From Pyxidicoccus trucidator (GTDB taxonomy: Bacteria > Myxococcota > Myxococcia > Myxococcales > Myxococcaceae), in the NCBI RefSeq assembly GCF_010894435.1, contig NZ_JAAIXZ010000001.1:898322-962321 (forward strand): DNA of 64,000 bases, read 5' to 3'. Below are positions 1 to 64,000 of the stretch, piece after piece (position 1 is the stretch's first letter; every line of letters begins with the position of its first letter). The notes under the pieces were generated by a model, which saw only the letters and a program-made list of their open reading frames with translations, searched no databases and was not told the origin of the DNA. The position numbers and the translations under genes are program-made.

Positions 1-1284
1 AAGCAGCTCGGCAGCCGGCTGGACGGCTACGTCAACGGCATGGAGCTCAATTTCACCTTCGCCAACTGGGGCCAGAGCTGCCAGTCCCAGCGGGAGTTCT
101 GCATCCGGGCCATCGCGGTGCATGAGTTCGGCCATGCGCTCGGCTTCGCGCACGAGCAGAACCGCCCGGACCGGCCGTCCACCTGCACTGAGCCCGCGCA
201 GGGCTCCAACGGCAACCTGATGATTGGCGCCTGGGACCTCCGGTCGGTGATGAACTACTGCAACCCGGACTGGAACGGGAACGGACAGCTGAGCGCGACC
301 GACATCGCGGGCGTTGTGCAGCTCTACGGTGACGTGCTGTCGATCCGGGAGTATGGCTACAACCAGGGCTGGCGTGTGGAGACGCATCCACGTATCGCCG
401 CGGACGTGAATGGGGACGGACGCGCGGACATCGTCGGCTTCGCCAATGGGGGCGTGTACGTCGCGCTGTCTACCGGCACCGGCTTCACCGCTGGCCAGAT
501 CTGGTTCCCGGAGTATGGCTACAACCAGGGCTGGCGCGTGGATCAGCACCCGCGCACCGCTGCCGATGTGAATGGAGACGGACGTGCCGACATCGTCGGC
601 TTTGCCAATGGAGGGGTATACGTCGCGCTGTCCACCGGCACCGGCTTCACCGCTGGCCAGATCTGGTTGTCGGAGTTTGGCTATGACCAGGGCTGGCGCG
701 TGGAGGTGCACCCGCGCACCGCCGCGGACGTGAATGGGGACGGACGTGCCGACATCGTCGGCTTCGCCAATGGGGGCGTGTACGTCGCGCTGTCTACCGG
801 CACCGGCTTCACCGCTGGTCAGATCTGGTTGCCGGAGTATGGCTACAACCAGAGCTGGCGCGTGGAGCAGCACCCGCGCACCTCTGCCGATGTGAATGGA
901 GACGGACGTGCCGACATCGTCGGCTTTGCCAATGGGGGGGTATACGTCGCGCTGTCCACCGGTACCGGCTTCACCGCTGGCCAGATCTGGTTGTCGGAGT
1001 TTGGCTATGACCAGGGCTGGCGCGTGGAGGTGCACCCGCGCACCGCTGCCGATGTGAATGGGGACGGGCGTGCCGACATCGTCGGCTTCGCCAATGGGGG
1101 CTTGTACGTCGCGCTGTCCACCGGCACCGGCGTCGCCGCTGGCCAGATCTGGTTGCCGGAGTATGGCTACAACCAGGGCTGGCGCGTGGAGCAGCACCCG
1201 CGCACCCTGGCGGACATCGATGGCAACGGCCGCGCCGACGTCATCGGCTTCGACAACGACGGTGTGAGCACGCACTTGTACTGA
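1..1284 (+). CDS. Secreted zinc metalloprotease with FG-GAP/VCBS-like repeats (5' truncated)
   Basis: The frame is open to the left edge, so the N-terminus and any signal peptide lie outside the window. The first third carries HEFGHALGFAHEQNR, the HExxHxxGxxH zinc site of metzincin proteases (astacin/matrixin type), where the three His bind zinc and the Glu is the catalytic base. After a short linker come five full and one partial 54-residue repeats, each with DVNGDGRADIVGF followed by a beta-rich stretch. This is the FG-GAP/VCBS-like, calcium-binding DxNxDGxxD pattern found in extracellular bacterial proteins. The repeats probably form a propeller or adhesion/substrate-binding module. Role inferred: extracellular degradation of protein, fitting a predatory lifestyle. 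The substrate cannot be told from sequence. Confidence 0.85.
   Translation, partial: KQLGSRLDGYVNGMELNFTFANWGQSCQSQREFCIRAIAVHEFGHALGFAHEQNRPDRPSTCTEPAQGSNGNLMIGAWDLRSVMNYCNPDWNGNGQLSATDIAGVVQLYGDVLSIREYGYNQGWRVETHPRIAADVNGDGRADIVGFANGGVYVALSTGTGFTAGQIWFPEYGYNQGWRVDQHPRTAADVNGDGRADIVGFANGGVYVALSTGTGFTAGQIWLSEFGYDQGWRVEVHPRTAADVNGDGRADIVGFANGGVYVALSTGTGFTAGQIWLPEYGYNQSWRVEQHPRTSADVNGDGRADIVGFANGGVYVALSTGTGFTAGQIWLSEFGYDQGWRVEVHPRTAADVNGDGRADIVGFANGGLYVALSTGTGVAAGQIWLPEYGYNQGWRVEQHPRTLADIDGNGRADVIGFDNDGVSTHLY
349..1281 (+). repeat. 162-bp in-frame tandem repeats (5.8 copies)
   Basis: Units start at 349, 511, 673, 835, 997 and 1159, exactly 162 bp (54 codons) apart; the last is incomplete. Copies are nearly identical in DNA, including synonymous sites. 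Two subtypes alternate: 'EYGYNQ' units and 'EFGYDQ' units. This points to recent duplication or gene conversion within the gene. Confidence 0.95.
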
Positions 1285-1356
1285 GGTACCCGGATTCTTC
1301 CGCACCTCACGCCGCGCGCCGGCCTCACGGCGCGCGGCCCCGGGCTCGGTGCCCGC

Positions 1357-2745
1357 TCACTCGCCCGTGGGCACCATCGCCCCCGCCAGTGCCTCCATCT
1401 CGTCATGGAATGCGCGGATGAGCGCATGCGGGTCCGGAACCCGGCCCGCGTCCGCGGCCACGCCCACCGTCACCTGCCCGGCGTAGCTGAAGAGGCTCAC
1501 CCCCAGGCCCAGGTGTCCGGCCTGCGGCACCCAGAAGGTGAGCCCGCCCAGCTTCGTGCCCGCCACGGACACCGCCTCGCGAGGGCCCGGCACGTTGGTG
1601 GCCACCAGCGTCGCCTTGGAGCCGAAGGCATCCACCATCGTCCGCTCCAGTGGCGCGGGCGCATACCCCAGCACCTCCAGCGCGCCGAACGTCAGCACCG
1701 CCTCCGGTGAGCGCTTCACCATGTCCATCCGCCGCGCCAGCTCGAGCAACCGCCGCCGGGGATTGCTGATGTGCACCGGCAGCCGGAGGAACACCACCCC
1801 GAAGCGGTTGCCCAGCTCGCGAGGCACCGGCTCGTCCAGCGGACGCAGGTTCACCGGCACCAGGGCGTGCACATCCTCCGGAACCACGTCGCGCGACTCC
1901 AGGTAGCGCCGCAGCGCCCCCGTCACCGCCGCCAGCAGCACGTCGTTCACCGTGCCGCCCAGCGCCTGGCCCACCGCCTTCACCTGCGCCAGCGGCACCG
2001 GAGCCGACCAGGCGGCGCGCTTCTCCTGCCCCAGCGGCCCGCGCAGCGGCGTGTTCGGGTCCTGGGGTATCACCAGCAGCTTCCCCATCGCCGCCAGCCC
2101 CTTGGCCCCCTGGCGCACCAGGTCTCCCGCGAGAATCGGCTCCGCCGCCAGCTCCGCGCCCTTCTTCAGCACCGTGCGCGCCGTCCCCGCCACCGCCCGC
2201 GCCCCACGCATCCACCGTGACAGCCCGCCTTCAGAAGGCGCACGTACCTCACGAAGCCCGGGCGCCACGCCCTTCTCCGCCCCCTGCGCGTCCGTGAGCG
2301 TCAGCAGCACCCGCGCCAGCGCAATCCCATCCGCGAGGCAGTGGTGCAGGCGGCACAGCAGCACGTCCCCGCCCTCCGCGCCCTCCAGCACGTGGAACTG
2401 CCACAGCGGCCGTGAGCGCTCCAGGGGAGTGCTCATCCACTCCCCCACCAGCGTCTCCAGTGCGGCGCGGTCTCCCGGGGGCGGCACCGTCAGCCGGGAC
2501 AGGTGCGCGTCCAGGTCCAGGTCCGGCACGTCCTCCCAGTGGGGCACGCCCACGCGGCCTGGCACCACGCGCTGCCGGAAGCGCGGGTAGCGCTCCACCA
2601 GTCGCTCACGCACCACCGCCTGGAGTTGCTCGAAGTCCAGCCGGCCCTCGAACCAGAGCACGGCGGTAATCATCATCAAATTCGCGGGTTCCTCCATGTG
2701 GAACCACAGCGCATCCACGCTGGCCATCCGCTCGTGCGCCGCCAT
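1357..2745 (-). CDS. Wax ester synthase / diacylglycerol acyltransferase (WS/DGAT)
   Basis: 462 residues, the normal length for the bacterial WS/DGAT family. The enzyme transfers a fatty acyl group from acyl-CoA to a fatty alcohol or diacylglycerol and makes neutral storage lipid at the membrane or lipid-body surface. The active-site motif HHxxxDG is present as HHCLADG at about residues 134-140, with the family N-terminus (MASVDALWFHMEEP, near residue 7). The C-terminal WES acyltransferase-like part contains NVPGP. The start at residue 1 is used, but the second Met (residue 7) is also plausible because family members usually begin there. Fruiting myxobacteria make triacylglycerol-rich lipid bodies during development, so a storage-lipid role is reasonable; this last point is inference. 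Confidence 0.88.
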   Translation of the reverse strand: MAAHERMASVDALWFHMEEPANLMMITAVLWFEGRLDFEQLQAVVRERLVERYPRFRQRVVPGRVGVPHWEDVPDLDLDAHLSRLTVPPPGDRAALETLVGEWMSTPLERSRPLWQFHVLEGAEGGDVLLCRLHHCLADGIALARVLLTLTDAQGAEKGVAPGLREVRAPSEGGLSRWMRGARAVAGTARTVLKKGAELAAEPILAGDLVRQGAKGLAAMGKLLVIPQDPNTPLRGPLGQEKRAAWSAPVPLAQVKAVGQALGGTVNDVLLAAVTGALRRYLESRDVVPEDVHALVPVNLRPLDEPVPRELGNRFGVVFLRLPVHISNPRRRLLELARRMDMVKRSPEAVLTFGALEVLGYAPAPLERTMVDAFGSKATLVATNVPGPREAVSVAGTKLGGLTFWVPQAGHLGLGVSLFSYAGQVTVGVAADAGRVPDPHALIRAFHDEMEALAGAMVPTGE

Positions 2746-2776
2746 TGCTCCGCGTCCCTCCCAGGTGCGCGGGGTT

Positions 2777-3589
2777 CTACTTCATCCCGCCCTCCGGTGG
2801 CGTGCGGTCGAACTGGAAGGTCTGCTTGCTGGCGTCGTCCACCATGAGCGTCAGCGTGCCCTCCTCGAGGTCCCAGCGGTACGTGCCGCCGCGGAACTTC
2901 AGCTTCTTGCGGGTGAGGGGAATGACGCGCTTGTCGCCGCACACCGGCCCCACCGCCTGCCCGTCCTTCGTGCGCAGCGACACCCGGTCCTTGCCGGACA
3001 GCTCCACCAGGCCCCACGCGCGGACCACCAGCTGGTTGCCCTGCCCCAGCGTCGCGTCCTCCAGCTTGGTGCGCAGCACGAAGCAGCCGTTGGGCATCAC
3101 CTGCAGCGTGCGCTCGTAGTCCGCGCGCGGCTGCGCCTCGAGGCGCTCGGGCCCGCCGCCGTCCACCTCCTCCGGAAGACTGGCCGCCGACAGCGTCCAC
3201 GTCCCCACCAGCTCCTTGGGAACCTTCGCCGCGGAGGCGGGCAGCCCCTGGCACGGGTCCGCCTTCTCCTTCTCCGGACTCGGCGGGGCCGGCTCGAAGG
3301 AGCGCTTGCAGGTGTTGCCGCAGGCGCGCGCCGAGCACTGGGTGTCATCCGGAGCGCACCCGGCCTTCTCCGTACACAGCTTGAGCCGCGCCAGCGCCTT
3401 CTCGCAGTCCTCGCGCAGGCACCGGTCCACGCACTCGGCGTCGATGCACTCGGCGACGCACGCCCAGTTGGTGGCGCCGCACACGCCGGCCACGGTGCGA
3501 GGGCGCTCGGAGGTCGTCTGGGCGGCGGCCAGGGCGGCGGCGCCCAGCGACAGGGACACGACGGCGAGGAGGACTCGGGAAGAGGGCAT
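2777..3589 (-). CDS. Secreted Cys-rich protein of unknown function
   Basis: 270 residues from the Met that begins a clear signal peptide (MPSSRVLLAVVSLSLGAAALAAAQ, cleavage probably after AAA or AQ). The frame is open 21 codons further upstream, but without a signal-like start. The mature N-terminal third has about twelve Cys in CxxxC/CxxxxC spacing, with many acidic and basic residues between, likely disulphide-bonded. The C-terminal part after a Pro/Glu/Lys linker has a pattern like VGTWTLSA...RYRWDLEEGTLTL, resembling a lipocalin-like or META-like beta-barrel domain that measures 'protein minus template' stability; that similarity is only suggestive. No enzyme motif is seen. It lies between the WS/DGAT and methyltransferase genes on the same strand. 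Confidence 0.7.
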   Translation of the reverse strand: MPSSRVLLAVVSLSLGAAALAAAQTTSERPRTVAGVCGATNWACVAECIDAECVDRCLREDCEKALARLKLCTEKAGCAPDDTQCSARACGNTCKRSFEPAPPSPEKEKADPCQGLPASAAKVPKELVGTWTLSAASLPEEVDGGGPERLEAQPRADYERTLQVMPNGCFVLRTKLEDATLGQGNQLVVRAWGLVELSGKDRVSLRTKDGQAVGPVCGDKRVIPLTRKKLKFRGGTYRWDLEEGTLTLMVDDASKQTFQFDRTPPEGGMK

Positions 3590-3682
3590 GCCTCGGCGAA
3601 AGCTAGCCACGCCCCCACCGGGCCCCAGCCTCCCCCCTCCCGGGCTGTCCACCCGCTAGCACTGCGCCCGAGGGCTCTGCCC

Positions 3683-4681
3683 TCAGGTGAACTGCCAGCG
3701 CCAGGTGCGAACGTCGCCCGGGTCCGGCAGCTCCAGCTCGAAGGAGAGCGTGTCGAAGCGCTCGAATTCGCGCGAGTCCACGCGCAGCAGCGTCATGCCC
3801 GCGTGGTTCTGCCCGCGCAGCGGCGACACGGTGAAGGACAGCTCCGCGTCGAAGGCCACCTTGTAGAAGAGGCAGAAGCCGTCCACCCGGCCCTCGTCCA
3901 CCACGGGCCGCTCGTAGCGCACGCGGTGCGGCAGGCCATCCGCCGCCATCGTCTCCAAATCGAAGGCGAAGGCGGGCTCCGGGTCGCACAGGAGATGGTC
4001 CACCTCGTACGAGCGGATGACGCGCGTGAAGTAGGACGGGTTCATCGCCTCGCGCAGCGTCTGGAGGCAGCTGTAGTCCACGCTGGGGAAGCGCTGGCTC
4101 CAGATGAAGGGGAGGCAGGCCTCGTCGCGAAGCTGCACCGGCTCCACGAAGACCTCGAAGCGGTTGGGGAGGATGCGCCCGCCCGGCTTCAGCATGCGGG
4201 TGCGCAAATCCAACATCCTCGGCACCAGGCCCGCGTCGAAGAGGGCGTCGCCCAGCAGCTCGTGCAGCAGCACGTCCACCTTCTCCGGCGGGTGGTACTG
4301 CCAGGGGTGCGAGCGCACGAAGTCGATGTGCTCCAGCCCGTTGCGCCGCGCCACCCACTGCGCCGTGTCCAGCAGCCGCGAGCCGTCCACCGCGTACAGC
4401 TTCTTCGGATGACGGGAGGCCGCCAGGAAGGTGCGCAGACCCGTGCCGGTGCACGCATCCATCACCACGTGCCCGGGGCGCACATACCGCTCACACGCCT
4501 TCTGCCAGACGTCCACCCGTTCCGGGTCCGCCAGCGCGTGGTCCTGCGGCGCGGGGCTGGACAGGGACAGCAGGTCCGGCACGACATTGCGCAGCGGGAG
4601 CTGGGACACCAGTGGCAGGTGGCTCAGCCGCGAGCGCAGATCCATCAATGCCTGGCGAGGCAGGTCGAGCAGATTCGGCAT
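3683..4681 (-). CDS. Class I SAM methyltransferase, PRMT-like
   Basis: 332 residues starting at MPNLLDLPRQ; a G-rich ribosome site (GGGGGG) precedes this ATG, and the frame upstream looks non-coding. Residues about 70-100 hold the SAM-binding motif (VVMDACTGTGLRTFLAA) followed by the acidic loop (LYAVDG). Near residue 140 is LLHELLGDALFDAGLVP, which resembles a degenerate form of the double-E loop of protein arginine methyltransferases, and then MLKPGGRILPNRFEVFVEPVQL, like the PRMT post-I/motif III region. The C-terminal half is beta-rich, as in PRMTs. The substrate is unknown; a protein or a small amine are both possible. It lies just downstream of the methionine S-methyltransferase homologue on the same strand, 151 bp away, so co-transcription is possible. 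Confidence 0.72.
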   Translation of the reverse strand: MPNLLDLPRQALMDLRSRLSHLPLVSQLPLRNVVPDLLSLSSPAPQDHALADPERVDVWQKACERYVRPGHVVMDACTGTGLRTFLAASRHPKKLYAVDGSRLLDTAQWVARRNGLEHIDFVRSHPWQYHPPEKVDVLLHELLGDALFDAGLVPRMLDLRTRMLKPGGRILPNRFEVFVEPVQLRDEACLPFIWSQRFPSVDYSCLQTLREAMNPSYFTRVIRSYEVDHLLCDPEPAFAFDLETMAADGLPHRVRYERPVVDEGRVDGFCLFYKVAFDAELSFTVSPLRGQNHAGMTLLRVDSREFERFDTLSFELELPDPGDVRTWRWQFT

Positions 4682-4832
4682 GGCATCCCCCCGGATGCTT
4701 GGATGGTTCGAGCCACTTTCCCGGACCGGCCTTGCTCCGGGATTTCCCACCATGCGGGACTTACCGGCACGGGCCCATAGACCGAAGGGGCAAGATGATT
4801 GTCCCCGGGTGAACAGGCGCCCGGCCCCGGTG

Positions 4833-7800
4833 TCACGGCGTCGTGGCGCGCAGCTTCGCACCGAAGGCCAGCAGCCGCTCGCGGGCCTTCACCAGCTTCT
4901 CACGGGGGATGGAGAATACCGCGCGCGCCCGCTCCGGGTCACCGCACCACGGTCCGCCGTTGAGCACCACGTGGGTGTGCGCGTAGACGACGGCGGGCAG
5001 GTTCTCCGGCGTGAGGCGCTCGCCGTCCACCTCGCGGCCCAGCCACGCCGTCATCCGGGGTGACAGGAAGAGGCCGCCCGCGTCGCCCGCGTCCGAGCGC
5101 CCATCCCCCGGCAGCGCCTGCGCCAGCAGCTCGCGCTTCTCCGCCAGCTCGCGCCGCATCTTCGTCAGGAAGGCGCGCAGCGCGCGGTGCCGCGTCGGGT
5201 AGAGGAGCTGTCCGTCCGGGCTGCGCGCATAGGCCGCGTACAGGTACGCCGCGGCGCGCGCCGTCAGCAGATGGAGCACGCCGGGGCCGCTGTCGCGCAC
5301 CGCCGCGGCCAGGGCCCTGTCCCGCGTGGCCAGCCAGCCCACGCGCAGGCCGCCCGCGGCGAACTCCTTGGACAGGCCGCCCAGCAGCACCGTGCGAGCG
5401 CCCACGCCCGGCACCGCGCCCTCCAGCGTCACCGGGCTGTGCACCGTCTCCGCCGTGGGGCTGGTGAGGTTGACCAGCCCGAAGATTTCGTCCGACACCA
5501 GCAGGCAGCGCTGCTCCACCACATAGGTGGCCAGCGCCACCAACTCCTCCTGTGTGAGATAGGTGCCGGTGGGATTGGAGGGCTGTGAGACGACGACCGC
5601 GTCCGGCGCGACGCCGCCCTGCCCCCGCCGCGCCAGGAGGCCGGACAGCGGGCCCAGCTCCACGTCACAGCCAGCGGACACGAAGGTGGGCGCCAGCACG
5701 CCGTAGCAAGGAGTGGCGAGGAAGACGCGAGGCGCGCGCCCCAGCCGCCGACGCAGCGCCACGCCCAGGTGGTGGATGAGGGGCCAGACACCCGGTGCCA
5801 TCGCCACGTCCTCCGGGGCGTAGCGCGCGGCGCGCGTCTCCAGCAGGAAGGCGGCCACCGCCTCGGCGAGGCCCGTCTGCGCGCCGGAGTCGCGGGGCGC
5901 GGTGCCCGCGGCGATGAGCCCCTCCACCAGCGGAGGGGGTAGCGGGCCCTCATTCTCCCCGTAGTCCAGCCGCACCAGCTCCGCGTCATCCTCGCGGAAC
6001 ACCTTGGGCGCGAAGGCGGGGAAGCCCGCCAGCCGGGCGATGCGCTTCGAGCGGGGCAGCGGCACCGCGGGCGCCGGACGCACGGCGGGCGCCTCCGGCT
6101 CCGCGAAGGAGATGCGGAAGGAGAGCAGGTCCGCGAAGGTGCGCTCGTAGAACCCCTGCGCCAGCGTGCTGATGCGCGAGTACGTCACCTCCGCCGCCAC
6201 CTCCAGGTCCGCCCGCAGCGGCTCCGGCACGGGGAGCAGCAGCGTCAGCTCCAGGTCCGGCCACACCGCGTTCTTGATGAGGCCGTAGAGCACGACGAGG
6301 TTCGGCGAGTACGGCTCGCGCGCGAGGAACTCGAACAGCGTGTGAGGCTCCACCGCGCCGGTGATGTTGAAGAAGGCGCTCTCGTCCAGCACCACCCAGA
6401 TGCCCCGCCGTGCTGCCTCCGCGAGGATGTCGCGCAGCACGGCGAGGTTGGTGCGCTCGCCCGGCTCCACCGTCAGCAGCACCAGCTTCACGTCGAAGGC
6501 CGTCAGCAACTGGCGGACCTCGTCCAGCGTGGTGTGCGTCACCGTGGTGCGCACGCCCGCCTTCTCCAGCGCCCGCGCGTAGAGCGGCTGCAGGTTGCGC
6601 GACACCAGCACCTCGTCGCCCACGTCGCACGTGGCCATCAGCAGCGAGTAGACGGCCTGCTCCCGCTCGGGCGCGACGAACAGCTCCTCCTCCGTCAGCC
6701 GCAGCCCGAAGTACCGGTCCAGGTAGCGCACCACGCGGCGGCGAAAGGACGCGTCCCCCGCCTCGTGCGCGTAGGGCATCAGCGGCCCGCGTGCCAGCCG
6801 CGCCGACAGGTCCGCCACGAAGCCGAGCTGCTCGGCCGAGGCCGCGCCCAAATCCAGCTCCTCCTGCAACGGCGCCGCGCCCAATTGCCGCAGGGCCGCG
6901 CGCAGCGCCAGCGTCTCCCGAGGCAGCGCGAGCTGCGCCTCCCACACGGCCACCTCGTGCCACACCGGGTGGCCCGCCTGCAGCCAGCCCAGCGCCGTGG
7001 CCGCGCGCAGCGGCTCCGGGCTGTGCGCCTCCATGAAGAACTCGAACTCGCGTCCGGTGCGCTGCTCCAGCGTCACCAGCGGGCGGATGTCCGTGTCCGC
7101 CGCCTGCATCACCCGCCGCGCCACGCGCACCCGCGTAGTGAAGCCGCGCCGGGTCAGCATGCGCTGGATGATGAGGCGCCCGGGCCGGCCCGCGAGGTTG
7201 AGCAGCAGCCGCCCGCCCGGCGCCAGCCGCTCCGGCGCCTCATCCAGCAGCCGCGCGATGAGCCCCAGCCCGAAGTGGTCCTCGTAGACGTTCTGCAGCG
7301 TGCAGTAGTTGGACAAGTCATACAGCGCCTGCTCGTCCGCCTGGGACAGCTCCGACGGCAGCTCCTCGCCGCGCAGCACCTGGGGGATGCAGCCCACCAC
7401 GAAGTCCCACGAGGCCTCCAAGGGTACGCCGCGCAGCAGGTCGCTCTCCCCGAAGGACAGGCGCGACACCAGCGCCTCATCCCCGTTGAGCCACGCGTTG
7501 CACCGGGCCACCACGGGCGAGTGCGGGTTGAGGTCCGCGCCGTGGATGTGCGCCAGCCGGGTGAACTTCGCCAGGGCGATGCAAATCCACCCCGAGCCCG
7601 CGCCCACCTCCACCAGCCGCTTCCCGGCGTACTCGTCCAGCGGCACGCTCAGCAGGCCCTCCATGAAGGTGTAGGCCCACGCCTCGGGGGCGAAGATGGA
7701 CGGCAGCAGGAACAGCTCCAGCCGCTCCTGCGAGGCGCCCACTACCACCGTCACCGTCACCAGCCGCAGCGGCGCCGTCTCCGGCCGGTTGCGAGCCAGC

Positions 7801-7919
7801 TCCGCCAGCTCACGCAGCTCCACCAGCGCGCGCGGACGTCGGTCCGGGTGGGACAGGTCCTCCGACAGGGCACGCAGCAGGTGGAACGCATCGCGAGGTG
7901 AGGCGGGGTAGGTGGGCAT
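4833..7919 (-). CDS. Plant-type methionine S-methyltransferase homologue with aminotransferase domains
   Basis: 1028 residues, close to plant MMT (about 1090). Residues 1-330 form a SAM methyltransferase: VEVGAGSGW at about 103-111, and GCIPQ at about 176-180, the same replacement for the usual NPPY motif as in plant MMT. Further shared strings are SNYCTLQ, EDHFGLGLIAR, QAADTDI and EFEFFME. Plant MMT makes S-methylmethionine from methionine and SAM. The rest is two fold-type I aminotransferase-like units. The first (about 380-680) is degenerate. The second (about 720-1028) keeps SNPTG (Asn near 782), SDEIFG, and GGLSKEF with Lys near 851, the expected PLP lysine, then GLRVGW. The ATG chosen begins MPTYPASPRD and agrees with the start of similarity; the open frame upstream is non-coding. 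Product inferred: S-methylmethionine, possibly further transaminated. Confidence 0.8.
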   Translation of the reverse strand: MPTYPASPRDAFHLLRALSEDLSHPDRRPRALVELRELAELARNRPETAPLRLVTVTVVVGASQERLELFLLPSIFAPEAWAYTFMEGLLSVPLDEYAGKRLVEVGAGSGWICIALAKFTRLAHIHGADLNPHSPVVARCNAWLNGDEALVSRLSFGESDLLRGVPLEASWDFVVGCIPQVLRGEELPSELSQADEQALYDLSNYCTLQNVYEDHFGLGLIARLLDEAPERLAPGGRLLLNLAGRPGRLIIQRMLTRRGFTTRVRVARRVMQAADTDIRPLVTLEQRTGREFEFFMEAHSPEPLRAATALGWLQAGHPVWHEVAVWEAQLALPRETLALRAALRQLGAAPLQEELDLGAASAEQLGFVADLSARLARGPLMPYAHEAGDASFRRRVVRYLDRYFGLRLTEEELFVAPEREQAVYSLLMATCDVGDEVLVSRNLQPLYARALEKAGVRTTVTHTTLDEVRQLLTAFDVKLVLLTVEPGERTNLAVLRDILAEAARRGIWVVLDESAFFNITGAVEPHTLFEFLAREPYSPNLVVLYGLIKNAVWPDLELTLLLPVPEPLRADLEVAAEVTYSRISTLAQGFYERTFADLLSFRISFAEPEAPAVRPAPAVPLPRSKRIARLAGFPAFAPKVFREDDAELVRLDYGENEGPLPPPLVEGLIAAGTAPRDSGAQTGLAEAVAAFLLETRAARYAPEDVAMAPGVWPLIHHLGVALRRRLGRAPRVFLATPCYGVLAPTFVSAGCDVELGPLSGLLARRGQGGVAPDAVVVSQPSNPTGTYLTQEELVALATYVVEQRCLLVSDEIFGLVNLTSPTAETVHSPVTLEGAVPGVGARTVLLGGLSKEFAAGGLRVGWLATRDRALAAAVRDSGPGVLHLLTARAAAYLYAAYARSPDGQLLYPTRHRALRAFLTKMRRELAEKRELLAQALPGDGRSDAGDAGGLFLSPRMTAWLGREVDGERLTPENLPAVVYAHTHVVLNGGPWCGDPERARAVFSIPREKLVKARERLLAFGAKLRATTP

Positions 7920-8074
7920 GGCGCGCGGACTGTCCCGGGCGGCATGGGCCGTGTCAACGACATCACTGTCGTCCCCACGCAACAGGTTGGCGCCCCGGGG
8001 CAAGTCAAGGATTCGCGGCCTGGTCGTAATTAGAGGTGTGCAGTCCGAAACCCGGGACTGACGGAGAAGCATCG

Positions 8075-8539
8075 ATGTCGCTCATGCCCGTAGGCGGACC
8101 CCGTAGTGGAGAGGGGGCAGTGATGGAGATGAACATCTGGTCGCCGGGCCTGGCCGGCATGCAGGGGATGCGGAGCACACCGTCACGGACGCAACGGGCC
8201 CTGAGAGACCCCGCGCGGACGCGGTGGGAGGCGCAGTCGTGGCGCCGTCAGCTGCGCGACCCGGGGGAGTACGAGACTCCGGTGGCACGTGGCGCGCTGG
8301 TGCAGGCGCTGGTGGCGGAGGGCCTCACGGTGGACGCGGAGGTGGCGCGCTACGCGGGCACGTCGGAGGACAAGGACATCATCAGCGTCGCGCAGGTGGT
8401 GCGCTTCGCGGACACGCTGGCGCTGCGCATGGCGCTGGCCCGCACGGATGACGAGGTGCTGCAGCTCGCGCACCTGCGCCGCAACGCCGTGGAGCTGGCG
8501 GAGCGGATGATTGAGTGGGCCAACGCCGGCCGCCTGTAG
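8075..8539 (+). CDS. Small protein of unknown function
   Basis: 154 residues from the ATG preceded by GGAG 10 bases upstream; a second ATG at 8123, behind GAGAGGGGG, is an equally good start. The first 50 residues are Arg/Ser/Pro-rich and look disordered. The last 80 are charged and helical (TVDAEVARYAG, ISVAQVVRFADTLALRMALART, LRRNAVELAERMIEWANAG). No family is recognised. It is divergent from the methionine S-methyltransferase gene with 155 bp between them, which must hold both promoters. Confidence 0.6.
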   Translation: MSLMPVGGPRSGEGAVMEMNIWSPGLAGMQGMRSTPSRTQRALRDPARTRWEAQSWRRQLRDPGEYETPVARGALVQALVAEGLTVDAEVARYAGTSEDKDIISVAQVVRFADTLALRMALARTDDEVLQLAHLRRNAVELAERMIEWANAGRL

Positions 8540-8633
8540 GCGAGCGCCTTCTCTCGAACCGCTGACACTCCGGGCAGGCACCCGGGCGTGTCCTCCTTGA
8601 CAGAGGCGGAGCCCGGCTGTTCTCACGGGGGGC

Positions 8634-10022
8634 ATGTTCTCCTCGCTCGTCCTGGCGGCCACCCTGGCCGCGGCCCCCGCCCCTCGCTCCGCCGCTTCGG
8701 CGCAGACCGTCGTCCACGTCCCCAGGCTGGATGCGATGGCCGGCCTGTCCTCCTTCCTGGAGCGCGCGGGCAACCACGCGGCGCTGCTGCGCCCCTCCGC
8801 CTGGCGCGCGGAGCTGCACCCCTTCCTCGTCATCGACCCGACGAAACCGGAGACGCTCGCCTCGGCCGGGTTGGACGCGGCGGGCCCCGCCACGGTGTCC
8901 CTGCGTGACGATGGCCGCGTGTCCTGCCTGCGGGTGAAGGACGCGAAGGTCTTCCAGGAGAAGGCCGCCGAGGCCATCTCCGCCGCCGGCGGCGAGGAAG
9001 TGAAGCCCACCACCTCCAAGGGCGTGACGACGGTGAGCGTGAAGCGCTCGGCGGGTGGCGCCATGGGCTATGCCCTCAAGGGCCAGGAGGTGTGTTCCTT
9101 CGGCGCCACCGACACCGGCGGCCCCGCGCTCCTCAAGGAGGCGGTGAAGCTGGTGGGCAAGGCGCCCGCGCAGGACGCGCGGCTGGGCAAGCTGCCGGGC
9201 GTGGCGTACCTCACCTCCGGAGGGACGGTGCTGGGGCTGGACGGCACGAGTAGCGCGCTGAAGGTGGAGGGCACCGCGGCGAAGCTGCCGCTGCCGCCCT
9301 TCCAGGCGCGGAGCACCAGCCCCTACGGGACGATGAAGTCCGAGGGGATGCTCTTCTCGCGCGTGGCGGTAGCGCCCGCGGGGGTGTCGCAGGCGGTGGG
9401 CTCGCTGCGCGCCACCATCCAGGCCGTGTGCCCCGCGTGTCCCAGGGAGCAGGTGCAGTCCATGACGGACGCGGTGGCGAAGCAGCTCACCGGCAACATG
9501 CTGGTGAACATGGACAACGTGCAGGTGCGCGGCTCGCTGCGCGCGCCGGAGTCGCGCTTCTTCGCCGTGCGCCAGGCGCTGGCGGCGGAGGTGACGGACG
9601 CGGCGGCGGTGAAGTCCGCGCTCACGCCCCTGGGCAGATTCCCGGGCGCGAAGGCGCTGGCGGATGGCTGGGCGCTGGCGGTGAAGGGCGGCAACGTCTT
9701 CGTGCGGCTGAAGGACAAGCAATTGGTGGTGGGCAACGACGAGGCGGTGACGCAGGCCACGCTGGCAGCGCTGCCGGTGACGAGCGCGAAGCTGGAGCGC
9801 GCGGCGGACTTCTCGCTGGACCCGAAGAAGCTGGCGCGGGGGCTCAATCAGGTGTCGCTGGCGGACGTGCTCGCCGACGAGCAGCTCGCCGCGCTGTTCG
9901 CCGTCAGCTCCGAGCTGGGCCCGCTGCTGGAGCAGAGCGAGCGAATCACGGGGTGGATGGACAGCGCACCCGGCAATGCGCACCGCTTCTCCTTCACGTG
10001 GACGCTGCCGGCGGCGAAGTAG
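8634..10022 (+). CDS. Secreted protein of unknown function
   Basis: 462 residues with a short signal peptide (MFSSLVLAATLAAAPAPRSAASA). The mature part is rich in VKV/LKV strands and charged turns, with a repeated layout: LRDDGRVSCLRVKDAKVFQEKAAEA near residue 85 and VRLKDKQLVVGNDEAV near residue 360. This suggests two similar halves, as in DUF3352-type exported proteins; the match is not certain. Two Cys lie close together in CPACP. No catalytic motif seen. The gene stands alone between the preceding small gene and the restriction-modification island. Confidence 0.7.
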   Translation: MFSSLVLAATLAAAPAPRSAASAQTVVHVPRLDAMAGLSSFLERAGNHAALLRPSAWRAELHPFLVIDPTKPETLASAGLDAAGPATVSLRDDGRVSCLRVKDAKVFQEKAAEAISAAGGEEVKPTTSKGVTTVSVKRSAGGAMGYALKGQEVCSFGATDTGGPALLKEAVKLVGKAPAQDARLGKLPGVAYLTSGGTVLGLDGTSSALKVEGTAAKLPLPPFQARSTSPYGTMKSEGMLFSRVAVAPAGVSQAVGSLRATIQAVCPACPREQVQSMTDAVAKQLTGNMLVNMDNVQVRGSLRAPESRFFAVRQALAAEVTDAAAVKSALTPLGRFPGAKALADGWALAVKGGNVFVRLKDKQLVVGNDEAVTQATLAALPVTSAKLERAADFSLDPKKLARGLNQVSLADVLADEQLAALFAVSSELGPLLEQSERITGWMDSAPGNAHRFSFTWTLPAAK

Positions 10023-10111
10023 GCCTCGATCCGGGAGCGGCTCAGGGTCATCACCGGCACCTGCCCCAGACCTGACTGCCTATCCTTCCTTCAGCTCAAC
10101 TGATCTTAGCG

Positions 10112-10864
10112 TCAAAGCGGGCGGTGCTTCTTGAGGAAGGCTTGCAGCTCAGCATGTGGGATACGCTTGAGCTTCCCAAAGTTCGTGTCTTCATTAAAAT
10201 CCCTGCCCTCAGATTCTTTTCTTCCATAACCTGATAAATCCAGAAGCTTATTAAGCTTACGTTTCGCCCGACCAATCTTGCTAATCACGGTTGGAGTTTC
10301 AAAATTCCCAAACCAGCGACCGCCCCCCTTTTCAAGCCGTTGATCCCTCGCTTCGACCAGCTCTATCATCGACAGAACCGCAAGGTCGATGATGGTAGGA
10401 CTGACAACCGAGCTGTCATCATCCCAGTCCTGCAATTGGTAAGCAATCAGCAACATCGCGTCCTTCGCAGGATAGACGTTCTTTACCGTTACCTTTTGCG
10501 TGAGCCTGGCCGACGCCTCTCGCTTCGTCGAAGGCTTCTTTGTCTTGAGCTCGGGGTTATCGTCGTACAGGAGTTTGAGCTCGAGGCGAAAGCCAAGCAC
10601 GTGCTCATAGTCTGGATATCCTTCTCGGTCGCCCATGATGCCGCGGTGCTTGGTCAGGCCGACATTCGGCATCTCCTTGGCGAGGTGAGGAATCATGGCG
10701 TCCATCAGAGCTCCGACAATTGAGCCGAGCTGCGATGGCTCAAAAGCCGTAAGAGCTACTTTCGGAAGAGCCAAGTGTCGGATCTGCGTCCCAACTAGGG
10801 GGCTGAGGACGCGTTTCAGCGATGTCAGGTCGCTGGCGGAGATTCGCGGACGAGAGGGAGTCAT
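10112..10864 (-). CDS. Type II restriction endonuclease, PD-(D/E)XK (AhdI-like system)
   Basis: 250 residues. The segment GYPDYEHVLGFRLELKLL near residues 80-97 reads PD, nine residues, then ELK: the PD-(D/E)XK nuclease motif in which the Asp and Glu bind magnesium and the Lys assists catalysis. The rest is charged and matches no family I can name. The start codon overlaps the stop of the upstream controller gene as ATGA, so the two are one translationally coupled operon, as in C-R pairs of controlled restriction-modification systems. The divergent M and S genes complete the set. Base composition here is visibly lower in GC than the neighbours, a sign of acquisition by transfer. The recognition sequence cannot be read from the protein. 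Confidence 0.72.
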   Translation of the reverse strand: MTPSRPRISASDLTSLKRVLSPLVGTQIRHLALPKVALTAFEPSQLGSIVGALMDAMIPHLAKEMPNVGLTKHRGIMGDREGYPDYEHVLGFRLELKLLYDDNPELKTKKPSTKREASARLTQKVTVKNVYPAKDAMLLIAYQLQDWDDDSSVVSPTIIDLAVLSMIELVEARDQRLEKGGGRWFGNFETPTVISKIGRAKRKLNKLLDLSGYGRKESEGRDFNEDTNFGKLKRIPHAELQAFLKKHRPL

Positions 10865-11109
10865 GCGCCTCCCGATTTCTTGCGAAACTCGCTGGGGGTT
10901 ATGTCATCAAGCGTGACGCCCAACGCGCGGCACCACTCAAGAGTCTCGACGAAATCGAGCCGCCTTTCCGTCCCCTCCGCTTTCGATACAAAACTCTGTG
11001 GACGCTGAAGGCGCTTGGCAAGTTCTTCTTGGCTGACGCCCAACCGCCGCCGTTCGCGTCGAAGCAGGGCAACGAACTCCACGTAAGTGGGCCTCCGCGC
11101 TGATGGCAT
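10861..11109 (-). CDS. XRE-family controller (C) protein of the restriction-modification system
   Basis: 82 residues with a single helix-turn-helix of the XRE/HTH_3 class (LGVSQEELAKRL...SFVSKAEGTERR, residues about 23-50), the size and fold of C proteins. Such dimers bind the promoter between C-R and the methylase genes. They activate, then repress, the nuclease operon so that methylation comes before cutting. The gene overlaps the nuclease gene by four bases, and the 120-bp divergent gap to the methylase contains inverted repeats that could be its operators. It could instead be an unrelated XRE repressor, but the location argues for a controller. Confidence 0.75.
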   Translation of the reverse strand: MPSARRPTYVEFVALLRRERRRLGVSQEELAKRLQRPQSFVSKAEGTERRLDFVETLEWCRALGVTLDDITPSEFRKKSGGA

Positions 11110-11135
11110 GGCTTAGTGTCGGATCTGGTCAGAGC

Positions 11136-11154
11136 GCACGAGCTAGCATCGTGC
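11136..11154. promoter_or_regulatory. Inverted repeat in the divergent R-M promoter region (IR1)
   Basis: GCACGA, seven bases, TCGTGC: a perfect 6-bp inverted repeat just upstream of the controller start. It may be an operator for the XRE controller; this is inferred from position only. Confidence 0.4.
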
Positions 11155-11169
11155 AACGCACAAGCTACT

Positions 11170-11184
11170 ATCCCAAATTGGGAT
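11170..11184. promoter_or_regulatory. Inverted repeat in the divergent R-M promoter region (IR2)
   Basis: ATCCCAA, one base, TTGGGAT: a perfect 7-bp palindrome in the middle of the gap between controller and methylase genes, and the best-shaped operator candidate there. Confidence 0.5.
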
Positions 11185-11196
11185 TCGATCGACACA

Positions 11197-11214
11197 TCAA
11201 GACGATTGTCTTGA
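11197..11214. promoter_or_regulatory. Inverted repeat in the divergent R-M promoter region (IR3)
   Basis: TCAAGAC, four bases, GTCTTGA: a perfect 7-bp inverted repeat, 16 bp before the methylase GTG. A protein bound here would be expected to affect methylase transcription or initiation. Confidence 0.5.
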
Positions 11215-11229
11215 CGATGGCGGACCCAT

Positions 11230-12558
11230 GTGTCATCCCCTGACTCCATGGCAAAGCGACATGCTGCCCGCGTCGGCAGAATGGAGTCGATTTTCTTGCG
11301 ACTGGAGGAACTTGTCCTGGCGAACTCGGGAGAGGATGAGTTCGAGGAGATCTTCAAGCTAGTTATCGCGAAGCTCTGTGCTGAGCGCGCATCAATGGCT
11401 GTCCGATTTGGGAAACATCGCTCCCCGGAGCAGACCGCAACCGCCATAAATACGCTCTTGGGGGATGCCGAGCGAATCTGGCCAGGCGTGCTCGGCGAGG
11501 AGATACACTCCCGGCTCTCTCCCGAGCACCTCGCCGTGTGCGTTGAGGCACTCGAACCTCATCAACTGTCTTCAGAGGGGTTCGAAGTGATGGATAGCCT
11601 CTTTGAGTTCCTGATTTCCCGGCAGGCAAAGGGAGCGAAGGGGCAGTATTTCACCCCTCGACATGTAATCGAGCTTTGCGTACGGATGCTCAAGCCGCAA
11701 CTGGGTGAAACCATACTCGACCCAGCCTGCGGCTCAGGCGGATTCCTGATCCACGCCTTGAATTACATCCGGAGCAGTGCCAACCCGTCGGCCCGAGAAC
11801 TCGCGGACTACTGCAAGAAATGCATCTGGGGCGTTGATATCGACGCCCAGGCCATCCGGGTTGCAAAGGCCCTGATGATCATTTCTGGCGGCAGCAATAG
11901 CAACATCCTCAGGGCAAACAGCTTGCTGAAGTCGCGTCTCAACCCACAGCTCCTTCCGGGCCTTTTCGACGAAAGCCCAGCATCACAACTATCTATTGAA
12001 GAAATCATCCATAAAGTCTTCACAAAAAACAAGGGCTTTGACGTCGTCCTCACCAATCCACCATTCGCTGGAGAGGTGCGAGAGAAGGAACTTCTTAGCA
12101 CCTATTCTCTCGCGCATGGGCGTGACCGGATTGAGCGCGATGTATTATTCATTGAGCGCTGCCTTCAGTTCCTACGACCTGGAGGAAGAATGGCCATCGT
12201 CCTTCCCCACAACAAGTTCGGAGCAGAGTCGTACAGCTACGTGAGAGAACATGTTGCCGCCCATGCGAGAATCACAGCAGTAATTGGGCTGGGGAGAAAT
12301 ACGTTCCTGCCGCACACACACCAGAAAGCAAGCATTCTTGTCCTGCAGAAGAATCAACTTGGCTCGCAGTCCTCCAAAGCGGCAAATATCTTCTTTGCCA
12401 TTTCCGAAAGGGACGGAAAGGACTCCAAGGGACAGTACATTCTAAAAGGTCACGAGAGTAACTCACTGTGGAACAAGGTAGATCATGACTTCGACGAGGT
12501 TGTGAGTGCCTTCGACACATTCTGTGTTCGGGAACGTCGCTTCTCCAAGGAGGCCTGA
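11230..12558 (+). CDS. Type I-like (gamma class) N6-adenine DNA methyltransferase, M subunit
   Basis: 442 residues from GTG; an in-frame ATG at 11248 is an alternative, and neither has a strong ribosome site. An HsdM-like helical N-domain (residues 15-130) precedes the catalytic domain. QYFTPRHVIELCVRML and LDPACGSGGF (motif I, SAM binding) lie near residues 140-175, and VVLTNPPFAG (motif IV, catalytic NPPF) near 275. This is the HsdM family pattern of adenine-N6 methylases working with a separate specificity subunit. Its stop is two bases before the S gene start, so the pair is an operon. No HsdR translocase gene is present; the nuclease partner is the small PD-(D/E)XK protein on the other strand, which is the layout of type IIH systems. 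Confidence 0.85.
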   Translation: MSSPDSMAKRHAARVGRMESIFLRLEELVLANSGEDEFEEIFKLVIAKLCAERASMAVRFGKHRSPEQTATAINTLLGDAERIWPGVLGEEIHSRLSPEHLAVCVEALEPHQLSSEGFEVMDSLFEFLISRQAKGAKGQYFTPRHVIELCVRMLKPQLGETILDPACGSGGFLIHALNYIRSSANPSARELADYCKKCIWGVDIDAQAIRVAKALMIISGGSNSNILRANSLLKSRLNPQLLPGLFDESPASQLSIEEIIHKVFTKNKGFDVVLTNPPFAGEVREKELLSTYSLAHGRDRIERDVLFIERCLQFLRPGGRMAIVLPHNKFGAESYSYVREHVAAHARITAVIGLGRNTFLPHTHQKASILVLQKNQLGSQSSKAANIFFAISERDGKDSKGQYILKGHESNSLWNKVDHDFDEVVSAFDTFCVRERRFSKEA

Positions 12559-12560
12559 CC

Positions 12561-13235
12561 ATGGCAATCTGTGTGATTCAGTCATTTGCGGACCTAGCCC
12601 CCGGATTGGTACTCGCTCCCGAGCGGTATGATCCTCGGCGCCGCGTGAATGCAACCAGAGCCGACACGGCAGGGATGATTGGGGACTTTTTCGCTCTTCG
12701 ACGGGAGACCATCTCCGCGACTAGCGATTTCAAGCAGCCCATTATTGTCCTAGACACCTCAGACGCCCTCGAAGGAGTCATCCATGGAAACAAACCACAG
12801 GTGCCAGTTGCAACCCTGGGAAGCAACAAGAAGCTACTGTGTCCTGGCGATGTTATCATCTCGCGGCTTCGTCCCTACCTGAGACAGGTTGGCTTTCTGG
12901 ACGCGGGCTTGTTCACAAGCGATAGCCCCCCTCAATTCGTCGCATCGACGGAGTTCTTTGTTCTCCGTCATCTGGGTGAGGGCTCCGGCGCATTCCTGGT
13001 GCCGCTCCTTATGACTACAACGGTACAGGCGGCATTGGCGGCCGCGCAAGAAGGCGGGCATCATCCAAGATTCGGTGAGGAAACGCTCTTGAAGCTACCT
13101 GTTCCCATGGAACTATGGAGGAAGCGCAAGGAGCTCGCCCTAGCCTTTGAAAACGCGGTAAGCACACTCCGGAAAGCAGAGCAGTCCCTGCTCAATCTTC
13201 GCCTGACGGTCGAACCCATGTTACGCAAGCCGTAG
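12561..13235 (+). CDS. Half-size type I-like specificity (S) subunit
   Basis: 224 residues, about half of a usual HsdS. It has one target recognition domain followed by one helical conserved stretch (LWRKRKELALAFENAVSTLRKAEQSLLNLR) near the C-terminus. The TRD contains PGDVIISRLRPYLRQVGF and RFGEETLLKLPVPM, typical of HsdS TRDs. With a single TRD the protein should dimerise, giving an M2S2 enzyme and a symmetric split target, as for AhdI. It follows the M gene by two bases. Confidence 0.8.
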   Translation: MAICVIQSFADLAPGLVLAPERYDPRRRVNATRADTAGMIGDFFALRRETISATSDFKQPIIVLDTSDALEGVIHGNKPQVPVATLGSNKKLLCPGDVIISRLRPYLRQVGFLDAGLFTSDSPPQFVASTEFFVLRHLGEGSGAFLVPLLMTTTVQAALAAAQEGGHHPRFGEETLLKLPVPMELWRKRKELALAFENAVSTLRKAEQSLLNLRLTVEPMLRKP

Positions 13236-13360
13236 CTCGCACTGCGGGCCTGATTCATTGTCAGGAGTTGCGGAGGACTGGCGAGAAGGCTTCACCGCCT
13301 TGCCCGAGAGGACCAGCGCCAGGAGCAGTGAGAGTCGACCTCGACGTCGCCTCTCCTGAG
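13236..13360. other. Right boundary of the R-M island, no gene seen
   Basis: About 125 bp between the S gene and the protease gene. Composition returns to high GC within it. I see no convincing gene, integrase, att-like direct repeat or terminator. Confidence 0.4.
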
Positions 13361-14518
13361 TCACGCCGGCCGCTCCTGCCGGAAGCCCCGCTCCGCGCGC
13401 CCGGCCCGCTCCGCGCGCGCCTCGTACAGCGCCAGGCCGCGCTGCACGTCCGCCAGGTCCAGCGTGCCCACCAGCAGCCCGTCCTCCGCCACCACGGCAA
13501 GCTGCGGCACCTCCTTCTCGGCCATGCGCCGCAGCGCCGTCCACCCGTCCTCCTCCACGCCCACCACCTCCACCGGACGCATCAGCTCGCGCGCGGTCCG
13601 CGTGGCTCGCTCCGCCTCCGACACCCCGCCCACCGCCTCCATCCCCACCCAGCCCACGGGCCGTCCGTCCTCCGTCACGGGCAGCGCCAGCCGCCGCGCC
13701 TGCCGCAGCGCCCACATGGCCTCCCACGCCGACGCGCCCGCGTCCACGCCCGCCAGCCACGGCGTCATCAGCGCCGACACCGGCACGCGCTCCAGCGTGG
13801 CCTTCATCCGCACCTGCCGCGCCTCACCCTCCGCGCCCAGGTAGATGAACACCGCGATGACCATCAGGAACGGGTTGAGGACGAACGCGCCCCACAGGCC
13901 GAACAGCACCGCGAAGCCCCGTCCCATCACCGACGCCACCCGCGTCGCGCGCACCGCGCCCAGCCGCCCCGTCAGCGCCGCGCGGACGATGCGACCTCCA
14001 TCCATGGGGAAGGCGGGCAGCAGGTTGAACGCACCCAGGAAGAGGTTGAGGCTCGCCAGGTAGAAGCACGCGAACTGGAGGTTGAAGGAGCGCGTGCCCT
14101 GCAACAGCCATATCGCCACGCCGAAGGCCATCGCCACGAAGATGCTGGCGAGCGGCCCCACCAGCGCCATCAACGCCTCGTCCCTGGGCCGGGGCGGTGC
14201 CTCCGTCAGCTCCGACACGCCTCCCACCATCATCAACGTAATCGAGCGCACCTTGCCGCCCCGCCGCAGCGCGTAGACGGTGTGCGCCAGCTCGTGCACG
14301 AACACGGACGCGAACAACCCCACCGCCACGCCCAGCCCCCACAGCGCGGGTGAGCCGAGCAACCGTTCCGGTGGCACCTCGGCCACCTCCGCCGCCCGGC
14401 GGAACGCTCCGCCGAACATCACCGCCAGCAGCGGCAGGACGAGCAGCAGCGTGAAGTGGACGCGAATGGGAATGCCGCGAAACGCGCCCACCTGCAAAGA
14501 ACCCCGAGCAGCGCGCAT
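13361..14518 (-). CDS. Site-2-protease-like membrane zinc metalloprotease (M50) with CBS pair
   Basis: 385 residues from ATG (MRAARGSLQVG). Transmembrane segments begin near residue 18. HELAH (HExxH) sits at about residue 75 within a membrane segment, and NLLPAFPMDGGRI near 180 provides the third zinc ligand, Asp, in the S2P DG motif. About residues 245-370 hold two CBS-like modules (VSALMTPWLAG..., LMRPVEVVGVEEDGWTAL...), which bind adenine nucleotides in other proteins. This is the SpoIVFB/Rip3-like subgroup: intramembrane cleavage of a signalling protein, regulated through the CBS pair. The substrate is unknown. Divergent from the Coq4-like gene with 222 bp between. Confidence 0.85.
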   Translation of the reverse strand: MRAARGSLQVGAFRGIPIRVHFTLLLVLPLLAVMFGGAFRRAAEVAEVPPERLLGSPALWGLGVAVGLFASVFVHELAHTVYALRRGGKVRSITLMMVGGVSELTEAPPRPRDEALMALVGPLASIFVAMAFGVAIWLLQGTRSFNLQFACFYLASLNLFLGAFNLLPAFPMDGGRIVRAALTGRLGAVRATRVASVMGRGFAVLFGLWGAFVLNPFLMVIAVFIYLGAEGEARQVRMKATLERVPVSALMTPWLAGVDAGASAWEAMWALRQARRLALPVTEDGRPVGWVGMEAVGGVSEAERATRTARELMRPVEVVGVEEDGWTALRRMAEKEVPQLAVVAEDGLLVGTLDLADVQRGLALYEARAERAGRAERGFRQERPA

Positions 14519-14740
14519 GGCGGACCTCCAGACTCGAAACGTCCGTCTCCTCCCGGCCATCCGCACGGGCCCGGGAAAGGCACGTTCGACCGCCCGCCCC
14601 CCCAGTGTCGGCTCCCGGGCGCTCGGGATGTCCGCCCGCGAGCACCTCTCCGGGCCGCGCGCCCGTCCTTCCCCCGGGCGCGTACCCTGGCGCCACACGA
14701 CGCCCGGCCGGTGTCGCGACACCCATCTCGAGAGGCAGGC

Positions 14741-15430
14741 ATGCGGAACCCCGTCGCGTATGCCCGGACGGCGTGGCGGATGGCGCGCACCCTCCGGAAT
14801 CCCGAGCAGCTCCAGGACATCCTGGAGCTGGCCGCCGTGCTGGCCCCACCCACCGCCATGCGCCGGCTGGTGGAGCGGCTGATGCACCATGACTCCGCCG
14901 CCCACGCCTTCGTCGAGCGCCCGCGCCTGGGCTTCCTCCACCTGGCGTCGCTGCGCACCCTGCCCGAGGGCACCCTGGGCCGCGCCTTCGCGGACCACCT
15001 GGTGGAGAACGGGCTGGACCCGGATGCCCTCCCCTACCTGGAGGCCCACACGGACGAAGAGTACGTGCGGGCCCACATGCTGGAGTCCCATGACATCTGG
15101 CACGTGCTCACCGGCTTCCACACCGACGTGGCCGGCGAGTTGGGCGTCCAGGCCTTCAGCCTCGCCCAGGTGGGCAGCCCCTTCGCCCTGGGAATCCTCG
15201 CGGGCGGGCTGGCCAACACCCTCCTCTACGCCTTCTCCGAGCGGGACGTGCGCATGCGCGCCATCGTCCGGGGGTGGCTGCTGGGCCGCCGCGCCGGCCT
15301 CCTCTTCGGCGTGCCCTGGCGCCAGATGTGGGAGCTGCCCCTGACGGAGGTGCGCCAGCGTTTTGCCCTGGACCTGGAGGCCGTGGACGGCGTGCTTCCA
15401 GGGAGCGCGCACCCCGCCCAATCGTGCTAG
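14741..15430 (+). CDS. Coq4-family protein
   Basis: 229 residues beginning [10 protein letters not shown] behind GAGAGGCAGG. Coq4 proteins carry HDxxHx11E; here HDIWH followed by eleven residues and Glu is complete (about residues 114-130, in [12 protein letters not shown]). This metal site has been tied to removal of the C1 carboxylate in ubiquinone biosynthesis in eukaryotes. Myxobacteria use menaquinone, so the bacterial role here is uncertain. The C-terminus is helical and Arg-rich. The gene is 11 bp upstream of the carboxyltransferase gene and probably co-transcribed with it. Confidence 0.75.
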
Positions 15431-15441
15431 AGGGGGCGCCC

Positions 15442-17001
<1,560 letters not shown>

Positions 17002-17021
17002 GCCTCTCCCGTGTGGGTCCC

Positions 17022-17050
17022 GCCTGCCCTCCCCTGCCTGGAGGGCAGGC
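17022..17050 (+). terminator. Strong hairpin after pccB, no U-tract
   Basis: GCCTGCCCTCC, a seven-base loop, GGAGGGCAGGC: a perfect 11-bp stem 20 bp after the pccB stop. No run of T follows, so it is more likely a 3'-end stabiliser or partial terminator inside the operon than a full intrinsic terminator. Confidence 0.45.
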
Positions 17051-17119
17051 AGGCACGCGCCATCCAGGAAATTTGAGGGTGGCGGACGGGCTTTCAGGTT
17101 GCCAGGAAAGGAACCCCAT

Positions 17120-17734
17120 TTGTCCCACCGCCGACTCATCCTCTTTCTCTCCGACGTTGAAGGTAACCTCACCGCGCTGCGCCAGACGTTGAAGCGCGTA
17201 TGCGAGGCGGTCGAGCTCCCCACGCCTGAAGTGAAGTGGGTGGAGACGCCACCCGAGGGCCTCGCGGAGGCCGGCTGGCACGCCGCCGAGCTGGAGCTGC
17301 CCCCCGCCCCCGGCCGCAAGGCCCGCAAGTCCGAGCAGCCCTTCCTGGAGGAGCAGCTGGACGCCATGACGCAGGCGCTGGCCCAGGACTTCCGCGACAG
17401 GGCGCTGGGCGTCTTCGTGGACCGGGAGCACAGCTACGCGCGCACCTGCGTCAGCGGCCCGGGCCGTCCGTCCAAGGCCGTGGAAGGCGAAGTGCTGGAT
17501 GTCCTCCGCCAGGCCGCGCGCTGGCTGGACGTGGAGACGGGCATGCTGGCCAAGCTGTTCGGTGGCGGCAACGCGGCCCGCAACCTGCTGGCCGCGGCCG
17601 TGGACTTCGGCAACGAGCCGGGCAGCGTCAAGCCCCCCTCCCCGCCCGAGCCGGACGAGGATGACCGCTTCGTGGAGGCCAAGCTGGCCCAGGCCAAGGT
17701 CTACATGGAGCAGTACCGGAGCAACCGGAAGTAG
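17120..17734 (+). CDS. Unknown protein within the acyl-CoA carboxylase operon
   Basis: 204 residues from TTG at LSHRRLILFLSD, placed 8 bp after AGGAAAGG; an upstream TTG seven codons earlier overlaps that ribosome site and is less likely. The N-terminal part is charged with a possible beta-alpha start. Residues about 90-200 are helical with a Pro/Glu/Asp-rich linker near residue 180 (SPPEPDEDDR). No domain is recognised. Lying between the carboxyltransferase and biotin carboxylase genes suggests a role linked to that enzyme, for example as an accessory or regulatory subunit, but this is only position-based. Confidence 0.6.
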   Translation: MSHRRLILFLSDVEGNLTALRQTLKRVCEAVELPTPEVKWVETPPEGLAEAGWHAAELELPPAPGRKARKSEQPFLEEQLDAMTQALAQDFRDRALGVFVDREHSYARTCVSGPGRPSKAVEGEVLDVLRQAARWLDVETGMLAKLFGGGNAARNLLAAAVDFGNEPGSVKPPSPPEPDEDDRFVEAKLAQAKVYMEQYRSNRK

Positions 17735-17773
17735 GGGCGCGAAATCCGAGGCGCCCCGTGCTAGAGGGGCGCC
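17734..17773 (+). promoter_or_regulatory. Two mutually exclusive hairpins over the biotin carboxylase start
   Basis: GGGGCGC (17734-17740) can pair with GCGCCCC (17751-17757). The overlapping GGCGCCCC (17750-17757) can instead pair with GGGGCGCC (17766-17773), which covers the ribosome site AGAGGGG just before the ATG at 17775. The second fold would hide the start and the first would free it. No ligand-binding domain is seen, so how it might be switched is unknown. Confidence 0.4.
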
Positions 17774-17774
17774 C

Positions 17775-19289
17775 ATGCCCAAGATCCGCAAAGTGCTCGT
17801 CGCCAACCGCGGCGAGATCGCCATCCGGGTGATGCGCACCTGCAAGGAACTCGGCATCGCCACCGTGGCGGTGTACTCGGAGGCGGACCGCGCCGCCCTT
17901 CACGTCCGCACCGCCGACCAGGCGTTCTTCGTGGGCCCCCCGCCCTCGCGTGAGAGCTACCTGGTGCAGCAGCGCATCATCGACGCCGCCAAGCAGGCCG
18001 GCGCGGATGCCATCCACCCCGGCTACGGCTTCCTGTCCGAGAACGCCTCCTTCGTCCGGGCGTGCGAGGCCGCCGGCATCGCCTTCATCGGCCCGCCGGC
18101 CTCCGCCATGGACGCCATGGGCGAGAAGACCCGCGCCCGCGCCAACATGATTAAAGCCGGCGTGCCCGTGGTGCCCGGCTCCACCGAGCCCTTCGCCAGC
18201 CTGGAAGAGGCGCGCGCCTACGCCCTGAAGATTGGCGTCCCCGTCATGCTCAAGGCCGCGGGCGGTGGCGGCGGCAAGGGCATGCGCAAGGTGGAGCGCG
18301 CCGAGGACTTCGACTCCTCGTGGCGCGCCGCCAAGAGCGAGGCGATGAACGCCTTCGGCAACGACGCTGTCTACATCGAGAAGTACCTGGAGAAGCCACA
18401 CCATGTGGAGATCCAGGTGTTCGCGGACCAGTACGGCAACACCATCCACCTGAACGAGCGCGAGTGCTCCGCGCAGCGCCGGCACCAGAAGGTGGTGGAG
18501 GAGACGCCCAGCCCCATCCTCACGCCGGAGATGCGCGCGAAGATGGGCGAGGTGGCGGTGAAGGCGGCCAAGGCCGTCAACTACGTGGGCGCCGGGACGG
18601 TGGAGTTCCTGGTCGACGTGCACCGCAACTTCTACTTCCTGGAGATGAACACCCGCCTCCAGGTGGAGCACCCGGTGACGGAGTGGGTGACGGGGCTGGA
18701 CCTCGTCGCCATGCAGCTTCGCGCCGCCGAGGGCGAGAAGCTCCCGCTCACCGAGGCGCCCGAGCCGCGCGGCCACTCGATTGAGGTGCGCGTGTACGCG
18801 GAGGACCCGGGCCGCAACTTCATGCCCAGCCCCGGGAAGATTACGTACCTGCGCGTGCCGGGCGGCCCCAACGTGCGCGACGACTCGGGCGTGTTCCCCG
18901 GCTACACGGTGCCCAACTTCTATGACCCGATGATTTCCAAGCTGTCCGTGTGGGCTCCCACGCGGCGCGAGGCGATTGCCCGGGCGCAGCGCGCGCTGTC
19001 CGAGTACGTGGTGAAGGGCATCACCACCAACATCCGCTACCTGAAGGCGATTCTCGCGCACCCCGAGTTCATCGAGGGCGACTACGACACCAGCTTCCTC
19101 ACCCGCGAGCACGAGACGCTGCTGGGCGTGGAGGACGCGAAGCTGAGCGAGATGGCCCTGCTGGCCAGCGCGGTGCACGCGTACCAGCGAGACCAGAAGC
19201 GCGCGAAGACGCTGCCCGCGGCCAGTGGCCAGGGCGGCGGCAATGGCGGTGTCTCCCCGTGGAAGCTGGCGCTGCGCACGCGCCGGTAG
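17775..19289 (+). CDS. accC: Acyl-CoA carboxylase biotin carboxylase subunit
   Basis: 504 residues beginning MPKIRKVLVANRGEIAIRVMRT, the invariant start of biotin carboxylases. ATP-grasp features follow in order: GYGFLSENA (about residues 78-86), GGGGGKGMR (Gly-rich ATP loop, about 161-169), NERECSAQRRHQK (near 230), EMNTRLQVEHPVTEWVTG (catalytic Glu/Asn/Arg region, near 290-310), and the C-terminal RV Y AEDPGRNF region. The protein carboxylates biotin on the separate carrier encoded next, using ATP and bicarbonate. It is a stand-alone biotin carboxylase; the carrier is not fused, unlike pccA of actinobacteria. The last 25 residues are Gly/Arg-rich, an odd short tail. Confidence 0.92.
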   Translation: MPKIRKVLVANRGEIAIRVMRTCKELGIATVAVYSEADRAALHVRTADQAFFVGPPPSRESYLVQQRIIDAAKQAGADAIHPGYGFLSENASFVRACEAAGIAFIGPPASAMDAMGEKTRARANMIKAGVPVVPGSTEPFASLEEARAYALKIGVPVMLKAAGGGGGKGMRKVERAEDFDSSWRAAKSEAMNAFGNDAVYIEKYLEKPHHVEIQVFADQYGNTIHLNERECSAQRRHQKVVEETPSPILTPEMRAKMGEVAVKAAKAVNYVGAGTVEFLVDVHRNFYFLEMNTRLQVEHPVTEWVTGLDLVAMQLRAAEGEKLPLTEAPEPRGHSIEVRVYAEDPGRNFMPSPGKITYLRVPGGPNVRDDSGVFPGYTVPNFYDPMISKLSVWAPTRREAIARAQRALSEYVVKGITTNIRYLKAILAHPEFIEGDYDTSFLTREHETLLGVEDAKLSEMALLASAVHAYQRDQKRAKTLPAASGQGGGNGGVSPWKLALRTRR

Positions 19290-19320
19290 TCCCCTCCCCT
19301 TCGAGCTCGGAAAGACCTCC

Positions 19321-19818
19321 ATGCGTTACTTCACGAAGCAGCAGGGCCAGAAGGAAGCGGTGCCGGTGGACCTGGAGCCGCTGGGCAACGACCAGTACAA
19401 GCTGACCGTCAATGGTCAGACGTACCAGGTGGACGCGCTCATGCTGGAGCACGGCACCATGACCATGCTGGTGGACGGCCAGTCCTACAGCGTCGAGTTC
19501 GAGGAGAACGGCGACGAGGTGGGCGTGCTGCTCCGCGGGCAGGTGAACCGCATCGACGTGGCGGACGAGCGCCGGCTGCGCCTGCGCGCGGGCACCGCGG
19601 CCTTCTCCGTGGAGGGCAGGCAGCTCATCACCGCGCCCATGCCCGGCAAGGTGGTGAAGGTGGGCGACGAGGTGAAGGAGGGCCAGGGGCTGGTGGTGGT
19701 GGAGGCGATGAAGATGGAGAACGAGCTCAAGAGCCCCAAGGCCGGCAAGGTGACCGAGCTGTTCGCGAAGGAAGGCACCGCCGTGGAGAACAACGCGAAG
19801 CTGGTGGTGGTGGAGTAG
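19321..19818 (+). CDS. Biotin carboxyl carrier protein of acyl-CoA carboxylase
   Basis: 165 residues from ATG (MRYFTKQQGQ); the stretch upstream in frame is the end of the accC region. The N-terminal two thirds form a beta-rich BT-like domain. The last 75 residues are the biotinyl domain: ITAPMPGKVVKVGDEVKEGQ, then VEAMKMENELKSPKAGKV, with the biotinylated Lys in EAMKME near residue 130. It shuttles carboxybiotin between the biotin carboxylase (31 bp upstream) and the carboxyltransferase. Its separate-gene state, with the BT-like arm on the carrier, is the arrangement of multi-subunit propionyl-CoA carboxylases. Confidence 0.9.
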   Translation: MRYFTKQQGQKEAVPVDLEPLGNDQYKLTVNGQTYQVDALMLEHGTMTMLVDGQSYSVEFEENGDEVGVLLRGQVNRIDVADERRLRLRAGTAAFSVEGRQLITAPMPGKVVKVGDEVKEGQGLVVVEAMKMENELKSPKAGKVTELFAKEGTAVENNAKLVVVE

Positions 19819-19861
19819 TCCGCCGGGCCTGGCAGGGCCCGGCGTCCCGACGCGCGAGGGC

Positions 19862-21190
19862 TCAGGCCCAGAGCTGCGCGGCCAGCGTGTCCACCAGCGA
19901 CGCGGCGACCTCGGGCGCGGGCATGCCAGCCTCGGTGACGAGGGCGGCGTCCAGCGGCTGGGCCACCTCCTCGCGCAGCTTCGCCACGGCCTGCTGCTGC
20001 GCGGCGCGCAGGGCCTCGCGCTCGGAGGCGGAGAGCCGCTCCCGCGCCCAGCCGTCAATGGCCCAGGACAGCTCGGCGTGCCGCGTCTCGTCCTCGGCGA
20101 TGCGCACCATGGCGCCGCGCACCTCCTCGTCCCTGGCGTGCAGGGCCTGGTGGTGCGCCACCAGCGCGCCGAACGTCTCCCGCACGCAGCCCTCCACCGC
20201 GTTGTCCAGCGCCACGTCGAAGAGGGCGCGCGGCGGCGGCGAGTCCACCTCGAGCCGCATGGGCGTCCCGCCGAAGCGACGGGCCAGCCGCGTGCTGACG
20301 TCGGTGTGCATCACCTCCTCCAGCGCGCTGACCAGCGCCGCGTCCCGCAGCGCGACGTCGGCGCCGTGCAGCTCCAGCTCCTCGCGCAGCCGCAGGAAGG
20401 CCCGGATGGAGGCGGCCTCCAGATGGGCCACCGTCGCGAAGTGGCGCCCCAGCGCGTCCGAGCAGGCGACAGGGCCCGCGTCGCGCAGGCCCACGGGCCG
20501 ACGGCCGATGGAGCAGCCCGGGTTGCCCCGCTCGAGGATGTGGCTGCGCACCTCCCGAATCTCTCCGGAGGGGGACACCTCCAGGACGAAGCGCTTCAAC
20601 GCCGTGTCCTTCCCGCAGGTATGGCCCGTGGTGCCGATGACGCTGAACGTGCCCCCGGACTCCGCCCGGACCGCGCCGCGCTCCAGGTCTTCGCACGACA
20701 GTCTGTAGCCGTCGGCGAAGGCAAGCAACGCGGCCTCCTGCGCCGTGTCGATGGTGCCCAGCAGGCTCCGAAGCGACTCCAGTGTCGAGTGGGCAGTCAC
20801 CTCGTCGCCCCGCGTCGTCGCGACGTAGTACTCCGAGCACACGTCCTCGCAGGAGCGGCGGAAGCCACTCGACGAGCGAAGGGCGCTCAGGGACGACTCG
20901 CAGGCCGCGCGGTCGGTGGCCGAGGCGCAGGACATGCCCGAGGAGGCCACGACCGACTCGGACCTGCCCTCCACGCCCCCGTTGGAGCTGACGTGCCGGA
21001 GCTGCACGAAGTCCACCGGCGCCGCCGGCGACAGCCCGCTCACCGCGAGGACGCCGCCTTCACAGGCAGGCGCGGCGTACCCCGTCAGGTCCACATCCGT
21101 GTCCCCATCACAGCCGGCAAGCAGCAGCGGCGTGGCGAGCGAGGCACGCAGGGCTCGGTTGAACAGTCGGCGCAGCGACATCGGGTGCAT
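19862..21190 (-). CDS. Ferritin-like domain lipoprotein
   Basis: 442 residues from ATG (MHPMSLRRLF), preceded by CAGGAG. The signal ends at a lipobox, LLAGC, so the protein should be lipidated at Cys and sit on a membrane. The middle has about eight Cys (SCASATDRAAC, SCEDVCSEYY). From about residue 265, ferritin-like helices carry Glu/His pairs: HLEAASIRAFLRL, EEVMHTDV, then AEDETRHAELSWAIDGW, an ExxH pattern typical of di-iron carboxylate proteins. Enzymatic or metal-storage activity is not known. Convergent with the carboxylase operon, so unlikely to be part of it. Confidence 0.75.
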   Translation of the reverse strand: MHPMSLRRLFNRALRASLATPLLLAGCDGDTDVDLTGYAAPACEGGVLAVSGLSPAAPVDFVQLRHVSSNGGVEGRSESVVASSGMSCASATDRAACESSLSALRSSSGFRRSCEDVCSEYYVATTRGDEVTAHSTLESLRSLLGTIDTAQEAALLAFADGYRLSCEDLERGAVRAESGGTFSVIGTTGHTCGKDTALKRFVLEVSPSGEIREVRSHILERGNPGCSIGRRPVGLRDAGPVACSDALGRHFATVAHLEAASIRAFLRLREELELHGADVALRDAALVSALEEVMHTDVSTRLARRFGGTPMRLEVDSPPPRALFDVALDNAVEGCVRETFGALVAHHQALHARDEEVRGAMVRIAEDETRHAELSWAIDGWARERLSASEREALRAAQQQAVAKLREEVAQPLDAALVTEAGMPAPEVAASLVDTLAAQLWA

Positions 21191-21484
21191 GGAGTGGCTC
21201 CTGCGAGAAGAGAGGTAGGTCCGCTTGAGCAACACGGATGCCAGCGCCCTGCCCCCGGAGCAGACCCTCCCCGGAGACGCGGCACCTGTGACGGAGGCGA
21301 CACCCCGGCTCAGAAATCTGACTCCCAGGCCAGCGACGCCTGCTGCTCACGACAGATTCTCAGCATTTCATGGATTCCAACAGACCCGCCTGGCCAGGAC
21401 GCCCGGCACTCAACCCCGCTTCCAGGTCCGCCAATGACATGAACCGGCATTCATGGTTCGGTCGCCGCGCGTGTCATCAGGTCG
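21191..21484. other. Divergent intergenic region, no gene seen
   Basis: About 294 bp between the lipoprotein and histidine kinase starts. It should carry promoters for both. A short inverted repeat (GAACC...GGTTC, with ATGAA...TTCAT overlapping) occurs near 21438-21457. I found no convincing ORF or sRNA here. Confidence 0.4.
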
Positions 21485-22786
21485 GTGCCCTCCAGGATGC
21501 ATGAGTCTTCCGAAGAGGAGCTGAAGCAGCTTCGGCTCCGGCAGTTCCTCCAGTGGATGTTCCCCGTCGCGGTGGGCTTCCTGCTCGTCTATGCCGTCTT
21601 CGCCTTCGTGCTGCGCAGCCCGGCGCTCACGGGCGGGATGGTGGCGGTGGGCATCTACACGGTGGCGCTCGCCTGGGCCCGCAGGCTGGCCCTTCGCGGG
21701 AGCACCGAGCGGGCAGCGTGGGTCATCGGCCATGCGCTGCTGGTGATGGTCGCCCTCGGGGCGCTGTTCCTGCACTTCCTCCATCCGGCGCTGCTCTTGA
21801 TGCCCGTCTGCGGGGTAGCGCTGGTGCTGCCATACCTGGAGCGGCCCGCGCTCGGCCGCTACATGCTGGCCGCCTTTGGCGTGGACACGTGGGTGATGGT
21901 GGTGGACGGCCTCCTGCCGCCGCTCGTCGAGCAGCCTCCGCTGCCGCTCCAGCGGTGGGTGCTCGCCGTGGCGGTGATGGCGAGCGTGGGGCTGACGCTG
22001 CGGCTGCTGGCGGTGGACTCCGCGCGGCTGCGCCGGAGCCTGAAGCTGGCGGAGCAGGCGGTGTCCACCCGGGACGAGTTCCTCTCGGTGGCCAGCCACG
22101 AGCTCAAGACGCCGCTCACGCCGCTCAGCCTCAAGCTGCAGACACTCCGGCGTGAGCTGTCGGCGTCGACGCCCCCCTCGCCACCCGAGCGCGTCCAGGC
22201 CCACCTGGACGTGGCCCAGCGGCAGGTGAAGAAGCTGGCGGAGCTGGTGGATGACCTGCTGGACGTGTCGCGCATCTCCGCGGGCCGGATGGAGTTGAAC
22301 CCCACCCGGGTGGACCTGGCGGCGGTGGTCCACGACGCGGTGGTGCGCTTCGAGCCCGAGGCGGCGCGCGTCGGGTGCGCGCTCACGCTGGAGGTGGACG
22401 GGCCGGTGATGGGACGGGTGGACCCGCTCCGCTTCGAGCAGGTGCTCGACAACCTGCTGTCCAACGCCCTGAAGTACGGCGCCGGCAAGCCCGTGCACGT
22501 GCGGCTGGAGCGCCAGGACATCCGGGCGCGACTGATTGTTCGGGACGAGGGGCTGGGCATCGCTCCCGAGGCGCTCGAGCGCATCTTCAATCGCTTCGAG
22601 CGGGCCGTGTCGGGACGTCACTTCGGCGGCCTGGGGCTGGGGCTCTACATCGTCCGGAGGATTGTCACGGCGAGTGGCGGCACCATCTCCGCGGCCAGCG
22701 TCCCGGGACAGGGCGCGACGTTCACCGTCGAGCTACCGCTGGGCGCCAGCGCCTCCCTTGTTCCGTTGGCGAGCGGCGGGCGGTAA
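21485..22786 (+). CDS. Membrane sensor histidine kinase
   Basis: 433 residues from GTG; ATG at 21497 is an alternative. Residues 15-180 hold about six hydrophobic segments, a membrane sensor input with no recognised ligand site. The transmitter has the H-box SHELKTPLTPL (phosphoacceptor His near residue 205), the N-box NLLSNALKYG (near 325), DEGLGI (G1), and FGGLGLGLYIVRRIV (G2), with HATPase_c order intact. It is an orphan: no response regulator gene lies next to it. The signal and partner cannot be inferred from the sequence. Confidence 0.88.
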   Translation: MPSRMHESSEEELKQLRLRQFLQWMFPVAVGFLLVYAVFAFVLRSPALTGGMVAVGIYTVALAWARRLALRGSTERAAWVIGHALLVMVALGALFLHFLHPALLLMPVCGVALVLPYLERPALGRYMLAAFGVDTWVMVVDGLLPPLVEQPPLPLQRWVLAVAVMASVGLTLRLLAVDSARLRRSLKLAEQAVSTRDEFLSVASHELKTPLTPLSLKLQTLRRELSASTPPSPPERVQAHLDVAQRQVKKLAELVDDLLDVSRISAGRMELNPTRVDLAAVVHDAVVRFEPEAARVGCALTLEVDGPVMGRVDPLRFEQVLDNLLSNALKYGAGKPVHVRLERQDIRARLIVRDEGLGIAPEALERIFNRFERAVSGRHFGGLGLGLYIVRRIVTASGGTISAASVPGQGATFTVELPLGASASLVPLASGGR

Positions 22787-22832
22787 GGTCCGCCCCCGCG
22801 CCATTCCCCTCCCGCGCGCCCGAGGTCATCGC

Positions 22833-23348
22833 ATGGAGATGCTCTGCACCCTTCGCAGCGCCACGGAGGCGCAGCGGAACGCCCTGCTCCAGGCCCCCGA
22901 GCGGCTGGAGGCCTTCGTCGACGACGAAGAGGACTTCGGCGATTCGAAGGGCGCGGCGTTCGTGGAGCTGGACATCGGCGAGGCCTGGCACGGCCTCCAG
23001 TACCTGCTCACCGGCACGCCCTGGGAGGGCGCCGCGCCGCTGGACTTCCTGGTGCGCGGGGGCGAGGACGTGGGGGACATCCCCTCGGACGAGGGCACGG
23101 CGCGCAGCTTCACGCCCGCACAGGTGAAGGCGCTCTCCGCGGCGCTCCAGAAGGTGTCCGAGGACACACTGCGCCGCCGGTATGACCCGGTGGAGATGCA
23201 GGCCCAGGACATCTACCCCGGCACCTGGGACGAGCCGGAAGAGGACGTGGACCCGCTGGAGGAGCTGATCTCCTACTTCGAGGAGCTCCAGAAGTTCATG
23301 GCCACCGTGGCGAAGCGCGGGGACGCGCTGCTGGTGCACATCGGCTGA
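22833..23348 (+). CDS. DUF1877 (YfbM-like) protein
   Basis: 171 residues from ATG (MEMLCTLRSAT). The order LEAFVDDEEDFGD, ELDIGEAWHGLQYLLTG, DVGDIPSDEGTARSFTPAQVKALSAAL, and a C-terminal helix with YFEELQKFMATVAKRG matches the DUF1877 family (E. coli YfbM). The function is unknown; family members are cytoplasmic and acidic. It follows the histidine kinase by 46 bp on the same strand and may be co-transcribed. Confidence 0.8.
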   Translation: MEMLCTLRSATEAQRNALLQAPERLEAFVDDEEDFGDSKGAAFVELDIGEAWHGLQYLLTGTPWEGAAPLDFLVRGGEDVGDIPSDEGTARSFTPAQVKALSAALQKVSEDTLRRRYDPVEMQAQDIYPGTWDEPEEDVDPLEELISYFEELQKFMATVAKRGDALLVHIG

Positions 23349-23354
23349 CGGGCC

Positions 23355-24131
23355 TCAGCCCATCACCAAATCGCTCCCCAGCTTCAGCACCAGCGCCAGC
23401 ACCACGCCGAGCACCACCTTGCGCACCAGCGTGTCGCCGCCCTTCACCGCGAGGTGCGCGCCGACGTACGCGCCGACGAACTGGGCGCCGGCCATGGGCA
23501 GCGCCACCTTCCACAGCACCACGCCCTTGAAGGCGAACATCGCCACCGAGGCGAGGTTGGAGGCGAAGTTCACCACCTTCGCGTCGGCGGACGCGCGCGC
23601 CAGGCCGTGGCCCAGCAGCGTGGAGAAGCCCACGATGAGGAAGGTACCCGTGCCCGGCCCGAAGAAGCCGTCATAGGCGCCGATGCCCAGCGCGATGAGC
23701 GCGCCAATCGCGTGAGCGCGGGGGCGGGGGCCGGGCTCGGGCCTGTCACCGGGGCGCGGGGCCTTGCGAAAGGTGAGGAACACCGCCACCGCGATGAGCA
23801 ACACGAGCACCAGCGGCTTGAGCACCTCCGGCTTCACCAGCAGCACCAGCCCGGCGCCCGCGAAGGCGCCCACCAGGCCGAAGGGGAACGTCACCCGCGC
23901 CAGCTTCCAGTCCACCAGCCCCGCGCGGGAGAAGCGCACCAGCGCCGCGAACGAGCCGAAGACGGACTGCCCCTTGTTGGTGCCTAGCGCCACGTGCGGC
24001 GGCAGGCCGACGGCCAGCACGGCGGGCAGGGTGATGAGCCCGCCGCCTCCGGCGATGGCGTCGACGATGCCCGCGGTGAACGCGGCCAGGCAGAGCAGGA
24101 TGATGTGCAGCGTGCTGACGTCCACGTCCAC
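23355..24131 (-). CDS. TauE/SafE-family anion permease
   Basis: 258 residues from GTG, 10 bp after GGAGG; the open frame further upstream lacks coding character. Around eight hydrophobic segments. The family motifs AGIVDAIAGGGGLITLP at the N-terminus and GAYDGFFGPGTGTFLIVGF in the second half are both clear. Members move sulfite, sulfoacetate or other organosulfur anions across the inner membrane; the substrate here is unknown. Convergent with the DUF1877 gene with 6 bp between stops. Confidence 0.85.
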   Translation of the reverse strand: MDVDVSTLHIILLCLAAFTAGIVDAIAGGGGLITLPAVLAVGLPPHVALGTNKGQSVFGSFAALVRFSRAGLVDWKLARVTFPFGLVGAFAGAGLVLLVKPEVLKPLVLVLLIAVAVFLTFRKAPRPGDRPEPGPRPRAHAIGALIALGIGAYDGFFGPGTGTFLIVGFSTLLGHGLARASADAKVVNFASNLASVAMFAFKGVVLWKVALPMAGAQFVGAYVGAHLAVKGGDTLVRKVVLGVVLALVLKLGSDLVMG

Positions 24132-24265
24132 CGGGAGCCCACCTCCGCGCGGGCGCGCCTGGGTACCACGCTCCGCGTGCGCCGTCGCGGCTGCCCGCTT
24201 CTTGCGTCGCCGCACGCCTTGGGCGTCAATGGCGGCGCGACTCCGCTTCCCTGCCCGAGGTCCCC

Positions 24266-25078
24266 GTGCTCGCTTCCCTCATCACCGTGCTGGCGCTCAC
24301 GCTGGCCTCGGCTCCGCCCTCGCAGGACCCGTCCGCGCCCACCTGCCGCTCCATCGATGGGCAGGTGTCCTGCGGCTACGGGTGCAAGTCGGACGGACAG
24401 CGGGTGCGGTGCGCGCAGACACCCCAGGGCCGCTGCCAGGTGGTGGACGGACAGGCCGTGTGCTTCGACCCGCCGGCCTACGTGCTGAAGGCGTACGGCT
24501 CGGCGCTGCCAGAGCCCCAGTGCAAGAACATCGATGGGGTGGTGGCATGTGGCTACAACTGCGCGATGCAGCCGGGCAAGGTGAAGTGCGCGAAGTCTCC
24601 GGCCGGGGTGTGCAAGGGGCGCGGTGGCGAGGTGGAGTGCTTCGACCCGCCGGCGGTGGTGTTCGCGGTGTACGGCAAGGAGACGCCCCCCGCGGACTGC
24701 CGCACCAACGGGGTGCAGCTGACGTGTGGCTATGGCTGTGTGAATGCCCCGGAGGGGGTGCGCTGCGCCCGGACGCCCGCGGGTGTGTGCAAGCTGGCCA
24801 GCGGCCGCATCACCTGCTTCGACCCGTCCCCGGCGGCGCTGTGCGCCTGGAAGCGCTCGCTGCCCACGCCCGAGTGCCGCAATAGCGAGGTGGGGCCGGT
24901 GTGCGGCTACGGGTGTACGACAGCGTTCTCGAAGTCGGACTGCGCCTCGACGCCCGCGGGGATGTGCAAGGTGTTCGATTCAGAGGTGTTCTGCTTCGAC
25001 CCGCCCGCCGAGCAGCAGGCGGATGCCGCGTGCCTGGCGGCGCTGGGGCTGGCGGCGCTGGACGGCGCGACGCCCTGA
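24266..25078 (+). CDS. Secreted protein of four six-Cys repeats
   Basis: 270 residues from GTG behind GAGG, with a signal peptide (MLASLITVLALTLASA). The mature protein is four repeats of about 58 residues, each of the pattern C, 8-9 residues, CGYxC, about 8, C, 7-8, C, 8, CFDP. Six Cys per repeat suggests three disulphides each. No enzyme motif. Similar Cys-repeat secreted proteins occur in myxobacteria, but I cannot assign a function. Divergent from the TauE-like gene. Confidence 0.7.
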   Translation: MLASLITVLALTLASAPPSQDPSAPTCRSIDGQVSCGYGCKSDGQRVRCAQTPQGRCQVVDGQAVCFDPPAYVLKAYGSALPEPQCKNIDGVVACGYNCAMQPGKVKCAKSPAGVCKGRGGEVECFDPPAVVFAVYGKETPPADCRTNGVQLTCGYGCVNAPEGVRCARTPAGVCKLASGRITCFDPSPAALCAWKRSLPTPECRNSEVGPVCGYGCTTAFSKSDCASTPAGMCKVFDSEVFCFDPPAEQQADAACLAALGLAALDGATP

Positions 25079-25177
25079 CGCGGAATACGGGCATCCCGCC
25101 CGGTCGTCTGCTTTGAGACACCCGGGGACAGCGGTAGGGTTCTCCTTTCTCGCAACCTCTTCGGAGTCGAGCGGCGC

Positions 25178-27805
25178 ATGGCGGAGGGTGAGGTCCGGCA
25201 GTACTGGGTTCGCAACGACAGGGGCACCATGTGGGGGCCCCTCACCCTGCCGACCATCGAGCTGCTCGTGGAGAGCGGCTCCATCAAGGGCAAGCTCCAG
25301 GTCTCCGAGGACGGCCTCAACTTCGCCTTCCCCTGGCGCTTCCCCGAGGCCCGCGACTCCTTCCCCCGAGCCCTGTGGGGCGATGGAGCGCCGGAGGTCC
25401 CGGCCGGGGCGCCCGCCAGTTCGCCGGGTCCCAGGCCCGCTGCGGCTCCGGGCGGCCAGCCCCCGCCGGGAGCGCCTGTAGCAGGCCCGGGCGCGGCGCC
25501 GATGGCGGGCCCCGGCACCCGTCCGCCGATGGCGGGCCCGGGTGCGGCACCGATGGCCGGCCCGGGCGCGGCGCCCATGGCAGGCCCCGGCACCCGTCCG
25601 CCGATGGCGGGCCCGGGCGCAGCGCCCATGGCGGGGCCCGGTACCCGTCCGCCCCAGGGCCCCATGCCGATGGCGGGCCCGGGAACCCGCCCGCCCGTGG
25701 CCCCGGGAGCGGCTCCGGCGGCAGGTCCCGGTCCCCAGGTTCCCCCGGGGCGCCCGGTGGCCGCCCCGCAGCCCGGTGCCGTGCCGGGAAGGCCTCCCGT
25801 TGCGCCCGGCACGCCCCAGGCGGCGGGCCCCACGGTGGCGCCGAATGCCGTCGCCAGAGGCGCCACGGCCCCGACACCGCCTCCGTTCGCCAACCCCACG
25901 GCCGCCGCGCCCGTCGCCGCACCGCCGCCCGCGCCCGGCCCCGCCGTGGTACCGGAAGATGCGTCGCCCTTCACGGTCCCAGCCCAGGGGCCGCTGGACC
26001 AGCACTCCTCCATCCGGCTCTATGGCCGCATCGCCGCCGGGGAGCAGACGGGCCTGCTGTCGCTCCTGCTGTCGGACCGCACCGTCCTCATCCACTTCCG
26101 CAAGGGCAACCCGGAGTTCGTCGACTCGTCGCACGCGGAGGACGCGCTCGGCACGTCCCTGGTGGGGGCGAAGCTCCTCACGCCCGAGCAGCTCCAGCAG
26201 GCCGAGTCCTCGCGAGAACGCTTCGGCGGGGACCTGCTCGCGGCGCTCTTCGGTCAGGGCCTGCTCCAGCCGGCCAGCGCCTTCACGTACCTGGCGCAGC
26301 GCGCGGTGAGCATCCTGTCCAAGGGCCTGCGCGCGGAGTCCGGCACCTTCACCTTCGAGCCGCGTGATTTGCCGGGGCAGAAGGCGATGCCGCTGGGCAA
26401 CCGCTGGGCGGTGCTGAGCGACACGGTGCGCCGCCTGCCGACGGGGGACCTCAAGCGCCGGCTGGCGCCGGTGCTCCAGCTTCCCATCATGAAGTCCGGC
26501 GGACTGGTGGCCGCGAGCGAGCTGCGCCTCACCCCGCACGAGGTCCGCGCGCTGGCTGTCATCGACGGTGTGCGCTCGGTGGCGCAGCTCCTGAACGACT
26601 TCCCGCAGGACGCCGACCACCTGCTGCGCATCTCCTTCCTGCTCAAGGAGCTGGACGCGGTGTCCTTCGCCGCGCCCGCGAGGGCCGCCGCCGTGTCACC
26701 GCCCCCTGGCGCCTCGGCCACGCCGCCCCCGCCGGCCGCCGCGCAGCGGCCCGCGCCACCGCCCCAGGCCACCGCCGCGCGGCCTCCGGGTGCACCACCG
26801 CCCGCCGCCGCTCCCCAGGCGGGGCCTGGCGCCCAGCGCCCGCCGCCCGTGGTGGGCGCGTCCAGTCCAGGTGCTCCCGCCCAGCCCGGCGCACCCCGTC
26901 CCGCCGGCCCGCCCGTCGTGGGCCCGAGCGCCGGAGCGGCATCCCCTCCCCGTCCCGCGGGTGCCGCGCCCGTCGCGGGTCCGGGTGCCACCGCCGCGCG
27001 GCCTCCGGGTGCGCCGCCGCCCGCCGCCGGTGCGGCGCAGCCCCGTCCTCCCGTCGCCGCGCCCCAGGCTCCGCAGCGTCCGGCGCCTCCCACGGTCGCC
27101 GCGGCGCCCGCGAATGCTCCGGGCTCCGAGGAGATTCCCGCGCTGCGTCAGCTGGCCATGGCGATGAAGCAGCAGAACTTCTTCCAGCGACTCAGCCTGA
27201 CGGAGCAGACGAACGCGAGCGCGGTGAAGATTGCCTACTTCCGGCTGGCAAAGCTGTACCACCCGGACACGCTGCCGCAGGGGGCGCCGCCGGAGCTGGA
27301 GAAGCTGAAGGCGGAGGTCTTCGCGTACATCGGCGATGCGTACCGGATGCTCTCGGACGACAAGAGCCGGGCCGAGTACATCGAGGAGCTGAAGAGCGGC
27401 GGCGCCGGGGCCGACGTGGACATCAACTCCATCCTCATGGCCGAGGAGCTGTTCCAGAAGTCCTGCATCCTCGTGAAGGCGCGCAAGTTCCCCGAGGCCG
27501 TGAAGATGCTGGACGAGGCCATCAAGCTGAACGCCGAGGAGGCGGAGTTCTACGCGTGGCGGGGCTACGCGCGCTTCTTCATGGCCACGGACAAGAAGGC
27601 GGCGCAGCCCGAGGCGTTCCGTGAAATCCAGAACGCCATCAAGCGCAATGAGCGCTGCGCGCCCGCGCACTACTTCCTCGGGGTGATTGCCAAGCTGGTG
27701 GGCGATGCTTCGAGCGCCCTGAAGCACTTCAAGAGGACCGTGGAGCTTCAGCCAGACCACATCGACGCGCAGCGGGAGATCCGCATGGCGACGCAGAAGA
27801 AGTAG
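25178..27805 (+). CDS. GYF-like / DUF4388 / J-domain / TPR multidomain protein
   Basis: 875 residues. Residues 1-65: a GYF_2-like domain ([16 protein letters not shown]). Residues about 75-265: low-complexity Pro/Gly/Ala linker with MAGPG repeats. About 280-490: a DUF4388 (PATAN-like) domain, starting [18 protein letters not shown], with a C-terminal winged-helix-like part. About 495-640: a second Pro/Ala/Gln linker. About 665-735: a J-domain with YHPDTLP, keeping the HPD triad needed to stimulate DnaK. About 740-875: TPR-like helices ([35 protein letters not shown]). The set suggests a cytoplasmic scaffold that brings DnaK to a target. The target is not known. Confidence 0.8.
25490..25715 (+). 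repeat. Low-complexity repeats encoding the MAGPG linker
   Basis: Short in-frame DNA repeats of about 18-36 bp around 'GCGCCGATGGCGGGCCC' encode AP-MAGPG and [10 protein letters not shown] units. They are expansion-prone and likely vary in copy number between strains. Confidence 0.75.
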
Positions 27806-27874
27806 GGTGCGTCCCCCGTCGTCGTCGGCCGGGGCGCCCTGCCCCCGCCACCTACCAAGAAGGAGTTGAGGAAC

Positions 27875-28165
27875 GTGCCGCTCACCGGGAAGCAACGCCG
27901 CGCCCTGCGCGCGCTAGGACACCACCTGGAGCCGGTGGTCATCGTCGGACAGCACGGCGTCACCGAGGGCGTCATCGCCGCACTCGATCAGGCCCTGACG
28001 GACCACGAGCTCATCAAGGTGAAGATCAACGAAGGCCCGGAGACGCGCCAGGAGGCCGCCGCGAAGATGGCCGAGGGCACCCAGTCAGAGCTGGCCCAGC
28101 TCCTGGGCCGCACCGCGCTGCTCTTCAAGAAGCGGAAGGAGAAGTCGAAGTTCGAGAAGTTCTAA
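27875..28165 (+). CDS. yhbY: YhbY-family CRM-domain RNA-binding protein
   Basis: 96 residues from GTG, placed 9 bp after AAGGAG; an earlier TTG at 27866 is too close to that site. Matches E. coli YhbY over its length: LTGKQRRALRALGHHLEPVVIVGQHGVTEGV, then DHELIKVKINE, then a C-terminal Lys-rich tail. YhbY binds pre-50S rRNA and helps large ribosomal subunit maturation. The GxxG-like loop of the CRM domain is VGQHGVT. Confidence 0.9.
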   Translation: MPLTGKQRRALRALGHHLEPVVIVGQHGVTEGVIAALDQALTDHELIKVKINEGPETRQEAAAKMAEGTQSELAQLLGRTALLFKKRKEKSKFEKF

Positions 28166-28174
28166 GGGCAGGCG

Positions 28175-28993
28175 CTACCAGGACAGGGCTTCGGGCGCCT
28201 CGCTGAAGAGCGCCCGGAGTTCACGGTGTTGCCGCTGCTGCCGCTTCATCTCCCACCACACCGTAGGATGCGCCGCCAGCTGGATGGCCTCGATGCGCCG
28301 CTGGAGCGCTGCACGCGAGGCGCCACCCTCCCGAAGGGTGATGTACTCAGCGAGGCGAGCCCGGTAGGAACCGAAGGCCTCTGCCCGGGCGACCGTGAGG
28401 AGTTCCCGGTTCAGCCGCAGGATGCGCCGCGTGTAGTCGGCCCGCTCGTAGTCGCGTGTGCCCCTCGTGTCCATTGGCTCGAACATGAAGGTGCCCTGAA
28501 GGTCGAGGACCAGGAAGGCCATCGGGTCCTCACCGCGCGGGTCGATGAGCGCGGGCTCGCCCTTGGGTGGGGGCCGTGAGGGAACACGGGAAGAAGAGCT
28601 GACCTCGACAGGCTTGCGTGACCAGCCTGGGAAGACCGCGAACTGGTTGTTCTTCGGCCCGTTACACGGACCACAGGCATACAGGTAGTTGCGCCAGGCG
28701 AAGACCAGCTCCGGATAGAGATCTTTGGGCCGGATGTGCTCGACCTCGTCGGCGGCGGAGTCCTCACAGTACCCGCAGCGTTGAGCCCCTGAGCACATCG
28801 CCGTGAGCTGCCGGCGGACCTCCGCGAACGTCCTGTTCCGGGGAGTGTTGCGCTGCTTGAAGATTCGCTTCGCGGCCTCGACGCGCGCCGTATGGCTCGC
28901 GAGTGCATCCACTTCCGCCTGCCAGCTCATGAGCTGCCGGGCGGCGGTCGTGGGCAGCGGAATGTCGGGCAGCTTGATCACTCCCTGCCCCAC
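28175..28993 (-). CDS. HNH nuclease, PtuB-like (Septu defence)
   Basis: 272 residues. HNH core at residues about 73-116: CGYC, then EVEHIRPKD (His 86), then CGPCN with NN following. The two CxxC pairs bind a structural zinc and the His is the catalytic base. The long helical C-terminus is typical for PtuB-like partners. The start overlaps the 3' end of the ATPase gene by 16 bp, so the two proteins are coupled. In Septu systems PtuB is held by PtuA and released or activated on infection to cut DNA or tRNA; the target here is unknown. Confidence 0.75.
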   Translation of the reverse strand: MGQGVIKLPDIPLPTTAARQLMSWQAEVDALASHTARVEAAKRIFKQRNTPRNRTFAEVRRQLTAMCSGAQRCGYCEDSAADEVEHIRPKDLYPELVFAWRNYLYACGPCNGPKNNQFAVFPGWSRKPVEVSSSSRVPSRPPPKGEPALIDPRGEDPMAFLVLDLQGTFMFEPMDTRGTRDYERADYTRRILRLNRELLTVARAEAFGSYRARLAEYITLREGGASRAALQRRIEAIQLAAHPTVWWEMKRQQRQHRELRALFSEAPEALSW

Positions 28994-30264
28994 GCCTCCG
29001 ATTCATGGACGGTCATCGCCGCGGTGGGCTGGCTCGCGCGCAGGGTTGCCTGCTCCTTGCGCTCAGCAGCGGTAAGCCCCTTCCGCAATTCCTTCATGTT
29101 CAGCTCGGCCAACCGCTGGAGCCTCTCCTTCGCGCGCTCCGACCGGGTGATTCCCTCGCCGAACACGCCCGTGCCATAGGCGTCGAGCACGTTGCCGTAG
29201 ATGAGCCGGTCCAGTTCCACGCCGGTCACCTGCCGAGCCTCTTCATCCGTACCCGGCTTGGGGAGCCGCCAGACCGTCCCCTCTTCCGCTGCCTGACAAA
29301 CCAGGGGGCTGTGGGTCGTGACGAGGAACTGCATCTTCGGGAAGTGCTTCCGGAACCAGAGCCCCACGTTGCGCTGCCACGTCGGGTGCAGGTGGGCGTC
29401 CACCTCGTCGATGAGCACCACGCCCGGCACGTTGATGCGTGTAGGGTCCTTCGCGTCGAAGACCCGTTTGGCGCCATAGGCAGCCACGAGCTGGCGGATA
29501 AGCTCGAAGGTCATGCTCAAGATGGAGCGATAACCATCGCTCAGTTCCTCCACTGGGACATGGTGCCCATTGCCATCCACGAAGATCACCTCGTCCGAGG
29601 TAATCTCCTCCAAGCGCGCATGATGCGGCAGGAAGTCAGGCTGATTGATGAACTTCTTGAGCAAGCGCAGCAGTTGGCCCTCGGGCCCCTTCTCGAGCGC
29701 CTTGAACTTCAACTGCTGAAGCCACTTCAATCCCTCAGTGAGGGCAACGCTCTCGTCGAAAACAGACAGATGGCGAGCAAGTTCGGGGTTGGAGGAAAAG
29801 AGCTGGTCGTAGTCCTTATCTCCCCCGGTGAACCTCCGGAAGGGACCGTACGAGGCAGAGAACCATCCTGTTCTATCCCCCTGCGAGAACCACGCGGGCG
29901 CGTGATCAATGAAGGCGGTCACGGTCCTTGACCCGAACTTCATAGGCGCAAGCTGGAAACCAGCTTGAATCGCGCGGTTCTGCGACTGTTTTTCTTTGCT
30001 CTTGTCGAACCTGGGTTCAGGCGCGAGTGTCAGGTGAACGGCTCCATTCGGCCCGTGCCGTGGCCACCGTGCCAAGTCGACACGGAGCGCGGACGCCCCA
30101 AGATGCCCCACGAGCGCCAGTGCGATAGAGCGCAGGACCGAAGACTTCCCGGATCCGTTATCTCCTAGGATGACGTGCCAGCCCGGTGCGTTCTGGAGTG
30201 GGACCTCCCACTCCAGCTTCCGGATGGCCCGGATGTTCTCGATAGTGAATCGCGTCAGGTACAT
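28978..30264 (-). CDS. SMC/OLD-like AAA ATPase, PtuA-like (Septu defence)
   Basis: 428 residues from ATG (MYLTRFTIENIR), with a GTG five codons upstream as alternative. Walker A is GDNGSGKSS (residues 34-42), the signature-like ELSDGYRS lies near 245, and Walker B VVLIDEVDAHLHP near 282-294, followed by the H-loop region LVTTHSPLV. This is the PtuA order of Septu and of retron-Ec78 effector ATPases. No reverse transcriptase gene is found nearby, so it is a stand-alone Septu-like pair. The C-terminus is helical and charged. Defence role is inferred from family and gene pairing. Confidence 0.8.
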   Translation of the reverse strand: MYLTRFTIENIRAIRKLEWEVPLQNAPGWHVILGDNGSGKSSVLRSIALALVGHLGASALRVDLARWPRHGPNGAVHLTLAPEPRFDKSKEKQSQNRAIQAGFQLAPMKFGSRTVTAFIDHAPAWFSQGDRTGWFSASYGPFRRFTGGDKDYDQLFSSNPELARHLSVFDESVALTEGLKWLQQLKFKALEKGPEGQLLRLLKKFINQPDFLPHHARLEEITSDEVIFVDGNGHHVPVEELSDGYRSILSMTFELIRQLVAAYGAKRVFDAKDPTRINVPGVVLIDEVDAHLHPTWQRNVGLWFRKHFPKMQFLVTTHSPLVCQAAEEGTVWRLPKPGTDEEARQVTGVELDRLIYGNVLDAYGTGVFGEGITRSERAKERLQRLAELNMKELRKGLTAAERKEQATLRASQPTAAMTVHESEAWGRE

Positions 30265-30475
30265 GGCTCGGCCGAACACGCTAGCCGCATCCGCGCTCCG
30301 TTCCCAGAAAGGACGATGATGCTCACGCCAGGGCCACTACGTCTGCACACGGTCCCGACTGCATCCACCGCACCTCCCCTTCCCCCCGGGTAGAACCCGC
30401 CACCCGCCGGATGCACACCTGTGTCATCCGGCAAGGCAATGGCCCCCACCGCGCCGCACCCCAGCTTCCGGGGTG

Positions 30476-32452
30476 ATGCGAGTTCCCGCGACCTTCGCTT
30501 CCATTGCCCTGCTGTTCCTCGTCCCGGGGTCCATGGCCCTGGGCCAGTCCTTCGTCTCCGACGAGGGACTGCACCCGCTCGACGCCGGCCCTCTGGAAGG
30601 CGCGGACTGCTCACTGCGTCCCGAGGGCTGTCTCCCTGTCGCGGCCGCGTCGGCCCGCGAGGTCATCTACGCCTTCCTCGACGAGGGCACGCTGGCGGAC
30701 GCGGACCTCATCCTCGCGGACCGCTGGCCCGTGCCCCGCTTCGAGCCGGTGCACCTCGGCCCGTCGCTCACGTGGACCGAGGACCCCTTCGCGGAGAAGT
30801 ACTGGCGCTTCACCTTCTACGGCATGCGGCCCACGCGCCACCTGCTCTGGGCCTGGCGCCAGACGGGAGACCCGCGCTACCGGGACAAGCTCCTCCACGT
30901 GCTGGAGGGCTTCGTCGTCCGCGGGCACCAGTCCGAGCACGCCTGGGACAAGCACACCGCCGCCTTCCGGGCCATGGTGCTGGTGAACACCTACGTCAAG
31001 CTGCTGTCCGACAAGAGCCTCAAGGAGCCGCTGGCGGGCCGGCTGCGCCTGCGCATCCAGGAGCTGGGGGTCTTCCTCCGAGATCCGAAGAACTTCGAGG
31101 ATGACTACAACCACGGACTCGCCGAGGCCGGGGCGCTGCTGCTCATCGCGGAGAACTTCCCCGGCTTCGACGCCGCGCCCGAGTGGCGGGCCACGGCGGT
31201 AGCGCGGCTGGAGGGGCTGCTCGACAAGGTGCTCGACGCGGACGGCGTCGAGGTGGAGCAGTCGCCCTTCTACCATTTCTACTTCCTGACGGGCTTCTGG
31301 CAGCTCTACCACTGGGCGCACTCCCACGGCGTGCTGCTGTCCCCGGGTGCCGAGCAGCGAATCGTGCAGATGCTCCGCTACGCCACGCACATCGTCCTGC
31401 CGGACGGGGACATCCCGATGATTGGCTCCAGCGTGGAGCGCAACATCCGCAAGTCCCAGGACACGCCGCTGTACCAGCAGATGGCCGTCCTGGACCCGAG
31501 GTTCGCCTATGTCCTCTCCGCCGGCGCCACGGGAACCCCGCCCCCGGAGACTCGCGTGCTCTTCCCCTCGTCTGGACAGGCCGTGCTGCGCTCCAGCTTC
31601 GGGACGGTGAAGAACTTCAAGATGCAGACCCACGTCATCTTCGACGTGGGGCCCTACCGCACGCTACACAGCCACCTGGACGCGCTGGCGGTGCAACTCT
31701 ACTCGGCGGGGCGCACGCTGCTGCCCGACTCGGGCCACTTCACCAACGAGCCCGAGACGGCGGGCTACGACTACTTCCGGGGCACGCGCTCCCACAACAC
31801 GGTGTTGGTGGACGGCAAGGACCAGCGCGAGGGCACCGCGCAAGCGGGGCTCTCCACCGGAGGCCCGCCGGGCGGCTGGGCGTACCAGTCCGGCTGGCAC
31901 GCGCTCTACGACGGCGTGGTGCACAAGCGCGCGGTGGCGCTGCTGCGGCAGGACCTGGTGCTCGTCCTCGACGACCTCGCCAGCGACACCGCGCATACGT
32001 ACGACCAGACCTGGCACCTGTTCCCCCAGGCGGACCTGCAGATGGACCGGCTGCGCGCGAGGGCGCTGGACCCCGTCACCGGGAAGCCCCTGCTCGCCAT
32101 CCAGCAGGTCCTCACGGCCAGCAGCATGACCGTCAACGTCCGCAAGGGACACGCCACGCCAATGGAGGGCTGGCACTCCGCGAAGTTCGAGCAGAAGGAG
32201 CCGGGCTTCACGCTGCGCTGGCGGCGGACGGCGACGAAGCGCGTGCAGTTCGCCACGCTGCTCGTGTCCGGCGGCTTCGCGGAGTCCACCGCGCTGCCTG
32301 CCTTCGTGGAGCGCAACGCCCAGGGCTGGGTGGCCACCGTGTGCATCCCGGATGGCCGGGGCTACCGGCTCACGGTGCTGGACCTGGCGGGCCCCGGAGA
32401 GCGGGCGATGATGGAAGTGACGAGTTCCTGCCCGCTCACACCCGCTCCCTGA
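30476..32452 (+). CDS. Secreted heparinase II/III-like polysaccharide lyase
   Basis: 658 residues from ATG next to a GTG one codon earlier. Signal peptide MRVPATFASIALLFLVPGSMALG. Residues about 40-330: an alpha/alpha-toroid with NHGLAEAGALLLIAE and YHFYFLTGFWQLY. The second half is beta-rich with HSHLDALAVQLYSAGRTLLPDSGHFT and RGTRSHNTVLVDG, the heparinase II/III C-terminal region. These enzymes cleave uronic acid-containing polysaccharides by beta-elimination; the substrate cannot be read from sequence, and alginate or heparin-like glycans are possible. Probably secreted or periplasmic for polysaccharide breakdown. Confidence 0.85.
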   Translation: MRVPATFASIALLFLVPGSMALGQSFVSDEGLHPLDAGPLEGADCSLRPEGCLPVAAASAREVIYAFLDEGTLADADLILADRWPVPRFEPVHLGPSLTWTEDPFAEKYWRFTFYGMRPTRHLLWAWRQTGDPRYRDKLLHVLEGFVVRGHQSEHAWDKHTAAFRAMVLVNTYVKLLSDKSLKEPLAGRLRLRIQELGVFLRDPKNFEDDYNHGLAEAGALLLIAENFPGFDAAPEWRATAVARLEGLLDKVLDADGVEVEQSPFYHFYFLTGFWQLYHWAHSHGVLLSPGAEQRIVQMLRYATHIVLPDGDIPMIGSSVERNIRKSQDTPLYQQMAVLDPRFAYVLSAGATGTPPPETRVLFPSSGQAVLRSSFGTVKNFKMQTHVIFDVGPYRTLHSHLDALAVQLYSAGRTLLPDSGHFTNEPETAGYDYFRGTRSHNTVLVDGKDQREGTAQAGLSTGGPPGGWAYQSGWHALYDGVVHKRAVALLRQDLVLVLDDLASDTAHTYDQTWHLFPQADLQMDRLRARALDPVTGKPLLAIQQVLTASSMTVNVRKGHATPMEGWHSAKFEQKEPGFTLRWRRTATKRVQFATLLVSGGFAESTALPAFVERNAQGWVATVCIPDGRGYRLTVLDLAGPGERAMMEVTSSCPLTPAP

Positions 32453-32485
32453 GCCCCACGGCACGAGGCCCTCTCGCGCCGCCGC

Positions 32486-33274
32486 TCAGCGGCCGGTGAA
32501 GCGTGCTTCGCGGCGCTCGATGAAGGACTGCACGCCCTCGGCCGCATCCTCCGAGCCGACCAGCTGGAGCAACCGGGGGAGCAGGGCCTTCGCGGCGGCC
32601 TCGGGCCCCTCGTGCAGCGTCTGCCGGGCGGAGGCCAGCGTCGCCTGCACACCGAGGGGCGCCTGCTTCGCCACCGTCTCCGCCAGGGCGAGCGCGCGCT
32701 CCAACTGACGGCCGCGCTCCACCACCTCCTGCACGAGCCCGATGCGGTGCGCCTCACGCGCATCGAACTCGTCACCGGTGAGCAGGTAGCGCATGGCGTT
32801 GCCCCAGCCGGCCGCCTGCGGGAAGCGCAGGGTGGCGCCGCCGAAGGGGAAGATGCCGCGCTTGATTTCAATCTGTCCGAAGCGCGCGTCCTCGGAGGCG
32901 ACGGAGATGTCGGCGGCGAGGATGAGCTCGATGGACAGCGTGAGGCACAGGCCCTGGACGGCGACGATGAGCGGCTTGGTGCGCACATCGCCCTGGGTGG
33001 CCCACGGGTCGATGAGGCCCTTCGGCGCGAGCCCCTCACCCTGGGCGAGCGCGGGCGCCACGCTGGCCAGGTCCAGACCGGCGGAGAAGTGGTCTCCCAC
33101 GGCGTACACCACCATGCAGCGCACGTCCGGGTTGCGGTCCGCGTCGGTCATGGCCCCGGCGAACGCGCGCAGCATGCCCAGGTCGAACGCGTTGCGCTTC
33201 TCGGGACGGTTGATGCCGATGACGGCGATGTGGCCACGCACTTCCAGGGTGATGCGGGGGTCGGTCTGGCTCAT
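32486..33274 (-). CDS. Enoyl-CoA hydratase/isomerase (crotonase) family protein
   Basis: 262 residues from ATG (MSQTDPRIT), behind GGGAG. Crotonase pattern: INRPEKRNAFD near residue 18, GDHFSAGLDLASV (first oxyanion loop), PLIVAVQGLCLTLSIELILAADI (second), ARFGQIEIKRGIFPFGGATLRFP. The usual 'GxxxGgG' second loop is changed to LCLTLSIEL, so the substrate or chemistry may differ from straight-chain enoyl-CoA. The gene stands alone, convergent with the heparinase gene. Confidence 0.85.
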   Translation of the reverse strand: MSQTDPRITLEVRGHIAVIGINRPEKRNAFDLGMLRAFAGAMTDADRNPDVRCMVVYAVGDHFSAGLDLASVAPALAQGEGLAPKGLIDPWATQGDVRTKPLIVAVQGLCLTLSIELILAADISVASEDARFGQIEIKRGIFPFGGATLRFPQAAGWGNAMRYLLTGDEFDAREAHRIGLVQEVVERGRQLERALALAETVAKQAPLGVQATLASARQTLHEGPEAAAKALLPRLLQLVGSEDAAEGVQSFIERREARFTGR

Positions 33275-33394
33275 GGGGCTCCCGAGGGGCGAAGAGTCGC
33301 CGGGCATCTTCACCCGTCCCAGGGACGCCGCACATCGCCTTGTGGCCGGAGGACGGCCAAGCATCGTCCACGGCACATCACCCGGCCCGCGACG

Positions 33395-34705
33395 TCAGCG
33401 CGTGAAGCCCGCCGTCTCCGCCGCCAGCTCGGCGCCCTCGGCCAGCCTCTCCAACAGGACCGGCCCGAAGTACTGGCGCATGGACTCACCGCGCCGGTCC
33501 TTCACCAGCTCCGGCGACTCCACGTAGCCCACGTACCCATCCGCCAGCCCGAGCACTCCCGTGGCGCCGGTGCGTCGCACCAGCTCCGCGCCCGCGTCCA
33601 CCGTGGGCTCACCCGGCACGGCCAGCAGCTCCAGCGGTCCCAGCGCCAGCGCGCCCACTTCCGCCACGCGCTGCGCGGAGCTGCACAGCAGGTTGTCCCC
33701 GGCCGCGCGGGTGAACGCCGGCACCAGCCGCGACGCATCCGGACGGGGCATTGCTACCTCCACGCGCGCCAGCGACAGTCGCACCGACTCGCCCACGGGT
33801 GACAGGGCCACCGTGCCCGCCAGCGTCGCCAGCGTCCGGGCGAAGCCCGACACGCGCTCCAGCCCCTTCCCTTCCGAGAAGGCCACCGAGGCGTTGCCCA
33901 CCGTCCCCTGCAACAGCAGCGTCACGCCGCTGCCCTCCGACTCCCGCAGCGCGCTGAGCCGGCCGGGATAGTCCGGGTCCACGTACGCGCGCTCGCGAGG
34001 CACCATCGTCGGGTGCGCCGAGTACAGGAGCAGCTCCGCCACCGGCCCCGCCGCCCCCCGCAGCACCGCGCGAGTCATCGCTCCGTCCGGCGCCGTCCCC
34101 CCGCTGCGCGAGTAGACGAGTCCGGGCTCGCGCACCTCACCCACCTCCAGCTTCACGTCGGTGAGCGACGCGTGCGCCCGCGCCAGCGCATCCACGGCCG
34201 CGGCGGTGATGGCATCCACCGACTCCTGCCGGAAGCGGCCGGTGCCGACGAGCTGCGCCACCAGCCGCTCGTCATACCCACCGAGGGACGAGTGCGTGTG
34301 CGTGGCCATCACCAGCACCTCGCTCAAGCCCAGGGCGGTGGCCTGCGAGCGCACGCGCTCCATCACCTCGCTGGTGACGGAGAGCAGCTCCAGGGACACC
34401 AGCCCCACGCGCGCTCCCCCGGCCTCCAGCACCACCGCGCGCGCATGCAGCGGAGGGTCCGCCTGGCCTGCCTCGGGACGGGGCGGCGAGTAGCCGGCCA
34501 CCACCACCGGGAAGGGCGGCGCGAGGGCCACCTTCGCCGCGCCCGCGCGCAGCGGGCCCTCGCCCCGAGCCTGGGACAGCACCACGGGCGCGCGCTCCGC
34601 CCAGACGCCGCACCAGTTCCAGGACGCCAGCGAATAGGCGGCGCCCACGGTGAGCAACACCAGGGGAATCAGGGAACGCCAGGGAACATGTCGCAGGAAG
34701 GCCAT
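33395..34705 (-). CDS. Membrane-anchored neutral-ceramidase-family hydrolase
   Basis: 436 residues from ATG ([20 protein letters not shown]). One N-terminal membrane segment serves as signal anchor. The mature part matches the N-terminal domain of neutral/alkaline ceramidases: [24 protein letters not shown] (residues about 70-95, read in parts), [26 protein letters not shown], and a C-terminal [15 protein letters not shown] contributes zinc-binding His. Members are widely annotated as ceramidase-like, but most bacterial ones are not tested, so the substrate could be another N-acyl lipid. Myxobacteria contain sphingolipids, which makes the assignment plausible. Confidence 0.72.
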
Positions 34706-34849
34706 TTCGCCGGCCAGAGTACCCGTACACCCCGCGTCCCGCGATGCCTCATGGCCCACATGAGCCGACTCTGGCGGCGGGTGGAATACCCACCAGAGGG
34801 GCATGCGTTCCTGTTCCGCTCATCGCCCGAAAGGAGTAAGGCACGCGCC

Positions 34850-36235
34850 ATGTGCGGCATCTTTGGAATCGTGGGGCACGCCGAGGCCTCCAACCTGACG
34901 TACCTGGGACTGCATGCCCTCCAGCACCGCGGGCAGGAGTCCGCGGGCATCGTGTCCTCTGACGGCAGCGGCCTTCGGGCGCACCGGCAGATGGGGCTCG
35001 TGGCGGACATCTTCGACGCGCCGGTGCTTGCCAGCCTGCCCGGACAGGCTGCAATCGGGCACGTGCGCTACTCCACCGCGGGTGGCAGCGCCCTCAAGAA
35101 CGCGCAGCCGCTCTTCGTGCAGTACGCGGGCGGCCAGTGCGCCATCGCGCACAATGGAAACCTGGTCAACGCGGCCGAGCTGAAGGAACAGCTCGAGGCC
35201 GACGGCGCCATCTTCCAGTCGGACGCGGACACGGAAGTCATCCTGCACCTGCTGGCCCGCTCCAAGCAGGCCACCTTCGAGCAGAAGCTCGTGGAGGCGC
35301 TGCGCCGGGTGAAGGGCGCGTACAGCCTGCTGGTCCTCACCGAGAACAAGCTCGTCGCGGTGAGAGACCCGATGGGCATCCGCCCGCTGGTGCTGGGGCG
35401 GATGAAGGAAGGCGCGTATGTGCTCGCCAGCGAGTCGACGGCGCTGGACCTCATCGAGGCGGACATCGTTCGCGAGTTGGAGCCGGGCGAGCTGCTCGTC
35501 ATCGAGAACGGCGTGATGCGCACCAGCAAGCCCTTCGCGGAGCCGAAGCGGCTGGCCCAGTGCATCTTCGAGCACGTGTACTTCGCGCGGCCGGACTCCA
35601 CGCTGTTCGGCAACAACGTGTACGAGGTGCGCAAGCGCCTGGGCATGCAGCTCGCCCGCGAGCAGCCGGCCGAGGCGGACCTGGTCATCGCGGTGCCGGA
35701 CTCGGGTGTGGCGGCGGCCATCGGCTTCTCGCAGCAGAGCGGGATTCCGTATGACGTGGGCCTCATCCGCAGCCACTACGTGGGCCGCACCTTCATCGAG
35801 CCGCAGCAGTCCATCCGCCACTTCGGCGTGAAGCTGAAGCTGTCCGCGGTGCGGCAGGTGCTCAAGGGCAAGCGCGTGGTGGTGGTGGACGACTCCATCG
35901 TCCGTGGCACCACGAGCCGCAAAATCGTGAAGATGATCAAGGCCGCAGGCGCGGTGGAGGTGCACCTGCGCATCTCCTCTCCGCCGACGAAGTGGCCCTG
36001 CTACTACGGCATCGACACGCCGAGCCGGCAGGAGCTCATCGCCGCCACGCACTCCATCGAGGAGATCGCGAAGTACGTCACGGCGGACTCGCTCGGCTAC
36101 ATCTCCATCGAAGGACTGGGGACGGCGGTGGGTGACCCGAATCGCGACAAGTTCTGCACCGCGTGCTTCTCCGGTCAGTACCTCGTCGGCGAGCTGACCT
36201 CCCCTTCGGAAGGGCCCAGCAAGCTGACCGCCTGA
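34850..36235 (+). CDS. purF: Amidophosphoribosyltransferase
   Basis: 461 residues starting MCGIFGIVG: after Met removal Cys1 is the glutaminase nucleophile, and no propeptide is present. It makes 5-phosphoribosylamine from PRPP and glutamine, the first step of purine synthesis. PRPP loop: [14 protein letters not shown] near residue 345. Four Cys match the 4Fe-4S ligands of the B. subtilis type: AQCIFEH, WPCYYG and FCTACF. The start has AAAGGAG 11 bp upstream. Ends in a terminator. Confidence 0.95.
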
Positions 36236-36259
36236 GGCCGCGCTCCGCGTGGCCTCACC

Positions 36260-36302
36260 CGCCAGGCCCCCTGCCCTCACCGGGTCGGGGGCCTTGGCGT
36301 TT
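36260..36302 (+). terminator. Intrinsic terminator of purF
   Basis: CGCCAGGCCCCC ... GGGGGCCTTGGCG, a 12-bp stem with one bulge, followed by TTT. It sits 25 bp after the purF stop. Confidence 0.75.
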
Positions 36303-36310
36303 CTGCAGCC

Positions 36311-36547
36311 TCAGTGGCGGTTGTCGAACTTGATGCCCTCGCGGACCTCGCTGAGGGCCTGCTCGGTGAGACCGATGGCCTTCACGCGATGGCCGCCCTT
36401 GTCGGTGTCCGCGTTCTTCAGCGACGTGAGCGCCCGCTCCAGGTGCGCGAGCGCGTCCCGCATCTTCGGCTGGCGGTCGGCATGGGCCTGGTTGGCGAAG
36501 CCGCCCAGGACGAAGGCGGCGGTGACGGCGACGAGGGTGCGGCGCAT
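36311..36547 (-). CDS. Small secreted helical protein of unknown function
   Basis: 78 residues with a signal peptide (MRRTLVAVTAAFVLGGFANQAHA). The mature 55 residues are a helical hairpin with MRDALAHLERALTSLKNADTDKGGHRVKAIGLTEQALSEV, resembling small periplasmic helical proteins. The DKGGHR turn is well defined. No Cys. Function not known. Confidence 0.65.
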   Translation of the reverse strand: MRRTLVAVTAAFVLGGFANQAHADRQPKMRDALAHLERALTSLKNADTDKGGHRVKAIGLTEQALSEVREGIKFDNRH

Positions 36548-36649
36548 GGTGGGCTCCAGGGAGGGAAACAGCGTGTTTCCCCCATGAACCCGGGTGCCCG
36601 CCGGAAGTTGCGCCGGGAGTTTTCGATGACGTTCCGGGGCCCGGAGCGC

Positions 36650-37696
36650 TCAGGCCGCGTCGGGCTCGGACTCCGGCCGCGCGCCAGGCAGCGGCCTGCC
36701 GTCGATGAAGTCGGTGAGGTCCGCGGGCAGCGGCGCCTCGAACGCGCACTCCTGACCGGAGCCCGGGTGCGGGAAGACGATGCGCGCGGCGTGCAGCGCG
36801 TGCCGGGGCAGGCGCAGCCGGAGCCACGCCTCGGGCTCCAGGCAGTGCTTGCTGAAGCGGTCGAAGTAGCCGGGGTCCGGCCCGTACATCTTGTCGCCCA
36901 CCAGCGGGAAGCCCGCCTCGCGCAGGTGGACGCGAATCTGGTGCTGCCGTCCCGTCTCCGGGAAGCAGCGCAGCAGCGCGAAGGGCTCGCCGTCGCGGGA
37001 GAAGCGCTGGAGCACCTGGAAGCGGGTGCGGCTCTCCTTGCCCTCCACCGCGTCGATGCGGACGGCGATGCGGATGAGCTCGGTGCCCTCGGCGATGGGC
37101 GCGTCCACGACGAAGGAGTCCTCGGGCGGATGCCCCTCGCAGACGGCGAGGTACTCCTTGTGGACGTCGCGCGACATGAAGAGCCGGCCCAGCACACGGC
37201 AGGAGTCGGTGGTGCGGCCACAGACGACGAGGCCGCTCGTCTCGCGGTCCAGGCGGTGCGCGGGCTCGGCGTGGCGCTCCCCGAAGCGCTCGCGCAGGAG
37301 GGTGACGAGGGTGCCCTTGTGGTAGCGCGCCGTGGGGTGGATGGGCAGCCCCGCCGGCTTGTCGAGCACCATCAGCCACTCGTCCTGGAAGACCACGGGC
37401 AGGTCCGTGGGCGTCTCGGGCTCCTCGCTGGCGCGGCGGCGGAGGCGGAAGGTGAGGCCCGGGTAGACGGGCGTGGACGGCTTCAGCTTCCGCTCGTCGC
37501 AGAGGATGCCGCGCCGGATGACGCCCTGCAGGCGCTCGCGCGTCATGCGGCGGATCTTCTGTCCCAGGTATCGGTCCAACCGCCACCCGGCGTAGTTGGG
37601 CTCCACGACGTAGGTGATGTCGACGTAGCCCTCGGGGGCCTCGTCCGTCGTCACGAAGGCGGGGGAGTCCGCGGGTGTGTCCTGCTCGCTGTGCAT
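36650..37696 (-). CDS. RluA-family pseudouridine synthase
   Basis: 348 residues. Residues about 25-90 form an S4-like RNA-binding domain (WRLDRYLGQKIRRMTRERLQGVIRRG). The catalytic domain has HRLDRETSGLVV with the nucleophilic Asp near residue 145, and GRQHQIRVHL near 250. It isomerises uridine to pseudouridine in rRNA or tRNA; which site is modified cannot be told. The extra N-terminal 25 residues and the C-terminal acidic tail are outside the family core. Confidence 0.9.
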   Translation of the reverse strand: MHSEQDTPADSPAFVTTDEAPEGYVDITYVVEPNYAGWRLDRYLGQKIRRMTRERLQGVIRRGILCDERKLKPSTPVYPGLTFRLRRRASEEPETPTDLPVVFQDEWLMVLDKPAGLPIHPTARYHKGTLVTLLRERFGERHAEPAHRLDRETSGLVVCGRTTDSCRVLGRLFMSRDVHKEYLAVCEGHPPEDSFVVDAPIAEGTELIRIAVRIDAVEGKESRTRFQVLQRFSRDGEPFALLRCFPETGRQHQIRVHLREAGFPLVGDKMYGPDPGYFDRFSKHCLEPEAWLRLRLPRHALHAARIVFPHPGSGQECAFEAPLPADLTDFIDGRPLPGARPESEPDAA

Positions 37697-37847
37697 GGGC
37701 CTTCCGCGCGCTCTAACACGGCCGACCCCGCCGCACAGTCCACATGGACGCCAGGCCCCCTGACAGCGAAACGGGCACCACCCCGCCCCCCTGTCGGGAG
37801 ACGCGGCCGGTGCCCGTCACGTCACTGTCGGAAGGCGCGTCCGCCGC

Positions 37848-38978
37848 TCAGGCGTAGACCGCGCGCAGCGGGGCGTTCTCCACGCCCAGGTAGCGCGCGA
37901 ACAGGTCGGCGATGCGCTCGCCGGCGCGGCCGTCCCAGAGGTCCGGGATGCGGCCCTTCTTGCCCTGACCATCGAGGATGCGGTCCGCGGCCTGGCGGAT
38001 GCGGTCCGGGTCGGTGCCCACCACCTCGTTGGTGCCCTCCTCCACGGTGATGGGGCGCTCGGTCTGCTCGCGCAGGGTGAGGCACGGCACGCCCAGCGCG
38101 GTGGTCTCCTCCTGGAGGCCACCCGAGTCGGTAAGGATGAGCTTCGCCTGCGACATCAGCCCCACGAACTCCATGTGGCCCATGGGGTCCACGGGGCGCA
38201 GGTTCGGGTGACGCTCGAACCAGTGGCCCAGGCCCTGCTCGGCAATCATCTTCCGCGTGCGCGGGTGCACCGGGAAGATGACGGGCAGGCGCGTGGACAC
38301 GTGGGCGACGGCGGACAGCAGACCGCCGAGCAGCCGCGGGTCATCCACGTTGGACTGACGGTGGAGCGTGCACACCGCGTAGCCGCGAGGGGTGAGGCCC
38401 AGGTCCTTCAGCGTGGGCAGCCGCTCCGCCTTCTCCTTGGACGCGATGAGCGAGTCGATCATCACGTTGCCCACGAAGTGGATGCGGGCCGGGTCGCAGC
38501 CCTCCTTCAGGAGGTTGGTGTCCGCGTCGCGCGAGGGCGTCAGCAGCAGGTCCGACAGCCGGTCGGTGACGAGGCGGTTGACCTCCTCCGGCATGTGCTG
38601 GACGAAGCTGCGCAGGCCCGCCTCCACGTGCGCCAGGGGAATGGCCAGCTTCGACGTCACCAGCGCGGCGGCGAGGGTGCTGTTCACGTCACCCACCACG
38701 GAGACGAGGTCTGGCTGGTGCTCCAGGAAGACCTTCTCCAGTTCCACCATCATCCGCGCGGTCTGCTGCGCGTGACTGCCCGAGCCGATGCCCAGGTGGA
38801 CGTCCGGCGCCGGGAGTCCCAAGTCCGAGAAGAAGACGTCGCTCATCTTGACGTCGTAGTGCTGTCCGGTGTGGACGAGAAGCTGCTGGAGCGAGGTGCG
38901 CGCCGCGATGGCCTTGTAGATGGGGGCCACCTTCATGAAATTGGGACGCGCGCCGACGATGTGGATGACCTTCTTCAT
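37848..38978 (-). CDS. wecB: UDP-N-acetylglucosamine 2-epimerase (non-hydrolysing)
   Basis: 376 residues, the normal length. Motifs: GARPNFMKVAP (residues 8-18), TGQHYD (near 37), HVEAGLRS (near 118), GDVNSTLAA, TDSGGLQEE (near 280). Interconverts UDP-GlcNAc and UDP-ManNAc for cell-surface polysaccharide. Divergent from kdsB; the pair of sugar genes may share promoters. The partner dehydrogenase (wecC) is not in the window. Confidence 0.92.
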   Translation of the reverse strand: MKKVIHIVGARPNFMKVAPIYKAIAARTSLQQLLVHTGQHYDVKMSDVFFSDLGLPAPDVHLGIGSGSHAQQTARMMVELEKVFLEHQPDLVSVVGDVNSTLAAALVTSKLAIPLAHVEAGLRSFVQHMPEEVNRLVTDRLSDLLLTPSRDADTNLLKEGCDPARIHFVGNVMIDSLIASKEKAERLPTLKDLGLTPRGYAVCTLHRQSNVDDPRLLGGLLSAVAHVSTRLPVIFPVHPRTRKMIAEQGLGHWFERHPNLRPVDPMGHMEFVGLMSQAKLILTDSGGLQEETTALGVPCLTLREQTERPITVEEGTNEVVGTDPDRIRQAADRILDGQGKKGRIPDLWDGRAGERIADLFARYLGVENAPLRAVYA

Positions 38979-39083
38979 GTCGCCAGCGAAGCTAGGCACT
39001 GACTTGCAGGTGACTAGTGGTTGAAGGTGGGCGCCCCCATGGGTGGCGGAGATGCGTCCTGAATCTGATAGACGGGATGTGTC

Positions 39084-39833
39084 ATGTCCGCGTCGCCCGC
39101 CTCCAAGACTGTCGCCGTCATCCCCGCCCGCCACGCCAGCACGCGCTTTCCGGGCAAGCCGCTCGCCCCCATCGCCGGCCGGCCGATGATTGAGCACGTG
39201 TGGAACCGCTGCCAGGAAGCCAACACCTTCGACGAGGTGTGGGTGGCCACGGACGACGAGCGCATCCGCGCCACGGTGGAGGGCTTCGGCGGCCGGGCGG
39301 TGATGACCCGCCCCGACTGCGCCACCGGCACGGACCGGGTGGCGGAGGTGGCGCGAGGGCGTCCGGACGTGGACGTCTGGGTGAATGTGCAGGGCGACGA
39401 GCCACTGGTGGACCCCGCCGCCCTCCGGGTGCTGGCGGGCCTCTTCGCGGACCCGGGCGTGCGCATGGGCACGCTGGTGCGGCCCCTGGAGGCTGACGAG
39501 GCGGGCAGCCCCAACGTGGTGAAGGCGGTGCTCGCGCTCAACGGGGACGCGCTCTACTTCAGCCGCAGCCTGGTGCCCTTCGTCCGCGAGCCGGGGACGT
39601 CCGTGCGGCGCTGGGGGCACATCGGCCTGTACGGCTACCGGCGGGACGTGCTGCTGTCGCTGGCGGGCCTGGCGCCCACCCCGCTGGAGGAGGCGGAGAA
39701 GCTGGAGCAGCTCCGCGCGCTGGAGCACGGCATCTCCATCCGCTGCGCGCAGGTGTCCTGGCGCACGGTGGCGGTGGACGTGCCCGAGGACGTGGCGAAG
39801 GTGGAGACCGTCATGCGTGAGCGGAGGCCATAG
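39084..39833 (+). CDS. kdsB: 3-deoxy-manno-octulosonate cytidylyltransferase
   Basis: 249 residues. PARHASTRFPGKPL (residues 14-27) is the nucleotidyltransferase signature, with DEVWVATDDERI and NVQGDEPLV following. Activates Kdo to CMP-Kdo for lipid A-core synthesis in the cytoplasm. kdsA and kdsC lie 6 kb downstream with pyrG, which supplies the CTP. Confidence 0.95.
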   Translation: MSASPASKTVAVIPARHASTRFPGKPLAPIAGRPMIEHVWNRCQEANTFDEVWVATDDERIRATVEGFGGRAVMTRPDCATGTDRVAEVARGRPDVDVWVNVQGDEPLVDPAALRVLAGLFADPGVRMGTLVRPLEADEAGSPNVVKAVLALNGDALYFSRSLVPFVREPGTSVRRWGHIGLYGYRRDVLLSLAGLAPTPLEEAEKLEQLRALEHGISIRCAQVSWRTVAVDVPEDVAKVETVMRERRP

Positions 39834-39835
39834 CC

Positions 39836-40708
39836 ATGGGCTTCTGGAGTGACCTGTTCGGCGGCAAGAAGCAGGAGGCGAAGGAGGAACCCGCCTCCAG
39901 TGCACCGGCCACGGAGAAGGCGCAGGCGCCGCCGGAACCGAAGCCGGAGCCCCCCAGGCCCGCCCCACCGCCGAAGCCGAAACCCGAGACCCGCAAGCAA
40001 GCGCAGCAGCAGGAGGAGGACGAGGACATGGAGGGCGTGCAGCGGCTGTTGTCGCGCAAGGTGGAGCGGGTGCTGGAGCAGCTCGGGGCGATGGCGGCGC
40101 GAGCGCGCACGGGCGAGGAAGTGCCCTCGCTCACCGTCACGCTGCACCTGGCGCACGGGCACTCGATGACGGGCGAGGTGGTGGACTACGTCCCGCGCGA
40201 GTCGGTGCTGATGGCGCTGGGCAAGGAGGGCCTGCTGCGCTCCGCGTCCGTGGCCTACGTGGACCTGACCACGGTGGTGGCGGTGTCGGTGGGCAACGCG
40301 GACAAGCTGCTGGACATGGCGCCGCTGGTGCGGCCGAACCCCACGCGGCAGGACGTGATGTCGCTGATGGAGAAGCTGCCACACGCCATCACCGAGCAGT
40401 TCTGGCCGGGCGAGGCGACGCTGGGCGGCCGCCCGCTGCGCTTCGAGGTGGACTGGGTGGGGCTGGACGACGAGTCGGGCCGCCGCGCGCTGGAGACGGC
40501 GATGAACGTGGCGGGCCACGCGCTGCGCGCGCTGGCGCAGGAGCAGGGGCGCGAGGTGCTGCGCCGCATCCTCACCGTGCGCTTCATCAAGGGGCGCGAC
40601 ACGCGCGTGGCCATGGAAGGCGACACGGGCACCGTGACGGTGGCCCCCGGCGCTGGAGACCCCACGGTGTCCGCGTTCCGGAAGGCCTTCGCCGCCGGAA
40701 TCAGATGA
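39836..40708 (+). CDS. Protein of unknown function with an N-terminal Pro/Lys/Glu linker
   Basis: 290 residues, starting two bases after the kdsB stop, so co-translated with it. Residues 1-65 are charged, Pro-rich and disordered (GGKKQEAKEEP, PPEPKPEPPRP). The remainder has beta-alpha segments (SLTVTLHLAHGHSMTGEVVDYVP, SVAYVDLTTVVAVSVGN) and FEVDWVGLDDESGRRALETAMNVAGHALRAL. No catalytic motif is recognised. Its stop overlaps the aldo/keto reductase stop on the other strand by 8 bp. Confidence 0.65.
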   Translation: MGFWSDLFGGKKQEAKEEPASSAPATEKAQAPPEPKPEPPRPAPPPKPKPETRKQAQQQEEDEDMEGVQRLLSRKVERVLEQLGAMAARARTGEEVPSLTVTLHLAHGHSMTGEVVDYVPRESVLMALGKEGLLRSASVAYVDLTTVVAVSVGNADKLLDMAPLVRPNPTRQDVMSLMEKLPHAITEQFWPGEATLGGRPLRFEVDWVGLDDESGRRALETAMNVAGHALRALAQEQGREVLRRILTVRFIKGRDTRVAMEGDTGTVTVAPGAGDPTVSAFRKAFAAGIR

Positions 40709-41549
40709 CGGGCAGCTCGCCGGTGTCGGGGCCTGGAGGAAAGGCCGCGTCGAGGCGGGCCAGCTCCTCCGGCGAGAGCGTCAGCGCCGCGGCCGCGGCG
40801 TTGTCGCGCATGTGGGCCTCGCGGCTGGCCTTCGGAATGGCGAACAGCGACGGCCGCCGCACGAGGAACCGCAGGGCCACCTGGTACGGGCTGGCACCGT
40901 GGGCGCGGGCGATGGCCCCCAGCACCTTGCCGCCCGGACTGTCCGGCGTCGGGAAGCTGCCGTTGCCGAAGGGGCTGTAGCCCACCACCGCCACACCGTG
41001 GGCCTCGCACCAGGGGATGACGGCGTGCTCAATCGCGCGCTCCTCCAGGTGGTAGAGCACCTGGTTGCAGGCGATGCGGCCCGGCCCCGCCAGGGCGAGC
41101 GCCTCCTCCAGGTCCTCCACCCCGAAGTTGCTCACGCCCCAGGAGCGAATCTTCCCGTCCGCCACCAGCTTCTCGAAGGCGCGCACCGTGCCCTCCAGCG
41201 GGTGTCGGCCAGTCCAGTGCAGCAGGTAGCAGTCCAGCCGGTCCGTGCGCAGCCGCTTCAGGCTCCGCTCACACGCGGCCAGCGTGCCCTCGTAGGTGGC
41301 GTTGGAGGGCATCACCTTGGACACGAGGAACACCTCGTCCCTGCGGCCGGCAATCGCCTCGGAGACGATGCTCTCCTCCACCTTGCCGTAGCCGTACAGC
41401 TCGGCGGTGTCCACGTGCGTCAGGCCCAGGTCCAGCCCCGCCCGCAGGGCGCGGATGGCGCCTGCCTGGTCGTCGTCCTCCATCTGCCACGTCCCCTGCC
41501 CCAGGACGGGCACCTCCACGCCCGTGCCACCAAAACGGCGCTTCTCCAT
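40701..41549 (-). CDS. Aldo/keto reductase
   Basis: 282 residues from ATG (MEKRRFGG), preceded by GAGGTG. The AKR tetrad is complete: Asp in HVDTAELYG, Tyr in the same segment, Lys in LVSKVM, His in LLHWTG. SNFGVEDLEEAL and IPKASREAHMRDN give the C-terminal NADPH-binding pattern. The substrate cannot be named. Stands alone on this strand. Confidence 0.9.
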   Translation of the reverse strand: MEKRRFGGTGVEVPVLGQGTWQMEDDDQAGAIRALRAGLDLGLTHVDTAELYGYGKVEESIVSEAIAGRRDEVFLVSKVMPSNATYEGTLAACERSLKRLRTDRLDCYLLHWTGRHPLEGTVRAFEKLVADGKIRSWGVSNFGVEDLEEALALAGPGRIACNQVLYHLEERAIEHAVIPWCEAHGVAVVGYSPFGNGSFPTPDSPGGKVLGAIARAHGASPYQVALRFLVRRPSLFAIPKASREAHMRDNAAAAALTLSPEELARLDAAFPPGPDTGELPVI

Positions 41550-41655
41550 GGCACACCTCATGACGCGCAATCCGCTCCGGAAGGATTAGCACCGCCCGGA
41601 AGGACTGGCAGCCCCCTGAAGTGCACGCCTGGAGAGCCCGCGTTAGGCTCCGCCG

Positions 41656-43422
41656 GTGTCTTCTCCAGAAAAGTCCTCGTCCACGCCTCCCCCCACCCGC
41701 ATCCCGCTGCGACGCCTGCTCGCCCTGGCGCGCCCCGAGCTGGCCAGCCTGGTCGGGGGCACCTTCTTCCTGCTCGTGAGCAGCGCGGCCACCCTCGCCT
41801 ACCCCAAGGCCATCGGCGGGCTGGTGGACGAGGCGCTCGGCTCCCGCAGCCGGGAGATGCTCGACGGGCTCGCGCTGATGATGCTTGGCGTCTTCGTGGT
41901 GCAGGGTGTGGCCATGGCCCTGCGCGCCTACCTCTTCAACACCGCCGGCGAGCGCGTGGTGTCGCGGCTGCGCAAGGACCTCTTTCGCGCCCTGCTGTCC
42001 CAGGAGGTGGCCTTCTTCGACGCGCGCCGCACCGGGGAGCTCACCAGCCGGCTCGCCTCGGACACCACCGTCCTGCAGAACACCGTCACCGCCAACATCT
42101 CCATGGCCCTGCGCTACGCCGTCCAGGCGCTGGGCGGGGTGGGGCTCCTCTTCTACACGTCCGCCCGGCTCACCGGCGTCATGCTCGCCATCATCCCCGC
42201 GGTGGCGGTGGGCGCGGTGCTCTACGGCCGCCGCGTGCGCCACATCTCCCGCCAGGTGCAGGACGCGCTGGCGGCCAGCAGCGAGGTGGCCGAGGAGGAC
42301 CTGTCCGGCATCCGCACCGTGCGCTCCTTCGCGGCCGAGCCACACGAGGTGGAGCGCTATGGCACCGCCGTGGACCGCGCCTTCATGCTCGCGCGCCAGC
42401 GCACGTTCCAGTCCTCCGTGTTCATGGGGGCCGTCTCCATCGCCGGCTATGGCGGCATCGCCGCGGTGCTCTGGTACGGCGGCCGGCTGGTGGTGGATGG
42501 GAATCTGAGCGTGGGCGCCCTCACCTCGTTCCTCATCTACACCATGCTGGTGTCCTTCTCCTTCAGCGCCATGGCGGAGCTGTGGGCGGACTTCATGCGC
42601 GCCAGCGGCGCCGCGGACCGCGTCTTCGAGCTGCTGGACCGCAAGCCCGCCATCGCCTCCGGCGGCGAGCGCCTGCCCGAGGTGCGCGGCCACGTGGAGT
42701 TCCGCGACGTGCGCTTCGCCTACCCCACGCGCCCGGACGTGCCGGTGCTCCAGGGGCTCAATCTGGAATTGCGCCCCGGCGAGGTGGTGGCGGTGGTGGG
42801 CCCCTCGGGCGCGGGCAAGTCCACGCTGGCCTCGCTGCTGTCGCGCTTCTATGACCCGCAGGGCGGCGCGGTGCTGCTGGACGGCCACCCCCTCACCTCG
42901 CTGGACCCGGAGTGGCTGCGCCGCAACATCGGCATGGTGGCCCAGGAGCCGCAGCTGTTCTCCTGCTCCATCGCGGATAACATCCGCTACGGCCGGCCCG
43001 AGTCCACCGACGCGGAAATCGAGGAGGCCGCCCGCGCCGCCAACGCCCACGCCTACATCCAGCGCTTCCCGGAGGGCTACGGCACCCAGGTGGGCGAGCG
43101 CGGCGTGCAGCTGTCCGGCGGCCAGAAGCAACGCGTGGCCATTGCCCGCGCCGTGCTGAAGGACCCGCGCCTGCTCATCCTCGACGAGGCCACCAGCGCG
43201 CTGGACTCGGAGAGCGAGCACCTGGTGAAGGACGCGCTGGAGCGGCTGATGAAGGGCCGCTCCACCCTCATCATCGCCCACCGCCTGTCCACCGTGGCCA
43301 ACGCGGACCGCGTGCTGGTGCTGGAGGGAGGCCTCATCATCCAGAGCGGCACCCACGCCGCCCTCATGGGCCAGGACGGCCTCTACCGCCGGCTGGTGGA
43401 GCGGCAGTTTGTCGCCGCCTGA
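41656..43422 (+). CDS. ABC exporter half-transporter (MsbA-like)
   Basis: 588 residues from GTG. Six membrane segments (residues about 20-320) are followed by an ATPase with GPSGAGKSTLAS (Walker A), Q-loop AQEPQLF, LSGGQKQR signature and LLILDEATSALD (Walker B). It works as a homodimer, as MsbA does, to flip lipids. Being near wecB, kdsB, kdsA and kdsC suggests lipid or LPS precursor export, but multidrug or peptide export would look the same. A leader region follows. Confidence 0.85.
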   Translation: MSSPEKSSSTPPPTRIPLRRLLALARPELASLVGGTFFLLVSSAATLAYPKAIGGLVDEALGSRSREMLDGLALMMLGVFVVQGVAMALRAYLFNTAGERVVSRLRKDLFRALLSQEVAFFDARRTGELTSRLASDTTVLQNTVTANISMALRYAVQALGGVGLLFYTSARLTGVMLAIIPAVAVGAVLYGRRVRHISRQVQDALAASSEVAEEDLSGIRTVRSFAAEPHEVERYGTAVDRAFMLARQRTFQSSVFMGAVSIAGYGGIAAVLWYGGRLVVDGNLSVGALTSFLIYTMLVSFSFSAMAELWADFMRASGAADRVFELLDRKPAIASGGERLPEVRGHVEFRDVRFAYPTRPDVPVLQGLNLELRPGEVVAVVGPSGAGKSTLASLLSRFYDPQGGAVLLDGHPLTSLDPEWLRRNIGMVAQEPQLFSCSIADNIRYGRPESTDAEIEEAARAANAHAYIQRFPEGYGTQVGERGVQLSGGQKQRVAIARAVLKDPRLLILDEATSALDSESEHLVKDALERLMKGRSTLIIAHRLSTVANADRVLVLEGGLIIQSGTHAALMGQDGLYRRLVERQFVAA

Positions 43423-43464
43423 ACGCCTGCCTACCTTTCAGGCGCATTAATGGGTCCAAGGAGT

Positions 43465-43491
43465 ATGGCGCGGCCTCCAGGCCGGGATTAA
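43465..43491 (+). CDS. Possible 8-codon leader ORF
   Basis: ATG GCG ... GAT TAA encodes MARPPGRD. AAGGAG lies directly before the ATG, so spacing is poor. It ends inside a small hairpin (CCGG 43482-43485 with CCGG 43494-43497), directly before the next hairpin. May act in a translation-coupled leader; very tentative. Confidence 0.25.
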   Translation: MARPPGRD

Positions 43492-43497
43492 ATCCGG

Positions 43498-43511
43498 CTC
43501 CTCGAAAGGAG
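43498..43511 (+). promoter_or_regulatory. Hairpin hiding a perfect Shine-Dalgarno site
   Basis: CTCCT (43498-43502), loop CGAA, AGGAG (43507-43511). The 3' arm is part of AAAGGAGGTGAT (43505-43516), a 12-base perfect complement to the usual 3' end of bacterial 16S rRNA. In the closed form the site is not available; opening it would expose an unusually strong ribosome site for the ORF at 43520. Confidence 0.6.
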
Positions 43512-43519
43512 GTGATGCC

Positions 43520-43567
43520 TTGATCGACAGCAAGACTCAGGCGTCCACCTCCGCTTCGGTGGCCTGA
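43520..43567 (+). CDS. 15-codon leader peptide ORF with maximal ribosome site
   Basis: TTG start, 7 bp after AGGAGG, encodes MIDSKTQASTSASVA and stops with TGA. It is too short for ordinary gene finding. The ribosome site is much better than for most real genes in this window. Hairpins overlap its end: CCACC (43545-43549) with GGTGG (43558-43562), versus CCGCTTC (43551-43557) with GAAGCGG (43577-43583); the two cannot form together. Confidence 0.45.
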   Translation: MIDSKTQASTSASVA

Positions 43568-43603
43568 AAAGGCCCTGAAGCGGTGGCAGACGCCGGCGGT
43601 TCG

Positions 43604-43638
43604 GGCCCGTTCCCGCCTTGGTGGGGACGGGCCTTTTT
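43604..43638 (+). terminator. Intrinsic terminator at the end of the leader
   Basis: GGCCCGTTCCC, nine-base loop, GGGGACGGGCC, then TTTTT: an 11-bp stem with one G-T pair. It ends the leader or small RNA that starts after the ABC gene and precedes the zinc-ribbon and pyrG genes. Confidence 0.8.
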
Positions 43639-43729
43639 ATGTCCGCTCGGGAATGCCGACCCGACCTCCCTGTTCCGACGCCCCGGGGGGAGTGGCCGAC
43701 CCAACACGTTTCATCCGGGAGTTCCCGCC

Positions 43730-43963
43730 GTGTCCATTACTCCTTGCCCCAGCCCCCTGCCCACCGCCCTCCGTGACGAGGAGGCCGTGGATACGCAGCG
43801 CAACCTGTTCTGCCCCAACTATGACGCCTGCCTGCACCTGGTGGTGAAGCGCGGCTGGGAGGGGTGGAGCTGCCGGAACTGCGACCTCCGCCAGTTCCGC
43901 GTCGGCCAGCCGACCGCCCGGGACTTCGCCGTGGCCCGTCCCGGAGGTTGGGACGGCAACTGA
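43730..43963 (+). CDS. Small zinc-ribbon-like protein
   Basis: 77 residues from GTG (MSITPCPSPLP). Has CPNYDAC, then CRNC 17 residues later in LVVKRGWEGWSCRNCDLRQF, a CxxxxC plus CxxC arrangement likely to bind zinc. Function unknown. Located between the leader terminator and pyrG; 72 bp to the pyrG start. Confidence 0.6.
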   Translation: MSITPCPSPLPTALRDEEAVDTQRNLFCPNYDACLHLVVKRGWEGWSCRNCDLRQFRVGQPTARDFAVARPGGWDGN

Positions 43964-46509
<2,546 letters not shown>

Positions 46510-46543
46510 TGCGGTTGAACCACGGGGAGGAGCCAGGCAAGCC

Positions 46544-47125
46544 ATGGTGACGGAAGCGCCTTCCAAACCTGGAAAGGAAGAGCTGACGTCCCGCGCGGCG
46601 CGCGTGCGCCTGCTCGTCTTCGACGTAGACGGGGTCCTCACCGACGGTGGCCTCTATTACGGCGCCGAGGGTGAGCTGATGAAGCGCTTCGACGTGAAGG
46701 ACGGCCACGCCCTGGTCATGGCCCGGCTCTCGGGTCTGCCCGCCGCCGTCCTCACCGCCCGCACCTCGAGCATCGTGGAGGTCCGCGGGAGGGAGCTCGG
46801 GCTGGCTGCCGTATTCCAGGGCCGCCGCGACAAGGGTGCCGCACTGGATGAGCTGCTCCAGCAGCTCGGTGTCTCCCCCGAGGCCTGCGCCTATATGGGA
46901 GATGACCACAACGACCTGGGCCCGCTGTCACGGGTGGGCCTGGCCGCATGTCCCGCGGACGCTGTTCCGGAGGTGCGTCAGGAAGTCCACTTCGTTACCC
47001 AGAGTCCAGGCGGTCGAGGGGCCGCTCGGGAGCTCGTGGAGCTCTGCCTCAAGGCCAGTGGCCGTTGGCAGGACGCAGTGGGTCTCATGAGGGGGGCTGA
47101 TGGACGCGGTGTGCAGAGAGGTTGA
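46544..47125 (+). CDS. kdsC: Kdo-8-phosphate phosphatase (KdsC, HAD family)
   Basis: 193 residues. HAD motif LLVFDVDGVLTDG near residue 25 (nucleophile first Asp), DVKDGHALV, TART, and YMGDDHNDL near 125. Short cap-less HAD of the KdsC tetramer type. Hydrolyses Kdo-8-P to Kdo. Follows kdsA by 34 bp. Confidence 0.93.
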   Translation: MVTEAPSKPGKEELTSRAARVRLLVFDVDGVLTDGGLYYGAEGELMKRFDVKDGHALVMARLSGLPAAVLTARTSSIVEVRGRELGLAAVFQGRRDKGAALDELLQQLGVSPEACAYMGDDHNDLGPLSRVGLAACPADAVPEVRQEVHFVTQSPGGRGAARELVELCLKASGRWQDAVGLMRGADGRGVQRG

Positions 47126-47198
47126 TGAAACCCCGTATTCAAGGTAGGTGAATTACTCCATGGGCAGCGGAATGATGCAGCAAGAGGGGAGTACGGCG

Positions 47199-47780
47199 AT
47201 GACGGACCAGCTCTACACGACGCACGACATCAGTCGTTTGCTTCAGGTGGATCCGTCCACGGTGAGCAAGTGGATTGACCGCGGCATCCTGATGGCATTC
47301 AGGACTCCGGGCGGTCACCGCCGGGTGCGCTCGGCGGACCTGCGAGCCTTCCTCATCACCCACCAGATGCCGGTTCCGGACGAGCTCGGCAGCGGCACGG
47401 TGCGGCTGCTGGTGGTGGACGACGAGCGTCCGGTGCTGGAGGCCATCAAGCGCGCCTTCAAGCCCTACGCGGCGCAGGTGGAGCTGCAGACGACGACGAG
47501 CGGCGTGGAAGCGCTGCTGCTGGTGTCCGAGCAGAAGCCGCACGGCATGATTATCGACCTCAACATGCCGGACATCGACGGCCTGGAGGTCTGCCGGCGG
47601 ATTCGCGCGCGCAAGCAGATGGAGGGCGTGCGGCTCATCACCATGACGTCCCTGCACACGCCCGAGGTGGTGGAGCAGTCCAAGCAGGCCGGCGCGCTCG
47701 CGTGCATGGCCAAGCCGCTGGACGTGCAGCAGGTGCTGGAGCTGTTCCGCGTGCCGCTGGCGCTCAGCGCCAAGCGCTAG
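47199..47780 (+). CDS. DNA-binding regulator: MerR-like HTH joined to a receiver domain
   Basis: 193 residues from ATG (MTDQLYTTHDIS), preceded by GAGGGGAG; in-frame GTG at 47148 and ATG at 47160 are alternatives. Residues 8-55: excisionase/MerR-like HTH (LLQVDPSTVSKWIDRG...TPGGHRRVR). Residues about 68-185: receiver domain with LLVVDDER, acceptor Asp in IDLNMPDIDG, TSLH and AKP (Lys). The order, DNA-binding first then receiver, is the reverse of most response regulators. No kinase is adjacent. Confidence 0.85.
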   Translation: MTDQLYTTHDISRLLQVDPSTVSKWIDRGILMAFRTPGGHRRVRSADLRAFLITHQMPVPDELGSGTVRLLVVDDERPVLEAIKRAFKPYAAQVELQTTTSGVEALLLVSEQKPHGMIIDLNMPDIDGLEVCRRIRARKQMEGVRLITMTSLHTPEVVEQSKQAGALACMAKPLDVQQVLELFRVPLALSAKR

Positions 47781-47785
47781 GAAGT

Positions 47786-47817
47786 CAGGGCTTCCGCCAC
47801 CCCTCGCGGAAGCCCTG
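47786..47817. terminator. Hairpin between convergent genes
   Basis: CAGGGCTTCCGC, eight-base loop, GCGGAAGCCCTG: a perfect 12-bp stem between the regulator stop and the Hsp20 stop. No U-tract, but its position between convergent genes suggests bidirectional termination. Confidence 0.55.
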
Positions 47818-47888
47818 GACAGGGGGGAAGTGGGGAGGAAGCCGCGCCCGTCATCCGGCAGCGGCCTCCCTGGAGAGGTGTGTGCGCG

Positions 47889-48332
47889 TCAGCCCTGGAC
47901 CTTGACCTCGATGACGCGGGGCTTCGTCTCCTCGCGCCGGGGCAGCGTCAGCGTGAGCACACCATTCTCGTACTTCGCCTCCACCTTGGTGGCATCCACG
48001 GTGTCCGGCAGCGCGAAGGAGCGAGCGAAGGTACCGAAGGCACGCTCCTGGCGGCGCACGGTGACACCCTCGGCCTTCGGCTCCGCCTTGCGCTCGGCCT
48101 GCACGGTGAGGACGTCGTTCTCCACCTTCACCTGGAGGGCCTTCGCGTCCAGCCCGGGCATGTCCAGGTGCAGCGTCAGGCCGCTCTCGGACTCGATGAT
48201 GTCGGCCGCGGGCACGCGCTCACGGGGCGCCTGACGCCACACCGGCTGCGTCAGCTCGCGGACGAGGGCGTCGAAGTCGCGCATCAGCGGGTTCACGACG
48301 ACGGCGGAGTTGAACGGGTTGCGAGTCTGCAT
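47889..48332 (-). CDS. Hsp20 small heat shock protein
   Basis: 147 residues from ATG (MQTRNPFNSA), behind AGGAGAAG. Alpha-crystallin domain about residues 45-130 with ADIIESESGLTLHLDMPGLDAKALQVKVE and the beta-strand VLTLTLPRREE. The terminal motif IEV (in RVIEVKV) is an I-x-V, used for oligomer contacts. Holds unfolding protein for refolding by DnaK. Stands alone on this strand. Confidence 0.93.
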   Translation of the reverse strand: MQTRNPFNSAVVVNPLMRDFDALVRELTQPVWRQAPRERVPAADIIESESGLTLHLDMPGLDAKALQVKVENDVLTVQAERKAEPKAEGVTVRRQERAFGTFARSFALPDTVDATKVEAKYENGVLTLTLPRREETKPRVIEVKVQG

Positions 48333-48624
48333 GGTCTTCTCCTGTTCGTGTCGCCTGTCTGGGCGCACGGCATGAACAGCTTTGGGTTGTCCTGGTTCGC
48401 GGTCGCCGCGGCCCCCACCGGGCTCCAGCGCCGCCTCACAAGACTCAAGAGAACCATGGATGAAGACGTGTCAAGCAACGCCCCCGCGCGCCCGGGGCGC
48501 CCTCCCAGGCCCGTCTCCGGAGCCCGCCTGGGAGCCCGCTTCAGAGCGCACTTGGGAACCCGCCTGCCCGCCTGCCTGGCACGCGGCCAGTCCGTCCGCC
48601 CACCCGCCCGCCTGCCCTTTTTCG
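48333..48624. other. Hsp20 upstream region, no gene seen
   Basis: About 290 bp, very GC-rich with short Gly/Pro/Arg-rich frames that look non-coding. TTGACA lies on the minus strand at 48474-48469 but has no -10 partner I can recognise. Nothing else supported. Confidence 0.35.
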
Positions 48625-48819
48625 TCAGTCGTCGTCGCGTCCGAGGTGGACTGAGACACCATCCTCCTCGCGGGACACATGGACGTTCCAGGGCCGGCAG
48701 CACACCGGACAGTCCTCGATGTACGACTCGGAGCTGGCCCCGATGGGGTCCACGTCGACCTCCACCTCCTCACCGCAGTAGGGGCAGAGCTGGGTGGCGG
48801 CTTCGGCGAAGGGTTGCAT
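48625..48819 (-). CDS. CPXCG-motif cysteine-rich small protein
   Basis: 64 residues from ATG (MQPFAEAATQ), placed behind GAGGAGG. LCPYCGEEVEV and EDCPVCCRPW give two knuckles (CxxC twice), a single zinc ribbon; the DVDPIGASSESYIEDC link matches the widespread CPXCG cysteine-rich protein family. Function not established in general. Divergent from the GspE-domain gene. Confidence 0.8.
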   Translation of the reverse strand: MQPFAEAATQLCPYCGEEVEVDVDPIGASSESYIEDCPVCCRPWNVHVSREEDGVSVHLGRDDD

Positions 48820-48899
48820 GGGGTGCCTCCTCGCTTTCGGGGCGGGCATGTGAGTCATGGACTCAGCGTCCGCGCTTTCAGACGGTAGACTGTTGAACC

Positions 48900-49778
48900 A
48901 TGGCCGCTCCTTCCCGAAACCGCATCGGAGAAATCCTCGTCAAGGCTCGCGTCCTCGATGACCTGCAGCTGCGCAGCGCGCTCGCCACGCAGGACCAGTG
49001 GGGGGGCCGCCTGTCGCGCATCGTCGCGGACCTGGGCCTGGCCAGCGAGGAGACCATCGCCGAGGCCATCTGCCAGGGCATGGGCATGCAGCGCGTGCAG
49101 TTGGGCAACATCACCCGTGACGCGGGCGCGCTGGCGCGCGTGGACGTGAGCCTGGCGGAGCAGAAGGGCATCTTCCCCGTGGGCCTCAAGGACAACGGGA
49201 AGACGCTGGTGCTCGCCATGGCGGACCCCTCGGACCTCGCCACCATCGACCAGGTGGCGGCGAAGAGCCGTGCCCGCGTGGTGGTCATGGTGGCGAGCGA
49301 GCTGGAAATCGAGCACGCGATTCTGCGCCACTACCGGAACCAGGAGCCGGCAACGAGCGCGCGCTTCCGAAACTCCCCGTCCCAGTCGGCGAGCAGCGAG
49401 TTCGACGACCAGGGAGACGACGACGACTTCAAGGTCGTCGACATGAGCGGCAAGACGGTGGTGAAGCGCATCTCCGACATCGTCCCGCCGGGCTCGCCCG
49501 CCGTCGCGCCCCCGCCCCCGCCCGCCCCGGCCGCGCGCGCCGCGGAGAAGCCGGGCCCGCCGGTGCCCGGCGCCGGCTCGAGCGCCTCGGACATCCTGGA
49601 CGAAATCCTCGCGGGCGGCACGGCCACGCCCGAGTGGACGGAGGAGGACCTGCAGCGGCTCCAGACGGTGCAGCAGAACCAGGAGAAGAGCTCCAAGATT
49701 CTGCGCGCCCTGCTGGAGCTGCTCCTGGAGAAGGGCCAGCTCCAGCAGCGGGAGCTCGCGGCGAAGATGCGGCTGTAG
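48900..49778 (+). CDS. GspE/PilB N-terminal domain (MshEN) protein
   Basis: 292 residues. Residues about 5-150: the type II secretion E N-terminal domain, with IGEILVKARVLDDLQLRSAL, DLGLASEETIAEAI, VGLKDNGKTLVLAMADPSDLATIDQV. In such ATPases it binds cyclic-di-GMP or the partner platform. The ATPase part is absent. The rest is a Pro/Ala-rich linker with a C-terminal helical tail. Probably a stand-alone regulator or adaptor; the paralogues are common in myxobacteria. Confidence 0.75.
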   Translation: MAAPSRNRIGEILVKARVLDDLQLRSALATQDQWGGRLSRIVADLGLASEETIAEAICQGMGMQRVQLGNITRDAGALARVDVSLAEQKGIFPVGLKDNGKTLVLAMADPSDLATIDQVAAKSRARVVVMVASELEIEHAILRHYRNQEPATSARFRNSPSQSASSEFDDQGDDDDFKVVDMSGKTVVKRISDIVPPGSPAVAPPPPPAPAARAAEKPGPPVPGAGSSASDILDEILAGGTATPEWTEEDLQRLQTVQQNQEKSSKILRALLELLLEKGQLQQRELAAKMRL

Positions 49779-49824
49779 GCCGCGCAGCGCTTGCGTGCGG
49801 CGCGCAGGCCTTGCGCGCCCCGCC

Positions 49825-51027
49825 TCAGCCCACTTCCTGGAGCTCGCGGGCGGTGAGCCCCAGCAGGTGGAGGATGGCGTCCAGGCCGCTCGCGGAGATG
49901 GACGTGTCCGCCGCCTCGCGCAGCTTCGGCTTCGCGCGGAAGGCGATGCCCAGCCCGGCGCGCTCCAGCATCAGCAAGTCATTGGCGCCGTCGCCCACGG
50001 CGATGACCTGGTCCAGGAGGATGCCCTCCTGCCGGGCCAGCGCCTCCAGCAGCTCCGCCTTGCGGCGCGCGTTGACGATGGGGCCCACGGTGCGGCCGGT
50101 GAGCTTCCCGTCCTGCTCCTCCAGCACGTTGGAGTAGGCGTGGTCGATGCCGAGCCGCGCCTTCAGCGCCTCGGCGGCCACGGAGAAGCCGCCGCTGATG
50201 ACGGCGGTGCGGTAGCCCAGGCGCTTGAGTACGCGCACCAGCGTCTCCGCGCCCTCGGTGAGCGGCAGGTTGTCGGCGAGGCGGCGCAGCACCGCGACGT
50301 CCAGCCCCGCCAGCAGGCCCACGCGCTGGCGCAGCGACTCGTCGTAGTCCATCTCCCCGTGCATGGCGCGCTCGGTGATGCGCGACACCTGCTCGCCCAC
50401 GCCATGCGCGCGCGCCAGCTCGTCGATGACCTCGATGCGGATGAGCGTGGAGTCCATGTCCATCACCACCATCCGCTTGCCGCGCCGGAAGAGACTCTCG
50501 CGCTGCAGGGCCACGTCGAAGGAGCCGGCCTCCATGGACAGCGAGAGCAGGGAGCGCTTGAGCGCGTCCGGGGCCGTGCCCGGCGGCAGCGTGAGGTGGA
50601 ACTCCACGGAGCCCAGGTGCGTCTCGGTGAGGCGCGTAATCCGCTCGATGTTGGCGCCGTGCTCCGTCAGCCGCCAGGCCACCGCGTGCAGCTCCAGGGC
50701 GCCCAGCGCGCGGCCCACGGCGGTGACGACGTAGCGCACGGGGCTCGCGCCCTCGGGCACCGGGGCGGGCGCGTCCAGCACCTGGAAGTCCAGCGCCACG
50801 CCCAGCTCGTGCGCGGCGAAGAGCAGCTCCTTGAGGACGCCGCGCGCCTCGGACAGGCGCACCAGCAGGCAGAGGGTGAGCCGCCCCTGCACCACCACCT
50901 GCTCGAGGTCGAGCAGCTCCGCGTCGGACTCGGCCAGCAGGCCGGTGAGGCGCGAGGTGATGCCGGGATGGTCCTTCCCGGTAACGGTGACGAGCACGCG
51001 GTCTGACGGGGGCGGAGTCATGGTCAC
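49825..51027 (-). CDS. serB: Phosphoserine phosphatase with two N-terminal ACT domains
   Basis: 400 residues. Two ACT-like domains, about residues 8-85 (VTVTGKDHPGITSRL) and 95-175 (VTAVGRALGALELHAVAWRL), then a HAD domain: VVMDMDSTLI (nucleophile near residue 195), VISGGFSV, AVGDGANDLLML. Makes L-serine from phosphoserine; the ACT domains bind serine for feedback control. The start could be two codons downstream. Confidence 0.92.
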   Translation of the reverse strand: MTMTPPPSDRVLVTVTGKDHPGITSRLTGLLAESDAELLDLEQVVVQGRLTLCLLVRLSEARGVLKELLFAAHELGVALDFQVLDAPAPVPEGASPVRYVVTAVGRALGALELHAVAWRLTEHGANIERITRLTETHLGSVEFHLTLPPGTAPDALKRSLLSLSMEAGSFDVALQRESLFRRGKRMVVMDMDSTLIRIEVIDELARAHGVGEQVSRITERAMHGEMDYDESLRQRVGLLAGLDVAVLRRLADNLPLTEGAETLVRVLKRLGYRTAVISGGFSVAAEALKARLGIDHAYSNVLEEQDGKLTGRTVGPIVNARRKAELLEALARQEGILLDQVIAVGDGANDLLMLERAGLGIAFRAKPKLREAADTSISASGLDAILHLLGLTARELQEVG

Positions 51028-51094
51028 CCGTCAGTCTGGCAGCCCCCCACACGCCGGGCGAGCCCGGAGTGCGGCGGGGCCGCCCGCCCGCCCG

Positions 51095-52693
51095 TCACTC
51101 CTTCGGCGCGTCCGAGGAGAGGACGAGGTCGCCGCGGCCGAGGAACTCCTTGTCCGGGAAGGCCTTGTAGAAGTCCTCCAGCATGGCGTCCACGTCCGGG
51201 TAGCGCTGGTCGCGCTTGTCCTGGGTGGCCTTGTCGAAGAGCTGGTCCAGGCCGCTGGGGGCCTCGGGGTTGACCTCGGAGGGCAGCGCCGAGCGGCGGC
51301 CGGGAATCTGCCCGGTGAGCATCTCGTAGAGGAGGATGCCCAGCCCGTACACGTCCGCGGAGGCGCCCGGCTCCTTGGCCCCCCGGTTCATCAGCTCGGG
51401 CGCCATATAGGACATGCCGCCGGTGCCCATGAAGACCTGGGGCATGCCCTTGGTGGCGTCCACCTCCACCACGCGGCCCAGGCCGAAGTCGGCCAGCTTC
51501 GCGTTGCCGTACGCGTCGAAGAGGACGTTCTCCGGCTTGAGGTTGTGGTGGGTGAGGCCCGCGGCGTGCGCGGCCCGCAGGCCATACGCCATCTGGAGGA
51601 AGGCGCGCAGCGCGAGGGACACCGGCACGCCGTTGCCACCGCCCGCGTCCAGCCGCTCGCGCAGGCTGCCGTGCATCAGCTCCAGCACGAAGTAGGGCCG
51701 CGCCGCGTCCACGTTCTGGTCCACCACCTGGACGACGCCCGGGTGCCGCACCTGGGCCTGGGCGCACAGCTCCTTCTTCAGCCGCCGGAGCACCTCGCCG
51801 CGCTGGAGGAAGGAGAAGTAGCCGAAGATGTCCTTCAGCTCCTTGAGGCAGATGTCCAGCCCCAGCGCGGTGACGCGGCCCTTGAAGACGGTGCCGAGCG
51901 GCCCGGTGCCGATGGGGTCGAACTTCTGGTAGCGCAGGTCCAGCTCGGCGCCCTTCGGGGCGGAGGAAGCGGCGGCCGGCGCGGCAGGGGCAGGGGCGGC
52001 GGGAGGAGGCATGGGGGCGGCGGCGAGCGGCGAGGTGATGGAGGGCAGCGGCGCGGAGCCGGGCGGGGGCGTGGTGTTCCCGAAGGGCGCCGGGGCGATG
52101 ATGGTCGCCTCGCGACGGGCCTCGGGAGCAGGCGCTTCCACCCGGGCCACGGCGGGAGCGGGAGCAGGCGGCAGGGGGATGGGCGCGGCCTGCGGCGCCG
52201 TCACCTCCAGCGCCGGCATGGCCGTGCGCGAGGGCCGGGCCGGGGCCATGGACGGGGGTGGCGCGGGCGGGGCCGAAGGCTGAGGCGGCGGCAGCACCTC
52301 CGTCTCGTCCAGCAGCAGCTCTGGAGGAGGCGGCGGCATCACCAGCGGCTCATCGGTGCCGGGCGCCACGGGGGGCTCGTCCTCGGCGGACGCGAGCTGA
52401 TCCGCGAAGAACTCGCCCACCTCGGTGGTGAAGCGGTCCTGCAGGTCCCCTCCCGCCACCCGCTCACCCTGCTCGGTGAGCTTGAGCTGGGCCTCGCGGT
52501 CCATGGCGATGTAGTGGAACTTGCGGAGGAAGAAGAAGTAGTTGTCGAACTCCAGCGACACGGACGGCTCGAGCACGGCCTTGACGTCGGCCAGCTTGTT
52601 CGAGCGTCCAAGACGACCGTTCTCCCTCAGGTTGCGGAGGATGAACAGCGCCTCGCCACTGACGGTGTCGCGGTTGATGGCGGGCTTCGGCAT
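51095..52693 (-). CDS. Eukaryote-like Ser/Thr kinase homologue lacking the catalytic Asp
   Basis: 532 residues. Residues 1-100: a charged helical domain, possibly winged-helix-like (SGEALFILRNLRENGRLGRSNKL). About 130-260: Pro/Ala-rich linker. About 275-525: kinase fold with an atypical Gly-loop (GTGPLGTVFKG), ATP Lys in CLKELKDI, HRD replaced by HHN (Asn 384, in HHNLKPEN), ADFGLG intact, and YMAPELMNRG. The proton-accepting Asp is missing, so it is probably a pseudokinase or a weak kinase. No membrane segment. Divergent from nothing else in this block. Confidence 0.85.
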   Translation of the reverse strand: MPKPAINRDTVSGEALFILRNLRENGRLGRSNKLADVKAVLEPSVSLEFDNYFFFLRKFHYIAMDREAQLKLTEQGERVAGGDLQDRFTTEVGEFFADQLASAEDEPPVAPGTDEPLVMPPPPPELLLDETEVLPPPQPSAPPAPPPSMAPARPSRTAMPALEVTAPQAAPIPLPPAPAPAVARVEAPAPEARREATIIAPAPFGNTTPPPGSAPLPSITSPLAAAPMPPPAAPAPAAPAAASSAPKGAELDLRYQKFDPIGTGPLGTVFKGRVTALGLDICLKELKDIFGYFSFLQRGEVLRRLKKELCAQAQVRHPGVVQVVDQNVDAARPYFVLELMHGSLRERLDAGGGNGVPVSLALRAFLQMAYGLRAAHAAGLTHHNLKPENVLFDAYGNAKLADFGLGRVVEVDATKGMPQVFMGTGGMSYMAPELMNRGAKEPGASADVYGLGILLYEMLTGQIPGRRSALPSEVNPEAPSGLDQLFDKATQDKRDQRYPDVDAMLEDFYKAFPDKEFLGRGDLVLSSDAPKE

Positions 52694-52757
52694 GGGTGGG
52701 AGACTCTACGCCGTCCCCGCGCCACCGCTCAACGTAGGACTACAGGTAAAGCGCGCA

Positions 52758-53507
52758 TCATTTGATGCGCAGCAGCTGCTTCACCGTCTCCAGCACTTCC
52801 ACGAAGCGCACCGGCTTGCGCAGGTAGATGTCCACGCCCAGCTGCATGGCGCGGTCCTGGGCCTCCTTGCCGCCGGCGGAGATGGCGATGATGGGGATGG
52901 CCCTCAGGGCCTCCTCCTCGCGGATGCGCTCCACGAGGGCGAAGCCGTCCATCACCGGCATGTAGAGGTCCGTCATCACCAGGTTGAAGCGGCCCTCGCG
53001 GAGCATCAGCAGGGCGTGGTGCCCGTCCGGCGCGAAGTGGACCTCCAGGGGCACCTTCCCGTGCAGCTCGCCGCTGGCCAGCTTCTTGAGGACGTAGCTG
53101 TACATCTCGATGATGTGCGGGTTGTCCTCGACGATGAGCACACGGTACCCCTCGTGCTCTGCGTGGGACGGTTGGCTGTCTGCTCCTGCCGCACTCAAGA
53201 TGTCACCCAGTTTCCGCCGGTCCTCTTCGTGCTCCACGCGGACGCCAACGCCCCCGGGATGATCGGAGGCCGCCGGCCTGACCCAGGCCACGGTTCCGGT
53301 GACTTCTACCGGATCCAGCAGCCCCGGGAAAGAAAGTGCGAGCCGCACCGGGTCTCCCAGGGTGAATGCCTGCTCGGTCTGCACGAAGAGTCCCGTATGG
53401 GACAGGTTCTCCGTCACGTCACGGGCCTGGCGCCCGTCCGTGTAGTCCACCCTCAGCACGGCCGGGACCCGGGTGTGCTGACGCTTGTTCTCTGGTCCCG
53501 GGTTCAT
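52758..53507 (-). CDS. PilZ-like domain joined to a receiver domain
   Basis: 249 residues. Residues about 8-100: a PilZ-like domain of the paralogous type common in Myxococcus (RVPAVLRVDYTDGRQARDVTENLSHTGLFV, split here). The full RxxxR and DxSxxG pattern of c-di-GMP binders is not complete, so nucleotide binding is uncertain. About 120-245: receiver with LIVEDNP, acceptor Asp in TDLYMPVMDG, ISA and KPV. No output domain. Likely a signalling adaptor of motility or envelope pathways; this is inference. Confidence 0.82.
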   Translation of the reverse strand: MNPGPENKRQHTRVPAVLRVDYTDGRQARDVTENLSHTGLFVQTEQAFTLGDPVRLALSFPGLLDPVEVTGTVAWVRPAASDHPGGVGVRVEHEEDRRKLGDILSAAGADSQPSHAEHEGYRVLIVEDNPHIIEMYSYVLKKLASGELHGKVPLEVHFAPDGHHALLMLREGRFNLVMTDLYMPVMDGFALVERIREEEALRAIPIIAISAGGKEAQDRAMQLGVDIYLRKPVRFVEVLETVKQLLRIK

Positions 53508-53611
53508 AACAAGGCGTTGAAATCGCTCGGCAATTTGCTGATGGCCGCCCAGTGTAGCGTCGAGGGTTTATGTTGACAACGCAGCCATTGGGGCAATACG
53601 TACGCCCCGCC

Positions 53612-54100
53612 ATGGCGGAGCCCCTGTTCACCCCTGAAGAGCAGAAGAAGTTCGACGCGGGAATCGCGGAGATCATCTCCCACTACCCCCCGGATCGCAA
53701 AAGCGCGGGCATGCTCCCCGCCTTGCGCCTGCTCCAGGATCTCAAGGGTTGGCTGCCGCCCGAGGGCCTCCGGCTCGTGGCGAAGAAGCTGGAAGTCACG
53801 CCCGAGCGCGCCATGGAAGTGGCGAGCTTCTACGTGATGTACCACCTGAAGAAGCCGGGCAAGTACGTCATCGACGTCTGCACCAACCTCTCCTGCTCGC
53901 TGTGGGGCGCGGAGAAGATGCTCGCCTACCTGGAGGAGAAGCTCGGCCTCAAGGCAGGTGAAGCCAACGAGAAGTTCACCTTGCGGGAGACCGAGTGCCT
54001 CGCCTCCTGCGGTACGGCGCCGTGCCTGCAAATCAATGAGGATCATCACGAGAGCCTCACCAAGGCGAAGCTGGACGCCATCCTCGCCAAGCTGAGCTGA
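53612..54100 (+). CDS. nuoE: NADH-quinone oxidoreductase subunit E
   Basis: 162 residues from ATG (MAEPLFTPEEQ); an in-frame ATG 14 codons earlier has no better ribosome site. Thioredoxin-like domain with 2Fe-2S ligands CTNLSC and ECLASCGTAP. Passes electrons in the NADH dehydrogenase module with NuoF. First gene of the complex I operon. Confidence 0.95.
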   Translation: MAEPLFTPEEQKKFDAGIAEIISHYPPDRKSAGMLPALRLLQDLKGWLPPEGLRLVAKKLEVTPERAMEVASFYVMYHLKKPGKYVIDVCTNLSCSLWGAEKMLAYLEEKLGLKAGEANEKFTLRETECLASCGTAPCLQINEDHHESLTKAKLDAILAKLS

Positions 54101-54134
54101 TCCTCCACCCCTTCCTTTTCAGGACGTCATCCAC

Positions 54135-55475
54135 ATGGCCTCTACGGCAAAGGCGATTGAACCGATCATCTCGGCGGCCTGGGGCAAGCCGCAGTCCTGG
54201 ACCCTGGACAGCTACCGCAAGCGCGGCGGCTACGAGGCGCTGAAGCGGGCGCTGGAGATGCAGCCGGCCGCCATCATCGACGAGGTGAAGAAGTCCAACC
54301 TCCGCGGGCGCGGCGGCGCGGGCTTCCCCACGGGCCTGAAGTGGAGCTTCGTCCCCAAGGACAGCCCCAAGCCCAAGTACCTCGCCGTCAATGGCGACGA
54401 GTCCGAGCCGGGCACCTTCAAGGACCGCTACATCCTCAGCGACGACCCGCACATGATGCTGGAGGGCATCGCCATCGCGTCCTACGCGCTGGGCGTGCAC
54501 ACCTGCTACGTGTACCTGCGGGGCGAGTTCAAGTTCCAGGCGGAGCGCACCCAGGCGGCCATCGACGAGGCCTACAAGGCCGGCATCTTCGGCAAGACGC
54601 TGCTGGGCAAGGACTTCGAGCTCAACTGCTACGTGGTGCGCGGCGCGGGTGCGTACATCTGCGGCGAGGAGACGGCGCTGCTGGAGAGCCTGGAGGGCAA
54701 GAAGGGCTGGCCCCGGCTGAAGCCCCCGTTCCCCGCGGTGGTGGGCCTGTTCGGCTGCCCCACGGTGGTGAACAACGTGGAGACGCTCGCCAGCGTGCCC
54801 GCCGTGTTCCAGAAGGGCGCGGACGCGTACGCGAAGCTGGGCACCGACAAGTCCGGTGGCACGCGCCTCGTCTGCCTCTCCGGTTCGGTGAACCGGCCGG
54901 GCGTGTACGAGGTGTCGATGTTCACCACCCTGTCCGAGCTCATCTACGACGACCAGTACGGCCGGGGACTTCCGGCGGGCCGCAAGGTGAAGGCGGTGAT
55001 TCCGGGCGGCTCCTCGGCGCCGGTGCTGGGCGCGGACGAGCTGGACGTGGCCATGGAGTTCGAGGCCCTCAAGGTGAAGCAGACCATGGCGGGCTCCGGC
55101 GGCGTCATCGTCATGGACGACGCCACCTGCATGGTGCGCAGCCTGTGGCGCGTGGCGCGCTTCTACGCGGAAGAGTCCTGCGGCCAGTGCACGCCGTGCC
55201 GAGAGGGCACGCCGTGGCAGACGCGCCTGCTGCGCAAGATTGAAGAGGGCCGCGGCGAGCCGGGCGACATCGACATGCTGTCCAACGTCGCGTCCTCGAT
55301 TGCCCCCTACCCGCCCATCGGCCTGGGCAACACCATCTGCGCGCTTGGCGACGCGGCCGCGCTGCCCACGCACTCGTTCCTCATGCGGTACCGGGACGAG
55401 TTCGAGGCGCACATCCGTGAGCACCGCTGCCCGTTCGGCGACAAGCCCTGGGGTTCGTTCGGAGACTGGTCTTGA
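54135..55475 (+). CDS. nuoF: NADH-quinone oxidoreductase subunit F
   Basis: 446 residues. GRGGAGFPTGLKW (NADH/FMN binding, near residue 60), GDESEPGTFKDRY, and the 4Fe-4S ligands SCGQCTPCREG near residue 350 with a further Cys 40 residues on. Binds NADH and FMN and starts electron transfer. The stop and the nuoJ start overlap (TTGA). Confidence 0.96.
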   Translation: MASTAKAIEPIISAAWGKPQSWTLDSYRKRGGYEALKRALEMQPAAIIDEVKKSNLRGRGGAGFPTGLKWSFVPKDSPKPKYLAVNGDESEPGTFKDRYILSDDPHMMLEGIAIASYALGVHTCYVYLRGEFKFQAERTQAAIDEAYKAGIFGKTLLGKDFELNCYVVRGAGAYICGEETALLESLEGKKGWPRLKPPFPAVVGLFGCPTVVNNVETLASVPAVFQKGADAYAKLGTDKSGGTRLVCLSGSVNRPGVYEVSMFTTLSELIYDDQYGRGLPAGRKVKAVIPGGSSAPVLGADELDVAMEFEALKVKQTMAGSGGVIVMDDATCMVRSLWRVARFYAEESCGQCTPCREGTPWQTRLLRKIEEGRGEPGDIDMLSNVASSIAPYPPIGLGNTICALGDAAALPTHSFLMRYRDEFEAHIREHRCPFGDKPWGSFGDWS

Positions 55476-55984
55476 ACATCGAGCTCATCCTCTTCGGGGC
55501 GTTCGCGCTCCTGACGCTGCTGTCGGCCGGCATGGTCATCTTCGCCCGGAGCCCCATCAACTCCGCCATGGCGCTGGTGTCCACGTTCTTCTTCCTGGCC
55601 GGCATCTACGTGCTGCTGTGGGCACACACCGTGGCGGTGATGCAGGTGCTCGTGTACGCGGGCGCCATCATGGTGCTGTTCCTCTTCGTCATCATGCTGC
55701 TCAACCTGGGCGAGTCGCCCACGCGCGGCCGGCCCACGCTGGCGCGCCTGGCGGGTGGCGCGGCCACGGTGGGCCTGCTGGCGGTGCTGTCCATTGCCAT
55801 CCTGAAGCTGCCCGAGGGCGTGGCGGACCTGGGGGCCGGAACCAAGGAGCAAATGGCCTTCGGCACCATGGCCACCATGGGCTGGGAGATCTTCACCAAG
55901 TGGCTCTTCCCCTTTGAAGCGGTGAGCCTGCTGCTGCTGGTGGCCATGGTGGGCTCGGTGGTGGTGGCCAAGTCGCGAATCTGA
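55472..55984 (+). CDS. nuoJ: NADH-quinone oxidoreductase subunit J
   Basis: 170 residues from TTG, overlapping the nuoF stop by four bases (TTGA), so translationally coupled. Five hydrophobic segments, with [23 protein letters not shown] and [21 protein letters not shown] (split), the conserved pi-bulge helix region of NuoJ. Part of the proton-pumping membrane arm. Confidence 0.95.
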
Positions 55985-56057
55985 TCGCCGTCCCCGGACA
56001 ACTTTACTGTGCTACATGGCGGCGGACGTTGCCGCTCGCGAGGCGCCGAATCGGCCC

Positions 56058-56360
56058 ATGGTCCCCATCACCTACTACCTCCTGCTTGCCGCCGCGCTGT
56101 TCTGCATGGGCATGTTCGGCGTGCTGGTGCGCCGCAATGCCCTGGTCGTCTTCATGTGCGTGGAGCTGATGCTCAACGCGGCGAACCTGACGTTCCTCGC
56201 CTTCGCGCGCATGCACGGCGACAACACCGGCCACGTGTCCGCATTCTTCGTCATCGCCGTCGCGGCGGCGGAGGCGGCCATCGGCCTGGCCATCGTCATC
56301 GCCGTCTTCCGCAGCCGCGGCAGCGTCCTGGTTGAAGACATCCGGACGATGAAGCACTGA
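56058..56360 (+). CDS. nuoK: NADH-quinone oxidoreductase subunit K
   Basis: 100 residues from ATG ([15 protein letters not shown]), the usual NuoK length; an ATG 14 codons earlier is open but would give an unusual tail. Three membrane helices with conserved Glu in [11 protein letters not shown] and [15 protein letters not shown], used in proton translocation. Confidence 0.95.
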
Positions 56361-56387
56361 CGCCCGCCCCGCCAGGAGCCTTCCTTC

Positions 56388-58631
56388 ATGAACCTCGCTG
56401 AATTCTTCCAGGTGGCGCCCGTCCCGCCGGAGCTGCTGGCGCCCTCACTGTGGCTCATCATCGCGCTGCCCCTGCTGGGCGCGTTCATCTGTGGCGTGTT
56501 CGGCCGGATGCTGGGCCGGGCCAACGTCCACCTCATCGCCTGCTCCGCGGTGGCCGGCGCCTTCGTGCTGAGCGTGCTGGCCTTCTGGGCCACCAGCCAC
56601 ACGGGCCCGGGCACGGCGGAGGGCACGCGACGGCTGCTGGCCTTCTACCGGAACCCCTTCGGCATCGAGGCCGACTTCGTCCGCTACGCGCTGGCGTATG
56701 ACTACGGCACGTGGTTCGCGGCGGGCGACTTCCGGGTGAACTTCGGGCTGGCGGTGGACCACCTGTCCGGAATCCTGCTGCTGGTCATCACCGGCGTGGG
56801 CTTCCTCATCCACCTGTACTCCACCAGCTACATGGAGCACGACGACGGGTACTGGCGGTACTTCGCGTACCTCAACCTCTTCGTCGCGGCGATGCTGACG
56901 CTGGTGCTGGCCGACAACCTCGTCCTGCTCTTCGTGGGCTGGGAGGGCGTAGGCATGGCCAGCTACCTGCTCATCGGCTTCTGGTACACGGACCCGGCCA
57001 AGGCCTGGGCGGGGCGCAAGGCCTTCGTCACCAATCGCATCGGCGACTTCGCCTTCCTCATCGGCACCTTCCTGCTGGTGCTGCTGGTCTCCGCCTTCAC
57101 GCGCCAGGCGAACTCCGCCGACTATGCCAACGCCGGCAGCAGCGGCCCGCGCTACACGTCTTCGCTGCAGGAGAAGGGCCCGCTCACCTTCAAGGGCCTG
57201 GAGAAGCTGGCCGAGGGCATGGTGGACACGGGCACCGACAAGGTGGACCTGACCACGCCCATCGAGGCCGGCCCGCTGGAGGGCTACACCTTCGGCGGGG
57301 TGATGACGGCGGCGATGCTGCTGTTCCTCCTCGGCGCGGCGGGCAAGAGCGCGCAGCTGCCGCTCTACGTCTGGCTGCCGGACGCCATGGCGGGCCCGAC
57401 GCCGGTCTCCGCCCTCATCCACGCGGCGACGATGGTGACCGCGGGCGTCTACCTCTTCAGCCGCATGGCCTCGCTGCTGGTGCTGAGCCCCACCGCCATG
57501 GCCACGGTGGCCATCATCGGCGCGCTCACCTCGCTGCTGGCGGCGCTCATCGCCTTCGCGCAGGACGACATCAAGAAGGTGCTCGCCTACTCCACGGTGT
57601 CCCAGCTGGGCATCATGTTCATGGGCGTGGGCATGGGCATCTTCTGGGCGGCGGTGCTGCACCTGGTCACCCACGCCTTCTTCAAGGCCTGCCTCTTCCT
57701 GGGCGCCGGCAGCGTCATGCACGGCAACGGGGACGAGACGGACATCAAGAAGCTGGGCGGCCTGCGCCACGAGATGAAGTGGACGTGGGGCACCTTCCTG
57801 GTGGCCACGCTGGCGATTACGGGCATCATCCCGCTGTCCGGCTTCTTCTCGAAGGACGCCATCTTCCACGGCGTGCACCACAACCACCTGCACGGGCTGG
57901 AGTGGGTGTCCGGCGCCCTCTACTACGTGGGCCTGCTCATCGCCGCGTGCACCGCGTTCTACATGACGCGCCTGTACCTGCTCACCTTCGAGGGTCCCCG
58001 CTCGAAGGAGGCCCGGGTGGCGCACGCGCACGAGAGCGCCTGGCAGATGACGCTGCCGCTGGTGGTGCTGGCGGTGCTCAGCGTGCTGTCCCTGGTGTAC
58101 GCGCTGCCGCTGATGCGCAGCTCGGGCTCGGGCCAGCCGCAGCCGGTCTTCGAGAACTTCCTCAGCCCGGTGTTCGGCGCCATGAGCCGCATCGCCAATG
58201 CGGCGAAGACGGCGGAGCTGGACACCAGCGTCCCCAGCATCGTCGACTACGTGAAGGCGTGGGTGGTGGCGCTGTCGGGCGGCGTGGGAGCGGCCTTCCT
58301 GTACCTGCGCTTCTTCCCGGCGCGGGTGGGGCAGCCGGTGCCGGCCTTCGCCCGGGCGGTGCGCCGCACGGCGCAGAACAAGTTCTATGTGGATGAGCTG
58401 TACGAGCTGGTCATCATCCGGCCCGTGAAGTTCATGAGCTTCATCCTCTTCCGCGTGGTGGACGCGCTCCTCATCGACACCGTGGCCGTGCGCGGCACGG
58501 CGTGGGTGACGGCGCGAGTGGGCAGCGCGCTGCGCTACGTGCAGACGGGCGACGCCCAGGCCTACGCCGCAGTGATGGCCATCGCCCTGCTGGGCGGCGT
58601 GGCCTACGCCCTCATCCAGGTGATGCAATGA
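56388..58631 (+). CDS. nuoL: NADH-quinone oxidoreductase subunit L
   Basis: 747 residues. Many helices; a proton channel with GWEGVGMASYLLIGFW near residue 190, and PLYVWLPDAMAGPTPVSALIHAATMV near 325 (split). The long lateral helix is at the C-terminus. Longer than E. coli NuoL (613) because of a charged loop after residue 235 (ANSADYANAGSSG...) and the C-terminal part. Start overlaps nothing; the stop overlaps nuoM by four bases. Confidence 0.95.
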   Translation: MNLAEFFQVAPVPPELLAPSLWLIIALPLLGAFICGVFGRMLGRANVHLIACSAVAGAFVLSVLAFWATSHTGPGTAEGTRRLLAFYRNPFGIEADFVRYALAYDYGTWFAAGDFRVNFGLAVDHLSGILLLVITGVGFLIHLYSTSYMEHDDGYWRYFAYLNLFVAAMLTLVLADNLVLLFVGWEGVGMASYLLIGFWYTDPAKAWAGRKAFVTNRIGDFAFLIGTFLLVLLVSAFTRQANSADYANAGSSGPRYTSSLQEKGPLTFKGLEKLAEGMVDTGTDKVDLTTPIEAGPLEGYTFGGVMTAAMLLFLLGAAGKSAQLPLYVWLPDAMAGPTPVSALIHAATMVTAGVYLFSRMASLLVLSPTAMATVAIIGALTSLLAALIAFAQDDIKKVLAYSTVSQLGIMFMGVGMGIFWAAVLHLVTHAFFKACLFLGAGSVMHGNGDETDIKKLGGLRHEMKWTWGTFLVATLAITGIIPLSGFFSKDAIFHGVHHNHLHGLEWVSGALYYVGLLIAACTAFYMTRLYLLTFEGPRSKEARVAHAHESAWQMTLPLVVLAVLSVLSLVYALPLMRSSGSGQPQPVFENFLSPVFGAMSRIANAAKTAELDTSVPSIVDYVKAWVVALSGGVGAAFLYLRFFPARVGQPVPAFARAVRRTAQNKFYVDELYELVIIRPVKFMSFILFRVVDALLIDTVAVRGTAWVTARVGSALRYVQTGDAQAYAAVMAIALLGGVAYALIQVMQ

Positions 58632-60352
58632 GCTTCTTCGACAACCACCTGCTCAACCTCGTCGTCTTCCTGCCGCTCGTCTTCGCGGCGCTGGTGCTGC
58701 TGCTGCCCGGGAGCGAGGCGGGACAGATTCGCACCGTCACCTTCATCGGCATGGTGGTGGACCTCGTCTTCGGGGTCTGGGCCTACATGCGCTACGTGCC
58801 GGGCGGGCCGGAGTTCCAGCTCGAGTACCGGGTGCCCTGGTTCGAGATGTTCGGGACCAGCTACCACCTCGGCGTGGACGGCCTGGCGGTGAGCCTGCTG
58901 CTGCTCACCGTGTTCCTGGGCCCCCTGGTAGTGCTGGCCTCCACCACGTACATCAGCCACCGCATCAAGGAGTTCCACCTGGCGCTGCTGGTGCTCCAGA
59001 CGACGATGCTGGGCGCGCTGGTGTCGCTGGACGTGCTGCTCTTCTACATCTTCTTCGAGGCCATGCTCATCCCCATGTACCTCATGGTGGGTGTGTGGGG
59101 CGCCGAGGACCGGCAGATGGCGGCGGTGAAGTTCTTCCTCTACACGCTGGCCGGCTCGCTGCTGATGCTGGTGGCCATCATCGCCGTGTACTTCATCAGC
59201 GCGCCCGCGGGCAGCCGCTCGTTCGACTACGCCGCCATCTACAACGGGCTGCTGGACGCCAACCGCCAGCTGTCCGCGTGCTCGAGTGGACCGGAGGGGG
59301 CGTGCAGCTCGCTCACCGGCCTGGCCAGCACACTGCACACGTGGGGGCCGTGGCTGTTCGGCGCCTTCGCGCTGGCGTTCGCCATCAAGGTGCCGATGTG
59401 GCCGGTGCACACGTGGCTGCCGGACGCGCACGTGCAGGCGCCGGTGGCCGGCTCCATGATTCTGGCCGGCGTCATGCTGAAGATGGGCACCTTCGGCTTC
59501 TGGCGCTTCGCGATTCCCTTCTTCCCGGTGGCCGCGCAGCACATGCGGCCGTTCCTGGCGGTGCTGTCCGTCATCGGCATCGTCTACGGCGCGCTGATGT
59601 GCCTGGCGCAGCGGGACATCAAGAAGCTGATTGCGTACTCGTCCGTGAGCCACCTGGGCTACTGCATGCTGGGCATCCTCGCCATCACCGCCGAGGGCGC
59701 CACGGGCAGCGCGTACCAGATGCTCAACCACGGCGTGTCCACGGGCGCGCTGTTCCTCCTGTTCGGCTTCCTCTACGAGCGCCGCCACACGCGGCTCATG
59801 GCGGACTTCGGCGGCATCGCCAAGGTGATGCCGGTGTTCACCGCGTCGTTCCTCATCATCACCTTCTCGTCGGTGGCGGTGCCGGGCACCAACGGCTTCA
59901 TCGGCGAGTTCCTGGTGCTGCTGGGCACCTTCAAGAGCGACCTCGGCGCGGCCGCCGGCAACCCGCACCTGACGGCGGTGTTCGGCGCCTTCGCCACGCT
60001 GGGCGTCATCCTCGGCGCGGCGTACATGCTGTGGATGGTGCAGAAGGTGTTCTTCGGGGGCCTCACCCACCGGGAGAACCAGCACCTGCGCGACATGAAC
60101 CTGCGCGAGGGGCTCACGGTGCTGCCCTTCGTCGTCCTCGTCCTGGTGATGGGGCTGATGCCGCAGCCGTTCCTGGACCGCATCGCCCCGTCCACGGACC
60201 GCTTCCTCGCTCGCGCTCGCGTGGGCACCCCGGGGGCCTCGGTGCAGGATGACCAGGTCCGCGTGGAGGTGATGCCGCTGCCCCCGAGCACCACCGCCGC
60301 CGCGCCTTTCGCGCCCGTCCCGCTGGCCGCCGTCCCCTCGCAGCGGCAGTAG
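58628..60352 (+). CDS. nuoM: NADH-quinone oxidoreductase subunit M
   Basis: 574 residues from ATG (MSFFDNHLLNL), ATGA overlap with the nuoL stop. Antiporter-like membrane protein with FFEAMLIPMYLMVGVWG, TWLPDAHVQAPVAGSMILAGVMLK (split) and KKLIAYSSVSHLGYCMLG. The C-terminal 70 residues beyond the last helix are an Ala/Pro-rich tail. Confidence 0.95.
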   Translation: MSFFDNHLLNLVVFLPLVFAALVLLLPGSEAGQIRTVTFIGMVVDLVFGVWAYMRYVPGGPEFQLEYRVPWFEMFGTSYHLGVDGLAVSLLLLTVFLGPLVVLASTTYISHRIKEFHLALLVLQTTMLGALVSLDVLLFYIFFEAMLIPMYLMVGVWGAEDRQMAAVKFFLYTLAGSLLMLVAIIAVYFISAPAGSRSFDYAAIYNGLLDANRQLSACSSGPEGACSSLTGLASTLHTWGPWLFGAFALAFAIKVPMWPVHTWLPDAHVQAPVAGSMILAGVMLKMGTFGFWRFAIPFFPVAAQHMRPFLAVLSVIGIVYGALMCLAQRDIKKLIAYSSVSHLGYCMLGILAITAEGATGSAYQMLNHGVSTGALFLLFGFLYERRHTRLMADFGGIAKVMPVFTASFLIITFSSVAVPGTNGFIGEFLVLLGTFKSDLGAAAGNPHLTAVFGAFATLGVILGAAYMLWMVQKVFFGGLTHRENQHLRDMNLREGLTVLPFVVLVLVMGLMPQPFLDRIAPSTDRFLARARVGTPGASVQDDQVRVEVMPLPPSTTAAAPFAPVPLAAVPSQRQ

Positions 60353-60370
60353 GCCGCCAGAGCCCCCATC

Positions 60371-61930
60371 ATGAACCTGCCCAATCTTTCCCTGGCAGAC
60401 TTCCTCCCGCTGCTGCCCGCCATCATCATGGTGGTGGGCGCCTCCATCCTGCTCCTGTCGGAGGTCTTCCTCTCCGCCACCTCGTCGCGCGCCTACCAGG
60501 CGGTGCTCACCGTGGTGACGGCGGTGGCGGCCGGCGGCGTGGCGCTGTCGGTGATGTTCGAGCCGGCGCAAGAGGTCATGCTCGGCTTCGGCGTGCTGGA
60601 CCCGTTCTCCAGCTTCCTCACCTTCGTGGTGTGCGTGGGCCTGGCGCTGGCGGCGCTGAGCTCCGTGAGCTTCCTGCGCAAGCGCGGCGCCGAGCGCGGT
60701 GAGTTCTACGCGCTGATGCTGTTCGCCTCGGCGGGCATGAGCCTGCTGGCGATGTCCAACGAGCTCATCACCCTCTTCGTCAACGTGGAGGTCCTCTCCA
60801 TCGCCACCTACGCGCTGACGGCGTACCTGCGCCGCGGCACGCGGCCGAGCGAGGCGGGCTTCAAGTACTTCATCCTCGGCGCCTTCTCCTCCGCGGTGCT
60901 GCTGTACGGCGCGGCGCTGCTGTACGGCGCCACCGGCACCACGCAGCTGACGGCCATGGTGGGCCCGCTGGGCGCGGCCATCCAGAGCCAGCCGGCGCTG
61001 GTGTACACGGGCGTCGTGCTGGTGGGCGCGGGCTTCGCGTTCAAGGTGGCGGCGGTGCCGTTCCACATGTGGACGCCGGACGTGTACGAGGGTGCCCCCA
61101 CGCCCGTCACCGCGCTGATGAGCGCGGGCGTGAAGGCGGCGGCCTTCGCGGCGATGGTCCGCGTGTTCATCACCGTGGGCAAGGGCATCGACCCGCAGAT
61201 GCTGCTGGTGCTGTTCTCCACCCTGGCCTTCCTCACCATGGTGGCGGGCAACCTGCTGGCGATTCCCCAGCGCAACGTGAAGCGCATGCTGGCGTACTCG
61301 TCCATTGCCCACGCCGGCTACCTGCTGGTGGGCGTGGCCGCCCTCTTCGTCACCGCGCCGGGCGAGCAGTTCCGCCTGCTGGGTGCCTCCGCGCTGACGG
61401 GCGGCACGCCGCTGGACGCGGCCCGCGCCGAGGCGCTGCGCGGCATCCTCTACTACCTGCTGGCCTATACCTTCAGCGCGGTGGGCGCCTTCGCCATGGT
61501 GTCCGCGCTGGAGCGCCGCGAGGACGAGGAGAAGGGCACCGCGTGGGACTTGGAGCGCTTCAGCGGGCTGGCGCAGCGCCGGCCGGGCTGGGCCTTCGCC
61601 ATGGCGGCCTTCATGCTGTCGCTGGGCGGGATTCCCCCCACCATCGGCTTCATGAGCAAGCTGCTCATCTTCCAGGCCGCGGTGGACGCGGGCCTCATCG
61701 GCCTCACGATTGTGGGCGTGCTCTCCAGCGCCGCGGGCGTCTATTACTACCTGCGCGTGGTGGTCTACATGTTCATGCGGCCGGTACCCGAGGGCGCGCA
61801 GGTGCTCGAGCGGAGCTGGTCCACCGAGCTGGCCCTGGTGCTCTCCACGGCGGCGGTGGTGATTCTGGGCATCATCCCCGGCCCCGTCATGGGGTGGCTG
61901 ATGCAGGCCAGCACCATCTTCGGCCAGTAG
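60371..61930 (+). CDS. nuoN: NADH-quinone oxidoreductase subunit N
   Basis: 519 residues. Third antiporter-like subunit: NVEVLSIATYALTAYLRR, FHMWTPDVYEGAPTPVTALMS, VKRMLAYSSIAHAGYLLVG. Last gene of the operon, followed by a terminator. No nuoG, nuoH or nuoI in this operon; they must be elsewhere. Confidence 0.96.
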   Translation: MNLPNLSLADFLPLLPAIIMVVGASILLLSEVFLSATSSRAYQAVLTVVTAVAAGGVALSVMFEPAQEVMLGFGVLDPFSSFLTFVVCVGLALAALSSVSFLRKRGAERGEFYALMLFASAGMSLLAMSNELITLFVNVEVLSIATYALTAYLRRGTRPSEAGFKYFILGAFSSAVLLYGAALLYGATGTTQLTAMVGPLGAAIQSQPALVYTGVVLVGAGFAFKVAAVPFHMWTPDVYEGAPTPVTALMSAGVKAAAFAAMVRVFITVGKGIDPQMLLVLFSTLAFLTMVAGNLLAIPQRNVKRMLAYSSIAHAGYLLVGVAALFVTAPGEQFRLLGASALTGGTPLDAARAEALRGILYYLLAYTFSAVGAFAMVSALERREDEEKGTAWDLERFSGLAQRRPGWAFAMAAFMLSLGGIPPTIGFMSKLLIFQAAVDAGLIGLTIVGVLSSAAGVYYYLRVVVYMFMRPVPEGAQVLERSWSTELALVLSTAAVVILGIIPGPVMGWLMQASTIFGQ

Positions 61931-61943
61931 CCCCTGGCCTCGC

Positions 61944-61963
61944 GGCGGGGGCACGCCCCCGCC
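61944..61963 (+). other. GC-rich hairpin after nuoN
   Basis: GGCGGGG, six bases, CCCCGCC: a 7-bp stem 13 bp after the nuoN stop and ahead of the stronger hairpin at 61970. No U-tract. Confidence 0.4.
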
Positions 61964-61969
61964 CTTCCA

Positions 61970-62009
61970 CGCCCGCCCCGGCCTCGTGCCCGGGCGGGCG
62001 TTGGCTTTT
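61970..62009 (+). terminator. Intrinsic terminator of the nuo operon
   Basis: CGCCCGCCCCGG, seven-base loop, CCCGGGCGGGCG, then TTGGCTTTT: an 11 of 12 pair stem with a T-rich tail, ending at the stop of the convergent GNAT gene. Confidence 0.75.
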
Positions 62010-62860
62010 CAGGGGCCGGGCGGGGGCAGCGGCCCGCGCAGCTCCAGCGTCTCATGGCGCACCTCGGCGCCCGCCTCGCGCAGCAGCCCGTCCAGGCGCG
62101 CGTCGTCCGTCACCACCAGGTTGAGCGCCGCCACGTCGTCCGGCAGCTGGGCGAAGGCCGCCTCCAGCAGCGCCCGCGCATGGCCGGGGGACACCGCGAA
62201 GAAGGGGAAGAGCAGCCGCCCGGCGGCGCGCTGGTCCATCACCCCCAGCGGGGCGTCCGAGGCCGCGGCCGGGTCCACCAGTCGGGACAGCTGGTGCGAG
62301 GGCTTCGCGGCGAAGCGCGCCAGCTTGCCTGGAATCATCCCGAAGGCCGCCGTCAGCGGCGCATGCTCCTCCAGGCCTACCGGCAGCAGCCGCAGCCCCG
62401 GCGGCGCGGCCGGCAGCGCCGCCACCTGGGCCCGCGTCACCAGGAGTGTCGCCGCCTCGCGCACGGGCCGCATCCCCACCGAGGTGTAGAGGCGCAGCGC
62501 GGGCAGGTTGTCCCGCTTCACGTACAGCGCCCAGCGCTGGCAACCCTGCGCCCGGAGGCGCTCCGCCAGCCGCGCCATCATCCACCGACCCAGGCCCTGC
62601 CCCCGCGCGGATGGGTCCACCACCAGCTGCCCCACGTACCCCACCTCGCCCAGGGACTCTGTCATCGCGTAGGCCACCACCCCACCCCGCCCTTCCGCGA
62701 AGACGGTCAACGGGGCGAGCTCCGACTCCCACACCGGCGGCGGAGGTGGGGGGTCGTCGACCCCAAGCTCCGCGAACAGCCGGATGAAGAGTGCATGGTC
62801 CTCGGGCCGACCGGCTCGCAACACCCACGATGAGCCCTGCTGTCCCACGTCCACCGCCAT
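62009..62860 (-). CDS. GNAT-family N-acetyltransferase
   Basis: 283 residues from ATG (MAVDVGQQGSS), behind GAGGAGGGG; in-frame Met further upstream is unsupported. Residues about 12-150 form the GNAT fold: GQLVVDPSARGQGLGRWMMARLAERL (split; acetyl-CoA pyrophosphate loop RGQGLG, about 85-92) and YVKRDNLPALRLYTSVGM. The C-terminal 120 residues look like a second, weaker GNAT-like unit (FFAVSPGHARALLEAAF). The substrate is unknown. As I recall, its M. xanthus counterpart flanks the pxr sRNA. Confidence 0.85.
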   Translation of the reverse strand: MAVDVGQQGSSWVLRAGRPEDHALFIRLFAELGVDDPPPPPPVWESELAPLTVFAEGRGGVVAYAMTESLGEVGYVGQLVVDPSARGQGLGRWMMARLAERLRAQGCQRWALYVKRDNLPALRLYTSVGMRPVREAATLLVTRAQVAALPAAPPGLRLLPVGLEEHAPLTAAFGMIPGKLARFAAKPSHQLSRLVDPAAASDAPLGVMDQRAAGRLLFPFFAVSPGHARALLEAAFAQLPDDVAALNLVVTDDARLDGLLREAGAEVRHETLELRGPLPPPGP

Positions 62861-62924
62861 CAGGCACCCCTCCTCACGCATTGGAAGGGGACTGACGGAA
62901 ACGCGAAAGCTTTCTGGACGTAGA

Positions 62925-63044
62925 AAAGAAGGCGGCCCGACACCCCATAAGGGTGCCGGGCCGCGGGTCTTCTCAAGGTGACTCACCGGAAGTGCTGAAG
63001 GGGTGGGGGGGAACCGCCTTCAGCCCCGCTTCGATGTGTCCCGC
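62925..63044 (-). ncRNA. pxr: Pxr-like developmental sRNA
   Basis: Predicted transcript of about 120 nt between the GNAT and NtrC-family genes, on the minus strand. It begins 12 bp after a sigma-54-type promoter. SL1: GCTGAAGG (63024-63017) pairs with CCTTCAGC (63001-62994), extended by GAAG/CTTC; its loop contains seven cytosines (minus strand, 63011-63005). SL2: GGTG-AGT-CACC (62987-62977). SL3: a 14-bp imperfect terminator stem (62964-62932) followed by TTCTTTTC. This agrees with Pxr of M. xanthus as I know it: sigma-54-dependent, represses fruiting-body formation while food is present, carries a seven-C run, and lies between a GNAT gene and a sigma-54 regulator gene. Exact ends are inferred. 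Confidence 0.75.
62932..62964 (-). terminator. Intrinsic terminator of the pxr-like sRNA
   Basis: GCGGCCCG (A) CACCC, loop, GGGTG (C) CGGGCCGC: a 13-bp stem with one mismatch. Read on the minus strand it is followed by TTCTTTTC. Confidence 0.75.
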
Positions 63045-63054
63045 GCATTCCTTT

Positions 63055-63071
63055 AGCAGCCGCCGTGCCAG
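63055..63071 (-). promoter_or_regulatory. Sigma-54 promoter of the pxr-like sRNA
   Basis: On the minus strand CTGGCACG, four bases, CTGCT: the -24 GG and -12 GC are 12 bases apart as required; only one base differs from TTGCT in the -12 element. Transcription would start near 63044. Confidence 0.65.
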
Positions 63072-63292
63072 CGTCTTCGCGAAGCCAAAGTCCAGTTTTC
63101 TCAAGGACTTGGCTCACCACCCGACGCTACTGGCCCCCCTCGATTGCATTGCAGCCCTGAAATGGAGTTGCAGAAGTGAAAACTACAAGTGATTTCGAGC
63201 ACTTGCGCTTTTCACCGATGAACCCCCGTTTTCGGATCTGAATCCAAGGGTGCGGGAAAGCTACAGCGGTGGGCCTACCCCCCACATCCACC

Positions 63293-64000
63293 CTACTCGC
63301 GAGCCAGCTCACTGGGCGGGCGGAGGTTGAGGCGCTTCATCTTCCGCCAGAGGGTGGTGGACGAGACGCCCAGCTCGTCCGCGACGCGAGCGAGGTCCAC
63401 GCCGTGCCGCTCCAGGGCCTGGGTGATGGCGTGGCGCTCGGCCTCCTCCACCACCTGGGCCAGCGTGGGCCCGGTGCCGGCGGGGCGGCTGACGCCGCCC
63501 TGTCCGTCCATGAAGCCGACGCTGGGCGTGCCATGGGACGGGGTGAGCCGGCCCTGGCGCAGGGGGAAGTCCTCGGGCAGCAGCTCATCGCCCTCGGAGA
63601 GTGCGGCGGCCTGCTCCACCAGGTTCTCCAGCTCACGCACGTTGCCGGGGAAGTTGTAGCCCATCAGGTGGGACACGGCGGAGGCGGACAGGCGCTTGGG
63701 CTTGGGGCTGCGCGCGTTGGCGCGCTCCAGGAAGTGCTCGGCCAGCGAGGGCACGTCCTCCAGGCGCTCACGCAGCGGCGGCACGCGCAGCGCCACCACG
63801 TTGAGGCGGTAGTAGAGGTCCTGGCGGAAGCGCTTCTCGCGCACCTCCACCTCGATGTCGCGGTTGGTGGCGGCGACGGTGCGCACGTCCACGCGCAGGG
63901 CGGTGGACTCGCCCACCCGGCGCACCTCGCCCTCCTGCAGCGCGCGCAGCAGCTTGGACTGGAAGGTGGGGCTGGTCTCCGTCACCTCGTCGATGAAGAG
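63293..64000 (-). CDS. Sigma-54-dependent (NtrC-family) regulator, C-terminal part
   Basis: The frame is open to the right edge (LFIDEVTETSPTFQSKLL), so the N-terminal receiver or sensor part and the Walker A/GAFTGA region are outside the window. Present: the second half of the AAA domain with the R-finger region (FRQDLYYRLNVVALRVPPLRERLEDV) and HLMGYNFPGNVRELENLVEQA, then a Fis-type HTH (HGVDLARVADELGVSSTTLWRKMKRLNL). It activates sigma-54 promoters. It lies 220 bp upstream of the sigma-54 promoter of the pxr-like sRNA on the same strand, so it is a natural candidate for its activator; this is inference. Confidence 0.9.
   Translation of the reverse strand, partial: LFIDEVTETSPTFQSKLLRALQEGEVRRVGESTALRVDVRTVAATNRDIEVEVREKRFRQDLYYRLNVVALRVPPLRERLEDVPSLAEHFLERANARSPKPKRLSASAVSHLMGYNFPGNVRELENLVEQAAALSEGDELLPEDFPLRQGRLTPSHGTPSVGFMDGQGGVSRPAGTGPTLAQVVEEAERHAITQALERHGVDLARVADELGVSSTTLWRKMKRLNLRPPSELARE

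Follow-up and report, generated by a model that had tools for sequence, protein, structure and literature searches.

The window – the whole 64-kb stretch of Pyxidicoccus trucidator DNA analysed here – carries a small-RNA gene on the minus strand between two protein-coding genes. Upstream of it is pxrR (63293..64000, minus strand), which encodes an NtrC-family response regulator (Pfam Response_reg, Sigma54_activat and HTH_8), extends past the window (481 aa in L091) and is itself preceded by the gene for a PAS/GAF histidine kinase (pxrK). On the other side is a pxrA-like GNAT acetyltransferase gene (62009..62860, minus strand; 283 aa from the ATG at 62860), assigned by Pfam Acetyltransf_1 (E 1.1e-16) and synteny, beyond which lie nuoN, nuoM and nuoL, so that both the window and synteny place the RNA gene downstream of pxrR and ahead of the nuo genes. 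A gap of 432 bp separates the GNAT start (62860) from the NtrC-family stop (63293), in agreement with the roughly 430 bp given in an earlier note made from the letters alone. The neighbours named in that note also agree with published accounts, in which a regulator gene lies upstream of pxr (PMC5568312, PMC5684412) and the GNAT gene pxrA adjoins it (PMC11928866).

Rfam covariance models identify a single RNA family in the window at their gathering thresholds, RF01812 (Pxr), at 63031-62924 on the minus strand, with a score of 127.1 bits (E 1.7e-22; gathering score 80) and an alignment spanning the full model (1-109 of 109). A full-length match of this score rules out chance. Together with the order pxrK-pxrR-pxr-GNAT-nuoN, which is common to the window and Myxococcus xanthus AM003 (PxrR 94% identical), it identifies the locus, by sequence, as an orthologue of the M. 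xanthus developmental sRNA Pxr. The earlier note had proposed exactly this and had suggested a covariance search, and the minus-strand elements that it listed lie where it put them. As such, the window Pxr is an ordinary further orthologue of a known RNA, and one to be expected; the likeness to M. xanthus Pxr takes in the covariance match, the sigma-54 box, the loop of U plus seven C and the site between pxrR and pxrA, and by eye four bases differ from the AM003 copy within the Rfam span and none in the loop. Membership of the strain in the Cystobacterineae, also proposed earlier, is borne out by genus group g1, which holds its genome with M. xanthus AM003 and Pyxidicoccus fallax. There is one Pxr copy above threshold in the strain's own genome (12.67 Mb, 136 contigs); a candidate second copy (G000:C3:505872) was rejected, scoring 33 bits and having neither C loop nor promoter. 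In M. xanthus AM003 (L104, L137) the GNAT gene matches the window PxrA in one piece over 24% of its length only, and may be disrupted or poorly sequenced there.

A predicted sigma-54 promoter and its upstream dyads

A sigma-54 promoter box (-24/-12; TGGCACGGCGGCTGCT) is predicted at 63055..63070 (minus strand) and sets the likely transcription start near 63044, 13 nt ahead of the Rfam start. The predicted pxr transcript is therefore about 121 nt long (62924..63044, minus strand), of which RF01812 spans 62924-63031 and our leader-aware model R1 spans 62924-63043 (121.4 bits). The box and its spacing, which the earlier note had singled out, are conserved at nearly every homologue, and the sigma-54 dependence that it named corresponds to a predicted sigma-54 promoter in print (PMC5684412). 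A strict scan finds two boxes in the 64-kb window and 0, 1, 0, 2 and 0 in five mononucleotide shuffles; taken alone the box could be chance, because the shuffles give as many, and the promoter assignment for the window pxr combines the sequence match with conservation. The other strong sigma-54-like box, TGGCATCCGTGTTGCT at 21228-21243 (minus strand), may itself be chance, the shuffles giving 0-2 per window. A YAA-N4-TTGA block lies at 63101-63111, some 40 nt ahead of the -24 box and within a larger inverted repeat; it is present in 39 of 130 upstream regions (1.1 expected), mainly in Myxococcus-like genomes, and resembles an IHF core consensus.

Further upstream are two operator-like dyads matching in 10 of 10 letters (63149..63162 and 63168..63181), which are putative PxrR sites, and a third matching in 9 of 10 (63210..63223). 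The motif, TTKCA-N4-TGMAA, was picked by eye from 27 upstream regions, with a site defined as at least 9 of the 10 letters, and in the window it occurs at these three places only, all in the pxrR-GNAT gap. Among 135 upstream regions there are 338 sites, mostly paired, against 1.8 expected from local shuffles, an excess that is very large though descriptive, because part of these data had served to choose the motif. At least two dyads are present in 122 of these regions, one in eight and none in five (the count omits G055:C46, G093:C667:27301, G101:C1:2187409, G000:C3, G049 and regions shorter than 200 nt). Where pxr copies stand in tandem (L032-L037, L043-L046), every complete copy has its own sigma-54 box and dyads.

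The upstream regions of G125, G126, G122, G123 and G087 contain no dyad, and that of G127 has a single distant one (9 of 10 letters). No PxrR orthologue was found in G125, G126, G122, G087 or G127, the best among the matches listed being 45-48% identical over most of the protein and shorter domain pieces reaching at most 54%, as compared with 56-98% for PxrR at the pxr loci of other genomes where it is well covered. Sigma-54 is kept in G125 and G126 and was not found in G127; in G134, a family member lacking Pxr, the best PxrR match among those listed is 48% identical. Dyads are missing from genomes in which the search gave no PxrR orthologue, and this is most simply read as the loss of PxrR sites along with PxrR. 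The dyads upstream of pxr are probable PxrR operators, to which PxrR is predicted to bind; an upstream enhancer-binding region is mentioned, its letters not given in the text available, in PMC5684412 and PMC5568312.

The SL1 loop and its possible partners

The stem-loop with seven cytosines claimed by the earlier note is SL1 (62994..63024, minus strand; Rfam, fold and conservation), whose loop at 63005-63012 is a U plus exactly seven C (63011-63005). We extracted 125 Pxr hits, near-identical ones not all being taken, and the 14-mer GGTTCCCCCCCACC around the loop is exact in 111 of them. Six others read GGTTTCCCCCCACC, one has eight C and seven are without the motif as written; the last comprise four chance hits, one truncated by a contig end and two diverged homologues. 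The strong terminator is likewise present as SL3 (62926..62974, minus strand), a hairpin followed by a T-run and conserved across homologues (Rfam, model-fitted alignment and fold). In M. xanthus the SL1 loop is essential and SL3 is required for Pxr accumulation (PMC5684412).

Pxr prevents development when nutrients are present, as described for M. xanthus and for several transferred homologues (PMC5568312). It occurs in a long and a short form, of which the short is thought to be active; RNase D acts on a still longer precursor to give the long form, PxrR is essential for Pxr synthesis, and a single C-to-A change in the loop inactivates the RNA (PMC5568312, PMC5684412, PMC11928866, PMC10217877, PMC2330069). 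The same sources include a 2025 account of Pxr expression changes and predicted binding sites – one of them upstream of pxrA – with no targets known earlier. The seven-C mutation mentioned by the earlier note is in print as this C-to-A change, at the fifth base of the SL1 loop (PMC5684412).

The loop of U plus seven C most likely pairs with G-runs in mRNAs. The effector of RepG, a small RNA of Helicobacter pylori, is a C-rich loop. RepG acts on a G-repeat in an mRNA leader (PMC8295292), and the analogy is one of function only, the G-run targets of Pxr being hypothetical and homology not being claimed. Near ATG codons, GGGGGGAA gave 155 matches in three small genomes against 129 for a reversed-pattern control, and in a search of 27 genus genomes with TGGGGGGGAAC only pxr itself recurs in all, a few other strings being common to two to four of the 27; searches of this kind cannot resolve short G-run seeds. 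We do not claim pxrA as a target, because its ribosome-site region is G-rich in some relatives and not constant. Pxr could also be a decoy, its C-run loop binding an RNA-binding protein with no pairing to mRNA, and both the near-invariance of the loop and the lack of a conserved extended target in the 27 genus genomes would suit this. However, a short G-run seed would slip past the target searches, and we know of no protein tied to the Pxr C-run loop. Target pairing and chaperone binding are both left possible in PMC5684412, which also describes M. xanthus as having no hfq homologue, a point counted for the decoy. A decoy seems to us unlikely, and we keep to pairing with mRNA G-runs in what follows.

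A probable helix between the leader and the SL2 segment

The 13-nt leader ahead of the Rfam start is able to base-pair with the published SL2 segment, forming a helix that we call P0, with its 5′ strand at 63032..63042 and its 3′ strand at 62977..62988 (both minus strand), the latter overlapping published SL2 (62977-62987). Both strands are assigned by a swap test and pair counts, together with pair probabilities of 0.79-1.0 for the leader and the fold for the 3′ strand. P0 is described here for Pxr, and is absent from the Rfam model and from the published three-stem drawing.

In a MAFFT alignment some of the genera are shifted out of register within P0, and the case for P0 therefore rests on the swap test, which needs no alignment. 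It used 27 sequences, obtained by clustering at 80% the 97 distinct sequences among 117 of the 125 hits. The mean pairing energy is -12.42 kcal/mol with the own partner and -7.57 kcal/mol (SD 0.49) with swapped partners (z -9.9, 0 of 10,000 swaps), and 19 genera represented by one sequence each give z -7.9 (0 of 20,000). As controls, the 18-nt stretches immediately before +1 and after the terminator gave z -0.1 and z -0.3, respectively, with the SL1 arms as positive control giving z -4.4. The eight hits left out of the P0 counts are the chance hits G055:C46, G093:C667:27301, G101:C1:2187409 and G000:C3, the truncated G049 (contig end), and G087, G122 and G123, which have no sigma-54 box to fix the start. 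A model-fitted alignment covers 90 sequences, 82 of them distinct, from 56 sources; it was fitted to the P0 model and leans towards P0. In it each of the nine P0 pairs has changes in both strands, and pairing holds in 89.5% of P0 cells. Over the whole structure there are 325 double-change cells, where shuffles give 82 and slid versions 55-79. Covariation of the leader is also an argument for an RNA start near the sigma-54 +1, and we suggest a start about 13 nt earlier for the Rfam family model.

The published drawings have three stem-loops (PMC5568312, PMC5684412), and if that model is sufficient then SL2 is a real local hairpin and leader pairing a side effect of sequence conservation or of the promoter region. 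The earlier note took over this picture in its second small stem (62987-62977), which stands in so far as a 4-bp hairpin can form there, as it can in this subgroup, and does form in the window once the leader is unpaired; that fold has -59.9 kcal/mol and the fold with P0 -66.8, a difference of 6.9 kcal/mol in favour of P0. Of the 97 distinct homologues, however, just 24 allow an SL2-type hairpin (4 bp, 3 nt, three or more G-C pairs), whereas 96 have five or more leader bases paired across SL1 in their minimum-energy fold. Moreover, covariation between genera links the leader to the SL2 segment and does not extend to the neighbouring DNA. We consider it very unlikely that three stems suffice; the three-stem picture looks incomplete, and the data suggest that leader and SL2 segment form a conserved helix, P0, in Pxr. 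Removal of the leader would toggle the RNA between P0 and SL2, and this toggle may be what distinguishes long from short Pxr. A mixed P0 (M. xanthus leader, Cystobacter bodies) was considered as the cause of two failing published chimaera alleles and is not claimed here, related Archangium copies having the same P0 strand between positions.

That the window locus is a decayed copy without function is scarcely credible, for although the foot of SL1 reads AAGCGGGG in the window and mostly AAGCGAGG in the relatives shown, this A-U to G-U change still pairs in the Rfam structure, and the loop, P0, terminator, promoter and dyads are all intact. By orthology, Pxr in this P. trucidator strain would function as in M. 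xanthus. PxrK/PxrR, probably through the dyads at 63149-63181, would drive the sigma-54 promoter during growth, with transcription beginning near 63044. The leader would pair past SL1, setting SL1 on a long closed stem that presents the loop and is followed by SL3; the loop, most likely seeding on mRNA G-runs, would hold back development while nutrients last, and upon starvation the short form would vanish and development begin. We are confident, short of certainty, in this explanation as a whole: a PxrR/sigma-54-driven Pxr orthologue with a P0-SL1-SL3 fold, whose loop holds back development.

Distribution and a minimal form of Pxr

RF01812 matches at E <= 0.01 occur in 95 of 145 genomes of the order, all within the 96 genomes of the strain's own family, in which G134 alone has no match; 61 of the 145 have a match above the curated Rfam score, and some of the weakest matches are truncated or doubtful with the Rfam model alone. 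Pxr extends to many metagenomic genera, including some with genomes as small as 2.1-2.7 Mb, and occurs in tandem arrays of up to five copies. In four of the small genomes (L063, L064, L065 and L138) Pxr adjoins nuoN, the surrounding stretch examined contains no pxrR, and the genome matches listed include no PxrR orthologue.

With R1, 114 of 195 genomes of the phylum match at E <= 0.01 (E-values being rough), including 19 genomes outside the family, of which two (G001, G185) are chance matches; G001, G185, G020 and G022 were rejected as Pxr, having no C loop. A minimal Pxr is present in 16 genomes outside the family as a single hairpin that fuses P0 with SL1 and carries a C-run loop; a U-tract stands in place of SL3, and a sigma-54 box lies upstream. 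A second hit in G137 keeps an SL3-like hairpin. The minimal form is located at the pxrR locus in 14 of the 16 – directly after pxrR in 13 and about 1.7 kb away in G016 – with nuoN on the other side in 11 (within the stretch fetched), and because of this shared location these 14 are very probably orthologous to Pxr. In G138, G139 and G137 the Pxr-like RNA and a PxrR orthologue (62-65% identical, among the matches listed) are on different contigs, and in G139 and G137 the RNA is flanked by unrelated genes. Several other genomes of the minimal-form families have no R1 match among the matches listed.

Three single-contig genomes with the minimal form are presumably Anaeromyxobacter dehalogenans 2CP-1, A. 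dehalogenans 2CP-C and Anaeromyxobacter strain Fw109-5, and the minimal-Pxr genomes probably include Anaeromyxobacter and its kin. A. dehalogenans 2CP-C (5.01 Mb) is described as lacking genes essential for M. xanthus fruiting, e.g. devRS (PMC2330069), and the minimal-Pxr relatives probably do not fruit. The comparison suggests that minimal Pxr is an older, shorter form. We can tentatively imagine, as a possibility and not as the likelier course, that Pxr is an ancient PxrR/sigma-54-driven RNA with a P0-SL1 hairpin and poly-C loop as its core, that it predates fruiting, persists in Anaeromyxobacter-like relatives and was later recruited to guard fruiting, and that long-to-short processing in Myxococcus strips the leader, converts P0 to SL2 and so switches structures. 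The open-access literature on Pxr, in the portions available to us, holds no description of P0, the dyad pair or the minimal form, and a single open-access paper, the genomics review PMC8538405, contains both 'pxr' and 'Anaeromyxobacter'.

These comparisons make three matters testable: the long and short forms of Pxr, as P0 versus SL2; how PxrR finds its promoter, through a specific dyad pair; and a role for Pxr before or outside fruiting, given that relatives which are probably non-fruiting have a minimal form at the same locus and that genomes of 2.1-2.7 Mb keep the RNA. Finally, pxr, pxrR (93%) and the nuo genes are also present in record BNCN01000002.1 (L098), which bears the title 'Comamonas sp. 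KCTC 72670' but is probably a mislabelled Myxococcus.
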